From: an uncultured delta proteobacterium
Lineage (GTDB): Bacteria; Desulfobacterota; Syntrophia; Syntrophales; Smithellaceae
DNA: 63,736 bases
Direction of reading: 5' to 3'
NCBI GenBank assembly: GCA_903907985.1
Contig: CAIVQG010000058.1
Location: 1 to 63,736, forward strand
The position numbers and the translations under genes are program-made. A model generated the notes under the pieces. That model did no database searches. It saw nothing but the letters and a program-made list of their open reading frames with translations, and was not told the origin of the DNA. Numbering within the stretch: position 1 is the stretch's first letter; every line of letters begins with the position of its first letter. Positions 1-63,736 of this stretch are shown here, in pieces.

Positions 1-1313
1 CCACCGGTCTGGACAGCCTTGAATTTCTTGCCACCGGGAATCCCGCCGCCGATATCATAAATAATGTCTTTCAAGGGAATCCCCATCGGCACTTCGACCA
101 GACCGATATTATTTATTTTGCCAACCAGGGAAAAGACCTTTGTACCCGTGCTGTGAGGAACACCGATCTCGGAAAACCATTTGCCGCTGCGGGCAATTAT
201 CACCGGCACATTGGCCCATGTTTCCACGTTATTTAAATTTGTCGGGCGATCCCAAAGACCATGTTCTACAGTATGAACATATTTGGCCCGAGGCTCACCG
301 GCTTTTCCTTCCAGAGATGCCATCAAAGCAGTGGATTCCCCGCAAACAAACGCTCCTGCTCCCTTACCGATTTTAAGGTCAAAATTTAAGTTTGTTCCGA
401 AAACATTTTTCCCTAAAAGGCCGCAGTTGCGGGCATCGTTAATAGCCTTGGTCAAATTGGCTACAGCTAGCGGATATTCGTTGCGCACATAAATGTAACC
501 TTCCTGTGCACCGATGGCATAAGCACCAATAATCATTCCTTCAATAACGCTGTGGGGATCACCTTCCATAACACTACGATCCATATAGGCACCGGGATCA
601 CCTTCATCACCGTTACAAATTACGTACTTGATATCTCCTTTGGCGGCGACACAGCTCTGCCATTTTACGCCTGTAAGAAATCCACCGCCGCCGCGTCCCC
701 GCAGGCCGGATTTAATCATATCTTCCACAATTGCCGCAGGTGACAGGGAGGTCAGGGCTTTTTGCAATGCCAGATAACCTCCACGGGCAATATATTCTTC
801 AATATTTTCCGGATCAATGATTCCGCAATTTCTCGTCGCAATCTTGATCTGTTTTTTATAAAAAGGAATGTCGTACATCGCGGGTATCTCCCGGAGATAC
901 TCCGGCAATGCCCCTTTCAGGTATTGCTTCCTCTCTCTTTTGGCGATGATGTCTTCTTCATCAACCCGGTAAATAGGCTTAATTTTATCAATTGTGCCTT
1001 TTACAATCTGACCAATAAGCTGCGATACCTTATCTACCGTCATTTTCCCGTAGGAAAGACGCGGCTTGTCTTTTTCGATCACGTCAACCAGCGGTTCAAT
1101 AAAATCCATCCCCATCGAACCGGTCTTGGTTAAAATATATGGTAGTTTCCTCTTCTTAATTTCGGCACTCAGTGCTTCATAAACATCACCGGCGCCGGAA
1201 GCAATTCCGCTGGTCGCCATACCAACAGATATTTTTACGGTGCTGGGAAAAAGAGATTTTATTCCTTTATCCCCGGTTTTTTTTAAATCATCAAGCGTGC
1301 TGATTTTCTTCAC
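1..1313 (-). CDS. NuoF/HydB-like NADH-binding flavoprotein subunit (partial, 3' end outside window)
   Basis: The first 437 codons are present; the C-terminal part, where the family carries its [4Fe-4S] domain, lies beyond base 1. The family binds NADH and FMN and passes electrons to Fe-S clusters. Seen here: the glycine-rich GLRGRGGGGFLTG (residues about 203-215), NGDEGDPGAYMDR (about 234-246) and GAGAFVCGESTALMASLEGK (about 318-337). The N-terminal thioredoxin-like domain has lost its cluster ligands: S35, S66 and D70 stand where cysteines are expected. The GTG start at 1313 follows an AGGGGTGA ribosome site; the upstream nuoE-like stop is at 1318-1320, so the genes are translationally linked. 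Last gene seen of the porGDAB-nuoEF run, so it probably moves electrons between NAD(H) and ferredoxin (inference). Confidence 0.9.
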   Translation of the reverse strand, partial: MKKISTLDDLKKTGDKGIKSLFPSTVKISVGMATSGIASGAGDVYEALSAEIKKRKLPYILTKTGSMGMDFIEPLVDVIEKDKPRLSYGKMTVDKVSQLIGQIVKGTIDKIKPIYRVDEEDIIAKRERKQYLKGALPEYLREIPAMYDIPFYKKQIKIATRNCGIIDPENIEEYIARGGYLALQKALTSLSPAAIVEDMIKSGLRGRGGGGFLTGVKWQSCVAAKGDIKYVICNGDEGDPGAYMDRSVMEGDPHSVIEGMIIGAYAIGAQEGYIYVRNEYPLAVANLTKAINDARNCGLLGKNVFGTNLNFDLKIGKGAGAFVCGESTALMASLEGKAGEPRAKYVHTVEHGLWDRPTNLNNVETWANVPVIIARSGKWFSEIGVPHSTGTKVFSLVGKINNIGLVEVPMGIPLKDIIYDIGGGIPGGKKFKAVQTG

Positions 1314-1317
1314 TTTC

Positions 1318-1794
1318 TCACCCCTGTTTTCTATAATTTCTCAATATCCCGGGAATTTCGTTCTGTGTGAGATATGGGTGGATATTGCCGCCAATCCGCA
1401 CAACCGGCGCCAGAGAACAGCAGCCAAGACACCTTACCTCTTCCAGGGTAAATACATTGTCCTTTGTCGTCTGGCCGCATTCAATTTCCAAATCTCTCTT
1501 CAACCTATCCTTTAAGTTGAAAGCGCCCTGCACGTGGCAGGCAGTTCCGGCGCAAACCTCAACGAGATAACGACCGCGGGGATTCAAACTGAAAGTATTG
1601 TAAAAAGTCGCTACTTCGTAAATGCGGCTCGCGGGAACTTCTAGTTCGTCACCTACAACGGACAGCGCTTCTTTCGGCAGAAAATTATATTCTTCTTGAA
1701 TATCCTGCAATATAGCGATCAAGCCGCTCTTGTCCCGGCCGTGTTTTTTTACTATCTCTTTTGTTTTTGCCTCTGTTGTCGTGGCTTTTTTCAT
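1318..1794 (-). CDS. NuoE/HydC-like [2Fe-2S] thioredoxin-fold subunit
   Basis: A protein of about 158 residues, the usual size of the 24-kDa [2Fe-2S] subunit of NADH dehydrogenases and electron-bifurcating enzymes. All four ligand cysteines are visible: CAGTAC in the middle, and CLGCCSLAP near the C-terminus, so this subunit keeps the cluster its partner NuoF-like protein has lost. Start: a TTG at 1800 is possible, but the AGGTGA ribosome site is only one base from it and seven bases from the ATG at 1794, so the ATG is preferred. It lies between porB and the nuoF-like gene and is probably co-transcribed with both. Confidence 0.9.
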   Translation of the reverse strand: MKKATTTEAKTKEIVKKHGRDKSGLIAILQDIQEEYNFLPKEALSVVGDELEVPASRIYEVATFYNTFSLNPRGRYLVEVCAGTACHVQGAFNLKDRLKRDLEIECGQTTKDNVFTLEEVRCLGCCSLAPVVRIGGNIHPYLTQNEIPGILRNYRKQG

Positions 1795-1835
1795 GCTCAA
1801 ATCACCTCAGAATTCTTCAGAGTTGTCCGTCAATA

Positions 1836-2786
1836 TCAGTCCCATGCCGCAAGGCATTGAACTTTGTTTAATAACTTCCTGTATTCTCTATCTACTCCGC
1901 CTTGAATCATGTTGATTTCATCTTCACCCAGATGGCGGTAACGCCCCTGTGATTTGAAATAATTTTTTATCGGTGTCAGTTTTTTCGGCATTTCCGAGGA
2001 AAGCTTATATTTGCCGTTTTCCACTTCAAAAAGCGGGAAAATTCCGGTTTCGACGGCGAGACGCCCCAGGGAAACCGCCTGATCGGAAGGACAGCGCCAA
2101 CCAGTTGGACAAACAGAAAAGCAATGAATATAAGAAGGCCCTTTTACTTTTTTGGCCTTTTCCACCTTGCGGATAAAATCCAACGGATAACTGGGACAGG
2201 CCGTGGCCACATAAGGAACATTATGTGCAACCATAATTTCAGCCATATTTTTTTTCCAGGTTTTTTGACCCATGCTTACTTTACCGGCTGGAGCTGTTGT
2301 TGTGGATGCACCCATCGGGGTGCCGCTGGATCGCTGAATACCGGTATTCATATAGGCTTCATTATCGAAACAGACAAAAAGCATATTATGGCCGCGTTCC
2401 ATTGCCCCCGAAAGAGCCTGCATGCCGATGTCCATTGTTCCGCCGTCTCCGGCCATGCCGACTACTTTAATATCGCGATCGGCAATTTTGCCTTTTCTGC
2501 GCAGCGCCTTGAGGCCTGCTTCCACTCCGGATGCCACGGCTGCCGCATTTTCAAAAGCTACGTGAATCCAGGGCAGTTCCCAGGCGGTCGTCGGATACAT
2601 GCTGGAAATGATTTCCATACAGCCTGTAGCGGAAGCAATAACCGTATTTTCTCCCAGAGCTTTACACATCAGACGAACAGCCAATACTTCACCGCAACCC
2701 TGACAGGCACGATGACCGGAGGATAACAATTCTTTTTTATTAATCAGCCGCGGGGCAAATAAATCAAAATTCTCTACTATATTCAT
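1836..2786 (-). CDS. porB: 2-oxoacid (pyruvate):ferredoxin oxidoreductase, beta subunit
   Basis: This is the thiamine-diphosphate subunit of a four-subunit 2-oxoacid:ferredoxin oxidoreductase, which interconverts a 2-oxoacid plus CoA with acyl-CoA, CO2 and reduced ferredoxin. Visible marks: the cluster-binding GHRACQGCGEVLA near the N-terminus, the TPP motif starting GDGGTMDIG and ending DNEAYMNTG, and a further cysteine pair in VCPTGWRCP. The reading frame is open further upstream, but the ATG at 2786 overlaps the porA stop as TAATG and has a GGGTGAGGG ribosome site, so it is taken as the start (316 residues). Pyruvate is the likeliest substrate from the PorB-like sequence; another 2-oxoacid cannot be excluded. 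Confidence 0.9.
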   Translation of the reverse strand: MNIVENFDLFAPRLINKKELLSSGHRACQGCGEVLAVRLMCKALGENTVIASATGCMEIISSMYPTTAWELPWIHVAFENAAAVASGVEAGLKALRRKGKIADRDIKVVGMAGDGGTMDIGMQALSGAMERGHNMLFVCFDNEAYMNTGIQRSSGTPMGASTTTAPAGKVSMGQKTWKKNMAEIMVAHNVPYVATACPSYPLDFIRKVEKAKKVKGPSYIHCFSVCPTGWRCPSDQAVSLGRLAVETGIFPLFEVENGKYKLSSEMPKKLTPIKNYFKSQGRYRHLGEDEINMIQGGVDREYRKLLNKVQCLAAWD

Positions 2787-3961
2787 TATTCCCTCACCCC
2801 CCAAAATTCATAGGTGTCTGCATTCTTGTTGGCCTCTTCCTCGGCAACTTTCTTGATCATGGAAGCAAAATCGGCAACAGTCACATCCCTGCCACCCAGA
2901 CCGATAATGCAATTGTATATTGTCGGCCTGTCTTTCTCATTATAAAGGGCGGCTTTTATCTCCGAACAAACCGGGCCACCGGGGCCACCGAAAGAAACTG
3001 CGCGATCGGTCACCAGCACTTTTTTCGCACTCAAAAGCACTTCTTTTATTTCGGCAAACGGGAACGGGCGCCACAATCTCAGCTTAACCAAGCCGACAGC
3101 CAGACCTTTTGCCCGTAATTCGTCAATGGCCAGTTCTGCTGTTTCACTCATGGAACCCATAGTCAGCAAAAGAATTTCCGCGCCTTCAGCTTTATAGGTT
3201 TCTACCGGCTTGTAAGTGCGGCCGAACATTTTAGCCCACTCCGCCCAGACGGCAAGAATTGTTTTCTTCGAATTTTTCAGAGCTTCATCTTTCGCCTTCA
3301 TAATTTCCGTAAAATAATCGGCCATGGAAAAAGCGCCCATCGTTACCGGCTTGCTGGGATGAAGCGTGGCAAAAGGAACTCTCGCCGGAAGAAACTTGTC
3401 AACCAATTCCTGATCAGGAAATTCCACCGGCTCCACCATGTGGGTAAGTTGGAAACCATCAATATTCACGCAGACCGGCAAATTAACTTCCTTATGTTCG
3501 GCTATTTTGAAAGCCTGAATGGATAAATCAATTGCTTCCTGGCCGTTTTCGACAAACAGCGAAATCCAGCCGCAATCACGCTGCGGCATTATGTCGGAAT
3601 GATCATTTAATATATTTAAGGGACCGGAAACGGCACGGTTGGCAATTCCCATGACCAGCGGCAGACGCATCGCCGAGGCAATTGGTAATATTTCATGCAT
3701 CAACATAAGGCCCTGTGAACTTGTCGCCGTATAGACACGAGCTCCGGTTCCGGACGCGCCGATAATAGCGCTGATCGCCGAATGCTCCGATTCCACAGTA
3801 ACAAATTCCGCATCGATTTTGCCGTCAGCTACCAGATCAGAGAGGTGTTCTCCGATGTGCGACTGCGGAGTAATAGGGTAAACGGCCGCCATATCAATAT
3901 TGCACTGTCCGACTGCTTCGGCCACGGCAAGTGCTACTTCCATTCCAACACGTTTTGCCAT
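2786..3961 (-). CDS. porA: 2-oxoacid (pyruvate):ferredoxin oxidoreductase, alpha subunit
   Basis: A 391-residue alpha subunit of the same enzyme. The N-terminal pyrimidine-binding domain shows AVYPITPQSHIGEHL (about residues 26-40) and the VESEHSAISAIIGASGTGAR segment typical of PorA; the C-terminal part has the transketolase-like domain II (DRAVSFGGPGGPVCSEI). It sits between porD (one base upstream) and porB (one-base overlap), so a single polycistronic message is very likely. Length and gene order (gamma, delta, alpha, beta) match archaeal-type and anaerobe four-subunit enzymes rather than the fused single-chain form. Confidence 0.92.
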   Translation of the reverse strand: MAKRVGMEVALAVAEAVGQCNIDMAAVYPITPQSHIGEHLSDLVADGKIDAEFVTVESEHSAISAIIGASGTGARVYTATSSQGLMLMHEILPIASAMRLPLVMGIANRAVSGPLNILNDHSDIMPQRDCGWISLFVENGQEAIDLSIQAFKIAEHKEVNLPVCVNIDGFQLTHMVEPVEFPDQELVDKFLPARVPFATLHPSKPVTMGAFSMADYFTEIMKAKDEALKNSKKTILAVWAEWAKMFGRTYKPVETYKAEGAEILLLTMGSMSETAELAIDELRAKGLAVGLVKLRLWRPFPFAEIKEVLLSAKKVLVTDRAVSFGGPGGPVCSEIKAALYNEKDRPTIYNCIIGLGGRDVTVADFASMIKKVAEEEANKNADTYEFWGVRE

Positions 3962-3962
3962 G

Positions 3963-4253
3963 CTATCCCTCCTCCACCATTGCTATAGCCCGCGACCAGC
4001 ACTCGTGAGCACAAATACCGCACCCTTTGCAGTAATCCAGGTTTGCCTTGAAATAACCATCTTCCGATTGCGCCACACATCCTTCCGGACAAAATACATA
4101 GCAGATGCCGCATTTGATGCATTTCTGATTGTTCCAGACGGGTCTCTGCGCCCTCCAACTTCCCGTATGATATTCACTGGCGCTGCCCGGGCGTAAAACA
4201 ACACAACCTGTTGTTATTTCCTGCCAGCCAGCCGGCCCGCTTTTCTTCGTCAT
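3963..4253 (-). CDS. porD: 2-oxoacid:ferredoxin oxidoreductase, delta (2[4Fe-4S] ferredoxin) subunit
   Basis: A 96-residue ferredoxin-type subunit with two complete CxxCxxCxxxC motifs: CIKCGICYVFCPEGC (first cluster) and CKGCGICAHECWSRAI (second cluster). The second motif ends C-W instead of the common C-P; all ligands are kept. It relays electrons from the catalytic subunits to external ferredoxin or, here, plausibly to the NuoEF-like subunits made from the same operon (inference). Its stop is one base from the porA start. Confidence 0.92.
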   Translation of the reverse strand: MTKKSGPAGWQEITTGCVVLRPGSASEYHTGSWRAQRPVWNNQKCIKCGICYVFCPEGCVAQSEDGYFKANLDYCKGCGICAHECWSRAIAMVEEG

Positions 4254-4271
4254 GATCTTACCACCTCAATT

Positions 4272-4820
4272 TTAATTGCTGCTTTTAATTTCTTCGTAGG
4301 CCCTTTTCATAGCCGTTAAATTCTTCTGGGCAATCCGGCCGAATCTATGTTCTACGGACTCCTTCAAGTCATCCAGTCCCATAAAACCGGTCATCTTGAT
4401 CAAAGCGCCGATCATCGTCGTATTGGCAATGGGCACGCCCATTTCCTTGCGGGCAATACCGGTACCATCAACCGTCGCCACGATTCCGCTAAAATTAAGT
4501 TCTTTTTTAACATCCTTGGGGCTCTTGGTTGTATTGACAATCAATATACCATCAGGCTTAAGACCTTCTGTTACATTAACCAAACCGATTAAGCTGGAAT
4601 CCAGCACTATGACCACATCCGGTTGATAAATCCCCGAACGGACTTTTATCTTTTTATCATCAATGCGGCTGAAAGCAGCAACCGGCGCACCGCGTCTTTC
4701 CGGACCAAAACTGGGGAAGCCCTGAGCATACTTTCCCACACCAATGGCAGCTTGAGCAAGCAGCTCCACGGATGTTACTGCTCCCTGGCCGCCCCTGCCA
4801 TGCCATCTAACTTCTATCAT
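4272..4820 (-). CDS. porG: 2-oxoacid:ferredoxin oxidoreductase, gamma subunit
   Basis: A 182-residue gamma subunit, first gene of the por-nuoEF operon. The N-terminus EVRWHGRGGQGAVTSVELLA is the family signature and is followed by the GFPSFGPERRGAPVAAFSRI segment. It completes the catalytic core with PorA/B/D. The ATG at 4820 has a GGGGAGA ribosome site. The 119-base gap upstream, before the fumarase beta gene, is AT-rich with a TTGACA on the minus strand at 4899-4904 and a TATAAT at 4881-4886, but their spacing (12 bases) is not that of a standard promoter. Confidence 0.93.
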   Translation of the reverse strand: MIEVRWHGRGGQGAVTSVELLAQAAIGVGKYAQGFPSFGPERRGAPVAAFSRIDDKKIKVRSGIYQPDVVIVLDSSLIGLVNVTEGLKPDGILIVNTTKSPKDVKKELNFSGIVATVDGTGIARKEMGVPIANTTMIGALIKMTGFMGLDDLKESVEHRFGRIAQKNLTAMKRAYEEIKSSN

Positions 4821-4939
4821 GGATTATAATCTCCCCTAATGGATTAGTGATTACAGAATAATAAATTGTGGCGAATTCCTATTATATTTGGTTTTTTCTG
4901 TCAATATTTATTCGCTAGGCCTAAAAATACTCAAAGGAG

Positions 4940-5509
4940 TTAATGTTTTACACACCATCTTTCCCGGGCAATTGCGTACAAATCATTCCCCCGGGCATCA
5001 TTGACAACAACTAAAGGCATGTTTTCCAAAGTGATTTTCCGGATTGCTTCCGGGCCAAGATCTTCATAGGCAATAAGCTCAACTTTATTAATACATTGCG
5101 CGGTCAGGGCAGCAATGCCGCCAATGGCACCAAAATAAACAGCACCGTATTTATTGATCGCGGCCAAAACTTCCGCGGAGCGGTTGCCCTTGCCGATCAT
5201 CCCCCGGAGGCCGTTTTCGATTAACTTCGGAGTGTAATAATCCATCCGGTAACTTGTTGTGGGGCCAATGGAACCGATAACCTTCCCGGGCGGAGTCGGT
5301 GACGGGGCGGCATAAAAGATAATCGCCTTTGTCAAATCAATAGGTAATTTTTCTCCTTTTTCTAAAGCATCATAAAGACGGCGATGGGCCACATCCCGGG
5401 CCGTATAAACCTCACCGCTTAACAGAATCATATCTCCGGCCTGCAGAGAAGCAGTTACTTCACTTGTTAATGGTGTTTGGATGCGTTGATGTGTTTTTTC
5501 CGCGCTCAT
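4940..5509 (-). CDS. Class I (Fe-S) fumarate hydratase, beta subunit
   Basis: A 189-residue protein matching the C-terminal domain of class I fumarases and L(+)-tartrate dehydratase, which hydrate fumarate to malate or the reverse with a [4Fe-4S] cluster held by the alpha subunit. Seen: the YAAPSPTPPGKVIGSIGPTT segment followed by SYRMDYYTP and MIGKGNRSAEV, all typical of the domain. The alpha gene lies 164 bases upstream on the same strand, with repeat A copy 1 in the gap. Fumarase is more likely than tartrate dehydratase in this setting, but sequence alone does not fully separate them. Confidence 0.88.
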   Translation of the reverse strand: MSAEKTHQRIQTPLTSEVTASLQAGDMILLSGEVYTARDVAHRRLYDALEKGEKLPIDLTKAIIFYAAPSPTPPGKVIGSIGPTTSYRMDYYTPKLIENGLRGMIGKGNRSAEVLAAINKYGAVYFGAIGGIAALTAQCINKVELIAYEDLGPEAIRKITLENMPLVVVNDARGNDLYAIARERWCVKH

Positions 5510-5540
5510 AATAACATTCCTTAATACGTCAAACTAATTG

Positions 5541-5686
5541 GACGGCTTTGTCAAATACCCTGAAGGGCACGCGAGCTCCAGAGGCAAGGCACGCGAGCCC
5601 TGAGAAGTGAGGCGTATTTTTTACATACGCCGCAACGCCGAAGGCTGAAGCGCAACGCAGCATATGGGGCTTTTCACAAAACCGTC
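5541..5686. repeat. Repeat A, copy 1 (between the fumarase alpha and beta genes)
   Basis: A 146-base element shared with 9581-9706 and 28164-28270. Core features on the minus strand: CATATGCTGCGTTGCG, a CTTCGGCGTTGCG segment, then GCGTAT and ATACGCCTCACTTCTCAG. The two ends pair with each other: GACGGCTTTGTCAAATACCC (5541-5560) against the complement of 5667-5686. The right-hand end contains the TGA stop of the fumarase alpha gene (5674-5676). A local duplication of GCTCGCGTGCC makes this copy longer than the others. Confidence 0.88.
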
Positions 5687-6546
5687 TCTTTGTGCCTCGC
5701 TACATGGCACTGTATATTTACCGCCACCGGCAGCGACGCAATATGACAGGGCATCATTTCGATATTTACCGCCAGCGCGGTAACACGGCCGCCAAGACCA
5801 GCCGGGCCGATACCGAGCTCATTGATACTCTCGTATAATTCTTTTTCCATTTGTACCAGACGTTCGTCTGTTTTATTTCCCTTGCCTACCGGCCGCAAGA
5901 GAGCAAGCTTGGCCAGGATGCAGGCCTGTTCCAACGTGCCTCCAATACCGACTCCGACAATCACCGGCGGACAGGGATTGGCACCGGCCTGCCCAACTTT
6001 CTCAATAACAAATTTCTTGATACCTTCGACGCCTGTTGACGGTGTCAGCATTTGAACGGCACTCATGTTCTCGCTGCCACCTCCTTTAGGCAGGGCAATA
6101 ATTTTCAACCGGTTGCCGGCAACAACATCGAAATGAATCACTGCCGGGGTATTATCCTGCGTGTTTTTTCGCGATATAGGATCACAGACAGATTTGCGCA
6201 AATATCCATCAGCGTAGGCCTGCCTTACTCCTTCTTCAATTGCCAAACGTAAATCTCCACCGACAATATGGATGTCCTGCCCTAATTCCACAAAAACTAC
6301 TGCCAAACCGGTATCCTGACAAATCGGCATTTTATTGAGGCAGGCGATATCTGCATTTTCAATTATCTTTTCAATTACTTGTCTGCCTATTGCCGATTCT
6401 TCCTTATTCAGAGAATCCTTCAGCGCAGCAACAACATCAGCACCCAAATCCGTATTGGCTTCGATGAAAAGCTTCTTCACAGCGACGGTAATGCGCTGGC
6501 AGTTAATCCGCCTCAATCGTTTTTTTTCTTGTTTGTTTATATCCAT
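5674..6546 (-). CDS. Class I (Fe-S) fumarate hydratase, alpha subunit
   Basis: A 290-residue protein of the class I fumarase alpha family. Seen: MPICQDTGLAVVFVELG with the first cluster cysteine, GANPCPPVIVGVGIGG with the second, and PVAVNIQCHVARH near the C-terminus with the third. Works with the beta gene downstream to interconvert fumarate and malate in the oxygen-sensitive route used by anaerobes. The last residues (ETVL and the TGA stop) are encoded inside the outer arm of repeat A copy 1, so the C-terminal tail may have been set by the repeat. Confidence 0.9.
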   Translation of the reverse strand: MDINKQEKKRLRRINCQRITVAVKKLFIEANTDLGADVVAALKDSLNKEESAIGRQVIEKIIENADIACLNKMPICQDTGLAVVFVELGQDIHIVGGDLRLAIEEGVRQAYADGYLRKSVCDPISRKNTQDNTPAVIHFDVVAGNRLKIIALPKGGGSENMSAVQMLTPSTGVEGIKKFVIEKVGQAGANPCPPVIVGVGIGGTLEQACILAKLALLRPVGKGNKTDERLVQMEKELYESINELGIGPAGLGGRVTALAVNIEMMPCHIASLPVAVNIQCHVARHKETVL

Positions 6547-6629
6547 AATTACAGTCCATTGCCGTCACCCGTGGACACGTGACTGGCACAAAAGCCATTT
6601 GAATATTCCTGAAATACACACAACATTGT

Positions 6630-6827
6630 TTAGTTGTGTTTCAACCGTTCTTTCGATTTTCTTTTATCCATCAGTGGTAAGAGGCAGCGGAGGGCCTCAT
6701 TTACCGAATTGGAATCGGGGAAATATTCTTTCAATTTCGGCTCCAGATAAACGGGGATGTTCAATTGAATGTCCGGTTTATAAAACTTACCTCGAACGCC
6801 TTTAGAGAAGTCATATTCTTTTTTCAT
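6630..6827 (-). CDS. BrnA-like antitoxin (putative)
   Basis: A 65-residue basic protein whose start overlaps the stop of the upstream BrnT-like toxin gene by four bases. It begins MKKEYDFSKGVRGKFY, a pattern common among small antitoxins paired with BrnT toxins, then carries a helical, ribbon-helix-helix-like C-terminal half (SVNEALRCLLPLMDKRK). The expected job is to bind and neutralise the toxin and to repress the operon. Assignment rests mainly on the partner gene, size and gene order; the toxin-first order is the usual one for brnTA. Confidence 0.7.
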   Translation of the reverse strand: MKKEYDFSKGVRGKFYKPDIQLNIPVYLEPKLKEYFPDSNSVNEALRCLLPLMDKRKSKERLKHN

Positions 6828-7123
6828 AGTGATTCACCTTCATATTGCTTCGTTTCATTCTTTGTTGCCTTACGCGCAGAAATGATGCGAATAAGACAGA
6901 GGTTCTTTTGCTGTTCTAAAAACGTATGAATAACCAGTAAAACTTTACCTGCGCGGTCTTTGCCCATGGTAATCCACCGATCCTCCTGCAGGCTCTGGGT
7001 ATTGTCATATATGGAAACGGCCAGCGGATCGAGAAAAATTTCAGCAGCACGTTCGAAGCTGATCTTGTGCTTAATCAGATTCATCCTGCCCTTAGCAGGA
7101 TCCCATTCAAAATTGAATTGCAT
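6824..7123 (-). CDS. brnT: BrnT family toxin (ribonuclease-like)
   Basis: A 99-residue protein with the BrnT signature: FEWDPAKGRMNLIKHKISF at the N-terminus, EIFLDPLAV, an RWITMGKDRAGKVLLVIHT segment, and the ending IRIISARKATKNETKQYE. Characterised family members are RelE-fold ribonucleases that stop growth by cutting RNA. The family pattern is complete, so the toxin is probably intact. It is followed by the antitoxin gene with a four-base overlap. The pair sits 84 bases upstream of the fumarase alpha gene on the same strand, but there is no sign of functional coupling. Confidence 0.85.
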   Translation of the reverse strand: MQFNFEWDPAKGRMNLIKHKISFERAAEIFLDPLAVSIYDNTQSLQEDRWITMGKDRAGKVLLVIHTFLEQQKNLCLIRIISARKATKNETKQYEGESL

Positions 7124-7328
7124 TCCATAATCCTTTGTCTTTTATCTTATCCCGAATTTCGTCCAATGTCATCTTTTATCCTGCCTGTCCCGCTTTGGGC
7201 TTCTTGTCTTTCCGAGCTATATAAAAAAATATATTTGGGGGATGAAGAAAATGCCAATAATTGGTGTTGTGTCCCCCGAATTATCCAGGTGTTATGTCCC
7301 CCGAATTTCGCCGAATTCCCCAAATAAC
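7124..7328. other. Short intergenic region with repeated GTCCCCCGAATT motif
   Basis: No gene is seen. GTCCCCCGAATT occurs twice as a direct repeat (around 7271 and 7295), with a GGGGGATGAAG partly complementary to it near 7236. Such spaced repeats can be the end of a lost mobile element, but no transposase remnant is recognisable. Confidence 0.4.
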
Positions 7329-9337
7329 CTATTTGGCGGAACGCACCGGGAGGGCCCGGCTGCTACCGCCGCTGGACTGGGGATACCAGCCCCGACCGCC
7401 AGTGCCGAAACTGAAGAGGGCAGCCGCGGAACCGCGTGTCTCCGATGCCCAGGGGCACGTACAAGTTAGCCTAATCAATTTAGTCAAATGGAGATAAAAG
7501 CCACAGTCAGACGTAAAATTTTAGTCGTATCATACAACCCCGCCAGCCCATTCTGCATCGGCATTCGCCAGTCTGAATAACCGCCGCCACGGTAATTCTC
7601 GCAATAGGATTTGGCACCTTGCCAGCTAATATCACTTCCATTGTCCTTTGCGGCCCACATCAGGTTAGTCCGCGTATCCAGAACCGTCCCATCATCATAA
7701 GCGGTAAATCGGCCATCCTTTCCGATTTCCTTCACGGTGAGCATTTTTTCAGCCGTTTTACGCGATGCCTTCGCCGTAGCCTCATCTCGCTGGAGTTTCT
7801 CGAACTGATCGATTTCACTGAATGCTCCTGGCGTCTCCAGAACGAATTCCCGCGCTTCCTTCGTCCCTGGATGTGTGACCCGCGCCACCGTTAGTTTAGG
7901 ACGGAGTTGCGCTATTTCTTCGATCTGAAAGAGACCCTCAGCCTTCAGGTATGTACTCGTCCGATAGAAGCCCTTAGCGACATTCCGATCTGTATAAGTC
8001 CACCATTTTGACCAGGATTTTTCTTTGTATTGCAGGTTAAGGGGGAACCGGTTATTATCCGCATCCGGCGCGCTCAATTCAACCGTCATGGCACCGCCCT
8101 CGGGGATGGTGAATTTGCGCGCCCGCAATTCTTGGAGGCGCTTGATAAACGGCGTCAGGACCCGGATCTGCTGCCCCAAATAATCCACCTTCGCCTCGGC
8201 GAGCTTCAGCGTCTCCTCCTTTTTGAGCATTTCCACTGCCTCACCGGTATCACTCTTCGCCGCTCGCACCTGCCGCTCGTACGACTCGATGCGGGCATTA
8301 TACTCTGCCGTGGTCTCGAAGGCGTCCTTCGGGGCCGGCGAAGGCGGCAGTTTTGCTGTCGTTAAATTGCGCTGCTGGGCATAGGCGGCTTGCAGGTTTT
8401 TCGTATTCACACTATACTGGTAATCGAGTCGTGTCTTCAAGTTGGCGATTTCCCGTTTCAAGTCTTTTACTTCCGTCAAGGCTTGCTTGAGAGAAAGGCT
8501 GTCATCGATAATGCCCCATTGATCCTGCGCGAGTTTTGCTTTCCGAGACAGGTCATTCCAGCGTTGTTCATTTTCCAACTGGACGCGTTTGATGCGGTCT
8601 TGTTCCGCCGCCAGTGCCGCTACTTCTTCCCTTTTAGTTTTCTCCTGCTCGACCAAGGTTTTGCTAATCCGTTCCTGCATCTCCCGTTCTTTCGCGAAGC
8701 GGTCTGCTTCGGCACGGCTTAATTCGCCTTTCGCCTTCAAGGCCTGCTCCTCCCGAAAAAGACGCTGGCGGTCTCGCTCCCGTTCCAGTGCGAGAGCTTG
8801 AGTGTTGAGTTCTTCCAGGCGTTTAACCTCGGAGCTTTTGAGGTTCGCCAATTTGTTTTCCAGTTCCCGGACATTCTTCTGGGCATCCTCCAGTTTTTTC
8901 AGAGTGCCTTTTTCTTTCATGATTTCCTTGATCTGCTGATCCAGAACGGCAGTGTCCACATCGATCCGGGCCTTAACCCGGACGTGGACAACACCCTTTT
9001 CCACCCGGACAGCGGGAACACCGATGATCTTGGCCTGTACAACACCGGAGGCCAGCGCGGTCACTTCGTCTGACTGGAGCTGATAATTCCGGACTACTGT
9101 GAGGGAGGAGATATATGTCCCCGCTTCCTCCACGGCTAGACGCTTGGCCTTTTGCAGAGCGAAGGCCTCTACCTGGTCCTGACTTTGCCCCCGGCTGACA
9201 GACTCCTCTACTTCTTTTTCAAATACCTTAACCTCGGCAAAGGCGGGATACGTGAAAATAAATGCGATTAAAATGAATACGAACAGTGACAACCGGAGAT
9301 TGTTCTTTTGAACCATAGCAGTTTGACCATCCTTCAA
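7329..9337 (-). pseudogene. Exported coiled-coil protein with C-terminal DUF1566 domain, frameshifted
   Basis: The open frame runs 9337 to 7484 (617 residues). It has an N-terminal hydrophobic signal (residues about 13-34), a long charged coiled coil (about 150-400), and a C-terminal DUF1566 domain starting at DGTVLDTRTNLMWAAKDNGS and reaching GYSDWRMPMQNGLAGLYD. The frame then reads a family-atypical tail and stops at 7484. In the -1 frame from the AAAATTTT tract (7515-7522) the family's normal ending follows: SDCGFYLHLTKLIRLTC, then WASETRG, GGRGWYPQ and RALPVRSAK, stopping at 7329-7331. A single lost base explains this. DUF1566 is a domain of unknown biochemical role found in exported proteins. 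The coiled coil and most of the protein could still be made. Confidence 0.8.
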
Positions 9338-9580
9338 TATTAAGCTGGAAAATCTATTTTAATTGGGATTGTTCAATATCATAATTATTCAGAAAATAAT
9401 ATCAATGATTACAGGTTCATGTCTTGAATATTTGCCGAGGCTAACAATTTGCGGTAATATCTTAAAATTCAACAGCCCTTTGGCTCGTTATTCCATGCAA
9501 GCAAAGCGCGACGAAGAGCCTACCATACACTTGATAAGGGGGGGGGGAAATTTAGAAAATTAAAGCTGTTTAATCCAATT

Positions 9581-9706
9581 GATGACGCCGCAAAAAGATC
9601 CAGAGGCAAGGCGCGCAAATCCTGAGAAGTGAGGCGTATTTTTGTATACGCCGCAACGCCGAAGGATGAAGCGCAACGCAGCATATGGACTTTTTCCGGT
9701 GTCATC
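9581..9706. repeat. Repeat A, copy 2 (abuts the recR stop codon)
   Basis: A 126-base copy of repeat A. Its ends are GATGACGCCGCAAAAAGATCC (9581-9600 region) and a right end whose complement reads GATGACACCGGAAAAAGTCC, so they pair although their sequence differs from the ends of copies 1 and 3. The right end overlaps the recR stop (9705-9707). Core shared with copy 1: AGAAGTGAGGCGTAT, ATACGCCGCAACGCCGAAGG and GCGCAACGCAGCATATG. Confidence 0.9.
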
Positions 9707-10304
9707 ACATGCCCCGCCGGAATTCCAGCGATTTAGATATCGTCATCTTATCAATATATTTTAAATCACCGCCCATGGGCACGCCTGTGGCAATACGGGT
9801 TATCTTGATGGTTTTTTCTTTGAGCATGCCGGTAATCAACAAAGCGGTTGCCTCGCCGTGGACATTGGGATTGGTGGCAAGAATTATTTCGGTAATGTTA
9901 CCGTTCGCGATCCGCAGCAGAAGTTCACCCAGACGTAAATGCTCTGGACCGATACCATCGAGCGGTGCTAAGGCTCCATGCAGAACATGATAAGTTCCGC
10001 GGAAAACTCCGCTTTCTTCAATTGCGGCCAGAGCGTCCGGCTCTTCCACAACGCAAATTACGTTCTGATCGCGGTTTTCATCATGACAAATGTAACAGAC
10101 TTCATCTTCCGTCGGATTCAAACAAATCCGGCACAGTTTTATCTTGCGCTTCACTTCGACAATGCTTTCGGCAAGCTTGCGCACATCATCTTCGGTGGCC
10201 CGCAAAATATAATTGGCTAATCGCGCGCCTGTTTTTTCGCCGATGCCGGGAAGCTTTGCCAGTTCCGAGATCAGGCGCTTAATTGGTTGGGCATATGCTT
10301 TCAT
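9705..10304 (-). CDS. recR: Recombination mediator protein RecR
   Basis: A 199-residue protein, normal RecR length. It has the N-terminal helix-hairpin-helix ([20 protein letters not shown]), a four-cysteine zinc site (C58, C61, C70, C73) and a C-terminal Toprim domain ([19 protein letters not shown]). With RecO and RecF it loads RecA on single-stranded DNA at gaps. It follows ybaB and dnaX on the same strand, a gene order conserved in many bacteria; the gap to ybaB is 11 bases, so one transcript is likely. The stop codon touches repeat A copy 2, which may form the 3' end of this message (inference). Confidence 0.96.
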
Positions 10305-10315
10305 AAAAACCTTTA

Positions 10316-10624
10316 TTACATGCCGGGGATATTCAATCCGCCGGTAATTTTTGCCATCTCCGTAGATGCCATTTCCTGTGCCTTGCGTATTCCTTCGTTG
10401 ACTGCGGCAACAATCAGGTCTTGCAGCATTTCAATATCTTCGGGATTGACTACATCCTTTTCAATTTTCAAAGAGACGATTTCAAACTTGCCATTGACCA
10501 CAACCTTTACCATCCCGCCGCCAGCCTGCGCTTCAATTGTGCGCAGCTCCAGTTCCTGCTGCATTTGGCCTATCCGTTCCTGCATCTTTTTTGCCTGTTT
10601 CATGATATTGCCAAAATTATTCAC
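10316..10624 (-). CDS. ybaB: YbaB/EbfC family nucleoid-associated protein
   Basis: A 102-residue protein of the YbaB/EbfC family of small, dimeric DNA-binding proteins. Seen: the N-terminal heptad helix ([19 protein letters not shown]), the central [20 protein letters not shown] strand region and the [20 protein letters not shown] helix. Family members bind DNA as tweezers-like dimers and influence expression or recombination; the exact role here is unknown. It sits between dnaX (one base away) and recR in the common dnaX-ybaB-recR operon. Confidence 0.95.
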
Positions 10625-10625
10625 G

Positions 10626-12335
10626 TTAATCCATACCTCCTGTTATTGTTTTAATCTCTACTATCTCAGCACCCTCAAATTCATCCAGAACTTTCTGTAA
10701 AAGAGGGCTATTCATTGCTTCACGCTTAATATCATTAACATTGTTGGTTCCACTACGCCCATTGCCGTTATTAATATTGACTTTATCAACTTCAATTGTT
10801 GCTATTTTTATCGTAACATCTTTTTTGAAGAATTTTTTCGCAATCTGTTCGATCTTTTCCTTTTGTAATTTTTCGCTGATATTTTCCAGAAAAATATAAC
10901 CCTTAGGAAAAGTCAAGGTTAGAAGACCTTCGGCAAAATTGATTGTTTCCGCCGCAACGATTTTCGCCCCTAAAAGCGGATTTTCTCTCTTGATAAATTT
11001 TTTAAAATTCTCACCAAGTTCAGCAAGGTTTATTGCCCGCTGATCCTCGATAAGCAGATTATCGGACCCGGCAACAGGCGCCGGAATAGAATTTTCTAAA
11101 ATTGGTTTCGTTGAAGCAGGCGGCATTTTCGTCAATGATTGCTCCGTTGATTCCTGCCGGGGAATATTCTCCGGGACAACAAATCCGGGCTGAAGTTTTT
11201 GCTCCAAGGCTTCGATGGCCGATACGATTTCATCGATGGGAATTATCGGTTCGAGGTAGGCCATCCGAACAAGAATTGTCTCCAGTTTTAAACGGGTTTC
11301 CTGACTGCGGCGAAAGCTATCCTCTTCGGCGATGAGCATTTCTACATACCGCTGCAATGTTTCCCGTGTCGTGTTCTTCACCTGACTTTTCAGTGCTTCG
11401 ATTTGCTCCGGAGCAATATCAAAAGAAGAACTGCCATCCGCAGCGATCTTGACTAAAAGCATGTTACGAAAATGCTTGAGCATCATCTGGTAAAATTGCT
11501 TCATGTCCAGTCCGGCCAGATAGGCCTCTTCCAGAATAAGCAGACAGGCGCCGGCATTTCTTTGCCCAATGGCTTCCGAAAGGCGGAAAAGATATTTGCG
11601 GTCAACAAGGCCCAGGATGTCTTCCACATCGGCATCATTAATATTTATTCCGGCGTAGGATATCACCTGATCAAAAATGCTCTGGGCGTCGCGCATGCTG
11701 CCGTCGCCGGCTTCAGCAATCCAGGAAAGCCCCACTTCGCTGATTTTGATATTTTCGGACTTTGCCACTTTTCCTAAATTATCCACAATCTCTCTGAGCG
11801 AAATCCGGCGGAAATCGTAGCACTGGCACCGGGAAATAATTGTCGCCGGAACTTTATGGTTTTCTGTTGTGGCGAAAATAAATTTAACATGGGCCGGAGG
11901 CTCTTCGAGTGTTTTCAATAGCGCATTAAAGGCTTCTCGTGTAAGCATGTGGACTTCATCAATGATGTAAATTTTATAGCGCGCCGCCGCGGGAGCAAAT
12001 TTAACATTTTCCCGCAGTTCCCGAATTTCATCAATCCCGCGATTAGAAGCGCCGTCGATCTCGCGCACATCCAGCGAAGAACCATCGGTAATTTCCTGGC
12101 AGTTCGAGCATTCATTACAGGGAATTGGTGTCGGACCCTTTTCACAATTAAGAGATTTGGCCAGAATTCTGGCGATGGTTGTCTTGCCCACACCGCGAGG
12201 CCCGCTGAAAAGAAAAGCATGGGCGACATGCCCCTGACTGATGGCATTGCGCAGGGTCTTGACAACATGCTCCTGACCGGCAACATCTTCAAAGGATTGG
12301 GGACGGAATTTACGGGCTAGGACAAGATATTCCAA
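10626..12335 (-). CDS. dnaX: DNA polymerase III subunits gamma/tau
   Basis: A 569-residue clamp-loader ATPase. Seen: Walker A GPRGVGKT (45-52), a four-cysteine zinc site (C64, C73, C76, C79), Walker B region IIDEVHML and sensor region TTENHKVPATIISRCQCYDF. The C-terminal third is a variable tau-type region ending in a domain for the polymerase alpha contact. It couples leading- and lagging-strand synthesis. The SRP RNA gene lies just upstream, the classic ffs-dnaX-ybaB-recR arrangement. No canonical A-AAA-AAG slippery site was found, so a frameshifted gamma form is not supported. Confidence 0.95.
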   Translation of the reverse strand: MEYLVLARKFRPQSFEDVAGQEHVVKTLRNAISQGHVAHAFLFSGPRGVGKTTIARILAKSLNCEKGPTPIPCNECSNCQEITDGSSLDVREIDGASNRGIDEIRELRENVKFAPAAARYKIYIIDEVHMLTREAFNALLKTLEEPPAHVKFIFATTENHKVPATIISRCQCYDFRRISLREIVDNLGKVAKSENIKISEVGLSWIAEAGDGSMRDAQSIFDQVISYAGININDADVEDILGLVDRKYLFRLSEAIGQRNAGACLLILEEAYLAGLDMKQFYQMMLKHFRNMLLVKIAADGSSSFDIAPEQIEALKSQVKNTTRETLQRYVEMLIAEEDSFRRSQETRLKLETILVRMAYLEPIIPIDEIVSAIEALEQKLQPGFVVPENIPRQESTEQSLTKMPPASTKPILENSIPAPVAGSDNLLIEDQRAINLAELGENFKKFIKRENPLLGAKIVAAETINFAEGLLTLTFPKGYIFLENISEKLQKEKIEQIAKKFFKKDVTIKIATIEVDKVNINNGNGRSGTNNVNDIKREAMNSPLLQKVLDEFEGAEIVEIKTITGGMD

Positions 12336-12356
12336 CTGAACTCCTAAAGTTATAAC

Positions 12357-12460
12357 TGGTGGCCAGGTTTACCGCAACACACGATGGACATTGCTGCCGC
12401 TGCTTCCTTCCGGACCTGACGGGGTTCACAAGCCTCCGTTGCGCGGGACCCGGCCACACT
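12357..12460 (-). ncRNA. ffs: Bacterial signal recognition particle RNA (4.5S type)
   Basis: On the minus strand the conserved SRP domain IV loop region GTCAGGTCCGGAAGGAAGCA is present, flanked by a long hairpin whose ends pair (GTGGCCGGGT at the 5' side with ACCTGGCCAC at the 3' side). Total length is about 100 nt, the small bacterial form. It works with Ffh in co-translational membrane targeting. It is just upstream of dnaX, and repeat B copy 1 lies directly upstream of it. The exact ends are estimated from the pairing. Confidence 0.95.
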
Positions 12461-12469
12461 ATTTTAGAT

Positions 12470-12581
12470 AAGCCGTTTATTCAACATAAACTGATACATT
12501 GTAATATCATAACCGGCATAAGGGGCCGTAACGAAATTGTCTTGCCACCCTTTAGCGGTGGTTATTTTGTAACGGCCCCTA
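12470..12581. repeat. Repeat B, copy 1 (long hairpin upstream of ffs)
   Basis: Shares about 110 bases with 53976-54083. The hairpin spans 12521-12580: AGGGGCCGTAACGAAAT pairs with the complement of ATTTTGTAACGGCCCCT, with an inner CCACC/GGTGG stem. To its left is the conserved ACATTGTAATATC and AACCGGCAT block. It lies between the hybrid kinase gene and ffs. Confidence 0.85.
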
Positions 12582-12685
12582 AGCTTCAACGTGGCTTTTA
12601 ATTGATAAATGAACAGGAATCAACTCAAATTTTTGCCGGAGCCGGACAAAGCTAAATTATATTGTTATTACCGGAGATTACGTTT

Positions 12686-15600
12686 TTATTGCCCGCCGCC
12701 TTCCAAGCTTTTGCCTAATGCTTCACTAATTTTTTGCGACATATCAGCAATCCGGAAGGGCTTTTGAATAAATGATACAAAACCTTTTTTCATAATATCC
12801 CCGGCTTGACCTTCGACACTATAGCCGCTGGAAAGAATGACTTTCACCTTGGGGTCAATAGCCTTGAGAGCATCGAAAGTTTCACTGCCGCTGAGTCCCG
12901 GCATGATCATATCCAGAATGACTACATCAATTGCCTTGTTTTGAGACCGGAAAATATCAATAGCAGCAGCACCGCTCCCCACACTGATAACGCTATAGCC
13001 TAATGCTTCCAGAAGTTCCTGCGTGACTTCTCGAATTGAAGCTTCATCATCAATTAACAAAACCATTTCATTTCCTCTTTGCAGGACAGCAGAAGGTCCG
13101 GGCTCTGCTATTGTTCTTTTATCTGTTGCCGGCAGATAGATATTAAAAGCAGTACCCATTCCTTTTTGGGAATAAACGTCAACTATACCATTATGTCCTT
13201 TAATGATTCCATAGACAGTAGCCAGGCCCAAACCGGTGCCCCGACCCATCTCTTTTGTCGTGAAAAAAGGCTCAAAAATTCTCTCCAGAGTGGCCTCATC
13301 CATCCCGATACCGGTATCAGCAATAGATATCTTCACATATTTACCTGGAGCTAAGGAGTATTGCTTGAAATCATCTTCGGTTAAATAGACATTTTTTGTT
13401 TCCAGATGCAAATCGCCGCCACTGGGCATCGCCTGCCAGGCATTAACATATAAGTTCATGAATACCTGTTCCATCTGGCCTTGATCAATTTCAGTAATCC
13501 AAATATCTTTTGCCAAATGCTGGTGGATAAAAATTTCTTTTTTGGTCCGCCCGAACAGTGCTGCCGTTTTAACAATTATATCATTGAGATTGCTGGGCTT
13601 AACTTCATAACGGCCCCGACTGGCAAAACCCAGTAATTGCTTGGTTAAATTTGCTCCACTGAAAACAAGCTCTTCGATGCTCTTGAGCTTCCGGTAATGT
13701 GGATGGGCAGAAGTAGTATCCATCTGCATTAGCGAAGTATAGCCTTGAATACCCGACAACAAATTATTGAAATCATGCGCTATGCCCCCGGCCAGGGTGC
13801 CGATAGCTTCCATTTTTTGTGCCTGCTGCAGACGGACTTCTAAATTTTGCTTTTCTTCTTCCGCCTGCCATCTTTCCGTCATATCCAGGATCAGGCAGTC
13901 AAAAGCAGTATCGCCGTTATCCTGCCTGCGCGGCTGAGCTATAAAACGAAGCCAGCGCATGCTGCCGCTGATATTGACTTCACCTTCCCATGTCCACGGG
14001 CTCAAAGACTTCATGGACTCAAGGGCGCTCGGCCAGATATTTTTTTTATCAGCCTTCGTCAGAAAAAAATAAGGATCATTAGAAAAGTCAGCAACAAATT
14101 TATCGGTATTTACGCCCAGCTGGTTAACGCCTTTGCTGATCCAAATAACGGAGGCAGAACCATCTTTATGGATTACAATCTCATAGATAATTCCCGGGAC
14201 ATTGGCCACCATGTTTTTGAATTTTTCGCGGCTTTCTCTTAACTCCTCCTCCATTTTCTTGCGTTCGGTAATGTCGCGCAGGATACCGCGGAAACCGGAC
14301 GGGTTGCCCTGAGAATCACGGATCAACGATATGGAAATCTCGCCAATTCTTCTCATGCCGGCTTTGTTTGTGACTGAAGCTTCTATTTCATGAACAGGCA
14401 TTCCTGTTTTGAAAACATTGTTAAATGCTTGAAAAGCTATGCCAGTATTTTCAGTATCGAACATAACCCGGTAATTTTTTCCCAGCAACTCTTCTCGAGA
14501 TCTGTCCAGCATATGCAAAGCGGCCTCGTTTAAAATCAAGAGGGTTCCCCTTAAATCAACTTCGTAATAGCCGTCTTCTATGGTTTCTATAATGGAACGG
14601 TATCTCGCCTCGCTCTGGCGCAGTGCAGCTTCCTTTTCCTTATACTCAGTAATATCTACCGCCAGTCCTCTGACTCCTACCGGCTTCCCATCTGCCATAA
14701 TGGGAGCAGCGAACAGATTAATGGGAAAACGGGAACCGTCCTTTCGCACGGCTGTTAATTCCACCGGATGCTTTAAGGTTCCCGCCATCAGATCGGCAAT
14801 ATACCTCAACAGACTATCCATTTCCTCCGGCGCAACAGTTTTTAATACATCAATCCCCGTCGTAAAATCTTCCTTGGCATAACCGTAAGTCTGCAAAGCT
14901 TTCTTATTGATAAATGTGGCCTGGAAATTCAAATCGCATTCAAAAGCGCTGCCGGGCAAAAGCTCGGCAAACTGGCGGAACTTTTTTTCGCTGGCATGCA
15001 GGGATTCTAATATTTGTTTACTTTCGGTAATATCCCGGGCAAAAATTACCACTCCCGTGGGTTTATTATCATCGGTAATGAGTACCGTACTGATTTCAAA
15101 TAACAATCTTTCGCCATTGCGATTTATCAAGGCGAATTCCTGCAGGGGAAGGATCTTTTCACCGGCCCGGCGGCGAGCCATTCTTTCCACCATTACCGGC
15201 AGGTATTCCTCCGGCAGGACATCGGCCACATTCATTTCAAGGGCCTTTTCTCTACTGTAACCGCTGAGTTGACAGGCATAATCATTAATGTAGATAACAT
15301 TACCATCCATATCGACGGCTAATATGTATTCCCGGATATTGTCCACCAGTTCCCACCAGCGTGCTTGGCTCCTAATTAATATATTTTCAGCTTCTTTTTG
15401 CGGGGTAATGTCTCTGATCATACCCTGAATTGCCGTGCCGGATTTATAAGGCAGATAAGTTACGGAAGCCGCAACTTGAATTTGGCCGCCATCTTTTTTC
15501 AGGGCGGCAAATTCGCATGGGGCACATAAAGATTCAACAGGCGATATTTTTTTCAGTGTATTTTCCGTAAAAGGATGATTCCCCGACGGGAAAAGTTTCA

Positions 15601-15778
15601 GCAAATCAAAATCGGACCGGCAAACTTCTTCTTTGGGGTAGCCAAATATTTTTTCAAAACTGCGATTTACATATTCAAATTTGTTTGAATAGAACAGATA
15701 TATGGCATCGCCGCTCTGCTCGACCAGCAGGGCATAAAAGTCTTCACTTTCCTTCTGCGTTTGCTTTTCATCATTCAT
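12686..15778 (-). CDS. Multi-PAS hybrid sensor histidine kinase with receiver domain
   Basis: A cytoplasmic-looking kinase of about 1030 residues with no clear membrane segment. Order: five PAS-type sensor domains (about 20-140, 145-270, 275-395, 400-520, 530-650), a HisKA domain with the phospho-acceptor motif GGIAHDFNN (about 685), a HATPase domain with GIGMDEAT and GRGTGLGL, and a C-terminal receiver domain with its aspartate in [13 protein letters not shown]. The GGIAHDFNN subclass is common in deltaproteobacteria. Start: ATG at 15778 (MNDEKQ) rather than the upstream in-frame ATG, as it follows a weak GAGAG site and gives the PAS domain right after. No partner regulator is adjacent; the signal is unknown. 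Confidence 0.9.
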
Positions 15779-15953
15779 GAAAATACTCTCTATAAAAAAA
15801 ACCAACTAACTTATTCAATTTTTGCCGTTACGGATTTATGAACTGATTATTATTCCTTGAACCTTTGAATAAATTCAAGGCGAAAAGACGGGCAATTTGT
15901 AACACAAGGCACAATACATAACAATAAAATATCTCCAAAACAGCTGCAATATT

Positions 15954-16649
15954 TTACCAGTTGCCGAATTTTTCACGGTAATTTGCGTTGAAGAAGGCGG
16001 GAACTCCCCCGGAGTCCTGTCCGCAAAGAAGAAATGCGTAGGCGACAAATTGTCCATCATGGCTTAAACTGATGTCGAAGGGAGCCTTTTTATTTTTATA
16101 ATACAGATATGGCGGTTGAAGCTCACCGCCTTTTTCCGTTCTCCTGATTGCCATTTCCCGGAAATTTAATTGATAAATATCGGACAGCCTCCGCGACAGA
16201 CAATCGCGCGCAAATAACGAAGGATCAATATTTTCCCCGGATAAAACTTCCGGCAAGGACTCAACCCCCCAGATTATTTTATCCAGATCAGGCAAATTAT
16301 CTGCGCCGATACAATGCACATAACTTTCCGGGCAAGAGAGTTGGACAAAAACACTGTTTCCCTCCGGCAGAGTAACTTCGCCTTTTGCCCACCTGCTGTC
16401 CGGCTGATTTAACTGCACTGACCAGCATCTAGGCAGGAAGGACGCTCTTGCCGATGATTTGCTGATTACCTTGTAGGCTGTTTCTTTACAGGCCCAGAGA
16501 GCCCAGAGCGCTCTATCCGGATTTTCCGCATCCCGCACAAATTCTATTTCAACAGGAGCGAGGATTTTCTTCAGATATCGGGAATCCCTGCTTTTCTGCG
16601 CATTCACCGGATGTTGTAAGTCCACAACATCGTTGCCGATGCAAGACAA
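15954..16649 (-). CDS. 4'-phosphopantetheinyl transferase superfamily protein
   Basis: A 231-residue protein that transfers the phosphopantetheine arm of CoA to a carrier protein. Seen: CIGNDVVDL (3-11) and ALWALWACKETAYK (47-60), the two metal/CoA-binding motifs of the AcpS/Sfp superfamily. It is longer than AcpS (about 125) and near Sfp in length. The start is a TTG at 16649 with GGAGG nine bases upstream; it lies inside the plsC-like gene, giving a 101-base overlap. Last gene of the acyl-chain cluster, so the likely substrate is the ACP encoded at 17380-17628 (inference). The region 15806-15953 after it holds nothing recognisable. Confidence 0.85.
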   Translation of the reverse strand: MSCIGNDVVDLQHPVNAQKSRDSRYLKKILAPVEIEFVRDAENPDRALWALWACKETAYKVISKSSARASFLPRCWSVQLNQPDSRWAKGEVTLPEGNSVFVQLSCPESYVHCIGADNLPDLDKIIWGVESLPEVLSGENIDPSLFARDCLSRRLSDIYQLNFREMAIRRTEKGGELQPPYLYYKNKKAPFDISLSHDGQFVAYAFLLCGQDSGGVPAFFNANYREKFGNW

Positions 16650-17373
16650 AATACTTTTCCTCCATTTGCACTAAGCGTTCGATGATCTGTGTTGCATATT
16701 CCCGCTGAGCGCGCAACCCGCTGGCAGCAGCACGCTCCGGTGTAAACACTTCCACCGTAGCTGAGAATTTCTCTCCCCAGGCCGGTATAAAGCTGTAATT
16801 TTCCTGTTCATCGCCCCGCACGTACATACACATGACCTTGCACTCTTCCACATCCTGGATAAAACGTCCGACTCCGTACGAGAATCCTTCCTTGTCCACC
16901 CGTCCGTTGCGGGAACGCCCGCCTTCCGGAAAGATCATGATATTCTGAGAGTCCCGCAGCAGATAAATACATTTATCCAGCGTTTTCTTTGTTTTTTCCC
17001 GGGGTCCGCCCCGGTTGATCGGAATGCATTTGGACAGATAACATAATACGGTCAGAACAATATTGCTTTGAAAATTGGTTCTTTCCGGCAAATTCCACGG
17101 TAGCTTGGGATAATCTTTTATGTGCCGGCCTAAGCTGAAAAGCGTATAAGTCAAAATAAAAGAATCAATCATCGTCAGATGATTGGCACAAATAATCCAG
17201 GGGCCTTTGTGCCGGGAAAATTCTTCGGCACATTGACGGCGAATTTCTTTTAAATTACGCACCCGGTAAAACAAAACCCGGGCACCAAAAAAATATAACG
17301 GTGCAATAAAAATAATGGTAATACGCCCGATAAAATTTTGCACGGCAAGAAACAATTTGGATTTTCTATCCAT
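16549..17373 (-). CDS. PlsC-like lysophospholipid acyltransferase
   Basis: A 274-residue membrane-associated acyltransferase. Seen: the catalytic HX4D motif in ANHLTMIDSF, the RGG motif after INRG, and FPEGGRSRNG, the substrate-phosphate motif. N-terminal residues 10-35 are hydrophobic. The family moves an acyl chain from acyl-ACP or acyl-CoA to a glycerol or other lipid acceptor. Set between the ACP gene and the phosphopantetheinyl transferase, it may attach the chain made by this cluster to its final acceptor (inference). Its last 33 residues overlap the next gene in another frame. Confidence 0.85.
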   Translation of the reverse strand: MDRKSKLFLAVQNFIGRITIIFIAPLYFFGARVLFYRVRNLKEIRRQCAEEFSRHKGPWIICANHLTMIDSFILTYTLFSLGRHIKDYPKLPWNLPERTNFQSNIVLTVLCYLSKCIPINRGGPREKTKKTLDKCIYLLRDSQNIMIFPEGGRSRNGRVDKEGFSYGVGRFIQDVEECKVMCMYVRGDEQENYSFIPAWGEKFSATVEVFTPERAAASGLRAQREYATQIIERLVQMEEKYFVLHRQRCCGLTTSGECAEKQGFPISEENPRSC

Positions 17374-17379
17374 ATTTTT

Positions 17380-17628
17380 TTACCCGAGTTTTTGTTTAAT
17401 TACCCTTACGGCATCGCCAATTGTCCGAATCTTATCGGCCTCATCATCATCGATGCTGATCCCATAAACATCTTCACACTTAATAATAACGTCAACCAGG
17501 CGGGCGGAATTGACCTTTAAATCACTTAGGATATGCGTCTCCAGCGTCGCTTTTTCCAGAAGCGTCACGTCCTTAGTATAGGCTTTTAAAATATTAACCA
17601 TTTCTTCAAATATTTTTTTCTCTTCCAT
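17380..17628 (-). CDS. Acyl carrier protein, cluster-specific
   Basis: An 82-residue acidic protein with the acyl-carrier fold: three helices and the attachment serine at S41 in SDLKVNSARLVD. The usual DSL triplet is replaced by NSA, which marks it as a specialised carrier rather than the housekeeping AcpP. It is charged by the phosphopantetheinyl transferase and holds the growing chain for the Fab-like enzymes beside it. The gap to the upstream FabF gene is 24 bases, with an AAAGGAGAG ribosome site. Confidence 0.88.
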   Translation of the reverse strand: MEEKKIFEEMVNILKAYTKDVTLLEKATLETHILSDLKVNSARLVDVIIKCEDVYGISIDDDEADKIRTIGDAVRVIKQKLG

Positions 17629-17652
17629 AATACTGCTCTCCTTTTAATATAA

Positions 17653-18933
17653 TTATTTTTCTTCCCATTTTTTAAATATAAGACAACTGTTGACATCACC
17701 AAAACCAAAACCGGCCTTGGCAATAATTCGCAGTTGCGGATAATTCATACATTTTTGCGGAATTTTGTCAGCGTATTGGACAATATCAGGATGAACATCC
17801 GCACTGTTGATGGACGGATGTAAAAATCCTTTATGAATTTGCAGTATCGTGGCCACACATTCTATTGCCCCGGCCGCACCCAGACAATGTCCAATCAACG
17901 ATTTTGTGGAATTAATGAAGGGGAAATTCTCCGGAGAACGACCCAGCGCCGCCGCCCAGTTTTTGATTTCATAAGGATCGGCATATGTTGCGGTCAAATG
18001 GCCGTTAATGGCGTCTATCTCGGCAGGATCGATCCCGGCATCGGCAATCGCCGCCAGGATACATCTTTTCACACCTTCCGGATTAGGAGCGGTCATAGAA
18101 CCACCCATCCGCTGTCCGCCGCTATTCACATGGCCACCGAGAACTTCCGCATAAATCCTGGCACCCCGCAACTGCGCCGTTTCCAAATCCTCCAAAACCA
18201 GCATTGCTCCACCCGAACCCGGAACAAAACCGCAGGCGGAAGCACTCATCGGCCGGGAGCCGGCAGCAGGATCGTCATTATACTTACGGCAGATTACCCG
18301 CATGGCATCAAACCCACCCCAGATATACGGAGAAGCACCTTCCGAACCACCGGCCACCATGCGGCGGGCTAACCCGAGCCTTATTCGTCCTACAGCTTCA
18401 ATGATTGCTTCGTTACCGGTACTGCACGCCGAGGAATTAGAGGTAACCTGATTGCCGGCAGCAATTAAACCACCGATCCGGCCACTGGTTCCGCTGTTCA
18501 TTACCTGTTCGACAATCCGGCTGCCCATACGCCGTACTTTGCCTTCATTAATCATCGGCACAACCGTATGGGCAATCGTGTCCATTCCCCCGATTCCTGA
18601 TCCGGCAATGACACCGGTATCCCAGTCCACAGTATCGTCGTCACTATCCGGTATTTTAAAACCGGCATCTATCCAGGCATCGACCGCCGAAACTGAAGCG
18701 TAGCCGATATTATCATTAATGGACAATAGCTTCTCGTGATCAAAATACTCATTACGAATCTCATCGAAATTTTCCGGCACTCCGGCAATCTGACAGGAAA
18801 AATTCAGCTCTCGCAAAAGAGGAATAAAGCGAATGCCCGAACGTCCCTCCCGCAGAGCCTGCTCAAAGTTAATCAAACCATGGGCATTAGGGGCAGCCAC
18901 ACCCATTCCTGTTACCACTACTCTTTTTTTCAT
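17653..18933 (-). CDS. FabF-type beta-ketoacyl-ACP synthase
   Basis: A 426-residue condensing enzyme of the KAS I/II family. The Cys-His-His triad is visible: C170 in SSACSTGNEA, one histidine in NGHLTATYADPYE and one in SLIGHCLGAAGAIE. It extends an acyl-ACP with malonyl-ACP. The NGHLTATYADP segment differs from the usual NAHGTSTxxND of housekeeping FabF (histidine kept, HGT changed to HLT), a sign of a specialised branch. Its start overlaps the FabZ-like stop by four bases. Confidence 0.9.
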   Translation of the reverse strand: MKKRVVVTGMGVAAPNAHGLINFEQALREGRSGIRFIPLLRELNFSCQIAGVPENFDEIRNEYFDHEKLLSINDNIGYASVSAVDAWIDAGFKIPDSDDDTVDWDTGVIAGSGIGGMDTIAHTVVPMINEGKVRRMGSRIVEQVMNSGTSGRIGGLIAAGNQVTSNSSACSTGNEAIIEAVGRIRLGLARRMVAGGSEGASPYIWGGFDAMRVICRKYNDDPAAGSRPMSASACGFVPGSGGAMLVLEDLETAQLRGARIYAEVLGGHVNSGGQRMGGSMTAPNPEGVKRCILAAIADAGIDPAEIDAINGHLTATYADPYEIKNWAAALGRSPENFPFINSTKSLIGHCLGAAGAIECVATILQIHKGFLHPSINSADVHPDIVQYADKIPQKCMNYPQLRIIAKAGFGFGDVNSCLIFKKWEEK

Positions 18934-19400
18934 TTACCTACTCCCATTCCGGCTAATTTCCCCAGACAGACGACTTCACTATTTTCTCTCTCCATAGTTA
19001 AATCGACTTTTATAGCCCCTTTACGAAAATAAATTTTTTTACCTTTTACAATCACCCGTTCCCCGGGCGTCACAATCCCCTTGAACTCCACATTATCGGC
19101 TAAAGAAAACAAGCTCAGGGGACCTTGCATCTGGCTGGGTCTTATATTTTTTTGACAGGCCAGAAGATACATCCCGAAAGCAACCACACCTATTTGCGCC
19201 ATCGTTTCAATCAGAATCACCCCCGGTGTAATCGGCCTGCCGGGAAAGTGTCCGCGATAAAAAAATGCATCAGCACGAAAGCGGTAAGCACCGATGATTT
19301 CCTCTTCATTCAGACTGATAATCTCATCGATAAAGCGAAAAGGCTCCTGCTGCGGCACAAGCGCTAAAACCTCCCGGACTATGCCGTCATCAGCCACCAT
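18930..19400 (-). CDS. FabZ-like 3-hydroxyacyl-ACP dehydratase (hot-dog fold)
   Basis: A protein of about 156 residues of the FabA/FabZ family. The active-site stretch RGHFPGRPITPGVILIETMA is present with the catalytic histidine. It removes water from 3-hydroxyacyl-ACP to give trans-2-enoyl-ACP. Start: the frame is open to 19418, but the ATG at 19400 has a GGGGG ribosome site at good spacing and yields an 11-base overlap with the end of fabG, so it is preferred. Confidence 0.88.
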   Translation of the reverse strand: MVADDGIVREVLALVPQQEPFRFIDEIISLNEEEIIGAYRFRADAFFYRGHFPGRPITPGVILIETMAQIGVVAFGMYLLACQKNIRPSQMQGPLSLFSLADNVEFKGIVTPGERVIVKGKKIYFRKGAIKVDLTMERENSEVVCLGKLAGMGVGK

Positions 19401-20118
19401 AAAGCCCCCCGTTAACATGAATTACGCTACCCGTTATATAGCTTCCTTTAGTCGCCAGAAAGGCGACAACTTCTGCAATCTCTTCCGGCTTACCGCTGCG
19501 GTTTAACGTAATTCCCGCCAGAATTTTGCTCTTTAACTCTTCCGGCAATTCCCTGGTCATCTCTGTCTCCACAAAACCCGGGGCAACCGAATTTACCAGA
19601 ATGTTGCGTCCACGAAGTTCCTGCGCCAGAGATTTGGTAAACGCATCCAGCGCCGCTTTTTCCATCGTGTACGGAATTTGGCCCGCATTACCCGTATGAC
19701 CGACAACACTGGATATATTGATAATGCGGCCTGATGAACTACGCAGCATAAATTGCCGCAGGATTCTTTTGGTCAGATACCAGATACCCCGGGTCAGCGC
19801 GCGCTGCTCATCAAATTGCTCTATCTTCATGGAAAGAATATCAGCGTTTATCGATTGTCCGGCATTGTTAACCAGAACATCGATACGGCCGACATCTGCT
19901 TTCAGCATGGCAACCATTGCTTCCACATCGTCGATATTGGCCAGATCTGCTTTGACCAAAAAACCGTCTTTAATTTCGGATTGAATTTTTTGCGCCTGCT
20001 CAGCGCTCTTGCGGTAATGAATGCCGACATGAAAACCTTCAACCGACAACGCGCGGCAACAGGCCGCACCAATTCCTGTGGCCCCTCCTGTAACAAGAGC
20101 AACTGGTTTATCCATCAT
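19390..20118 (-). CDS. FabG-like 3-oxoacyl-ACP reductase (SDR)
   Basis: A 242-residue short-chain dehydrogenase. Seen: the NAD(P)-binding TGGATGIGAACC (8-19), the NNAG motif, and the catalytic Ser-Tyr-Lys set in INISSVVGHTG and YTMEKAALDAF. It reduces 3-oxoacyl-ACP to 3-hydroxyacyl-ACP with NADPH. Starts with an ATGA overlap at the fabH-like stop, showing tight translational coupling. Position between FabH-like and FabZ-like genes supports a role in the same elongation cycle. Confidence 0.9.
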   Translation of the reverse strand: MMDKPVALVTGGATGIGAACCRALSVEGFHVGIHYRKSAEQAQKIQSEIKDGFLVKADLANIDDVEAMVAMLKADVGRIDVLVNNAGQSINADILSMKIEQFDEQRALTRGIWYLTKRILRQFMLRSSSGRIINISSVVGHTGNAGQIPYTMEKAALDAFTKSLAQELRGRNILVNSVAPGFVETEMTRELPEELKSKILAGITLNRSGKPEEIAEVVAFLATKGSYITGSVIHVNGGLYGG

Positions 20119-21107
20119 TTTCCACCTCCTACCTGTAACATCATGTATGCCCAGCTAAGCCCGGCCCCCACCATAACCATCGCAATATTGTCGCCCGGTT
20201 TTATATTATCCCACTGCATGCTTAATACCGAGGGAGACCCGCAGCAGGCCGTGTTACCGAATTGTTCGACATTATGCCAATGATTCTCCGGTGCTATTCC
20301 TCCGCGTTCACAGACATTTTTCAGCATCATCAAATTAGCCTGATGCCCGATAAAAATAAACCGCGAGGCCTCGGCAGTATGGGAATCCTGCAGCAGTTTG
20401 AGACAGTCTGTTGTTGTACGAATGGCAAAACCCTGGACGGCATTACCATCCTGATGAAATTTCCAGTCCCAATCAATGCCGACTTTTGTCCAACCGGAAG
20501 GCCGGGAATCAAAACCGCCGCTGACGAATACGGCACGCGCGGGAATCTTGGTCGAGACGACTGCGGCAATAGCTCCATCACCAAAAAGTACCGCGTTGCT
20601 ACGCTCGGCGTAATTGAGTGATTTGGTCATGCTTTCCGCGTTAACTACCAAAACATATGGTGGCAGGGTTTCCGGTTGCATCCGCAATAGAAAATTTATA
20701 TTCATTCCGAAAGTTGCACAGGCGGCATTCAAATCAAAGCAGGGCACTTCCATGCCCAATTCCGCCGCCATCGCTGCCGCTTCCGCCGGGGTAACATTAT
20801 CCGGCGAGGACGTACCGGCAATCAGCAGGCCAATATCTTCTGCCTTTATTCCGGCACGCTGCATGGCCTTACGGGCAGCAGCCGCCCCCATTTGCGCATT
20901 CCTGTAAAGACGGACGGCAAAAGCATCCCGTGGATTAACATTCTTCGTTTGCTTAATATAATCCAATGGCAGAATTGTCCGGCGATTCTGAATGCCTACT
21001 CTTTCCAGAATCCATTCATTAGTAGTCCCGATATCCAGGTCTTCTAAAAATTTATTGGAAATAATATTCTCGGGATGAAAATGCCCCATCGAATGCAGAT
21101 AAAGCAC
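20115..21107 (-). CDS. FabH-like beta-ketoacyl-ACP synthase III
   Basis: A condensing enzyme of about 330 residues. The Cys-His-Asn triad is visible: LNAACATFGMN (about residue 130), FIGHQAN and FGNTACCGSP. The family starts chains by joining an acyl-CoA primer to malonyl-ACP. Start: the frame opens with TTG at 21116, but the GTG at 21107 has a GGGAGA site nine bases away and gives the family-like N-terminus. It lies against the acyl-CoA dehydrogenase gene. The primer cannot be told from sequence. Confidence 0.88.
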   Translation of the reverse strand: MLYLHSMGHFHPENIISNKFLEDLDIGTTNEWILERVGIQNRRTILPLDYIKQTKNVNPRDAFAVRLYRNAQMGAAAARKAMQRAGIKAEDIGLLIAGTSSPDNVTPAEAAAMAAELGMEVPCFDLNAACATFGMNINFLLRMQPETLPPYVLVVNAESMTKSLNYAERSNAVLFGDGAIAAVVSTKIPARAVFVSGGFDSRPSGWTKVGIDWDWKFHQDGNAVQGFAIRTTTDCLKLLQDSHTAEASRFIFIGHQANLMMLKNVCERGGIAPENHWHNVEQFGNTACCGSPSVLSMQWDNIKPGDNIAMVMVGAGLSWAYMMLQVGGGK

Positions 21108-21108
21108 G

Positions 21109-22308
21109 CTAAACAATCTCCCGGCCGATAATCATGTTCTGCACTTCCCGGACACCCTCATAAATATCGACAATATGGGCATCGCGGGCGAGCTTGGAAA
21201 TTTCATACTCTGTCGTAAAACCGTAACCCCCGTGCAAATGCAGACCTTCTGTGGAACAGAAAATTGCCGCTTCCGCTGCCGTATTTTTCGCCAGCGATGC
21301 ATAAAGGCCGGCATCCTCCGCCTTTTCCTGAATTTTGCAGGCGGCCTTGAAAAGAGCCAGTTCGGCCAGCTCCACTCTTTTCCACATAGCCGTAATAGTT
21401 TCCCGGGCCACGGGAAGATCACAAATCCGCGAGCCAAATTGTTTGCGCTCCCGGGTGTAATCGAGTGTAACCGCCAGCGCCCTTTTTGCTAATCCTACAC
21501 CGATGGCCGCCACCATCGGGCGGGCATAATCGAGAACATCAACTATATACTTGAACCCGAACCTGCGGTCTCCGATAATTTGATCAGGCGCAATAACAAC
21601 ATCTTCAAAGGTTACACTGGCCGTATTGGAAAGACGCTGCCCCAGTTTATCTTCCGGTTTGCCGATAATAATTTTCCCGCCGGTGGGCAGCTCTATATGC
21701 CTTGTGTCGTTGCCGATATCCGGAATTTCTGCCGCCGTTACCTTATCTACCGGAATAACAACACAAGCCATGAAGTTACTGGTTGGTTTGCCAACTTTAC
21801 AAAGAACAGTATATTGTGAAGCATAGGAAGCATTGGTAATGAAACATTTGGAGCCATTCAAAATATAGGAACCATCATCCCTCTTACCGATAAAGGAGGT
21901 CATCATGGAATTATCCGAACCAGCAGCAGGCTCCGTCAAACAAAAAGAAGCCAGAATCGGCCGCTCGGTAAAAGGCCGCAGAAATCTTTCCTTCTGTTCC
22001 TGAGTCCCATGCTGGGCAATAACTATATTGGCTAAATCGTTACACATGGCCGAAGTGGAAATTCCCGTATCCCCATAGGAGATCTCTTCAATAATCATCG
22101 CTGAAGAGATAACATCGACTTCAAAACCTTTAATAGATTCCGGAATGCACAAATTGATAATACCCATTTCCCAGGCTTTGCCAATTACCGACCAGGGAAA
22201 CTTGTGGGATTTTTCCATCTCCAGAATATGAGGCGTAATCTCATTCTTCACCAGCTTCCGCACCGTATCCACATACATTAACTGATTGTCACTCAAGCTA
22301 AAATCCAT
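21109..22308 (-). CDS. Acyl-CoA dehydrogenase family protein within the acyl-chain cluster
   Basis: A 399-residue flavoprotein of the acyl-CoA dehydrogenase family. Seen: FCLTEPAAGSDNS (FAD-binding), the FITNAS segment, RKQFGSRICDLP, and the catalytic glutamate region DIYEGVREVQN near the C-terminus. The family oxidises acyl thioesters to 2-enoyl thioesters; syntrophic anaerobes also run such enzymes in reverse. In this cluster it stands where an enoyl reductase would be expected, so it may reduce, or introduce, a double bond in the chain (inference). Confidence 0.9.
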   Translation of the reverse strand: MDFSLSDNQLMYVDTVRKLVKNEITPHILEMEKSHKFPWSVIGKAWEMGIINLCIPESIKGFEVDVISSAMIIEEISYGDTGISTSAMCNDLANIVIAQHGTQEQKERFLRPFTERPILASFCLTEPAAGSDNSMMTSFIGKRDDGSYILNGSKCFITNASYASQYTVLCKVGKPTSNFMACVVIPVDKVTAAEIPDIGNDTRHIELPTGGKIIIGKPEDKLGQRLSNTASVTFEDVVIAPDQIIGDRRFGFKYIVDVLDYARPMVAAIGVGLAKRALAVTLDYTRERKQFGSRICDLPVARETITAMWKRVELAELALFKAACKIQEKAEDAGLYASLAKNTAAEAAIFCSTEGLHLHGGYGFTTEYEISKLARDAHIVDIYEGVREVQNMIIGREIV

Positions 22309-22402
22309 TTTAGAAAACCTCTCCTGTTATCTTTAATTCCAAATTCCGAGATACACTATACGAGGATACCCTCGCTTAACAACCACTCTTTTCACCGCCT
22401 TC

Positions 22403-23848
22403 TCATGCCGCAACTTTTTTCTGCGGTGTGCGTTCACTTCCCGAACCGGCAGAGGGATTGGTTCCATACTTTTTCTGCAAATACTCCTTCATTGTTGCCG
22501 GGTATAAAATATAAGCGAGTAGATCTTCGTCTGTGCGCGCTAAGTTCCCCATGTCCCTTTTTGCTGTGGCAATTTCCGGCGGGAGAGAGTCAGCCGGCCT
22601 TCCGGTAACCGGCTCCTGGCCGCGTTTGCAGTTTTTCAAAATAATTTTGGCCAGTTCTGATTTAATGGGAAGCGGAGTTTTTCCGTACAACCCCAGAACC
22701 AGATCCTTGAGCTGATTGGTGACTTTTGTATAGCGTCCGAAAAGAACGTTTAATACGGCCTGCGCACCGACTATCTGGGAAACAGGCGTGACCAGAGGAG
22801 GACAACCCATGTCATTGCGTGTCAGCTCCACCTCTTCGTAAATTTCCTCCAACCGGTCCAGGGCTTTCATTTCCTTGAGTTGGCCGATCAAATTGGAAAT
22901 CATGCCTCCGGGAATTTGATGAGCCAGAACACCGCTATCTATAATGGAGAGTTTATGGTTCGCCAAATGATGGTTATACTTGGGAGCAATGTTTTCCAGA
23001 TGTTCCCCTAAGACCAGCAGTTTACGTAAATCCATTCCGGTGGCGCGCTTGGTTCCCCTCAGAGCGGCCACAAGCGGTTCAATTGCCGGCATGGAAGTTC
23101 TCAGGGCAAAGGGTGCTAGGCAGGTATCGACAATGTCAACACCGGCTTCGATTGCTTTCAAATATGTCATACTGGCCATTCCGCTGGTATAGTGGGTATG
23201 CAGATGCAGCGGCACTTTAATTTCTTTTTTCAAGGCAGCAAATAAATCATAGGCATCGTAAGGAGAAAGCATCCCCGCCATATCTTTAATACAGACGGTA
23301 TCTGCCCCCATCTGCTCGAGTTCCCGAGCTTTACTTACATAATAATTCAAATTATATACATTACCGCCCAAACCGCCCTCAGTCAGCGAATAGCAAACAG
23401 CTCCCTGAAAATGGCGGCCGTTAGCTTTTATCCTTTCCACACAGGTGGTGATATTGCGGAAATCATTTAAGGCATCAAAGCAGCGGAAAACATCAATACC
23501 GATTTCGCAGGCCTTATCGACAAAAGCGCGAACTACGTCATCGGCATAATGACGGTAACCGACCAAATTCTGTCCGCGCAGCAGCATCGAAAAAGGAGTT
23601 TTCGTAATATATTTCTTTAATATTTTGGGTCTCATCCAGGGATCTTCCCCCAGAAAGCGGTGCATTGTATCAAAGGTTGCCCCGCCCCATACCTCGATTG
23701 CCCAAAAGCCGCAGTCGTCCATTTGTTCAGCAATGGGAATCATATCTTCCGTTTTCATGCGGGTGGCGTAGATTGATTGATGTCCGTCACGGAAAGTATT
23801 ATCCTGAATCCTCAGTGGATTAGTTGTAATCTTATTTAAATTTTCCAA
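22403..23848 (-). CDS. Biotin-dependent carboxyltransferase subunit (OadA/PycB/transcarboxylase 5S type)
   Basis: A protein of about 481 residues with the HMGL-like TIM barrel and conserved carboxylase domain of oxaloacetate decarboxylase alpha, pyruvate carboxylase B and transcarboxylase 5S. Seen: RIQDNTFRDGHQS (metal/substrate), WGGATFDTMHRFLGEDPW, MLLRGQNLVGYRHYADD, and the HLHTHYTSGM metal site. It lacks a C-terminal biotinyl domain (no MKM motif; it ends in a lysine-rich tail), so the biotin carrier must be elsewhere. A TTG at 23848 has GGAG five bases upstream, better than the GTG at 23854. It lies between fabD and the dehydrogenase. Confidence 0.85.
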   Translation of the reverse strand: MENLNKITTNPLRIQDNTFRDGHQSIYATRMKTEDMIPIAEQMDDCGFWAIEVWGGATFDTMHRFLGEDPWMRPKILKKYITKTPFSMLLRGQNLVGYRHYADDVVRAFVDKACEIGIDVFRCFDALNDFRNITTCVERIKANGRHFQGAVCYSLTEGGLGGNVYNLNYYVSKARELEQMGADTVCIKDMAGMLSPYDAYDLFAALKKEIKVPLHLHTHYTSGMASMTYLKAIEAGVDIVDTCLAPFALRTSMPAIEPLVAALRGTKRATGMDLRKLLVLGEHLENIAPKYNHHLANHKLSIIDSGVLAHQIPGGMISNLIGQLKEMKALDRLEEIYEEVELTRNDMGCPPLVTPVSQIVGAQAVLNVLFGRYTKVTNQLKDLVLGLYGKTPLPIKSELAKIILKNCKRGQEPVTGRPADSLPPEIATAKRDMGNLARTDEDLLAYILYPATMKEYLQKKYGTNPSAGSGSERTPQKKVAA

Positions 23849-23907
23849 AGCCACTCCTTTATTTCCGGGAAATTATTGTGCGCCTTTAATTTAAAAACGA
23901 GTTAATA

Positions 23908-24858
23908 TTAATTCGCACCGGCAAAGACTTTTTGAGCTGCCGCCAGACCGGTAATCGACTGGCAGACGATATTAATTGTCTTGAAAAATTCGCGCAGGGG
24001 GCGCCCGGGCCCGATTTCGTAAATGTTCGCGGACTGGGCGGCCAAACCTTGCATATTTTCCTGCCAGTTAACTGTATTACTGAGCTGACTGACTAGATTT
24101 TTAATTATTTCGGGCACTGAATCCGAATGAAAGGCACCGGTAAAATTTGATGTCACTTGCGGAGCATGCTCCGGGACTATTCCTCGGCCGACTTCTTTTA
24201 ATGTCCAGGAAAAAGATTCTTCGATTGTCTTCATAAAACGGCTATGGAAGGGAGCGCTGACATTCAAGGGAACAAACCGAAACGGCTTTTCCCCTCCCAG
24301 AGCCTGTGACAATCTCTTTTCGGCTTGTGGCATGGCCGCGGCCTCGCCGCTGATGACAACCTGATTGGACGAATTGATATTAGCGACGTCGATGGGTAAG
24401 CCGCTCAATATTTCACTCAGCCTTGGGGCATCAAGACCTTCGGAGATTACCGCCGCCATACCCCCGACTCCCACAGGGACTGCCTCCTGCATCAATTTAC
24501 CGCGCGCTTGCACGATCGTCAGCAATTGGGCAAAGGGCATAACGCGGGCGGCCACAAGCGCTGTAAACTCACCTAAAGAATGGCCGCCGAAATACTGCGG
24601 TGCGAAATTATAACGTTCCACCAAACCGCGATACATTGCTGTTTCCGTAGCTAAAATGCAGGGCTGGGTATATTCGGTAAGGTTGATCCTTTCATCTTCA
24701 CCAAAACACATAGCCGCAACATCCCAGCCTAATGTATCGGAAGCTTCCTGGTAAGTTTCACGGCATGCGGGAATTTGTTCATAAAATTCTTTTCCCATCC
24801 CCGGCCGCTGTGACCCCTGTCCCGGAAAAACAACCGCTATACATTTATTTGCAGCCAT
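23908..24858 (-). CDS. fabD: Malonyl-CoA:ACP transacylase
   Basis: A protein of about 316 residues of the FabD family. Seen: VVFPGQGSQRPGMGKEFYE at the N-terminus, the active-site GHSLGEFTAL (serine about 94), and the histidine in APFHSRFM. It moves malonyl groups from CoA to ACP for condensing enzymes. First gene of the acyl-chain cluster. The start is placed at the ATG at 24858, seven bases after a GAGAGG ribosome site; the in-frame TTG at 24864 is too close to it. Confidence 0.92.
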   Translation of the reverse strand: MAANKCIAVVFPGQGSQRPGMGKEFYEQIPACRETYQEASDTLGWDVAAMCFGEDERINLTEYTQPCILATETAMYRGLVERYNFAPQYFGGHSLGEFTALVAARVMPFAQLLTIVQARGKLMQEAVPVGVGGMAAVISEGLDAPRLSEILSGLPIDVANINSSNQVVISGEAAAMPQAEKRLSQALGGEKPFRFVPLNVSAPFHSRFMKTIEESFSWTLKEVGRGIVPEHAPQVTSNFTGAFHSDSVPEIIKNLVSQLSNTVNWQENMQGLAAQSANIYEIGPGRPLREFFKTINIVCQSITGLAAAQKVFAGAN

Positions 24859-25081
24859 TGCCAAACCTCTCTGATGTAACGATTAAGCCAGTCAATAATG
24901 ATTTATATTTAATGCAACTGCCTCAGGAACAGCAGTATCTATGCCAAAAGGTTATTTCCGCCGACAAAGAGATAACATATTGAAGTCATTAAATTAGATT
25001 GAAACAGATATTAAGAGGGACCTTCCGAAAAATACATATTTTGCGTAATTAAATTTACAGGTGCGTAGAGTACTTCGCACC

Positions 25082-25097
25082 TGGCAAAGAGATTGCT
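25082..25097 (+). promoter_or_regulatory. Sigma-54-like promoter upstream of the kinase/NtrC pair
   Basis: TGGCAAAGAGATTGCT matches the sigma-54 pattern: GG at 25083-25084 and GC at 25095-25096 are separated by exactly ten bases, with good flanks (TGGCA and TTGCT). The start of transcription would fall near 25108, about 116 bases before the kinase start. The downstream regulator is a sigma-54 activator, so autoregulation is possible (inference). Nothing else is recognised in the 24859-25223 intergenic region. Confidence 0.5.
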
Positions 25098-25223
25098 CTC
25101 CCCGCAAAGCACTACATCTTAGCAACATTAGCCTTCGCCGATGAGTACACTGCCGCGATAATGCATTTCATCCAATATTTTTTTTCGTTGGCTTTTTTAG
25201 CTTCTGCAAGTTATTAAGAACAA

Positions 25224-26747
25224 ATGGACACATTTACGCTGATCGCAACAAGTTTTATTATTTCTATTTCTTTAATTATTACCGGCAGGAAAGATAAATT
25301 GCAGTCGTCTTTTGTCGGTCTTTGTCTTGCCATTTTTGTTTTCCAGGTCGGCGTTTTTTTCCGGGATATTTTTATGTCCCCTTTCTGGAGAAATATTGAA
25401 TATATGGGTGTCCTGGCAATTGCTCCTTGTGCTTTCTGGTTTTTCCGCCAGCTTACTCAGAACAAGTCCATTGTTACGCGAGGGTTTATTGTCTTTGCTG
25501 TTTTACTGAGTTCACTTAGCGCTCTTTCCCTTTTTACCCCGCTTTCCCGGTGGCCCCGCTTCCATCCGGTAGTAATGTCCTATGTTTTTGCCACGCTGGG
25601 ATTATGTTACATCGCCTTTGTCCGCTATGTAAATAAATTATCTCCCAGTGTGGAAAAAAAGCGTCTTGGTTACTTACTTTTCGCCTGCCCGATTGCGTTT
25701 TTTACCTGCAGCATTGATTTGCTAAATTATTTCAGTTTCAATTTTCCGCCGATATCCGGCATTGTTGTATCAGCGCTGCTTTACCTCATTTTGCTGATTG
25801 TCGCCTACCCCCAACTCCACGAACTGCACGACTTCTTTGCCCGCGCGCTGGTTATTTTTGTCAGCACCATCTGTGGCATGATTATTTTCTATTTTGCCGC
25901 GGGATTCTTCAGCAACAGTCAATTACCATCTTTTACCAGCATTCTCATGGCATCATTTTTAATTGCCATTTCCCTTTCCCCGGTCCGAATAATTTTGAAA
26001 AAAATCTTCAGCTTCCTTTATCCGGAAAGTAAAAACGTCTTTACGTCACTCTATGAATTTGATGAAAAGCTGGAGCGGGAAAAGTCTATGCTGCTGGCGG
26101 AAATGGCGCCGGTCTTTGCCCACGAAATCCGCAATCCCCTTGGTTCGATCAAGGGCGCCGCCCAGTATCTGAAAACAGAAGCTGTCACGGAAGAACAGCA
26201 TAAGCTCTTTGATGTCATCATCGAGGAAACGAACAGACTCAATGCCGTCGTCAGTCAATTTCTTGATTATGCCCGCCCTTATACCCTCAAACTCAAATCG
26301 TTAAACGTCAATGCGCTTATTTCCAAGGCTATCTCCATCATTGCTGCCAACGAACTGGCCGGGAAAATATCTCTTGTCCAGGAATTATACAATGAGTTGC
26401 CCGATGTGGAAGTGGATGAACAGCAATTGCTGCAGGTAATTTTAAATATCGCTCTCAATGCCATAGAATCAATGCCCCAGGGGGGTACTCTGACTTTCCG
26501 CACATCCAAAATTGAAACGAGCGCCGGTAGTGTTGTCGGAATAACAATCCGCGACACCGGCCAGGGGATGAACAAAGAATCTCTAAAAAATATTTTTAAG
26601 CCTTTTCACACAACAAAAGAAAGAGGTGCTGGTTTGGGCCTGGCTATTTGCCAGAAAATAATCAAAGAACATGGAGGCCTGATCAGGGTAAAATCACTTC
26701 CCGGACAGGGAAGCGTGTTTTTCATCCGGCTTAATGCCGCAAGCTGA
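25224..26747 (+). CDS. Membrane sensor histidine kinase (NtrB/PilS-like)
   Basis: A 507-residue kinase. The N-terminal 250 residues form about seven or eight hydrophobic membrane segments with no periplasmic domain, so it may sense something in or near the membrane. The C-terminal part has HisKA with MAPVFAHEIRNPLGSIKGAA (histidine about 298) and HATPase with NIALNAIES, DTGQGMNKE and GAGLGLAIC. It is 53 bases upstream of the NtrC-type regulator and surely its partner. The signal is unknown. Confidence 0.92.
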   Translation: MDTFTLIATSFIISISLIITGRKDKLQSSFVGLCLAIFVFQVGVFFRDIFMSPFWRNIEYMGVLAIAPCAFWFFRQLTQNKSIVTRGFIVFAVLLSSLSALSLFTPLSRWPRFHPVVMSYVFATLGLCYIAFVRYVNKLSPSVEKKRLGYLLFACPIAFFTCSIDLLNYFSFNFPPISGIVVSALLYLILLIVAYPQLHELHDFFARALVIFVSTICGMIIFYFAAGFFSNSQLPSFTSILMASFLIAISLSPVRIILKKIFSFLYPESKNVFTSLYEFDEKLEREKSMLLAEMAPVFAHEIRNPLGSIKGAAQYLKTEAVTEEQHKLFDVIIEETNRLNAVVSQFLDYARPYTLKLKSLNVNALISKAISIIAANELAGKISLVQELYNELPDVEVDEQQLLQVILNIALNAIESMPQGGTLTFRTSKIETSAGSVVGITIRDTGQGMNKESLKNIFKPFHTTKERGAGLGLAICQKIIKEHGGLIRVKSLPGQGSVFFIRLNAAS

Positions 26748-26800
26748 ATTTTTACATTATCCAGCTTGATTTAATATTCAACCCATAATAGTTATAGCAT

Positions 26801-28165
26801 ATGAATAAAGTTCTAATAGTTGACGATGAATTAAATATGCGGCTTGTTCTGGCTGCTATGCTCAAAAAAGAAGGATATTCCATAACATCGGCAGCCGACG
26901 GCCGGGAAGCCCTGCAGATTTTACAATCCACCAAGATGGACGTTGTCGTTACCGATTTAAAAATGCCCAACCTTGACGGAATGGGATTGCTTCATTGCAT
27001 CACCGAACAATACCCGGAAGTACCGGTAATTATGATTACGGCGCATGGCACTGTCGCCACCGCCGTCGAAGCTCTCAAAAAAGGCGCACTGGACTATATC
27101 ACCAAACCTTTTGAACTCGATGATCTGAAGAACATTATTTCTAAAGCGATCAGAACCCGTACTTTAAATGAAAACGAATTGTTCTTACCGCCGGAAGAAA
27201 TAGAGAGAACCGGAATTATCGGCACAAGCGAACGCTCACTGGAGATTTTTGACTCCATCAAGAGAGTAGCGCCGACTACAACCACCATACTCATTACCGG
27301 AGAAACCGGCACCGGCAAAGAGCTGGTGGCCGATGCAATCCATTACAACTCGCCCCGCAAAAATAATCCGCTCATCAAAATCAATTGCGCGGCTATCGCC
27401 GAGACACTGATGGAAAGCGAACTCTTCGGCCATGAAAAAGGTGCTTTCACCGGAGCAACCATCACCAAACCGGGTAAAATTGAGCTTGCCCACAAGGGAA
27501 CTCTATTTCTGGACGAGGTCGGGGAAATTCCGCGGGACATGCAGGTTAAGCTTCTTCGCATGATCCAGGAGCAGGAATTTGAACGCGTCGGCGGCCTGAG
27601 GACAATCAAAGTTGATGTACGCATCATCGCCGCCACCAACAGAAATTTGCTGCAGGACGTTCAGTCCGGGAATTTCCGTGAAGATTTGTATTACCGGCTC
27701 AATGTTTTTCCTATTGTTGTACCGCCATTGCGCGACAGGAAAGATGACATTTTACCACTGGTTGATTATTTCACCGATAAATTTAATAAAAAGCTGGAAC
27801 TTTCTGTAGCTATTGATGGTGAAGTTAAAGAAATGCTTTTACGCCACGCTTGGCCGGGCAACATCCGTGAGCTGGAAAATCTAATGGAAAGAATGATGCT
27901 GCTGGCAAAAAACAATCTGGTTACTGGCAATGAGTTGCCCTCGGAATTGAAAGCCACCCTCGAAAACTCTCTTGCTGCGCAGCCGGCTGATGATAAAAAG
28001 CCCTTTAAAGATTTCATGCGGGACCACGTGGAAAATGTGGAGAAGCAAATGATTATCAATTGCCTGGAAGAATCCGGCGGAAATGTCACCAAAGCTGCCA
28101 AGCAGATGGGACTCAGCCGCAAGGGTTTGCAACTCAAGATGATTAAGTACAATCTGCGTAAGTGA
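26801..28165 (+). CDS. NtrC-family sigma-54-dependent response regulator
   Basis: A 454-residue regulator with three domains. Receiver: phospho-acceptor D52 in VVTDLKMPNLDG. AAA+: Walker A GETGTGKE (about 165), the sigma-54 contact loop GAFTGA (about 215) and Walker B LFLDEVGE. DNA-binding: a Fis-type helix-turn-helix ending NVTKAAKQMGLSRKGLQLKM. The complete GAFTGA loop means it can open sigma-54 promoters. Its stop codon (28163-28165) overlaps repeat A copy 3. Confidence 0.95.
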   Translation: MNKVLIVDDELNMRLVLAAMLKKEGYSITSAADGREALQILQSTKMDVVVTDLKMPNLDGMGLLHCITEQYPEVPVIMITAHGTVATAVEALKKGALDYITKPFELDDLKNIISKAIRTRTLNENELFLPPEEIERTGIIGTSERSLEIFDSIKRVAPTTTTILITGETGTGKELVADAIHYNSPRKNNPLIKINCAAIAETLMESELFGHEKGAFTGATITKPGKIELAHKGTLFLDEVGEIPRDMQVKLLRMIQEQEFERVGGLRTIKVDVRIIAATNRNLLQDVQSGNFREDLYYRLNVFPIVVPPLRDRKDDILPLVDYFTDKFNKKLELSVAIDGEVKEMLLRHAWPGNIRELENLMERMMLLAKNNLVTGNELPSELKATLENSLAAQPADDKKPFKDFMRDHVENVEKQMIINCLEESGGNVTKAAKQMGLSRKGLQLKMIKYNLRK

Positions 28166-28270
28166 CAGCCTCGTAAATAGTTAATATGCTGCGTTGCGGC
28201 GTATGGGAAAGATACGCCTCACTTCTCAGAACTCGCGCGCCTTGCCTCTGAAGCTTTTTACAAGGTTGTT
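28164..28270. repeat. Repeat A, copy 3 (begins inside the NtrC-type gene's stop codon)
   Basis: A 107-base copy in the opposite chromosomal orientation to copies 1 and 2, yet in the same orientation relative to the gene before it. Outer arms: GACAGCCTCGTAAATAGTT at the left pairs with the complement of AGCTTTTTACAAGGTTGTT at the right. It lacks about 20 bases between two CGTTGCG direct repeats seen in copies 1 and 2, consistent with deletion between them. Core: AATATGCTGCGTTGCG, TACGCCTCACTTCTCAG, GCGCGCCTTGCCTCTG. Confidence 0.88.
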
Positions 28271-28494
28271 AATTAAAGCAAGTCCTATCTTGATTACTGC
28301 TTTCATCTACAAATCAATGGTTTTCGATTTGAAATTGGCGTGAGGATTGCCGTTTGAACTCTAGCACCTGACAGTTTCAGTAGCAATTCCACAACACCAT
28401 ATACCTGAACCATTAGCGATGTGAGAGCACATGGAATCTCGATACAATCACGGCATTATAAATTACTGTTTGTTTCAAGCTAAAAGAAGTTTTT

Positions 28495-28938
28495 TTATTT
28501 GCCACTTTGATAAATTGACTCTAAAAGCCCATAAAATTCTAGTGACTCTTCTTTATCATCAAAACGTACTCGACAGTTTTCGTTACCTACAGAATAAGAA
28601 GGATTCGTTACCCCCCTTGTCGCGCGATATATTGGTGGGGTATCAAATCTAAACCGTCCTAAAAGCATAAGCTTTCTGGTGTTCTTGTCTATGGAACTGG
28701 GATCTATGTAATCGAATCCATTATTGGTAATATTCTTTACCATATGCATACAGCTTCCAATAACCGTTGCCGTGCATTTACCTTCAAAACGTTGCTTCAT
28801 TGTATTAATTAATTGATCTCGACTCTGCCCAGTTGTGTCCACGTATTTAGTCATTTCATGAGAGGCTGGTGGATTTGCTGCAGCACATCCAAATAACAAA
28901 GCTACGATAAACATTACATACATTCGAGATAAACTCAT
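28495..28938 (-). CDS. Small exported lipoprotein, paralogue 1 (unknown function)
   Basis: A 147-residue protein not recognised as a named family. A signal peptide ends in a lipobox (VALLFGC, cysteine 18), followed by AAANPPASHEMTKYV, so it is probably anchored to a membrane on the periplasmic side. It shares a layout with its upstream neighbour: PP, M-x-KYV, G-x-SR, FEGKCT, a second cysteine, and a C-terminal LEFYGLLESIY. Third gene of the caspase operon, 45 bases after its paralogue. The four non-lipobox cysteines (FEGKC, GSC, ENC and others) could form disulfides. Confidence 0.75.
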   Translation of the reverse strand: MSLSRMYVMFIVALLFGCAAANPPASHEMTKYVDTTGQSRDQLINTMKQRFEGKCTATVIGSCMHMVKNITNNGFDYIDPSSIDKNTRKLMLLGRFRFDTPPIYRATRGVTNPSYSVGNENCRVRFDDKEESLEFYGLLESIYQSGK

Positions 28939-28983
28939 ATTTTCACTCCTATGCTAACAAATTATTTCAATATAATAAGCATA

Positions 28984-29370
28984 TTAGTCCTTTGCAAGAT
29001 ATATAGATTCCCAAAGACCATACACTTTTAAAGCCAAAGTTTCCGCACCTACATCAAATCTAATGCCGTTTATATAACATTCATATCCATCATATGACAT
29101 AGTTGGTCGACTGTCAAAGCTATAATATTTACCTTGAACAAAGAAACCAGAAGAATTTACATTACGTATCTGACTAATGCAATTATAAGATGGACGCGAT
29201 ATGTTTGTGCACGCACCGTCAAAACCTTTGAAGCGATCAACTAACTCACTTCTACTTTTTCCAGTTACAACGTATTTGTTCATGTATTCTGGATTTGGTG
29301 GTGCAGATGCGCAACATAAAAAAAACAAAGATGATAATATTAAAAAAATTATCTTTATTGATATATTCAT
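28984..29370 (-). CDS. Small exported lipoprotein, paralogue 2 (unknown function)
   Basis: A 128-residue protein, clearly a paralogue of the next gene: signal peptide with lipobox SLFFLC (cysteine 19), then APPNPEYMNKYV, GKSRSELVDRFKGFDGACT, a second cysteine in YNCIS, and the ending LKVYGLWESIYLAKD. Tandem duplication is the simplest origin. No known domain is recognised. It lies 48 bases downstream of the caspase-like gene on the same strand, so co-transcription is likely. It may be a partner or substrate of the caspase (speculative). Confidence 0.75.
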   Translation of the reverse strand: MNISIKIIFLILSSLFFLCCASAPPNPEYMNKYVVTGKSRSELVDRFKGFDGACTNISRPSYNCISQIRNVNSSGFFVQGKYYSFDSRPTMSYDGYECYINGIRFDVGAETLALKVYGLWESIYLAKD

Positions 29371-29418
29371 ATTTCATCCTCTAAAAAAATATATATACAA
29401 CCTCTGCTTTTTTAGACG

Positions 29419-30363
29419 TCATTGCTGTTTATCTGGAACCATTCTCGTTTCATATTCAGGAGGTATCCAAGTTTTTACTTCAGTGCCAATGGCGCTTGTT
29501 GTGTTTTCCCAATGCCCTGGTGTCTTAATTACTTTTATTTTCTTCATTTTTGTTGGTGCAGAATCTTCATTATTTGCAACTTGATTTGCTGGAGATAAAT
29601 TCCCTTTTGCCGGCGTAAAGTAAAAATCGCCATTCAGGTTTGTATATTCAGCTGGTACTTGTTTTCCACCTGTCAACATGGCAAGTGAATTACGTACTTT
29701 TTTAAAAACCTGTTCTATGGACAGTCCGGGTTCCTGAATATGTTTTAACAATGCCGTGGTATAAGGGCTATTCCGGCCCTCACCATCACTAGCTGTCTGT
29801 CCTGCAGCAGTTGCATAGGAAATGATTGTTCCGGTGGGTGTTGTCGGAATGATAGCAAGTCCTCTACTCATGGACCGCGATATACTTGGGAACGGATTGT
29901 CGCGGCATGCGTCAAGAATGACAATGTTCATGTTGTTTTTTGCTATGTTTATTTTTTTTAGGATTCTATTTAAATCTACAGCTTCATGCTCTATATCATC
30001 TTTATCGCTCACATTGGCATTGATTGGGATTAGATAATTATTACCATCCACTTGAACCGCATGCCCGGCATAAAAAAACAATCCAACCCCACCATCCTTC
30101 AATGTATCCCCGAAATGATTGATGGCCTCAATCATTTCTCTTCTTCCGGCGTTTTTCTTCATCGTAACACGGAAGCCCAGCTTTTTCAGAGCCTCTCTAA
30201 TATCATTTGCATCATTGACGGAGTTTTTTAGACGTCCGAAGTTATAATCACCGTTTCCGATTACCAGTGCGGTGCGACGCTCGGTGTCAGCATATAGCAG
30301 GCTGGGTGCGATTAGTAAAAGTAAGAAGAAAAAGAAGGGAATTCTTATTAGAGAGAGTTGCAT
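29419..30363 (-). CDS. Exported caspase-family (peptidase C14) protease
   Basis: A 314-residue caspase-like protein. A signal peptide (residues about 1-25) is followed directly by the caspase fold: RTALVIGNGDYNFGRLKNSV, the catalytic histidine H101 in FFYAGHAVQ and the catalytic cysteine C153 in VILDACRDNPF, both intact. The chain continues through TNLNGDFYFTP (the usual end of the domain) to a 60-residue tail with TPGHWENTT and TWIPPEYETRMVP. Bacterial caspase-like proteins cut after basic or acidic residues depending on subtype; the target is unknown. A strong sigma-70-like promoter lies upstream and two paralogous lipoprotein genes follow. Confidence 0.9.
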   Translation of the reverse strand: MQLSLIRIPFFFFLLLLIAPSLLYADTERRTALVIGNGDYNFGRLKNSVNDANDIREALKKLGFRVTMKKNAGRREMIEAINHFGDTLKDGGVGLFFYAGHAVQVDGNNYLIPINANVSDKDDIEHEAVDLNRILKKINIAKNNMNIVILDACRDNPFPSISRSMSRGLAIIPTTPTGTIISYATAAGQTASDGEGRNSPYTTALLKHIQEPGLSIEQVFKKVRNSLAMLTGGKQVPAEYTNLNGDFYFTPAKGNLSPANQVANNEDSAPTKMKKIKVIKTPGHWENTTSAIGTEVKTWIPPEYETRMVPDKQQ

Positions 30364-30420
30364 CTATAAAAGACTCCTTTGAACCTTTCTTTGATAAAAC
30401 CTTCCTTATTTGCGGGGGGA

Positions 30421-30449
30421 AGTATAGGAAACGCGGCCTTGTATGTCAA
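30421..30449 (-). promoter_or_regulatory. Sigma-70-type promoter of the caspase/lipoprotein operon
   Basis: On the minus strand TTGACA (30449-30444) and TATACT (30426-30421) are separated by 17 bases, a near-perfect housekeeping promoter. The start of transcription would be near 30414, about 50 bases before the caspase start codon. This promoter separates the caspase operon from the cyclase gene upstream. Confidence 0.75.
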
Positions 30450-30591
30450 GGAAATCTTGGCCAGTGTCAGATGCTGCTTATCACTTCAAATCAGCAACTA
30501 TTTAGGACCCGGCCATGTTGTGTAGTTCAGGAAGCTATACATCATAGTCTCTTTAAAATTGAACACAAAGGAAGCTCCGTTTTATTATAAT

Positions 30592-31995
30592 TTACTTCCT
30601 GCCGGTGTTCGAATTTTGTGTTGCAGAACCATCTACATTTCTCACATTGTACATCTCCCGGAAGCGTTCATTCGGCTGCAATCCTTCTCCATCCTGGGAG
30701 AGCGCAGGCAAGATCCGTTTCACGAAATACATGTCCACTGCCCCTTTATTTTTTGCCATGACCTGTCCGCGATGTTCCATTTCAAAGAAATCTTTAATAC
30801 GTTGATAGGTGGATTCGGAAACATTCACCTGCCCCCTTTCACCGGACGATTCCATCCGGCTGGCCAGATTAACCGCATCACCCCAGACATCATAGACAAA
30901 CTTCTTTTCGCCGACTACTCCGGCCATAAGCGGCCCGGTATTGAGCCCGATGCGAATTTCAAAGATTGGTCTATCCGCACACTTCTTCTCTGCGTTAATC
31001 TTCCCGATTAATGATTGGATTTCCAGCGCACCCAGCACCGCGTCAATTTCATGGGTGTTGTTGACAACCGGCACTCCTCCCGCATACATATAAGCATCGC
31101 CAATAGTCTTGAGTTTTTCCAGACCGTACTTATCCATTATGCGGTCAAACCGGGAAAATGCCTCGTCCAATTCCTTCACCAGTTGATCAGGCGTGAGTGT
31201 TTCCGCAATTTTAGTAAACCCTATAAAATCGGTAAATACAATGGTCACGGAATTATACAGCACAGGCTTGACATATCCCTGATCTTTTAACTCCCGGGCA
31301 ACGGGTTCGGGTAAAATATTCAGCAGAAGCTTATCGATTTTCTCTTTATCTGATTTTAATTCTTCCCGCTGTTTTTCGATTTGCTTCGATTTCGCCCAGC
31401 TCATGTACCGGGTATGATCAAGAAGATAAATAAATAAAACCGCTACAAATGTAGTCGTTAACAAATCATTGAGACTATAGCGGGCGCTCGCAGTACTAAA
31501 CGACACCCCCTTGAGGAAACCCACGCCGAAAAACACCGCCACCGACAACATTAAGATGAGCAGAGCCGAGCGCCGGTGGACGGGAACCACAGCAATAATG
31601 GTCAGCACAAATAAATAACCGCCAATGTAAACAGGGTCTGCTTTGGTAAGCGCGGTGATGAGTCCACAGGAAATCGCCAAGTAGGCGCCGATGATATTCA
31701 GGAACAGTAGATTACAATCGGGAAATCGTCGGGACATATACAGGATAAACATCATTAAGCTTACAAGGGAAAGGCCAATGCGGAGTAACGGTAGCATAGG
31801 CTCCTCGGGATGGAGCTGGCTATCGAGATAAATATAAGGAAGCCAGGCAACGGTTGTAGTGAGAGAAGCAAAGAAGAGAATACGGCCGCACTGGTAATTT
31901 AATTCTCTGGAAAATGTTGGAGGGTATTCTGCTCGCTCGTTGGCAAAAGGTATTGGTAAACGTAATCGCGCAAGCAAGATTCGTATGCCGGTCAT
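30592..31995 (-). CDS. Membrane-bound class III adenylate cyclase
   Basis: A 467-residue protein. The N-terminal half has about six hydrophobic membrane helices (about 35-190), then a coiled linker and a class III cyclase domain. Metal-binding aspartates: FTDFIGFT and IGDAYMYAGG. Transition-state residues: VWGDAVNLASRME (Asn and Arg). The Lys in KLKTIGD and Asp in VYDVWGD fit ATP rather than GTP as substrate. The start has a GGGAGG site four bases upstream. It makes cAMP, but no cAMP receptor gene is in the window. Confidence 0.9.
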   Translation of the reverse strand: MTGIRILLARLRLPIPFANERAEYPPTFSRELNYQCGRILFFASLTTTVAWLPYIYLDSQLHPEEPMLPLLRIGLSLVSLMMFILYMSRRFPDCNLLFLNIIGAYLAISCGLITALTKADPVYIGGYLFVLTIIAVVPVHRRSALLILMLSVAVFFGVGFLKGVSFSTASARYSLNDLLTTTFVAVLFIYLLDHTRYMSWAKSKQIEKQREELKSDKEKIDKLLLNILPEPVARELKDQGYVKPVLYNSVTIVFTDFIGFTKIAETLTPDQLVKELDEAFSRFDRIMDKYGLEKLKTIGDAYMYAGGVPVVNNTHEIDAVLGALEIQSLIGKINAEKKCADRPIFEIRIGLNTGPLMAGVVGEKKFVYDVWGDAVNLASRMESSGERGQVNVSESTYQRIKDFFEMEHRGQVMAKNKGAVDMYFVKRILPALSQDGEGLQPNERFREMYNVRNVDGSATQNSNTGRK

Positions 31996-32044
31996 GCAAC
32001 CTCCCTGTCAAATCTGATTCTTTAATAACTAAATGTATCAATAA

Positions 32045-33013
32045 TCAAACCAGTGAGTAATATGCCTTTCCTTTCACCATTTCTCTTGTGAGTTTGTTTT
32101 CCATTAGCAGATATTGAAGATGGGAAAGGGCTTCGCCGGATGCAAACCACTTCTGCGGAGCAGGAAAATCATCCCATTTCTTGCAATCGATATCCCATGT
32201 CATTTGAGAGGCCACCTGATAAGCATTCCGGCGGTCTCTTTTTAAAATAGCAAGGACTTCTTCCGCCCTGATCTGATGATGCTTTTTCAGTTCGGCAATT
32301 CGCTTGCGGTGACCGGCAAATATGCGGCGGTGACCGGGGAAGACAAGACTGATTTCCATAAGGTTAATTTTGTCCAGGCTGTCAAGATATTCCTGAAGCG
32401 GATTACCGCTATCCGCCCACATGGAAATATTAGGTGTAATATCTTCCAGAATATGATCTCCGGAAAAGAGAATCTTCTCTTCGGCTTCATAGAGGCAAAG
32501 GTGGCCCGGGGTATGTCCGGGAGTTTCAATACACTGGAAAATATAACGGCCAATTGAGACCTGATCTCCTTCTCTTAGAGGAGCATAATTCAATGGACTT
32601 GGCTTAAAATATTTCCGCCCGGGATGTTTTTGCAGGGCTGATTCCACTTCTTCGGTGGAAAACCCATTATTCAGTGCTGTTGCCTTTACATCATCCCATT
32701 GATGGAGATTTCTCAGAATCTCCGCATCCGGATAATTAAAGTAAATTTTTACCGCAGGCCGAGCCAATTCGGAGACCAGACCCAAATGGTCGGCATGAAG
32801 ATGGGTAATAAAAAAATCGGTTTTATTTAAATCGACAGCCAGCTCCGAAAGACCTGCGGCCATTGCTTCACGGCAGGCGGACATGTTCATGCCCGTGTCG
32901 ATAATTAAAAAACGATGATCTCCCTTGATGACGTAGGAATTAACTGCCTTTAAGGGGTTACCAGGAAGAGGGATCTCCATCCGGAAAATATCGGGAAATA
33001 TTTGTTCAATCAT
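32045..33013 (-). CDS. Metallo-beta-lactamase fold hydrolase
   Basis: A 322-residue protein with the MBL metal site HLHADHLG (71-78), the TPGHTPGHLCLY segment and SGDHILEDITPN. A C-terminal winged-helix-like extension (residues about 235-320) resembles that of the LACTB2/glyoxalase-like branch. The substrate is unknown; hydrolysis of a thioester or a nucleic acid is possible by family. It ends the run pyrG, MBL (27-base gap), and may be co-transcribed with pyrG. Confidence 0.85.
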   Translation of the reverse strand: MIEQIFPDIFRMEIPLPGNPLKAVNSYVIKGDHRFLIIDTGMNMSACREAMAAGLSELAVDLNKTDFFITHLHADHLGLVSELARPAVKIYFNYPDAEILRNLHQWDDVKATALNNGFSTEEVESALQKHPGRKYFKPSPLNYAPLREGDQVSIGRYIFQCIETPGHTPGHLCLYEAEEKILFSGDHILEDITPNISMWADSGNPLQEYLDSLDKINLMEISLVFPGHRRIFAGHRKRIAELKKHHQIRAEEVLAILKRDRRNAYQVASQMTWDIDCKKWDDFPAPQKWFASGEALSHLQYLLMENKLTREMVKGKAYYSLV

Positions 33014-33040
33014 CTGGTTCCTAATCTTAAACTGAATTAA

Positions 33041-38364
<5,324 letters not shown>

Positions 38365-38388
38365 TATAAAGATATCCTGGTTCGCATT

Positions 38389-39636
38389 CTATTGCCGAGC
38401 GTTAGTTTTGGGTAAGCAATGTCCGGCAATGCCGGCAACAATCTGTTTGAGCCAGGCGGAACCGATCATAGCCTGATCTGGTGTAAGTGATTTTATTGCT
38501 TCCAGATAAGAATGTTTGGAGTCTGATTTTTTTTGAATTATTTTTATAAAAGCTTCCTTCTTTTTTAAACCCAGCCCTTCTTCAACTGCTGAGATCAGAT
38601 GCTCTTCTATTTGCGGCCACGCCAGCAGAAGTTCTCTTCTGGTTCGATCAAAATCATCCGGCAAACTCTTTTTCTTTCTCTGGGCTACCGCGGGAAGTGA
38701 AGTTTGCATTGTGGAGACAAATAATCTCATCTGTTTGAGCCTTTCGGCAAAAGCGTCGGCAAGAACAAGATTCGCTCCCTCATAAAGGCCCCGACCAAAT
38801 TTTTGTTTACTAAAAAAATCCTGACGAACATGGAGATACCATTGCTTTAACGCCAGCAGATTGGCCATGTAAAGAACATTCAAATAGAATTTTCGCGGAA
38901 GATCGCCATAAACGCCGGTCGAAAAAGAATCGGCAGAAGACCGGGGAAGGCCTTGTGGTAACATATCTTTACGACAAATTATTCCGGCGGGAATTACAGT
39001 CCCGTAATCTATTTGCCTGGGGCCCACCATCCCGCCCTGACCGCCTAAAAATATAGGGTTTTCTTTTAACATAACACCGCGCGGCACTTCTCCAATGAGA
39101 GAAGCGGTAGCTTTATCCTGCCCCGGAGTGTAATTAAAATGAATGTAAGAACTGCCCACTTCGCTGTGATTTTTCCGGCTGGTCCCCCCCGCCATCAGAC
39201 AATCGCAAAAATTAATCAGGCTGCCCAGGGTAACATAGGGAAAGAGAATCGTTTGCTTCAGACCGACCGTATGATTCCCCCCTGCTTCCTCTTCCAGAAG
39301 GCATCCACTGCGAACTTGCGCGTTACTTCCCAGCGCAGCTTTCTCCAAGAAAACAGAATCGGCAAAATATCCGCCTTTTAATTCCACTGCGTTCCCCAGC
39401 TGACAATTAATCATGGTAACAGGTGCTTCATAGCCCAGCTTAACATCTTCGGCTATTAATGTATTTTCGCCCCAAATTCTCGCCGCACCATAAATTATTA
39501 AAGAACCGGCTATGTTTTCCAGGTTTACTTCATCACTAATTTCCACAGAAAAAGGGTTCGTCATCCGAACCCCTTTCTTCAAGAGACTAGTTATGTTTTG
39601 CGGCAAAGTTACAGCTTTTTTAACAGCTCTGGCCAT
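38389..39636 (-). CDS. Left-handed beta-helix (hexapeptide repeat) GlmU-like protein
   Basis: A 415-residue protein. Residues about 50-240 show hexapeptide-type repeats (for example IYGAARIWGENTLIAEDV and GNAVELKGGYFADSVFLEKA), the fold of GlmU, LpxA and related acyl- or nucleotidyltransferases. There is no N-terminal pyrophosphorylase GxGTRM motif. A charged helical region follows (about 270-400). Adjacent to and just upstream of the GlmS-like gene (24-base gap), it may act on the same amino sugar (inference). Confidence 0.7.
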   Translation of the reverse strand: MARAVKKAVTLPQNITSLLKKGVRMTNPFSVEISDEVNLENIAGSLIIYGAARIWGENTLIAEDVKLGYEAPVTMINCQLGNAVELKGGYFADSVFLEKAALGSNAQVRSGCLLEEEAGGNHTVGLKQTILFPYVTLGSLINFCDCLMAGGTSRKNHSEVGSSYIHFNYTPGQDKATASLIGEVPRGVMLKENPIFLGGQGGMVGPRQIDYGTVIPAGIICRKDMLPQGLPRSSADSFSTGVYGDLPRKFYLNVLYMANLLALKQWYLHVRQDFFSKQKFGRGLYEGANLVLADAFAERLKQMRLFVSTMQTSLPAVAQRKKKSLPDDFDRTRRELLLAWPQIEEHLISAVEEGLGLKKKEAFIKIIQKKSDSKHSYLEAIKSLTPDQAMIGSAWLKQIVAGIAGHCLPKTNARQ

Positions 39637-39654
39637 ATTTTTTCCCGATTGTTT

Positions 39655-39954
39655 CTATTTTACTTTTTCACCATTAATACCCAATTTGGCCATCTTATCC
39701 GTAAATGTATTGCGGTTGATGCCGAGAAAAGTTGCGGCAGTACTTTTCACATTATTGGAACGGCGCAACGCAATCTTAAACAGACCTTTTTCCACCATGG
39801 TCGTTACTTCTTCATAAAGGGTGCTTTTGCGGCCACCTGTAGCTGATAAAACGGTAGCAATATCTTCCAGTTTCTTTTCTAATATTTCTTCGACAGCCAG
39901 ACAAAGAGTTTCTTTCACCTCTAGAGCCTGGTTATTTTGCTTCTTTGACCGCAT
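39655..39954 (-). CDS. Small Fis-type helix-turn-helix protein
   Basis: A 99-residue protein whose C-terminal 45 residues match the Fis/NtrC-type DNA-binding domain: IALRRSNNVKSTAATFLGIN then RNTFTDKMAKLGI. There is no receiver or AAA+ domain, so it is a stand-alone DNA-binding protein like Fis. It is 18 bases upstream of the hexapeptide-repeat gene and on the same strand; it could regulate this operon or act as a nucleoid protein. Confidence 0.8.
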   Translation of the reverse strand: MRSKKQNNQALEVKETLCLAVEEILEKKLEDIATVLSATGGRKSTLYEEVTTMVEKGLFKIALRRSNNVKSTAATFLGINRNTFTDKMAKLGINGEKVK

Positions 39955-40010
39955 TTTTAAAATTCCTCTCTTACCGAATTCCCATGACCGAACAAATTGA
40001 TCTTTTGATT

Positions 40011-40532
40011 TTAAATCTTAATTGTATACACTCGTAAAAATATCGTCGCGATAATAATCACCACAGCAACCCAGCTCATCACAATCAGCGCAAGCCTTTC
40101 CAGGGGATGATCCAGATATTTTTTAACTTCCTCTTCCACTTTTTCTTCACCCAACCTGTCCACAAGGGAGCGTACAAGTAAGGAATGATTCTCAATAAGA
40201 TTGGAAAAAATATAAAAACCTTTAGTTGTCGTTAAGAGGAAATAAACCTTCTTCTTTAAAACTACAACACCCAGATGAGTAATTTCCAGCCAGCTGAATT
40301 CTTTGCTGCGGAAAATCCTGTTAATTTTCAACCCTTGATCATTAACAACTATCTCTTTCTTTGCCATATCCAAACCCGCAAAAAGAGAAGCAAAAAAAAG
40401 AATTGCCAGAACTATAATCTCCCAGCTCTGGCAATTAAAAAGACTGATCAAAAAAAGTAAAGACAAAAGTACCACAATGGCAATCAAAGGTATCAGAAAT
40501 GCTCTTCTGGTTTTGTAAACAGCTTCGCTCAT
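40011..40532 (-). CDS. Membrane protein with PH-like cytoplasmic domain
   Basis: A 173-residue protein not assigned to a named gene. Two hydrophobic segments at residues about 11-32 and 36-55, then a soluble stretch (60-135) whose pattern of alternating strands ending in a helix (KEIVVNDQGLKINRIFRSKE, WLEITHLGVVVLKKKVYFLL) fits a bacterial PH-like domain, and a last membrane helix (148-167). Gene order suggests it may head the minus-strand run, 56 bases upstream of the Fis-like gene. Confidence 0.65.
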   Translation of the reverse strand: MSEAVYKTRRAFLIPLIAIVVLLSLLFLISLFNCQSWEIIVLAILFFASLFAGLDMAKKEIVVNDQGLKINRIFRSKEFSWLEITHLGVVVLKKKVYFLLTTTKGFYIFSNLIENHSLLVRSLVDRLGEEKVEEEVKKYLDHPLERLALIVMSWVAVVIIIATIFLRVYTIKI

Positions 40533-41001
40533 TATTAATTGATATCCTAAAATGCTTTATTTCAACGGGAGAATTTCAGCACTTTTCTCCTCCCTCCATT
40601 TAAAGCACGTTTCCTCAGCTGATCATTTCTTTATCGGCGATTTTGTTTATCGTAAATATTCAGTTCAATGATGCAGACGGCCATGTTTGCTTTATTTCCT
40701 CATACGTTTTAATAAATAATTCGCAATGCCGATTCTGTTAAAAAAATTTGCGAATTCTGGAGGAAACTTCGTAAATTTATTTTTTATTTATAATACTTTG
40801 AGGAAGCCATCGTCATTACAGTAAAAGCCCCACAATGAAGGCGGCTCGTTATAAACCTTGGATTATTGTTTTGCCGGACTCTAGCATAGGCCAGATTGCG
40901 AGTCAAGAAAGTCAGACAAATTTATATAAATTTTATTTCTTGATATAAATAGCATGATTAGTTAATGTTTTCTCATAAAATATCCGGCGGAGTGTTAAAG
41001 A
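40533..41001. other. Divergent intergenic region
   Basis: A 469-base AT-rich region between divergently transcribed genes. It holds no open frame with coding character. A possible promoter for the yifB gene lies at 40940-40968; the rest shows nothing recognisable. Confidence 0.6.
40940..40968 (+). promoter_or_regulatory. Possible sigma-70 promoter of yifB
   Basis: TTGATA (40940-40945) and TAATGT (40963-40968) are 17 bases apart. The start of transcription would be near 40975, about 27 bases before the GTG start codon. The match to the -10 consensus is moderate. Confidence 0.4.
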
Positions 41002-42531
41002 GTGTTCGTTAAAGTTTTGGGCATGAGCATTATTGGAATGGAATCTTACCCCGTTTCCGTAGAAGTTGATATATCTGCCGGATTACCTCAATTTTCCACA
41101 GTCGGTCTTCCCGATGCTTCTGTTAAAGAAAGCAGGGACAGGATTAAAGCCGCAATAAAAAACTCCGGTTACCGATTTCCCCGCAGCCATGTGACAGTTA
41201 ATCTGGCTCCGGCTGATATTAAGAAGGAAGGTACCGGTTTTGATCTGCCCATTGCCGTGGGAATTCTTGCAGCAGAGGAATTGATTAAAGAAGACTCTTT
41301 GCCAGAATGTTTTTTTATCGGGGAACTTTCTCTTGATGGCAGCATTAAAAGCGTCAGGGGTGTACTGCCGGCGGCCCTGAAAGCAAAAGAGCTGGGCATC
41401 AAAAGAGTTTTTGTTCCGAAAGAAAATGCCGCCGAAGCGGCAATGGTGGAAGGAATTGATGTCTTTGGCTTAAATACCCTCCCGGATGTAGTCGACTTTT
41501 TGGGTAACCGGAAAATCATTGAACCGCTTGCTCTGGATATCAGCAGAATCTTCCAGGAACATCGCCAATATGACTTTGATTTTAATGAGATCAAAGGGCA
41601 ACGGCAGGCTCTCCGCGCAATGGAAATTGCAGCAGCCGGCGGACATAATGTGATCATGATCGGTCCGCCGGGTTCCGGAAAAAGCATGTTGGCCAAGAGA
41701 ATGCCCACAATTTTGCCTGATCTTTCTTTTGACGAAGCTATGGAAGTAACAAAAGTCTTTTCCGTGGCCGGATCATTGAGCAAAACTCAAAACTTAATTG
41801 CCGTGCGGCCTTTCCGGGCGCCACATCACACAATATCCGATGCGGGATTGGTTGGTGGAGGACAAACACCGCGTCCCGGTGAAATCAGCCTCTCCCACTT
41901 AGGAGTTCTTTTCCTGGATGAACTTCCCGAGTTTAAAAAAAATGCACTCGAAGCTCTGAGGCAGCCTCTGGAAGAAGGCAACATAACCATTACGCGTTCT
42001 CTGGTCACGGCATCATTCCCCGCCAAGTTTATGCTGATCGCTGCAATGAATCCCTGCCCCTGTGGATATTTCGGTGACAGAATCCGCACTTGCCGCTGCA
42101 GTCCCCAGCAAATCAGGCAGTATCAGGCAAAAATATCGGGACCGCTTCTGGATCGAATTGATTTACATATCGAGGTGCCTTCCGTTAAATACCGCGCTTT
42201 GGCCAGCAAGGAAGCAGGGGAATCTTCCGCGACAATAAAAGAACGAGTGAACAAGGCGCGTAACCGGCAAATCAAAAGGTATGAAGGGAATGGAATCTAT
42301 TGCAATGCCCGGATGAGCGAAAAGCAAATTAAAGTTTATTGCTCGGTTGACGAAGAATCACAGGGGCTTCTGGAAATGGCCATTGAAAAATTGGGAATGA
42401 GCGCCCGCGCCATGAACCGCATTTTGAAAGTAGCCCGCACTATTGCTGATATGGAAAATCAAGAAACTGTGAAATCGGCTCACATAGCCGAAGCTATTCA
42501 GTATCGAAGCCTTGATCGCAGTTTAATTTAA
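41002..42531 (+). CDS. comM: YifB/ComM family Mg-chelatase-like AAA+ ATPase
   Basis: A 509-residue protein. N-terminal Lon-like ChlI domain (SVEVDISAGLPQFSTVGLPD), central AAA+ with Walker A IGPPGSGKSMLAKRM (about 220) and Walker B LFLDELPEF, then a C-terminal Mg-chelatase domain with paired cysteines in NPCPCGYFG and RTCRCSP. ComM is a hexameric helicase that extends branch migration in natural transformation, although most bacteria with the gene are not known to be transformable. GTG start with GGAG upstream. Confidence 0.93.
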   Translation: MFVKVLGMSIIGMESYPVSVEVDISAGLPQFSTVGLPDASVKESRDRIKAAIKNSGYRFPRSHVTVNLAPADIKKEGTGFDLPIAVGILAAEELIKEDSLPECFFIGELSLDGSIKSVRGVLPAALKAKELGIKRVFVPKENAAEAAMVEGIDVFGLNTLPDVVDFLGNRKIIEPLALDISRIFQEHRQYDFDFNEIKGQRQALRAMEIAAAGGHNVIMIGPPGSGKSMLAKRMPTILPDLSFDEAMEVTKVFSVAGSLSKTQNLIAVRPFRAPHHTISDAGLVGGGQTPRPGEISLSHLGVLFLDELPEFKKNALEALRQPLEEGNITITRSLVTASFPAKFMLIAAMNPCPCGYFGDRIRTCRCSPQQIRQYQAKISGPLLDRIDLHIEVPSVKYRALASKEAGESSATIKERVNKARNRQIKRYEGNGIYCNARMSEKQIKVYCSVDEESQGLLEMAIEKLGMSARAMNRILKVARTIADMENQETVKSAHIAEAIQYRSLDRSLI

Positions 42532-42624
42532 TGATATGGTTAGCGCCATTATTTAGACTAAGCTGACTTTCCCGGGAACACAAACCGAATATTGCTGCAG
42601 ACAACTTAATTGAAAGAGGAATTT

Positions 42625-43722
42625 ATGGAAATTAAAATCAAGAAAGCACCACTTAAAAAGAGGAAAGCTAAACCAGCTGATGAATCACAGCTTGGTTTTG
42701 GCAAGATATTTACCGACCATTTTTTTAATATTAAATATAAGGAAGGTCGTGGCTGGCATGATGCGATAATTGAACCTTACCGCCCGCTACAATTAGATCC
42801 AACGGCTATGTGCCTGCATTACGGCCAGGAAATTTTCGAAGGTCTGAAAGCATATCGCGGCAAAAACGGGGAGATTTATCTATTCCGCCCGGCGGAAAAT
42901 ATCAAAAGAATGGCTGCTTCCGCGGAAAGAATGTGCATGCCGCCAATGGATGAAGAAATCTTTCTTAATGCCCTGAAGAAACTGGTTATTCTGGAGCAAG
43001 ACTGGATCCCCCGCGGCGCAGGCACATCAATGTATATTCGCCCTACCATGATCGCCACAGAACCAGCATTGGGAGTGCATTCGGCCAGTGAATATCTCTT
43101 TTTTATCGTGGTGGGGCCGGTGGGAGCCTACTATCCGCAAGGTTTTTCTCCGACAAAAATGTATGTGTCGGAAGAATATGTGAGGGCAACGAGAGGAGGA
43201 ACCGGCAATATCAAAGCGGCGATTAATTATGCATCCAGCCTATATGCCAGCCGTATTGCCACTAAAATGGGCTATACCCAGGTTTTGTGGCTTGATGCTC
43301 TGGAAAAGAAATATATCGAAGAAGTGGGTACAAGTAACATCTTTTTTGTAATCGGTGATGAGCTTATCACTCCACCTCTGGCCGGAACTATTTTACCCGG
43401 AGTTACCAGAGATTCAGTGATTAAGCTGGCTGGTTATTTAGGAACAAAAGTTATGGAAAGACCGATATCCATCCAGGAAGTTATTTCTGCATCCGAAAAC
43501 GGATCCTTAAAGGAAGCTTTTGCTTCGGGAACGGCAGCAATTGTTTCACCGGTGGGACAGCTTTATTTCCGCAATAAAGAATACTTAATCAATGGCGGCC
43601 AAACCGGTCCGTTGGCGGAAAAATTATATAATGAAATCCTGCAGATTCAGTATGGATTGAAAGAAGATCCCTTTGGCTGGCGCATCAAAATCAGGGATGG
43701 GGGAAAAGCTAAAAAAGGGTAA
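42625..43722 (+). CDS. ilvE: Branched-chain amino acid aminotransferase
   Basis: A class IV PLP aminotransferase of about 365 residues, the longer (BCAT type II) form. Seen: LDPTAMCLHYGQEIFEGLKA, the PLP-lysine stretch GGTGNIKAAINYASS, and EVGTSNIFFVI. It transfers the amino group between glutamate and branched-chain 2-oxoacids. An open frame starts with TTG at 42610, but the ATG at 42625 follows AGAGGA at five bases and is preferred. It is monocistronic here; 285 bases separate it from lolA. Confidence 0.94.
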   Translation: MEIKIKKAPLKKRKAKPADESQLGFGKIFTDHFFNIKYKEGRGWHDAIIEPYRPLQLDPTAMCLHYGQEIFEGLKAYRGKNGEIYLFRPAENIKRMAASAERMCMPPMDEEIFLNALKKLVILEQDWIPRGAGTSMYIRPTMIATEPALGVHSASEYLFFIVVGPVGAYYPQGFSPTKMYVSEEYVRATRGGTGNIKAAINYASSLYASRIATKMGYTQVLWLDALEKKYIEEVGTSNIFFVIGDELITPPLAGTILPGVTRDSVIKLAGYLGTKVMERPISIQEVISASENGSLKEAFASGTAAIVSPVGQLYFRNKEYLINGGQTGPLAEKLYNEILQIQYGLKEDPFGWRIKIRDGGKAKKG

Positions 43723-44007
43723 TCTTCGATTTTTCCTCTGGATACAGGCACTTGGATTTGTATTCCACAACACTGTGGAAAGACCTGTGGATAACATTGT
43801 TGATAATCTTCGCAAGTACGCAATTGTCACCACATTACACCAAATTGCATAAGATTTGAGCAAGATCAATACCCAGTGTTTTCAAGCACTTACAAATATA
43901 CTCTTTATTCATGGTTACTTAGCGTAATGTGGTTTCCAGGATATAAACTCTACTGAAAAAAATGTGCCAATTTTGCCTCTCTTTTTATTTTTTTATAAGG
44001 AAAAATA

Positions 44008-44715
44008 ATGAAAAAGTTTTTGAAAAGAAATACGCCGGTTATCATCATTGCCGCGAATCTTATTTGGACATTTGTAGCGTTATTGACAATATTTACGCCA
44101 TTTGCCGCGTTGGCCGGGGAACCTGTACCGATAGATCAAGTTGTCGCTGCGCTTCAGCAAACATACGAAAAAACACAAGATTTCAAGGCCAGCTTTATCC
44201 AGGAAACAACCATCCAATCAATAAAGAAAACTGACAGTGAAGAAGGAACTGTTTTTTTTAAAAATCCGAAAAACATGCTCTGGGACTATTCCCAACCCAA
44301 AAAAAAGAAGCTGGTGATCAATCCCCGTAAAGCCTGGCTATATCTTCCCCAGGAAAAGGTCGCCTATACGCAGGAATCCGATTACATTTTTAAGTCCAAA
44401 ACATTGATTAAGTTTTTATCCGGATTGGGAAAATTGAAAAATGATTTCACCATTAGATATGCCGAACCCAAGGCGTTGGATAAACAGGGCAATTATTTGC
44501 TGGTTTTAACACCGCTGGAAAAGGCTCCGTCGCTAAATCCTTTTTCGATAACAGTTGATAAGAACACTTCCATTATCTTACAGGTGAGCTTTGAAGACAC
44601 GATGGGAAACTCTACTGTCCTGAAATTTTCTAATATTTCCACCAACACCGGCCTAGCCGAAAAAATGTTTCAATTCAAACCGCCGGCAGGTGTTTCCATT
44701 TTCAATATGCCTTAA
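44008..44715 (+). CDS. lolA: Outer-membrane lipoprotein carrier protein LolA
   Basis: A 235-residue periplasmic chaperone. A long signal peptide (cleavage likely after ALAG, residue about 36) precedes the LolA domain: FKASFIQETTIQSIKK, MLWDYSQPKKKKLVINP and the C-terminal strand region. It carries lipoproteins from the inner membrane LolCDE complex to the outer membrane, evidence for a Gram-negative envelope. An ATAAGGAAAAATA ribosome site precedes the ATG. Confidence 0.92.
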   Translation: MKKFLKRNTPVIIIAANLIWTFVALLTIFTPFAALAGEPVPIDQVVAALQQTYEKTQDFKASFIQETTIQSIKKTDSEEGTVFFKNPKNMLWDYSQPKKKKLVINPRKAWLYLPQEKVAYTQESDYIFKSKTLIKFLSGLGKLKNDFTIRYAEPKALDKQGNYLLVLTPLEKAPSLNPFSITVDKNTSIILQVSFEDTMGNSTVLKFSNISTNTGLAEKMFQFKPPAGVSIFNMP

Positions 44716-44724
44716 GCATGATTT

Positions 44725-45651
44725 TTATTTAAACGGATTTTCGCGGTCAAAATCAGGCAGGAGATTTTCTTCACTGACTTCCTGAATAAAAAGGTTTTCA
44801 AAACCCAAATCCAGGGCAAAATCCAGAACCTGTTGATACTCAGAAGCGGTGATTCTTCGACCCAGCAGCGGATGGTTTTGCACTTTGAGAGTCGGCGTAT
44901 ATTGCGACATAAGGCTGATCGCTACTGAAGTTGATATTTCCTTTTTAATTAAGCGAAAAACAGTCCTAGAATTTTCTAATTTGCCTGGCAGTACCAGATG
45001 GCGAACTATAACTCCCCTTTTCGCAACTTCATTTTCCATTTCCAACTCAGCACCAACTTGGTGCACCATTTCCTTTAAGGAATCCAGGGCATAAAGCGGA
45101 TAGTCCGAAACAGCAGAAAAAGCAGCGCCATCTTCTGCCACACCATACTTGAAATCAGGCAGATAAATATCTACCATTTTATCCAGTAATTTGATGATTT
45201 GGGGGTTTTCATAGCCACCGCAGTTATAAACGAAAGGAATTATTAAGCCCTGCTCCCGCGCCAAAATGAGAGCTTCCATAATCAATGGCGTCTGGGGCGT
45301 GGGTGTCACGGGTTCAACATTATGGCAGCCGCGTTTTTCTAAATCCAGCATTACCCGCGCCAGAGCAAGAGAATCAAGCTCCTGCCCGTATGTACAATGA
45401 GAAATCTGGTAATTCTGGCAGTAAATGCATCCTAAATTACAGGAAGAGAAGAAAATAGTGCCCGCCCCGCGTGTTCCGGAAAGGGGCGGCTCTTCACCGT
45501 GATGAGCCAGCGCACAATCCATCATAATTTTTGCCGGCAACCGGCAATAGCCTAGCTCTCCTTGTGTGCGGTCAACATGGCATCGGCGTGGGCAAAGCAC
45601 GCAATCTTTAAAAATATTTTTTAGAAGAGCTATTTGGTTGGGAAGTACCAT
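44725..45651 (-). CDS. Radical SAM protein, PflA-like (COG1313 type)
   Basis: A 308-residue radical SAM enzyme. The cluster motif CNLGCIYC is at residues 71-78. An N-terminal four-cysteine region (CVLCPRRC, 17-24, with C36) precedes it. The family resembles pyruvate formate-lyase activating enzymes but has no glycyl-radical partner here; its substrate is unknown. Convergent with lolA (nine-base gap); its start is 68 bases from the end of the patatin-like gene. Confidence 0.88.
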   Translation of the reverse strand: MVLPNQIALLKNIFKDCVLCPRRCHVDRTQGELGYCRLPAKIMMDCALAHHGEEPPLSGTRGAGTIFFSSCNLGCIYCQNYQISHCTYGQELDSLALARVMLDLEKRGCHNVEPVTPTPQTPLIMEALILAREQGLIIPFVYNCGGYENPQIIKLLDKMVDIYLPDFKYGVAEDGAAFSAVSDYPLYALDSLKEMVHQVGAELEMENEVAKRGVIVRHLVLPGKLENSRTVFRLIKKEISTSVAISLMSQYTPTLKVQNHPLLGRRITASEYQQVLDFALDLGFENLFIQEVSEENLLPDFDRENPFK

Positions 45652-45718
45652 TGCCGACCCTCAGGAAAATGATGGTGGTGAAAAAAGCGGGGGAATATTT
45701 TACATTAAAGATGGAAAT

Positions 45719-46786
45719 TCATAGCCTTTCAATAATATCTTTAATTTTACCGCTTTCTACAAGCTCCAAAAATTCTTCGCCCAGGGGAGCGGCAAGTTCT
45801 ACTGCTTTATGCCAATTTTTTATTCTTGTCTGGTGATCATCAATATAAGTAAGAAAATCAGTACGATCGGGAATCTTTTCTCCCGGAAGCTTTTCCACAA
45901 AACTTTGTGCCGGAAAGATCATCAGAACATTGCTTAGAGCTTCCGCATCCGGCGCTCGACGCACATTGTCTTTATCCATCCACCCCGGGACAATCCTTTC
46001 CTGGTGATGAAAAAACAGCACAATCTCATTTTCCCGGGCCGCAAATTGATGTGTTAAATGATAATCAATCAGGCCGCCATCACGGTAAACTCCACGCGGG
46101 GCGCCGTAAATATCATGCACACCGGCCACAACCAGCGGGATGGCGCCGCTCGCCATAACGGCATATTTGAAATTTATCTCATTTATGTTGACAAATGAAC
46201 CGCGAAATTGCGGATGAAAACAAAAGGCCGGTGGCTTCGAACCATGGTAAAACACAACACGATCGGCAAATCGATAAATATTATTGCGACTGAAAAAATT
46301 TAATATATAGCCGGCAACCAGACCGGATTTCTGCAACCACATTTTTTCCGAAGCAACCAGATTGCGCGCCCGGGCAGTGATCACCGTCAAGCGGTATTTT
46401 TTGTGAGCCAGTGCAAAGGGAAGCGCATCATCTTCCAGATACAAATTGATTAAATCTATAAATTTTTCCAGCACTGTTGCGGGCGTATCCGCCGTTGTTA
46501 TTTTAATATTAATGTAAGAATCCATTAATTTTCGATAGCAGACCGAAGCGTCGGGTTGAAGCCAGGCGGCAAAACGCCAGGCACCGGCAGAAGAACCGAT
46601 TAAATGGACAGGCTGAGTACGGCCTAAAATGTCACCATTCATCAGGGTCAAGTCAAAACCGCTGGATATCAACCATCTTGGTCCGGCAGCTGGTCCGAAA
46701 TAGGTGGAAATGGAATCATAATTAAATCCACCATCCTTGATGATTTCATAAACACGCTTACCGGCTTTAATTCTTAGTTGACTCAT
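45719..46786 (-). CDS. Patatin-like phospholipase
   Basis: A 355-residue protein with the patatin Ser-Asp dyad: GSSAG (serine 66) and the DGG motif in VYRDGGLIDYHL. The glycine-rich oxyanion stretch near residue 31 (GPAAGPRW) is present. Patatins hydrolyse acyl groups from lipids. No signal peptide or export helix is clear. Divergent from proA; neighbouring genes give no hint about the substrate. Confidence 0.85.
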   Translation of the reverse strand: MSQLRIKAGKRVYEIIKDGGFNYDSISTYFGPAAGPRWLISSGFDLTLMNGDILGRTQPVHLIGSSAGAWRFAAWLQPDASVCYRKLMDSYINIKITTADTPATVLEKFIDLINLYLEDDALPFALAHKKYRLTVITARARNLVASEKMWLQKSGLVAGYILNFFSRNNIYRFADRVVFYHGSKPPAFCFHPQFRGSFVNINEINFKYAVMASGAIPLVVAGVHDIYGAPRGVYRDGGLIDYHLTHQFAARENEIVLFFHHQERIVPGWMDKDNVRRAPDAEALSNVLMIFPAQSFVEKLPGEKIPDRTDFLTYIDDHQTRIKNWHKAVELAAPLGEEFLELVESGKIKDIIERL

Positions 46787-46811
46787 TTTTTATTCCACCA
46801 GGGCTTTGGCC

Positions 46812-46840
46812 TTGACATGATAACTATTGTCTTGTAAATA
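46812..46840 (+). promoter_or_regulatory. Possible sigma-70 promoter of proA-nadD
   Basis: TTGACA (46812-46817) and TAAATA (46835-46840) are 17 bases apart. The start of transcription would be near 46847, giving a leader of about 130 bases before proA. The -35 box is perfect and the -10 box moderate. Confidence 0.55.
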
Positions 46841-46975
46841 AATCGCGTATTTGTTGTTGGCAAAAGCGGAAGATTGCTGCATTTTAAATTACCAACCATT
46901 TAGGCATTCGAGGCGGCTTTTATCAATAATCTGGAAAAAAGCAAGTAATTTTATTATTTAACCATAGGATAACTG

Positions 46976-48232
46976 ATGGATATAAAATATTTCGTAAAAC
47001 AAATAGCCCAAAATGCCCAGGCTGCATCCCGGCAGCTGGCCCGGGTTTCTTCGGCCGCAAAAAACAATGCCCTGCTGCAAATGGCCGATGAACTGATAAA
47101 CAACACTGATCAGCTTCTCGCCGCCAACACCCGTGATGTCGCTTTGGCAAAAAAAGCTGCCCTTTCCAAGGCAATGATCGATCGCCTCACCCTGAAAAAA
47201 ACGACAATTGAAGGCATGGCCCAGGGCTTAAGAGAAGTCGCTGCACTTCCCGATCCCCTCGGCAAAGTAACCTCCCTTTCACGCCGACCCAATGGCCTGC
47301 TGGTAGGAAGGATGCGCATTCCTTTAGGGGTAATTGGTATTATCTACGAGTCACGTCCTAACGTGACTGCTGATGCATCCGCACTCTGTCTGAAATCAGG
47401 CAATGCGGTAATATTAAGAGGCGGATCCGAAGCAATAAATTCGAATCTGGCCATTTGCTCCATCCTCCAGAAAGTCCTGCGAAAAAACTCGCTGCCGGAG
47501 GCAGCCATTTCGATAATTCCGATAACTGACCGGGAAGCCGTTTATGAAATGCTGCAGCTCGATGAATATATCGATTTAATTATTCCCCGCGGCGGGGAGG
47601 AATTAATTCGTGCCGTCGTAGCCCAATCAAAAATACCGGTAATCAAGCATTACAAAGGCGTCTGCCATATTTTCGTCGATAGCAAAGCGGACATGGATAT
47701 GGCGGCAAATATCTGCTGCAACGCCAAAGCTCAGCGCCCCGGTGTTTGTAACGCCCTGGAGACTTTACTAGTGCACAAAGATATTGCCCGTAAATTTCTG
47801 CCGCTCGTCGCGGAGGAATTTAAAAAAGTGAATGTTTCCCTGAAAGGCTGCACAAAAACCAGAAAGATTTTAAAAGATATTGAAGCGGCCACGGAGGCCG
47901 ATTGGTATGCGGAATACCTCGATTTAATTCTGGCGATACGCATTGTGGACAATATTGACGAAGCAATAGCCCATATTGAAAAATATGGTTCTTTACACAC
48001 AGAGGCTATTATAACTTCTGATTACGCCAATTCGCAGCGCTTCTTAAATGAAGTGAATTCATCGACAGTACTGGTCAATGCCTCGACCCGCTTCAGCGAC
48101 GGATTCGAATTGGGGTTGGGTGCGGAAATCGGCATTTCCACGACCAAGCTTCATGCTTTCGGTCCGATGGGTTTGGAAGAGTTAACAACAACAAAATTTA
48201 TCATTTACGGCAATGGACAGGTGCGCACATGA
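46976..48232 (+). CDS. proA: Gamma-glutamyl phosphate reductase
   Basis: A 418-residue enzyme, normal ProA length. Seen: [36 protein letters not shown], and the catalytic cysteine in [16 protein letters not shown]. It reduces L-glutamyl 5-phosphate to the semialdehyde in proline synthesis with NADPH. It overlaps nadD by four bases (ATGA), a common proA-nadD arrangement. ProB is not in the window. Confidence 0.96.
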
Positions 48233-48879
48233 AATGGGGTTTGTTGGGAGGAACATTTGATCCGATTCATTTCGGACATTTAAGAGCGGCAGAAGAAATG
48301 CTGAAAATTTTTGATTTAAACCGGATTATCTTCATGCCTTCGTCGCGTCCACCGCATAAGCTGGAAGCCGAAATTACTTCTTTCTACCATCGTGAACAGA
48401 TGGTGCGGGCGGCCATTGAAGGTAATGTTTCTTTTTCCTTTTCAGATGTGGAAAATTTAAAAACGGGCAAATCCTATTCAGTGGAAACAGTCGAATATAT
48501 ATTAAACAAATATCTGGAAAATCTGGAACTTTATTTCATTATCGGACAGGACGCTTTTCAAGCTATCACTACCTGGAAAGACTGGGAAAAACTTCTTTTG
48601 CTCTGCAATTTTGCCGTTATGACCCGTCCGGGTTACGAACCAAAAGGACTGGAGGAAATACTTCCGGCAGATTTTTCCTCCCGCTTTACCTATGATCAAG
48701 AAATCGACGGATACAAAGGACCAACCGGTCATGTTATTTATTTCCGCCACGTTACTTTTCTGGATATTTCCTCTTCCCGCATTCGCGAAAATGTCAACGC
48801 CGGACAATCCATCCGTTATCTTGTCCCGGACAATGTTCGCAATTATATTAACAAGAGCTCTATATATAAGAAAAAATGA
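48229..48879 (+). CDS. nadD: Nicotinate-nucleotide adenylyltransferase
   Basis: A 216-residue enzyme of NAD synthesis that adenylates nicotinate mononucleotide. Seen: [19 protein letters not shown] with the HxGH motif (nucleotidyltransferase T-H-x-G-H), and the C-terminal [13 protein letters not shown] motif. Translational coupling with proA (ATGA) is clear. In many bacteria rsfS follows, but not here: uvrA is next, convergent. Confidence 0.95.
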
Positions 48880-48911
48880 TTTGATTTTTCATTACCTGAC
48901 CAGGGAAACAA

Positions 48912-51734
48912 TTATTGAGGATGACCCGGGAGTATTTTTCTAAGAAAGCTTCCGGTTGCCGATTTTTCTTCACAGGCTACCTGTTCGACTGTCCCTGATG
49001 CGATAATTTCGCCGCCGCCGGGACCACCTTCCGGCCCCATATCAATTATGTAATCGGCACATTTTATCACATCCAGATTATGCTCGATCACAACCATGGT
49101 ATTGCCCATATCAACCAAGCGGATCAGGACATCGAGCAGCCGCTGGATATCCGCAAAATGCAAGCCTATCGTCGGTTCATCGAGAATATAAAGGGTATTG
49201 CTGTTGACTCTCTTCCCCAGTTCCCGCGCCAGTTTTATTCTCTGTGCTTCTCCACCGGAAAGAGTTGTTGCCGATTGGCCCAGCCGGATATAGCCCAAAC
49301 CAACATCCCTAAACAACTGCAAGTGCGCTTTGATAGATGGTATATTGGAAAAGAAATCCAGGGCCTGATTGACGGTCATATCCAGAATATCGGCAATACT
49401 CTGGTCTTTATATTTTATATCCAGAGTGTCCGAATTAAATCGTTTGCCGCGGCAAACATCGCAGGTAACATAAACATCAGGCAGAAAATGCATTTCAATA
49501 CGAATCATACCATTGCCTTCGCAAGCTTCACAGCGTCCACCCTTAACATTAAAGCTGAAACGTCCGGGCTTAAAACCGCGCACCCGGGCCTCCGGAAGAT
49601 TGGCAAACAAATCACGGATAAAAGAAAATATTCCCGTATAGGTTACCGGATTAGACCGCGGGGTCCGGCCAATGGGCTGCTGATTAATCATGATGATCCG
49701 CTCGATGTCGCCCAAATCAACAACCTTTTTAATTTTGCCCATGGCCCCATTATGCTGATTCAAACGGCGCGCCATTACTTTATAAAGAGTCTCTATAATC
49801 ATCGTACTTTTGCCGGAACCGGAGACTCCGGTCACCGCCGTAAACACTCCTACCGGTATCTTGATATCAATATTTTTCAGGTTGTTTTCGGAGGCTCCCT
49901 CCAGAATAATATGCCGACCGGTAATGGAACGGCGCTTTGCCGGCAGGGCAATTGTTGCCGCGCCGGACAAATACTGCCCGGTCAAAGAATTTTTATCCTG
50001 CAGCATTTCTCGTGGTGTTCCCTGAAACACAATTTCGCCGCCCTGGGATCCTGCGCCCGGCCCCAGATCCACAATATGATCACAAGCAAGCATCATATCG
50101 GCATCGTGCTCCACAACAAGCACGGTATTGCCCATATCGCGCAGTTTCTTCAATGTATCAATCAAGCGTAAATTATCTCTCTGATGCAGTCCTACTGTCG
50201 GCTCATCGAGCACATACAACACTCCCATTAATCCCGACCCTATCTGCGTGGCCAGCCGGATGCGCTGGGACTCACCGCCGGACAAAGACAGGGTTGATCG
50301 CTCCAGACTCAAATAATCCATGCCTACATTCAACAGAAAGTTAAGCCGGCTTTTTATTTCTTTAAGAATCCTTTCCGTGATAATTTTTTCCTGCGGCGAT
50401 AGATTCAATTGTTCGAAACAATTAAAACATTCGCGGATGGACATGCGGCAAATTTCATAAATATTTTTTCCGTCCACGGTAACGGCGAGGCTTTCCTTTT
50501 TCAAACGCGCTCCATGGCAAACGGGGCAGGCGCTCCAATCCATATAGCGCCCCAGATCATTCCGTACTGCGGTAGATGCTGTCTCCCGCCAGCGGCGTTC
50601 CAGTTGTTTAATAGCGCCCTCAAAGGGACGATTAGCGAAATATCTTCTATCACCCCGGTCATGGTAAAATTTGATGCTTTCTTTTCCCGAACCATACAGG
50701 AGAATCTGTTGAATTTTTTCCGGCAGCTTATTGAAAGGTTTATTGATGTCGAAATTATAATGAGAGGATAGTGCATCGAGAATGCTGAAGTAATAAAGAG
50801 AATTCCTTCCGGCCCAGGGTGCGATCGCCCCTTCCCGCATCGATAATCCGGCATCCGGCACAACAAGTTGTTCGGCAAAGTGGGTTAGTGATCCCAATCC
50901 GTTACATTCCGGGCAGGCGCCATAAGGACTGTTGAAAGAAAACATCCGTGGAGCTAGCGCCGGCATACTGACCCCGCAATCGGGACAGGCATATTTTTCG
51001 CTGTAAAGCGTTTCGGTACCATTGGCTATAACTATTCGCACCATGCCCTCGGCATGGTTTGCGGCAATTTCCAGAGAATCGCGCAACCTTTTGCGTACAC
51101 CATCTTTCATCACTAAACGGTCAACAACAAGATCAATGTCATGTCGCTTATTTTTTGCCAGAATAATTTCATCAGTGAGTTCCCGAATTTCTCCATCGAC
51201 ACGGACGCGGACAAATCCTTCTTTCTGGAGCTTTTTTAGTTCTTTTTGAAACTCACCTTTTTTCCCGCGCACGAGTGGTGACAAAATGCTGAAGCGTGTA
51301 TTTTCCGGAAGAACAAGAATTGCATCCACGATACTGTCTATTGTTTGCGATTTAATTTCGCGGCCGCACTGACAGCAGTGACAAATACCGACACCGGCAT
51401 AAAGGAGGCGGAAATAGTCGTAAATCTCCGTAACTGTCCCCACGGTAGAACGCGGGTTATGGCTGGCCACACGCTGTTCAATGGCAATGGCCGGAGAGAG
51501 TCCTTCAATTGATTCCACATCCGGCTTGTCCATTTGTCCGATAAACTGGCGCGCATAAGTAGATAGAGACTCCACATAACGTCTCTGCCCTTCTGCATAA
51601 ATCGTATCAAAAGCCAAGGAAGATTTCCCGGAACCGCTGACTCCAGTGATAACAACCAGCTGATCGCGGGGAATGTCCAGACTGATATTTTTTAAATTAT
51701 GCTGAGCTGCACCTTTGATTTTTATTGCGTTCAT
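48912..51734 (-). CDS. uvrA: Excinuclease ABC subunit A
   Basis: A 940-residue protein, standard UvrA length. Two ABC ATPase modules: first Walker A GVSGSGKSS (about 32), second GVSGSGKST (about 640), signature LSGGESQRIRLA and LSGGEAQRIKLA. Zinc fingers: CPDCGVSMPALAPRMFSFN with two CxxC pairs, and CEACEGNGMIRIEMHFLPDV. It recognises DNA damage and loads UvrB. ATG preceded by a run of A and T with weak ribosome site. Confidence 0.97.
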   Translation of the reverse strand: MNAIKIKGAAQHNLKNISLDIPRDQLVVITGVSGSGKSSLAFDTIYAEGQRRYVESLSTYARQFIGQMDKPDVESIEGLSPAIAIEQRVASHNPRSTVGTVTEIYDYFRLLYAGVGICHCCQCGREIKSQTIDSIVDAILVLPENTRFSILSPLVRGKKGEFQKELKKLQKEGFVRVRVDGEIRELTDEIILAKNKRHDIDLVVDRLVMKDGVRKRLRDSLEIAANHAEGMVRIVIANGTETLYSEKYACPDCGVSMPALAPRMFSFNSPYGACPECNGLGSLTHFAEQLVVPDAGLSMREGAIAPWAGRNSLYYFSILDALSSHYNFDINKPFNKLPEKIQQILLYGSGKESIKFYHDRGDRRYFANRPFEGAIKQLERRWRETASTAVRNDLGRYMDWSACPVCHGARLKKESLAVTVDGKNIYEICRMSIRECFNCFEQLNLSPQEKIITERILKEIKSRLNFLLNVGMDYLSLERSTLSLSGGESQRIRLATQIGSGLMGVLYVLDEPTVGLHQRDNLRLIDTLKKLRDMGNTVLVVEHDADMMLACDHIVDLGPGAGSQGGEIVFQGTPREMLQDKNSLTGQYLSGAATIALPAKRRSITGRHIILEGASENNLKNIDIKIPVGVFTAVTGVSGSGKSTMIIETLYKVMARRLNQHNGAMGKIKKVVDLGDIERIIMINQQPIGRTPRSNPVTYTGIFSFIRDLFANLPEARVRGFKPGRFSFNVKGGRCEACEGNGMIRIEMHFLPDVYVTCDVCRGKRFNSDTLDIKYKDQSIADILDMTVNQALDFFSNIPSIKAHLQLFRDVGLGYIRLGQSATTLSGGEAQRIKLARELGKRVNSNTLYILDEPTIGLHFADIQRLLDVLIRLVDMGNTMVVIEHNLDVIKCADYIIDMGPEGGPGGGEIIASGTVEQVACEEKSATGSFLRKILPGHPQ

Positions 51735-51904
51735 TATTTTTCTTTATTTCTTTTTCGCATTAATCGTATTTTTAAACTCTTACCATCACTCTGCTTTAAT
51801 CACCTTTTGAGCTGTTCAGGCTGAAGACCGAAGGCTGTTAGGCTATGGAGGGCGCGTTCCGCGCCTTCATCTTTCAACCTTCATCCGAACCCCCTTCAGA
51901 CTAT

Positions 51905-52870
51905 CTACCTTATTTCGATGTATGACTTTTTCCGCACCGCAGAAATCCATTCATCATATTTTTTCTCCAGTTTTCCATCTTCCAGTTTTACTTTTATCTC
52001 CTCCCGCACCGCATCAATCGGTTTTAGTCCCGCTCCCCTTTTATCTACCACTTTAATTATATGAAACCCAAAGCGAGATTCGATTACAGAGCTTACCTGG
52101 TCGAGCGGCAGGCTGAAAGCTATCGTTTCCACTTCCGGGATCATTCCTCCCTTTTCAATAAATCCTACATCTCCACCTTGGGCCGCCGCCGGTCCCTGCG
52201 AGTATTTAGCTGCCATCAAATCAAAAGATTCACCACTTAAATCACTTTTCTGAATTTGCGAGGCAGTTTCCTTTATTTTTGCTTTTGCTGCCTTGCCGGC
52301 ATCCGGTGGTACCATGAGCAAAATCTGTTTAATTCTGACCGCTTCTTTGCCCTCATATTCATCCCGATGCTGATTGTAATATTCTCCTATTTCCTGTTCG
52401 CTGATGACTATTTTGGACTTTATTTCCCAGCGCATTAACCTCATCCGCATCAATTGTCCTTTTATTTCATTTTTGACTGAGGATAAGGAATTGCCGTCCT
52501 TCTCCAGCTTTTTTATATAAACTTCCATACTGACATTCTGCTTGGTCAGTATATCTTTGAGGACACTCATGACCTCTTCGTCCTTGACGCTGGTCCCTAC
52601 CTTTTTAGCTTCATGCTCGATCAACAACTTATCAATGAGCCTCTGCAAAATAGCATCCTTTGTCTGTTTGATTACTTCCGCCTTATTATTGCCTTGACGG
52701 GTTTCTTCAATTTTTTTCAGATAAGGTTCACAGGCCTCATCAAACTCTTTTAGCGTTATTATTTCGTCATTGACCACGGCAATAATTTTGTCGGCCATTG
52801 CGCCCAATACTGACGTAGATATAAGCATTACCAACAGCATAGTCACAGCCATCACCTTGTATAATTTCAC
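51905..52870 (-). CDS. SurA-like periplasmic peptidyl-prolyl isomerase/chaperone
   Basis: A protein of about 321 residues. A signal peptide (VMAVTMLLVMLISTSVLGAM) is followed by an N-terminal SurA-like chaperone region (IIAVVNDEIITLKEFDEACE) and a parvulin PPIase domain (AVRIKQILL, AAKYSQGPAAAQGGDVGFIE, SRFGFHIIKVVDKR). SurA helps fold outer-membrane proteins. The GTG at 52870 follows AAGGGGGAA eight bases away and opens straight into the signal peptide, so it is preferred over the upstream in-frame ATG at 52912. It follows the other parvulin gene and mfd. Confidence 0.88.
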   Translation of the reverse strand: MKLYKVMAVTMLLVMLISTSVLGAMADKIIAVVNDEIITLKEFDEACEPYLKKIEETRQGNNKAEVIKQTKDAILQRLIDKLLIEHEAKKVGTSVKDEEVMSVLKDILTKQNVSMEVYIKKLEKDGNSLSSVKNEIKGQLMRMRLMRWEIKSKIVISEQEIGEYYNQHRDEYEGKEAVRIKQILLMVPPDAGKAAKAKIKETASQIQKSDLSGESFDLMAAKYSQGPAAAQGGDVGFIEKGGMIPEVETIAFSLPLDQVSSVIESRFGFHIIKVVDKRGAGLKPIDAVREEIKVKLEDGKLEKKYDEWISAVRKKSYIEIR

Positions 52871-52943
52871 AGTCTTTTCCCCCTTTATTGTTTCCTTACC
52901 CTTAAGTTGCATTAATATTCCACTAGCAGATAGCGTAGAATTA

Positions 52944-53900
52944 CTATTTGAGTTTATTTCTTAAAACAGCATATTCTTTTTTAATGACGGCTTTCGCTTT
53001 TAATGCCTCAAGCCAACTGATAAAAGCAGCTTCTTCCTTTTTTGCCCGCATGTCGGCGATAATCTCTTCTTTGCTTTCGGCAAAATTTTTAATCTTGGCC
53101 GGTATAATTTCTAAAATCTTAAATATATGAAATCCGTATGGGCTTTGCACAATAGGACTAATTTCATTTAACCGCAAATTAAAAATGGTTTTATCCAGGG
53201 GGTCCGGCATAATCTGGCGCGTAATAAATCCTAAATCACCACCTTGGCGCGCCTCCGGACCAATCGATTCTTCCCGGGCTACCTTTAAGAAATCAGCACC
53301 GGAATTTATCCGCTGTAATGCCTTGCGCGCAGTCGCCAAATCTCTCACCACTATTTGGACAACCCGGACTTTCGACTCGGCCCTGTACATATCATGGTGC
53401 TCATTGAAGTAATCTTCCGCTTCATCTTCTGATACATTTATATGGGCATTTACATCAACGGCAATAAGTCTCTCGAACAGCATTTCCTTTTTTAATGCTT
53501 CTTTCCATTGTTCGAAATTCAGTTTCTCCCGGATAAACATATTGGAAAATCCGGCACCATATTCATTTTTAATTTCATCAATCCTTTTTTCCAGGTCCCC
53601 GGAGCTTACGGCAACTCCTAACTCCTGCGCCCGCAAATACATAATTTTTTCAGTAATTATGTTATCCAACACTTCCTCTTCAATGCGTTTTGCATAATTT
53701 CCCTGATTGGAAAGAAGCTCATTGGACAACATGGCCTTTTTTTGAGCTAACTTTATTTGATACTCATCGAGATAAATCTTGGAGCCATTCACGGTAGCCA
53801 CATAAGGACGGGAAAAAAAATTAATCTTCTCGCAGCCAACAATAAAGAAAATGCCGCTTAACAAGATAATACAGAATTTGCTGATCAATGTTTTAATCAT
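52944..53900 (-). CDS. PpiC-type parvulin lipoprotein (PrsA-like)
   Basis: A 318-residue protein with a lipoprotein signal (lipobox FFIVGC, cysteine 23), then VATVNGSKIYLDEY (chaperone region) and a parvulin domain (VRVVQIVV, GPEARQGGDLGFITRQIMP, SPYGFHIFKILEI). It is probably anchored on the periplasmic side and assists folding of exported proteins. It sits between mfd and the SurA-like gene; the three lie on one strand. The gap to mfd (165 bases) contains repeat B copy 2. Confidence 0.88.
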   Translation of the reverse strand: MIKTLISKFCIILLSGIFFIVGCEKINFFSRPYVATVNGSKIYLDEYQIKLAQKKAMLSNELLSNQGNYAKRIEEEVLDNIITEKIMYLRAQELGVAVSSGDLEKRIDEIKNEYGAGFSNMFIREKLNFEQWKEALKKEMLFERLIAVDVNAHINVSEDEAEDYFNEHHDMYRAESKVRVVQIVVRDLATARKALQRINSGADFLKVAREESIGPEARQGGDLGFITRQIMPDPLDKTIFNLRLNEISPIVQSPYGFHIFKILEIIPAKIKNFAESKEEIIADMRAKKEEAAFISWLEALKAKAVIKKEYAVLRNKLK

Positions 53901-53975
53901 TTTTTTACCGCTTACAATTCATTTAATTGTAATTTTGAAGCATACAGTTCTTGTGTTCATTGAGCAAGCATCTTT

Positions 53976-54083
53976 AAGCCGTTGTTCAACAATTACTCCA
54001 ACATTGTAATATCGTAACCGGCATAAGGGGCCATAACGAAATGGTCTTGCCAGCCGCATGTTGGTTATTTCGTAATGGCCCCT
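53976..54083. repeat. Repeat B, copy 2 (overlaps the mfd 3' end)
   Basis: A second copy of repeat B. The hairpin spans 54026-54083: AGGGGCCATAACGAAAT pairs with the complement of ATTTCGTAATGGCCCCT. Compared with copy 1 the stem has CCA for CCG with the matching change on the other arm. The mfd stop codon (54065-54067) and the last five residues of Mfd (GAITK) are encoded in its right arm. Confidence 0.85.
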
Positions 54084-57000
54084 AACAACAGCAATGCTTG
54101 ATTCAATATCGCAGGCCCGGTCAAACCCGGCGCGGGAACATATAATTTATAATCCGGAGTAAAACGCAATTCTCGAGTTTTTTTACGGTAAAGCGCAATG
54201 ATCTTCGAAGGATCAAGGGGACTGGTTTTACGGAAAAAAATATATAAATACTTGCCGTCGTAACCCATTTTTTTACCCTTAACCGGTTTCAGGAGGTTGC
54301 GGATGTTGATTACCCGCAATAAATTCTCAACATTCTCCGGCAAGGGACCGTAGCAATCCTTCAGTTCCTCCGCAATCCGGTTAATATCTTCGGCATTGTC
54401 CGCCAGAGATATTCTTTTATACAAAACCAGCCGCTGGTGGACATTCTGGACATATTCCTCCGGGATAAAAGCGGAAATACCCAACTGAATTTCCGGCAAG
54501 GCTTCCTCTTCCACTACTTTTTCACCCTTTATTTCCCGGATCGTTTTTTCCATGAGCTCGGTATATAATTCATAACCAACTGCCGATACATGACCGGACT
54601 GCGAAATCCCCAGCAAATTTCCGCCGCCACGGATTTCCATGTCATTGTATGCTATACGGAAACCGGAACCGGGTTCGGAAAATTCCTTGATAACTTGCAG
54701 CCTTTTTATTGCTTCCCTGGAAAGCATTGCCCCTTTGGGCAACAATAAATAGGCATAGGCCTCCTGATTAGATCTGCCGACGCGGCCGCGTATTTGATAG
54801 AGTTGCGCCAATCCGAACCTGTCAGCACGATTGATGATGATCGTGTTGGCTGTGGGAATATCCAGCCCGGAGCCGACAATGGTTGTGCAAACAAGAACAT
54901 CGCATTCCTGGCGGATAAATTTGCCCATCGCTCTTTCAATTTCCGCTGGTTTCATCTGGCCGTGAACAACTTCGATTCTTGCATGCGGGACAAGTTTGGA
55001 GAGCATTTGACTAATTGAATAAATAGAGCGCACACGGTCGTGAACAAAAAACATCTGACCTCGACGCATCAGCTCCTTTTCGATAGCCGCCTTAATTGCT
55101 TCCTCGTCAAATTCCAAAACATACGTTTTTATAGTCTGTCGGTCTTCCGGCGGCGTGTTAATGATGGATAAATCCCGGATACCCACCAGCGACAAATGCA
55201 ATGTCCGGGGGATCGGCGTTGCCGAAAGAGTTAAAACATCAACCAGCGTGCGCATTCTTTTTAATTTTTCCTTATCCGCCACTCCAAAGCGCTGTTCTTC
55301 ATCGATGACTACTAATCCCAGCTCTTTGAATTCCACGTCCTTCTGCAGCAGGCGATGCGTCCCGACAACAATATCCACTTTTTGCGTCTTGATATCAGCT
55401 ATTATTTTCTTTTGTTCACCGGCACTTTTAAAGCGGTTTAAAACTTCCACGCAAACCGGAAAATCTTTAAGCCGGCGGGAGAAAGTAGAATAATGTTGCT
55501 CGGCCAAAATTGTCGTCGGCACCAGCACGGCCACCTGCTTGCCGTCCATGACCGCCCGGAGGGCAGCACGCAGTGCCACTTCCGTTTTCCCGAAACCGGC
55601 ATCACCGCAAATCAATCTATCCATCGGTTTGGTTTCATCCATATCCAGGTGGATATCTTCAATGGCCTTAACCTGATCCGGAGTTTCCTCAAATTCAAAA
55701 GTGGAACAAAATTCTTCATAAATTCGGTCCGGCGGAGAGAAGGAATCTCTTTCCATTACTTCGCGGGCAGCGTAAATGGAAACCATTTCCTCGGCGACTT
55801 CCTGAACCGATTTTTTCACACGCTCTTTTACGGCATCCCAGGAAGTACCGCCCATTTTGTCAATTTTCGGAACATACCCGTCCGGACCGAGATAGCGTTG
55901 AATTTTCTCCAGGGAATTGACAGGAAGATAGAGTTTGTCGCCCGCGAAATATTCGATCACCATAAAATCATTTTCGATTTTGCCTACCGTTATCTTTTGA
56001 AGACCACGGTAGATGCCGATGCCAAAATCGATGTGGACTACAAAATCTCCTTCCTGAAGATCGCCAAACGATTTCAGGAAGTAACCTTCGCGGGTGGGCC
56101 GGGTGCGGCGGCGTGGAATTCTTTTGACAAAAATTTCTTCTTCACTCAGAAACACCAGTTTCATGGCCGGAAAAACAAAACTTGCGGAAATTTTCCCGGC
56201 AACCAGAAAAAGAACGGCTTTTTGATCGGGCTCACCTGATATATTCAGGATAGAATCCGCCTCCGCCAAAAGCTTTACAGGCAAATCGTAAGTCAGAAGC
56301 ATGTGCTGCATCCGGTGCAAATCTTCCGAGGTCGGACAAACAAGGAATATCCTTTGAGCGGCGGATAACCACATCTTTATCTTTTCCACAGTTTGCCGCA
56401 GCAGAGCATCTTCTTTAATTTCTCCCTCTGTCGGCTTCTCCTGATATCTATCCCGAAAAGTTTCAAAGGAGACAACCTCTGCTCCGCTTTCTTCCATCTT
56501 ATCTAACTTCAATCCAGCCAGATTAAGCTGCGGAAATTTCTCCATAACCGCGAATGTGTTTTGCGGATCAATATAGATACTTTCTTTATCCAGATAAAAT
56601 TTTTCACTGTTCCTGGCTTTAAATAATAACTTATCGATATTATGTTGCATGCTCAGAGCCGACTGATGAAGAGAAAGCGGGTCATCCAAAACCACTAAAG
56701 TATCGGGAGGCAGATAATCGAAAAAACTGGAGAGCCTGCTTTGCGGAAAACCATTCTCTTCGTCGTACGCTTCATAAAAAAGCGGTAAAAAAACAGGGTT
56801 GATGGAATTGGCCAGACCGTTCCGCAAGGTATCTACCAAACGATTGCGGATTTCTTTGGGCAGAGAAAGACTGCTCGCCCTTCTCTTTATATTGCGGATG
56901 GCCAGCTCTTGTGTTTGCGAATTCAGCACTATTTCATTTGCCGGCGGCACAACAAAAGCATCAGCTGTCCCTATGGAACGCTGAGTATTGGGGTCAAATC

Positions 57001-57622
57001 TGCGGATCGACTCAATTTCATCACCCATCATATCCAGACGCAACGGATTTTTTTCTGCCGGCGGAAATATATCAAGGATATTCCCGCGAACACTGAACTC
57101 TCCTTTTTCTTCCACCAAACTGACTCTTCTATAACCTCCCGCCAGCAGAAGCTCACAAAACCGGTCCCGGTTTAAAGTATCACCGGCAGATATTATTTGC
57201 AGATATTGTTTGAATTGGGCAAAGGGCATAACTTTTTGCATCATCGCAGCCACAGAAGTGACAATAACAATTTTTGTCCTTATCTGCAGAGAAGTCATTA
57301 CTTCTAATCTGGCTTGCGCTTCTTCCTTTTGCAGGGCGAACATATCAATGGCTAAAAAATCAAGCGGCGGGTAATAAAGGACATTCTCTTCCCCCAAAAA
57401 GAGAGACAGATCAGATGCGAAAGCCTGGGCATCTTTTTCTTCCGGGCAAACAACCAGCAATGATCTTTCCACGCGGCAAAAAAGCAGCGCCGTAAGGAAA
57501 GAACGCGCCGCACCGGCAAGGCCACAGGCCTCGATGCTCTTTGCACCATGATTAACTTTCTCCTGTAATCTTCGGAGAGGCTCAATATCGTTATTAATTT
57601 TATTTGTAATGATTTTTCTCAC
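54065..57622 (-). CDS. mfd: Transcription-repair coupling factor
   Basis: An 1185-residue Mfd, close to the usual 1150. Seen: an N-terminal UvrB-like module, the RNA polymerase-interaction region (GDFVVHIDFGIGIYRGL), and a RecG-like SF2 translocase with Walker A CGDAGFGKTEVALRA, the DEEQ box in VVIDEEQRFGV, and SGLDIPTANTIIIN with QIRGRVGRSNQEAYAYLL. The TRCF C-terminal domain follows. It removes stalled RNA polymerase and recruits UvrA, which is encoded further along the same strand. The last residues derive from repeat B copy 2. Confidence 0.96.
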   Translation of the reverse strand: MRKIITNKINNDIEPLRRLQEKVNHGAKSIEACGLAGAARSFLTALLFCRVERSLLVVCPEEKDAQAFASDLSLFLGEENVLYYPPLDFLAIDMFALQKEEAQARLEVMTSLQIRTKIVIVTSVAAMMQKVMPFAQFKQYLQIISAGDTLNRDRFCELLLAGGYRRVSLVEEKGEFSVRGNILDIFPPAEKNPLRLDMMGDEIESIRRFDPNTQRSIGTADAFVVPPANEIVLNSQTQELAIRNIKRRASSLSLPKEIRNRLVDTLRNGLANSINPVFLPLFYEAYDEENGFPQSRLSSFFDYLPPDTLVVLDDPLSLHQSALSMQHNIDKLLFKARNSEKFYLDKESIYIDPQNTFAVMEKFPQLNLAGLKLDKMEESGAEVVSFETFRDRYQEKPTEGEIKEDALLRQTVEKIKMWLSAAQRIFLVCPTSEDLHRMQHMLLTYDLPVKLLAEADSILNISGEPDQKAVLFLVAGKISASFVFPAMKLVFLSEEEIFVKRIPRRRTRPTREGYFLKSFGDLQEGDFVVHIDFGIGIYRGLQKITVGKIENDFMVIEYFAGDKLYLPVNSLEKIQRYLGPDGYVPKIDKMGGTSWDAVKERVKKSVQEVAEEMVSIYAAREVMERDSFSPPDRIYEEFCSTFEFEETPDQVKAIEDIHLDMDETKPMDRLICGDAGFGKTEVALRAALRAVMDGKQVAVLVPTTILAEQHYSTFSRRLKDFPVCVEVLNRFKSAGEQKKIIADIKTQKVDIVVGTHRLLQKDVEFKELGLVVIDEEQRFGVADKEKLKRMRTLVDVLTLSATPIPRTLHLSLVGIRDLSIINTPPEDRQTIKTYVLEFDEEAIKAAIEKELMRRGQMFFVHDRVRSIYSISQMLSKLVPHARIEVVHGQMKPAEIERAMGKFIRQECDVLVCTTIVGSGLDIPTANTIIINRADRFGLAQLYQIRGRVGRSNQEAYAYLLLPKGAMLSREAIKRLQVIKEFSEPGSGFRIAYNDMEIRGGGNLLGISQSGHVSAVGYELYTELMEKTIREIKGEKVVEEEALPEIQLGISAFIPEEYVQNVHQRLVLYKRISLADNAEDINRIAEELKDCYGPLPENVENLLRVINIRNLLKPVKGKKMGYDGKYLYIFFRKTSPLDPSKIIALYRKKTRELRFTPDYKLYVPAPGLTGPAILNQALLLLGAITK

Positions 57623-57844
57623 GAATACTAATCCAAAATTTTTGCAGCCAATATTTCTTCCTCTTGCCTTATTATCGCAATTACCTAATTACTTCAAGTC
57701 CGCTTCCTGTTTATATTCATAAATCAAAAGCCACCGCTTTTGCCTGAGGATACACGCAACAAAAAAAGCGAAATCACTCCAAGGATAAAATCATGTCGCA
57801 TTTACGGATAATTGCCCGATATTGTTTCTGGTTTGTTTTGTATG

Positions 57845-57873
57845 TTGACACAAAAGCCAATCTAAGATTTAAT
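57845..57873 (+). promoter_or_regulatory. Sigma-70-type promoter of selC
   Basis: TTGACA (57845-57850) and TTTAAT (57868-57873) are 17 bases apart. The start of transcription would be near 57880, about 15 bases before the tRNA 5' end. Confidence 0.65.
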
Positions 57874-57894
57874 ACCCGTCCTCAGCTATCCCAA

Positions 57895-57992
57895 GGAAGT
57901 GCCAAGGTCACTGGTGGGCCTCCCGGACTTCAAATCCGGTGTGGGGCGCTAAAACCGTCCCAGGTGGGTTCGATTCCCATGCACTTCCGCCA
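57895..57992 (+). tRNA. selC: tRNA-Sec (anticodon TCA)
   Basis: A 98-nt gene including an encoded CCA end. The acceptor stem is eight base pairs (GGAAGTGC with GCACTTCC), as bacterial tRNA-Sec has and other tRNAs do not. The anticodon loop CTTCAAA in CGGACTTCAAATCCG carries TCA, which reads UGA. A long variable arm (GGGGCGCTAAAACCGTCCC region) and a T arm with TTCGATT follow. The cell can therefore make selenoproteins; selA, selB and selD are not in the window. A good TTGACA/TTTAAT promoter lies upstream. Confidence 0.97.
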
Positions 57993-58463
57993 ATCATTTC
58001 AAATAATTAGCCACTAACTCATAAATTTAGTAGCACTAATTTTATGATTAGCCTTTATTGTGATAAAATTGTGATAAATTATTGTTTTAATGAGTCGGCA
58101 TTCCTCAATATAAAACTTTTACCCCGTTAACCTAAGTTAATATACAAATATCTGGCCAATCAGTGGATCAATTATTTAAGAAGGCATAACAGTAATAACT
58201 TTTCGAGAGACTTTGAATAGAACTATCGGAAGTTTATCGGATAAAGAGCTTATTGTAATGATAAAAATTCTTGATTTTTTGTTCAGAAATACCGATAGTA
58301 GTAAATAATTCAGTTCTTCATTTCTGGTGTTTTTTTCAAATGGCGGCGAAACACCCTGCAAATCTCTGACTGGTCGATCTGACAAGGGATTGCCGGCGTA
58401 AGGGACGAGGTGTTAAGGTAAAGAAAGGGAATGATCATAATATTGGACGGTTGTTAAAAAAAC
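57993..58463. other. Intergenic region downstream of selC
   Basis: A 471-base AT-rich region. Apart from a short open stretch at 58180-58308 that looks like a gene remnant, nothing is recognised. No att-like repeat of the tRNA end was found. Confidence 0.5.
58180..58308 (+). pseudogene. Possible MarR-like gene remnant (C-terminal fragment)
   Basis: An open stretch of 42 codons between stops, without a good start codon or ribosome site. It reads TFRETLNRTIGSLSDKELIV and continues with a helical MIKILDFLFRNT. The LSDKEL-helix pattern resembles the C-terminus of MarR-type regulators. It may be the 3' scrap of a lost gene or chance. Confidence 0.25.
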
Positions 58464-59141
58464 ATGAAGATACCGGAACTCAAGATTGGCACAAACCTAG
58501 ATATTGTTTTTGAAAACGAAATAAATAAAAGCAATGCCCATTTTATGAAGGCCCTCGTTTATGATATTGAAGATAGAAAAATCATTATTTCGCAAACGTC
58601 TCCAGCATTAAATCGCAGCTTTCTTAATCGCCAGATAATGGTTTCTTTTTTGTCTAAAATGGAAAGTCGCAAATTGCGCTTTGGTTTTCCTGCTAAACTG
58701 ACAGATTTGATTAAGGATTATGAAATTGCCCGGCAACAAATTGTTGAAGCACTTGTTCTGACGCAATATAAGGAATCTGAACCTATTGATTTCCGCATGT
58801 ATTACCGTATTAATCCCCCGGCACAAAGTGATATCAATCTTTTTTACAAAGAAGAAAAAGTTAATGTCATCAACATATCAGTAGGAGGCGCCAAGGTTAT
58901 TTGTCCGCAGGATAATTTGCTTCGTCCTTCCGATAAGGTTAAGTTCAAGTTGGTAATTGGTCGTTTGGTTTTCAATCTGGAGAACAGAGTGTGCGATGTG
59001 GCGGTACCGGATGATTCAGCAAATAAAAACATTCAACATGTCAGTGTTGAATTTGAACATAACAATAAACAACTGGAATCTGCATTGAGTAAAGCAATTC
59101 TGGAAATTGAAAGACAACTGATTTGTGAAGGGAAACTTTGA
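58464..59141 (+). CDS. PilZ-domain c-di-GMP receptor protein
   Basis: A 225-residue protein. The N-terminal 105 residues resemble a YcgR-like flagellar-brake domain. The PilZ domain has its RxxxR motif at R111-R115 (FRMYYRI) and the second motif as NISVGG (137-142). PilZ proteins bind cyclic di-GMP and alter motility, secretion or polysaccharide formation. No cyclase or phosphodiesterase for c-di-GMP is near. The target is unknown. Confidence 0.88.
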   Translation: MKIPELKIGTNLDIVFENEINKSNAHFMKALVYDIEDRKIIISQTSPALNRSFLNRQIMVSFLSKMESRKLRFGFPAKLTDLIKDYEIARQQIVEALVLTQYKESEPIDFRMYYRINPPAQSDINLFYKEEKVNVINISVGGAKVICPQDNLLRPSDKVKFKLVIGRLVFNLENRVCDVAVPDDSANKNIQHVSVEFEHNNKQLESALSKAILEIERQLICEGKL

Positions 59142-59614
59142 CGGCGGTGCGTATTTGTCCTGAACCAGACTTGAGTTGACAGTGGCAGAGACTCCCCTTC
59201 ATTGCCGGAGGAATCTGGCTGCAAGTTTTTTTATTTCTAGTTCACTTAACCAAATTTCCTCGCCAATTTCGATATTCTTCGAGGATATTTCTTTTGTCTG
59301 TTTTAACCTTCTGACTTTACGCTCCCCTCTGGATTTGATGTATACTGAGTTTTAATAGTACGGATAATTTTCTGAAAGCAGTGAATTCTCAACCCCGACG
59401 AAAAGGCGGGATTTCAATTGGTTATCAATAATGTTGTTACACGATTATTATGATATTATAATCTCCAATATGCAGAACTGGAACCACGGATTTATGAGAT
59501 AATTATTCGGCACCAGCGAAAAACAAGGCTGTAAAAGGAGAAGATAAACGTCAACACTTAATATCAATATCGGGATAACACCCACGCAACTAAAATAAAA
59601 TCAGGAGAACAGTA
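59142..59614. other. Intergenic region upstream of the STAS gene
   Basis: A 473-base AT-rich region with no coding character. A weak stem, CCCCGACGAAAAGGCGGG near 59392, is present, but no known riboswitch pattern was found. AGGAGA precedes the STAS gene start. Confidence 0.5.
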
Positions 59615-60022
59615 ATGTCTTTGATCATAAACATTGAAAACAAGGTGCCCGGTTACTATGTCGTCAGTTTGCACGGTCGCCTTGACGGGACAACATCCGC
59701 AGACTGTGAGGCAAAAATCAACTCTATTCTGATTCCCAAAACGAAGACCATTGTGTTTGATATGTCCAATCTGGATTACATAAGCAGCATGGGCTTACGT
59801 ATTGTCGTTAAAACAAGAAAATTTATCGAAGGCAACGGCGGCGGTGTCCAGATGATAAACATGCAGCCACAAATTAAAAAGGTGCTTGAGATTGCCAATC
59901 TGTTGCGGGGAGTGACACTCTTTAACAGCGTCAAGGAAGCCGACGATTATTTTGACGCTATGCAGAAAAAGGTCTTAGCATCAATAAAACAGAAAGATGG
60001 AAACAAGTTTTATGCTGAATAG
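59615..60022 (+). CDS. STAS-domain anti-sigma factor antagonist-like protein
   Basis: A 135-residue stand-alone STAS protein like SpoIIAA/RsbV. The phosphorylation-loop serine is in DYISSMGLR (serines 57-58). In the known scheme an anti-sigma kinase phosphorylates it and a PP2C phosphatase removes the phosphate. Neither partner gene is adjacent. The Cache-domain gene follows 69 bases later and may share its transcript. Confidence 0.88.
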   Translation: MSLIINIENKVPGYYVVSLHGRLDGTTSADCEAKINSILIPKTKTIVFDMSNLDYISSMGLRIVVKTRKFIEGNGGGVQMINMQPQIKKVLEIANLLRGVTLFNSVKEADDYFDAMQKKVLASIKQKDGNKFYAE

Positions 60023-60076
60023 AAAAACCGGTCTGCCGGCTCAAACAAAATCAATTAACCAATAGGAGGATGGGAC

Positions 60077-60589
60077 ATAAAGAGAGCTTTCGTGGTTATT
60101 TTTCTAGCTTTTATGAGCATTATGTTTCTCCATCAAACCGCCTTCTGTCAGTCAAAAACAGAGGGGAAATTGGCGGCATGGGACTTGATCATTAAAATCG
60201 AAGTTGAAACGGCAATCAGCCTGCTCCAGGCCATTTCCGAAAAACAAAAGAAAGGTGAAATGACCATGGAACAGGCAAAGAAGCTGGGCTCGGACCTTCT
60301 ACGAGAACTACGCTACGGAGCGGATGGATATTTCTGGGCAGATACCGAGGAGGGTGTTAATTTGGTTCTCTATGGCCGGAAAGACGTTGAGGGGAGAAAT
60401 CGGCTTGAGGACAGAGACCGGAAAGGCAATTTCTACGTAAAGGAATTCATCGGAAAAGCAAAAGCCGGCGGCGGATATGTTGAGTACTGGTTTTCGAAGC
60501 GGGGAGAGAGCACCGCCCAACCCAAGAGATCATACGTGTTGCCGTTCAAACCCTTTGGCTGGGTTGTCGGCACCGGATATTACCGGTGA
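60077..60589 (+). CDS. Exported single-Cache-domain protein with likely ATA start codon
   Basis: A protein of about 170 residues: a signal peptide ((M)KRAFVVIFLAFMSIMFLHQ, cleavage likely after FCQ) and one small-molecule-sensing Cache domain (RYGADGYFWADTEEGVNL, FKPFGWVVGTGYYR). It has no transmembrane or output domain, so it is a free periplasmic sensor. The only good ribosome site, AGGAGG at 60064-60069, lies seven bases before an ATA (60077), which gives a perfect signal peptide. The nearest usual start (GTG at 60092) has no ribosome site at proper distance and would drop the basic n-region. Confidence 0.75.
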   Translation: MKRAFVVIFLAFMSIMFLHQTAFCQSKTEGKLAAWDLIIKIEVETAISLLQAISEKQKKGEMTMEQAKKLGSDLLRELRYGADGYFWADTEEGVNLVLYGRKDVEGRNRLEDRDRKGNFYVKEFIGKAKAGGGYVEYWFSKRGESTAQPKRSYVLPFKPFGWVVGTGYYR

Positions 60590-60615
60590 GAGGTGCGGCA
60601 TATCGGGGTTAACGA

Positions 60616-62556
60616 TTATTTTTTACTTTTATGTTTTTTTTCATCAAAATCAGGATATATTTTCGTCATACATTCGGGGCAAATACCATGGCTGAATTGG
60701 GCTTCCGAACGATCTTTAATGTATGATTCTATCTGGTTCCAGTAGCCTTTATCATCGCGGATCTTTTTGCACGATGCGCAAATAGGCAGCATGCCGCTCA
60801 ATTTCTTAACCTCGGAAAGCGCCTTTTGAAGTTCTGAAATCAAACTCTCTCGCTCCCCTTCCGCCCGCTTGCGGTCGGTGATATCCCGCCCCTCAGGAAT
60901 GAGCAACGCCACCTCTCCGTCCTCTCCCCAAACAGGTTTTAGCGAGAAGTCTATCATCGCTGTTGTATCACCGGCCCCCTGCAACTCTACTTCATAACGG
61001 ATAAACTTTCCCGCAGCGGCGCTGGATATGGCTTCTTTCAACTGCCTTACCCGGTTTTCATTTCCCCTCCACCACCGCGTCTCCCAAAAAGGTTGGTTGA
61101 TGATGTCCACCAGTTTGATGCCGGTAAAATCCAGGGCCGCTTGATTCGCCTCCAGCAACCTGCCGTCCGGCGTCATTAAGCCCGTAAATTGGAAGGTGGA
61201 ATTAAAGATTGCCCGGAAGCGTTGTTCACTCTTCTGCAGGGCATCCTCCGCCTTCTTGCGTTCGGTAATATCGCGACCGATTCCCAGCACGCCGATAAGC
61301 TTCCCTCCGGCATCATACATAGGTGTCTTGATGGTCTCCAACAAGACACGCCGGCCATCGCTGGCAAAATCGACCCATTCCTCATTGCTGCTTGATTTTC
61401 CCGCCGTTATAGCTCTGAGGTCATTTTTACGGAATAAATCGGCCAGATCCTTACTTACGAAATCATAGTCCGTTTTGCCGACAATCTCCACTTCCCGGGC
61501 GCCGAAAAAGAGCTCAAACATCCTGTTGCAGGACAGGTATACACCATCCACATCTTTCAGCCAAATCAGGTCAGGAATTGTATTGATTATCGTGTACAGG
61601 CGCTCCTCGCTGCGAAACAGTTCCCCGGTTCGTTTCTTTACCTGCCGACGAAGAACCCAGGTGATGACAGAAACGATCGCCAATAAAGACATCGTGATGA
61701 TGAATGCGATGATAAAAGTTCGCGATGTCTGCCAGAGGGATCTTTCCTCATAGACACCGAACCACTTTTCATAAATCTGCTCGTATTTGCCTGTGTGCTT
61801 CAGGACATTCAATCCTTCGTTCAACTTCTGCAGAAGCGCGGCATCATTTTTCTTTACGGCAAAACAATATTTTCTTACCGGTAGCTGTGTTTCTACAGCT
61901 CTGATGTCCCTGATCCTGTGTTTGCTGATCAAATACATCCCCTGAATCTTTGAGGACAGCAAAACACCGTCGTGTTTCCCTGATGCCAGCAACTGTAGGG
62001 CCTGAATGGGATCATCAACAACGACAAACCGGGATGTGAAGCCCTGTTCGTCGATGAAGTCGTGCATGATATCCCCTTTTTGGACGATTATCTCCTTGTC
62101 TCGAGCTTGGGCAAACGTTTTTATTCCCGATTGTTCTCTCACGAACAGCGCCGATGAAACCATATTATGGGGAACGGAAAAATCAACCACATCTTTCCGT
62201 GCTTTGGAATAATACATTCCCGCGATTACATCGATCTTGCCTGCTTCCAGTTCAGCCCGCACTTTATTCCAGACACCAAGCCTCACGTTTGCATGCAAAC
62301 CAGTCGCCTCCGCAACGGCGTTGATGAGCTCGATATTGAATCCCGTGGGCATTCCCTTCTCATCGTTAAACTCATAAGGAGGATAATCGTGATCGCTGCT
62401 TACGCGTATGCTTTTGACAGAATTAACAACCGGGGATTGGGCGAAACAATTGCCCGGGAACAAACCCGGAAATAAGAAGGCAAAAAGGAGGAGCATACAA
62501 AACGGTAAGTTTGATGCTGATTGCTTCATCTTCATCTCCATTGCTACGCTAATTAA
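60616..62556 (-). CDS. Periplasmic-binding-domain/PAS sensor with C-terminal cysteine motif
   Basis: A sensor of about 646 residues. A signal peptide precedes an SBP_bac_3 ligand-binding domain (about 50-275), a membrane helix (about 285-305), two PAS domains (about 325-440 and 450-575) and a coiled coil leading into a C-terminal motif: LPICASCKKIRDDKGYW and FSHGICPEC. No kinase, cyclase or receiver domain is present. The four cysteines probably bind a metal or form the signalling output. The start is among a run of ATGs near 62556. It lies directly after the kinase gene, on the same strand, whose product may be its partner. Confidence 0.85.
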   Translation of the reverse strand, partial: LISVAMEMKMKQSASNLPFCMLLLFAFLFPGLFPGNCFAQSPVVNSVKSIRVSSDHDYPPYEFNDEKGMPTGFNIELINAVAEATGLHANVRLGVWNKVRAELEAGKIDVIAGMYYSKARKDVVDFSVPHNMVSSALFVREQSGIKTFAQARDKEIIVQKGDIMHDFIDEQGFTSRFVVVDDPIQALQLLASGKHDGVLLSSKIQGMYLISKHRIRDIRAVETQLPVRKYCFAVKKNDAALLQKLNEGLNVLKHTGKYEQIYEKWFGVYEERSLWQTSRTFIIAFIITMSLLAIVSVITWVLRRQVKKRTGELFRSEERLYTIINTIPDLIWLKDVDGVYLSCNRMFELFFGAREVEIVGKTDYDFVSKDLADLFRKNDLRAITAGKSSSNEEWVDFASDGRRVLLETIKTPMYDAGGKLIGVLGIGRDITERKKAEDALQKSEQRFRAIFNSTFQFTGLMTPDGRLLEANQAALDFTGIKLVDIINQPFWETRWWRGNENRVRQLKEAISSAAAGKFIRYEVELQGAGDTTAMIDFSLKPVWGEDGEVALLIPEGRDITDRKRAEGERESLISELQKALSEVKKLSGMLPICASCKKIRDDKGYWNQIESYIKDRSEAQFSHGICPECMTKIYPDFDEKKHKSKK

Positions 62557-63736
62557 TCTTTTTCTCCAGCACCACACGAATGGCTTTGGCCAGCACGCTC
62601 ATCTTGGCCGGCTTGGTAATCAACTGGCTAATACCGAGATCAACGAGTTTTTCCATGTCCTCTTTTTCCTGAAAGCCTGAACAGATGATAACAGGAATAT
62701 CGGCGCGAAGGCTTCTTATTTCCCTTACCACATCAAAACCTGTCATGTGCGGCATGGTTTTGTCCGTAATCACCAGATCAATGGCCTCAGGGCCTTCCTT
62801 GAATATTTCAATAGCCTGAAGAGGATCTGTTTCGGCAAACACTTTATAACCGAGCATCTCCAGAAGTTGCTTGTTTACAGCGACAATCATCTCTTCATCA
62901 TCGACGAACAGGATCGTTTCGCCTTTCCCCCGCAGAACAACCTCCTCCTCTTCTTTTTCACCTTCCGCCTTCTTTTCCATCACTGGCAGATAGACCCTGA
63001 AGATGGTTCCCTTACCCACCTCGCTATAAACGCTGATCTCTCCACCGTGATCCTTGACAATCCCATGTACGACTGCCAATCCCAGGCCCGTGCCCTCTCC
63101 CTTTTCTTTCGTCGTAAAGTAGGGCTCGAAGATTCTGCCAAGATTCTTCTGCGGAATTCCCTGACCGGTATCCCTGACCGATAATTCCAGATAACGGCCG
63201 TACTTTAACGCCGGATGATGGATGAGATTCCCGGCATCCATAACAACTTCTTTTAATCCGATCTCCAGAACACCCCCGGTCTCTTTCATGGCCTGCCCGG
63301 CGTTTGTGCAAATATTCATCAGCACCTGATGCATCTGCGTGGGATCGGCCATGATGACATCGGAGGTCTCATCTATTGTTTGAGTTATTTCTATTGTCGT
63401 CGGCAGGGATGCCCGCATAAACCTGATAGCTTCTCCAGTTATAGCAGCAAGGGCAATGGGCTTTTTTTCCTGAGCGGCCTTGCGACTGAAGGCAAGGATC
63501 TGCTGTACCAGTTCTTTTGCCCGCTCGGCGGCCTTGAGCACCTGTTCCATATTTTGGTGGACTTTCGGTTGGTCCTGCACAGCCTTCAGGCTGATTTCCG
63601 AATAGCCCATAATGCCGCTGAGGATGTTGTTGAAGTCATGGGCGATACCGCCGGCCAACGTCCCGATAGCCTCCATCTTCTGGGCTTGGATCAGCCGGTT
63701 TTCTAACATTCCGCGCTCCTCTTCCGCCCGTTTGCG
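62549..63736 (-). CDS. Hybrid histidine kinase with receiver domain (partial, 5' end outside window)
   Basis: At least 395 residues, with the frame open to the right edge. His[21 protein letters not shown]; HATPase: NICTNAGQAM, DTGQGIPQKN and GEGTGLGLAVVHG; C-terminal receiver domain with its aspartate in LVITDKTMPHMTGF. The GGIAHDFNN type matches the hybrid kinase at 12.7-15.8 kb. The sensor part lies beyond the window. The stop overlaps the next gene's start region (SBP/PAS protein). Confidence 0.9.
   Translation of the reverse strand, partial: RKRAEEERGMLENRLIQAQKMEAIGTLAGGIAHDFNNILSGIMGYSEISLKAVQDQPKVHQNMEQVLKAAERAKELVQQILAFSRKAAQEKKPIALAAITGEAIRFMRASLPTTIEITQTIDETSDVIMADPTQMHQVLMNICTNAGQAMKETGGVLEIGLKEVVMDAGNLIHHPALKYGRYLELSVRDTGQGIPQKNLGRIFEPYFTTKEKGEGTGLGLAVVHGIVKDHGGEISVYSEVGKGTIFRVYLPVMEKKAEGEKEEEEVVLRGKGETILFVDDEEMIVAVNKQLLEMLGYKVFAETDPLQAIEIFKEGPEAIDLVITDKTMPHMTGFDVVREIRSLRADIPVIICSGFQEKEDMEKLVDLGISQLITKPAKMSVLAKAIRVVLEKKIN

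Follow-up and report, generated by a model that had tools for sequence, protein, structure and literature searches.

The window, the whole stretch of 63,736 nucleotides analyzed here, carries a real, tidy and apparently acquired orthocaspase operon, in which the new elements are two proteins of no known family. A gene for an exported caspase is followed by genes for two small paralogous lipoproteins, lip2 and lip1. Our preferred reading, held tentatively and at somewhat below even confidence, is that of a horizontally acquired envelope protease module in which lipid-anchored partners dock and control the caspase. The following features were located (window positions).

30449-30421, minus strand: sigma-70-like promoter TTGACA-17-TATACT, 11/12 consensus match
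30363-29419, minus strand: caspase gene, ORF of 314 aa
29370-28984, minus strand: lip2 gene, ORF of 128 aa
29117-29089, minus strand: second promoter-like site, within lip2 and facing lip1, 11/12 match
28938-28495, minus strand: lip1 gene, ORF of 147 aa
28166-30647: DNA without match in same-genus loci, from the response regulator stop codon to the 3' part of the cyclase gene
28166-28290: palindromic repeat of a dispersed type, bordering the insert on its 3' side and starting at the response regulator stop codon

On the minus strand, the gene order is caspase, lip2, lip1, with intergenic gaps of 48 and 45 nt; gene starts were taken as the longest-ORF starts, and overlaps and gaps are therefore approximate. 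Shine-Dalgarno-like stretches were recognized by reading ahead of all three genes (AAAGGAG, AGAGGAT and TAGGAGTG). The original prediction had described a near-perfect -35/-10 pair with 17-base spacing, and the site found, which starts 86 nt 5' of the caspase ATG, bears out this description with its score of 11/12. It is unlikely that this consensus match arose by chance, because the window has just three sites of at least 11/12 on both strands together (0.0235 per kb per strand). Two of the three fall in the caspase-lip2-lip1 block; about 0.004 sites of 11/12 grade are expected per 150-nt stretch. At the 9/12 level, the block region held 12 sites versus 7.6 (SD, 3.5) in shuffles, showing no clear enrichment. 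Since the second 11/12 site lies inside lip2 and faces lip1, lip1 may be transcribed from a promoter of its own.

We compared the site of the block with syntenic loci. At the cut used, orthologues of the response regulator gene (26801-28165) were detected in 22 of 30 genomes, counting the own, and the block was present at this place in none of the 11 syntenic relatives read, one of which (G003) has a contig ending about 1.1 kb beyond the regulator. DNA identity to two same-genus genomes (G001 and G002) stops at about 28165 and returns at about 30648; identity to G003 also ends at about the regulator stop codon. Other genes occupy the spot in these relatives. Between response regulator and cyclase, G001 carries a RelB/YafQ-type pair (Pfam; L106 8390-8973) and G002 a 4Fe-4S (iron-sulfur) protein with an exported protein (L107 9057-11007). 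In G003, a near-identical antitoxin follows the regulator together with a partner ORF, the two being RelB/YafQ-type by likeness (L105 481-1064). In G008, pyrG directly follows the regulator, and the remaining seven syntenic loci have other neighbors. The composition of the block is foreign: lip2 (0.233) and lip1 (0.304) have the lowest GC3 of the 47 window genes and the caspase gene (0.359) the fourth lowest, against a mean of 0.463 (SD, 0.066). Because the genes are absent from syntenic relatives, DNA identity breaks at both edges and GC3 is odd, the three genes look like acquired DNA and like the sole cargo of a variable spot. The expectation that they form one compact unit agrees with their being the whole, AT-rich cargo of this spot, and with a second operon of the same genome, which combines the same caspase clade with a small lipoprotein (see below).

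The repeat at the edge of the insert probably does not belong to the caspase module. It is about 80 to 125 nt long and partly palindromic, with a conserved hairpin GGCGTAT...ATACGCC, and further copies lie at 9573-9698 and 5548-5641 of the window. The own genome contains at least 21 copies (candidates scored, 21 of 38), DNA matches were obtained in 21 of 35 genomes including the own, and no Rfam family matched it at gathering score. A second, weaker dispersed repeat (28299-28371) adjoins it. Several other observations were made around this site. In G010, just beyond the stop codon of the response regulator gene, its 3' end seems to be duplicated (L108 9873-9998). G034, of another genus, has a caspase-Lcl_C gene two genes ahead of the orthologous histidine kinase (L115 3688-8504), on the opposite side of the kinase/regulator pair. 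Rfam also placed a tRNA-Sec (57895-57988, plus strand) and a small SRP RNA (12358-12455, minus strand) in the window.

The caspase gene encodes an orthocaspase that is predicted to be exported by its signal peptide and has this layout.

Residues ~1-25: signal peptide (by reading)
Residues 29-248: caspase domain
Residues ~255-314: tail

PF00656 matched over its whole model with 137.6 bits (cutoff, 21.4), and this was the only Pfam match above cutoff in the chain; the scan detected no fused FGE-sulfatase or Lcl_C domain. The catalytic dyad is intact, with H101 in FYAGHA and C153 in LDACRD. With a signal peptide that is plain by reading, the protein corresponds to the intact exported caspase that had been predicted. 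The last 60 residues retrieved nothing else better than an E value of 1.9 among the fetched proteins. The best PDB sequence match was MALT1 (3v4o; E = 7.2e-12, residues 30-157), in which both catalytic residues are aligned. D51 and D151 also align with MALT1 aspartates, which we take to be D365 and D462 of the S1 pocket. Based on these alignments and on the preference of orthocaspases for positively charged residues (available text of PMC6426788), the window caspase would cleave after Arg or Lys.

Next to the caspase gene, lip1 and lip2 are paralogous. They found each other by BLASTP with an E value of 4e-14 (29% identity, 45 identical columns), and their mature parts reached a Z of about 15 against 1000 shuffles. 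At 20 of the 45 identical residues, the two genes use different codons, and divergence is lowest at second codon positions, a pattern as expected if both genes are selected as proteins. No threshold was passed in four profile libraries, as anticipated for two paralogs of no recognized family: lip2 had no match in Pfam, NCBIfam or PADLOC and one weak PHROGs match (E = 0.022), and lip1 had sub-threshold matches only (Pfam, E = 0.17; NCBIfam, E = 0.15; PHROGs, E = 0.035). The shared motif layout described earlier is present in both, its exact C terminus being YGL(W/L)ESIY. The claim that both have a lipobox was upheld for lip1, with its canonical L-F-G-C18, but lip2 (F-F-L-C19-C20) is noncanonical. 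LFGC18 was flagged by reading and by the first of two lipobox rules, consistent with predicted lipidation; the stricter rule missed lip1 because R5 falls within its core. In lip2, Leu or Cys at position -1 is unusual, yet both rules flag this protein.

Homologs of the two lipoproteins were sought at increasing distance. Within the own genome, lip1 and lip2 found each other and otherwise only matches at E = 0.64 and 0.15. Among 59 relatives, lip2 matched in three, own included; the two non-own matches (E = 0.001 to 0.002) read as a polysaccharide-deacetylase-like protein and a lipoprotein signal region and were rejected. Profile searches recovered the lipoproteins in one of 155 genomes of the order and class, namely the own, and gave hits in two of 395 genomes sampled from the phylum, the own and one that was rejected as a homolog (21 bits, columns 8-52 at the signal-peptide end, internal stop). 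Pattern scans of genome and viral contigs, which reach close relatives only, detected no homolog. Plasmid collections yielded no relatives of lip1 or lip2, and a phage collection, searched with lip1 only as query, yielded none of lip1.

To describe the lipoproteins structurally, we used AlphaFold models built from two-row alignments, with a mean pLDDT of 66.0 for lip1 and of 74.1 for lip2, in which several blocks come close to 90. Both models show a helix at about 40-51, then strands (five in lip2, eight in lip1) and a long C-terminal helix. When Foldseek candidates were aligned by VIA-align, 151 out of 988 chains reached Z ≥ 5 with lip1 (best, 7.4) and 9 out of 88 reached Z ≥ 2 with lip2 (best, 3.6), all of these values lying below the Z of 8 under which a match may reflect a common arrangement. 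The best 50 chains listed for lip1 are presumably PH, PTB, EVH1 or Ran-binding domains, judged by title or residue range, and all nine lip2 chains we likewise take to be PH-like. Foldseek E values were not significant for either model. Comparison of the lip2 fold with viral proteins gave no significant match, and a new fold is not claimed. As a lead, the models weakly suggest a PH/PTB-like fold, a beta sandwich with a C-terminal helix cap.

The own genome contains 20 PF00656 matches, eight of them in the close family, the window gene counted. In a tree of 64 caspase domains, in which three truncated or broken genes (L060, L073 and L074) were kept, the nearest kin of the window caspase are two genes on contig C3 of the same genome, with which it forms a clade (support, 100/96). 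These two genes belong to the following operon.

L041 8448-5153, minus strand: C3 operon, longest-ORF genes overlapping by 8 and 11 nt

In order, it encodes a lipoprotein (199 aa), a caspase homolog (347 aa) and a caspase that carries an FGE-sulfatase domain (556 aa). An 11/12 promoter precedes it. In gene order, its GC3 values are 0.275, 0.261 and 0.278; the mean over 87 genes from 16 own-genome loci, counting the three C3 genes, is 0.471 (SD, 0.088). The 347-aa homolog (L041 6813-7856) has a lipobox and an intact Cys, and its catalytic His is replaced by Tyr (FYYSGYA). By its sequence, it is a predicted lipid-anchored pseudocaspase, the operon-mate of a caspase with an intact dyad. Tyr is the commonest substitute for the catalytic His in metacaspases according to the available text of PMC3501461. 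The C3 lipoprotein and lip2 gave a whole-chain phmmer E value of 3.5e-6, from a single comparison to which the signal peptide contributes. With mature parts only, it ranked 15th of the 2514 sequences reported (itself plus shuffles; 3001 given) and 6th of 396 among the reported fetched proteins. The shuffle test gave p of about 0.01 against lip2 and was nonsignificant against lip1, and hhalign was negative. A relationship of the C3 lipoprotein to lip2 is not claimed, in view of this p value, the negative hhalign result and the contribution of the signal peptide to the phmmer score. The genome may thus hold two acquired envelope caspase machines, each with an exported caspase on lipid-anchored partners (PH-like adaptors in the window, a lipoprotein and a pseudocaspase in C3); we consider this extension unlikely.

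Other caspase genes of the genome were also inspected. A third short caspase (contig C42, L045) falls outside the window/C3 clade in the 64-domain tree; a lipoprotein gene starts one base after it, and its product has a weak OmpA match (22.1 bits, under the 27.2 cutoff). Additional caspase genes outside the close family lie on nine contigs (C25, C43, C46, C47, C50, C51, C64, C66 and C72); several encode a signal peptide or lipobox, and by reading they include WD40, PDZ, ankyrin or S41-protease-like parts. A 1427-aa exported ORF (L044 6598-10881) lies 25 nt after a caspase-FGE gene of the own genome, and a 1350-aa exported ORF (L053 6694-10746) lies 60 nt after a caspase-FGE gene of G003, whose FGE domain was assigned by reading. 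C-type-lectin sensors diversified by diversity-generating retroelements, some with FGE domains, are described in the available part of PMC10907252. Such a retroelement behind the FGE caspases was considered and rejected, the sole strong reverse transcriptase (contig C21) reading as group II intron type.

We then counted co-directional lipoprotein genes within 100 nt of a caspase gene, using the two lipobox rules. Such a neighbor was found for four of the eight close-family caspases of the own genome. Outside it, the count was 4 of 56 with either rule and 1 of 56 with the stricter one, and 25 of these 56 have no co-directional neighbor at all within 100 nt. The truncated or broken genes named above were kept in this count, and ORF calling gave no caspase gene in 2 of 20 loci (L167 and L172) and in 1 of 21 (L080). 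The four own-genome cases are the three clade members, one of them by way of its pseudocaspase neighbor, and L045. The three close-family members of the own genome that lack a C-terminal Pfam fusion (314, 347 and 360 aa) all have a lipoprotein neighbor; of the five longer members, the C3 FGE fusion alone has one, in the same operon. As background, the stricter rule, which has visible false positives and misses lip1, flags as lipoproteins 8 of 150 genes in own-genome loci (about 5%) and 9 of 161 genes in synteny loci. Two simple rules were tried and dropped. That a short caspase always has a lipoprotein neighbor fails for L077 (369 aa), L162 (370 aa) and L168 (389 aa), and that long own-genome caspases stand alone fails for two with co-directional nonlipoprotein neighbors at 25 and 58 nt. 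The originally proposed check, whether lipoproteins consistently flank this type of caspase, gives a negative answer for the family at large: lipoproteins are not general companions of these caspases, but the own genome stands out. In a recurrent neighborhood (family f109; L160, L163 and L166), the caspase is followed in three genomes by two exported proteins, of 240 to 282 and 661 to 667 aa.

In the envelope module that we tentatively prefer, the caspase would be exported by Sec and act in the periplasm. There, lip1 and lip2, as lipid-anchored binding modules with a possible PH/PTB-like fold, would hold the caspase at the membrane and control its activity. In this way, the pair would supply in trans the sensor or scaffold for which several paralogous caspases have a C-terminal FGE-sulfatase or Lcl_C fusion. 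The caspase tail (stretch WIPPEYETRMVP) would be the most likely docking peptide. This reading draws on the operon layout, the promoter, the ribosome sites, the exact coincidence with the cargo of a variable spot and the low GC3, and also on the related C3 operon with its lipoprotein and on the lipoprotein neighbors of all three short own-genome caspases. Weighing against it are the failure to find lipoprotein homologs that could show co-inheritance, the three short caspases that lack such a neighbor, a C3 lipoprotein without shown homology, PH-like matches below a convincing Z and the possible separate lip1 promoter. That promoter would also suit passenger genes, a caspase and lipoproteins with separate functions joined by chance in a gene-acquiring spot. 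The unrelated cargo in same-genus spots (a RelB/YafQ-type pair in G001, iron-sulfur and exported proteins in G002) and the scarcity of close lipoprotein neighbors outside the genome point the same way. Yet the tight co-directional layout behind one strong promoter and the shared odd composition argue for a joint unit, as does the lipoprotein in the second operon of the clade, set against the background of about 5%; passengers seem to us somewhat unlikely.

The lipoproteins could instead be substrates, cut after the Arg of TG-x-SR (R40 in both) so that the domain is freed from its anchor. MALT1 favors a Ser before the cleaved Arg, and the SR is identical in lip1 and lip2, between the anchor and the folded core. 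The caspase is nearest by sequence to MALT1, which cleaves after Arg (available text of PMC3500650). Against this, R40 starts a helix in both predicted models (40-50 or 40-51), where SR-x-x may be a helix cap, and conservation across just two sequences says little, which leaves cleavage quite unlikely. Small duplicated partners downstream of a protease would also fit a protease-inhibitor pair, the lipoproteins being immunity proteins that restrain a harmful exported caspase; but no inhibitor family was matched, and related caspases occur without such partners, making restraint very unlikely. A link to programmed cell death or phage defense, suggested originally, found no specific backing and is highly improbable as the role of the block. 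Orthocaspases are discussed in this light in the available text of PMC3501461, and PADLOC gave a caspase match (E = 2.4e-11). This match, however, was generic and partial (PDLC02987, positions 5-130 of 453), and lip1 and lip2 had no PADLOC match. The EACC1-associated caspase model (NF047832) scored 56.1 bits, far under its cutoff of 140, no defense gene was seen among the neighbors read, and all three proteins are exported by reading. The lack of plasmid relatives of lip1 or lip2 and of phage relatives of lip1 also speaks against it.

Were the unlikely extension to two acquired envelope machines true, it would describe a platform for caspase activation that is tethered to the membrane on the outside of the cytoplasm, with partner genes whose fast turnover makes each look like an orphan. 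Control of the caspase by the lipoproteins would mean periplasmic caspase regulation by lipid-anchored partners, with the C3 operon as a second case. Twenty caspase genes occur in this genome alone, and a block of three genes behind a promoter of its own is small enough to be tested as a whole.

Compared with known systems, MALT1 is a eukaryotic cytosolic signaling protease with death and Ig domains, and these domains have no Pfam match in the window caspase. By sequence, it is nevertheless the closest solved relative, with both catalytic residues aligned. The window caspase resembles bacterial orthocaspases (PF00656; PMC3501461 and PMC6426788) in its H-C dyad and probable signal peptide. The available text of PMC6426788 has orthocaspases cleaving after positively charged residues and also treats pseudo-orthocaspases, and that of PMC10907252 counts peptidases of the caspase type as effectors in related conflict systems. 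The available text of PMC3501461 assigns 237 of 508 metacaspases to 217 predicted operons, ranks FGE-sulfatase fifth among the partner domains by spread and reports OmpA domains in 14 metacaspase operons; domain fusions are known too. Unlike in known orthocaspase operons, the partners in the window are two paralogous orphan lipoproteins; a literature search (mainly open-access, no preprints) returned, among the matches listed, none on caspases paired with orphan lipoproteins. Unlike orthocaspase fusions, the window caspase has its own tail instead of a fused partner domain. The own-genome fusions (L044, L041, L042 and L047), exported by reading and with caspase parts about 51 to 58% identical, carry a C-terminal domain in the chain, FGE-sulfatase in L041_07 and L044 and Lcl_C in L042 and L041_06. 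The C3 operon differs from the window in its longer, 199-aa lipoprotein of no shown homology, its pseudocaspase (H to Y) and its caspase-FGE fusion, but it shares the caspase clade, the AT-rich composition, a lipoprotein gene and a strong promoter.
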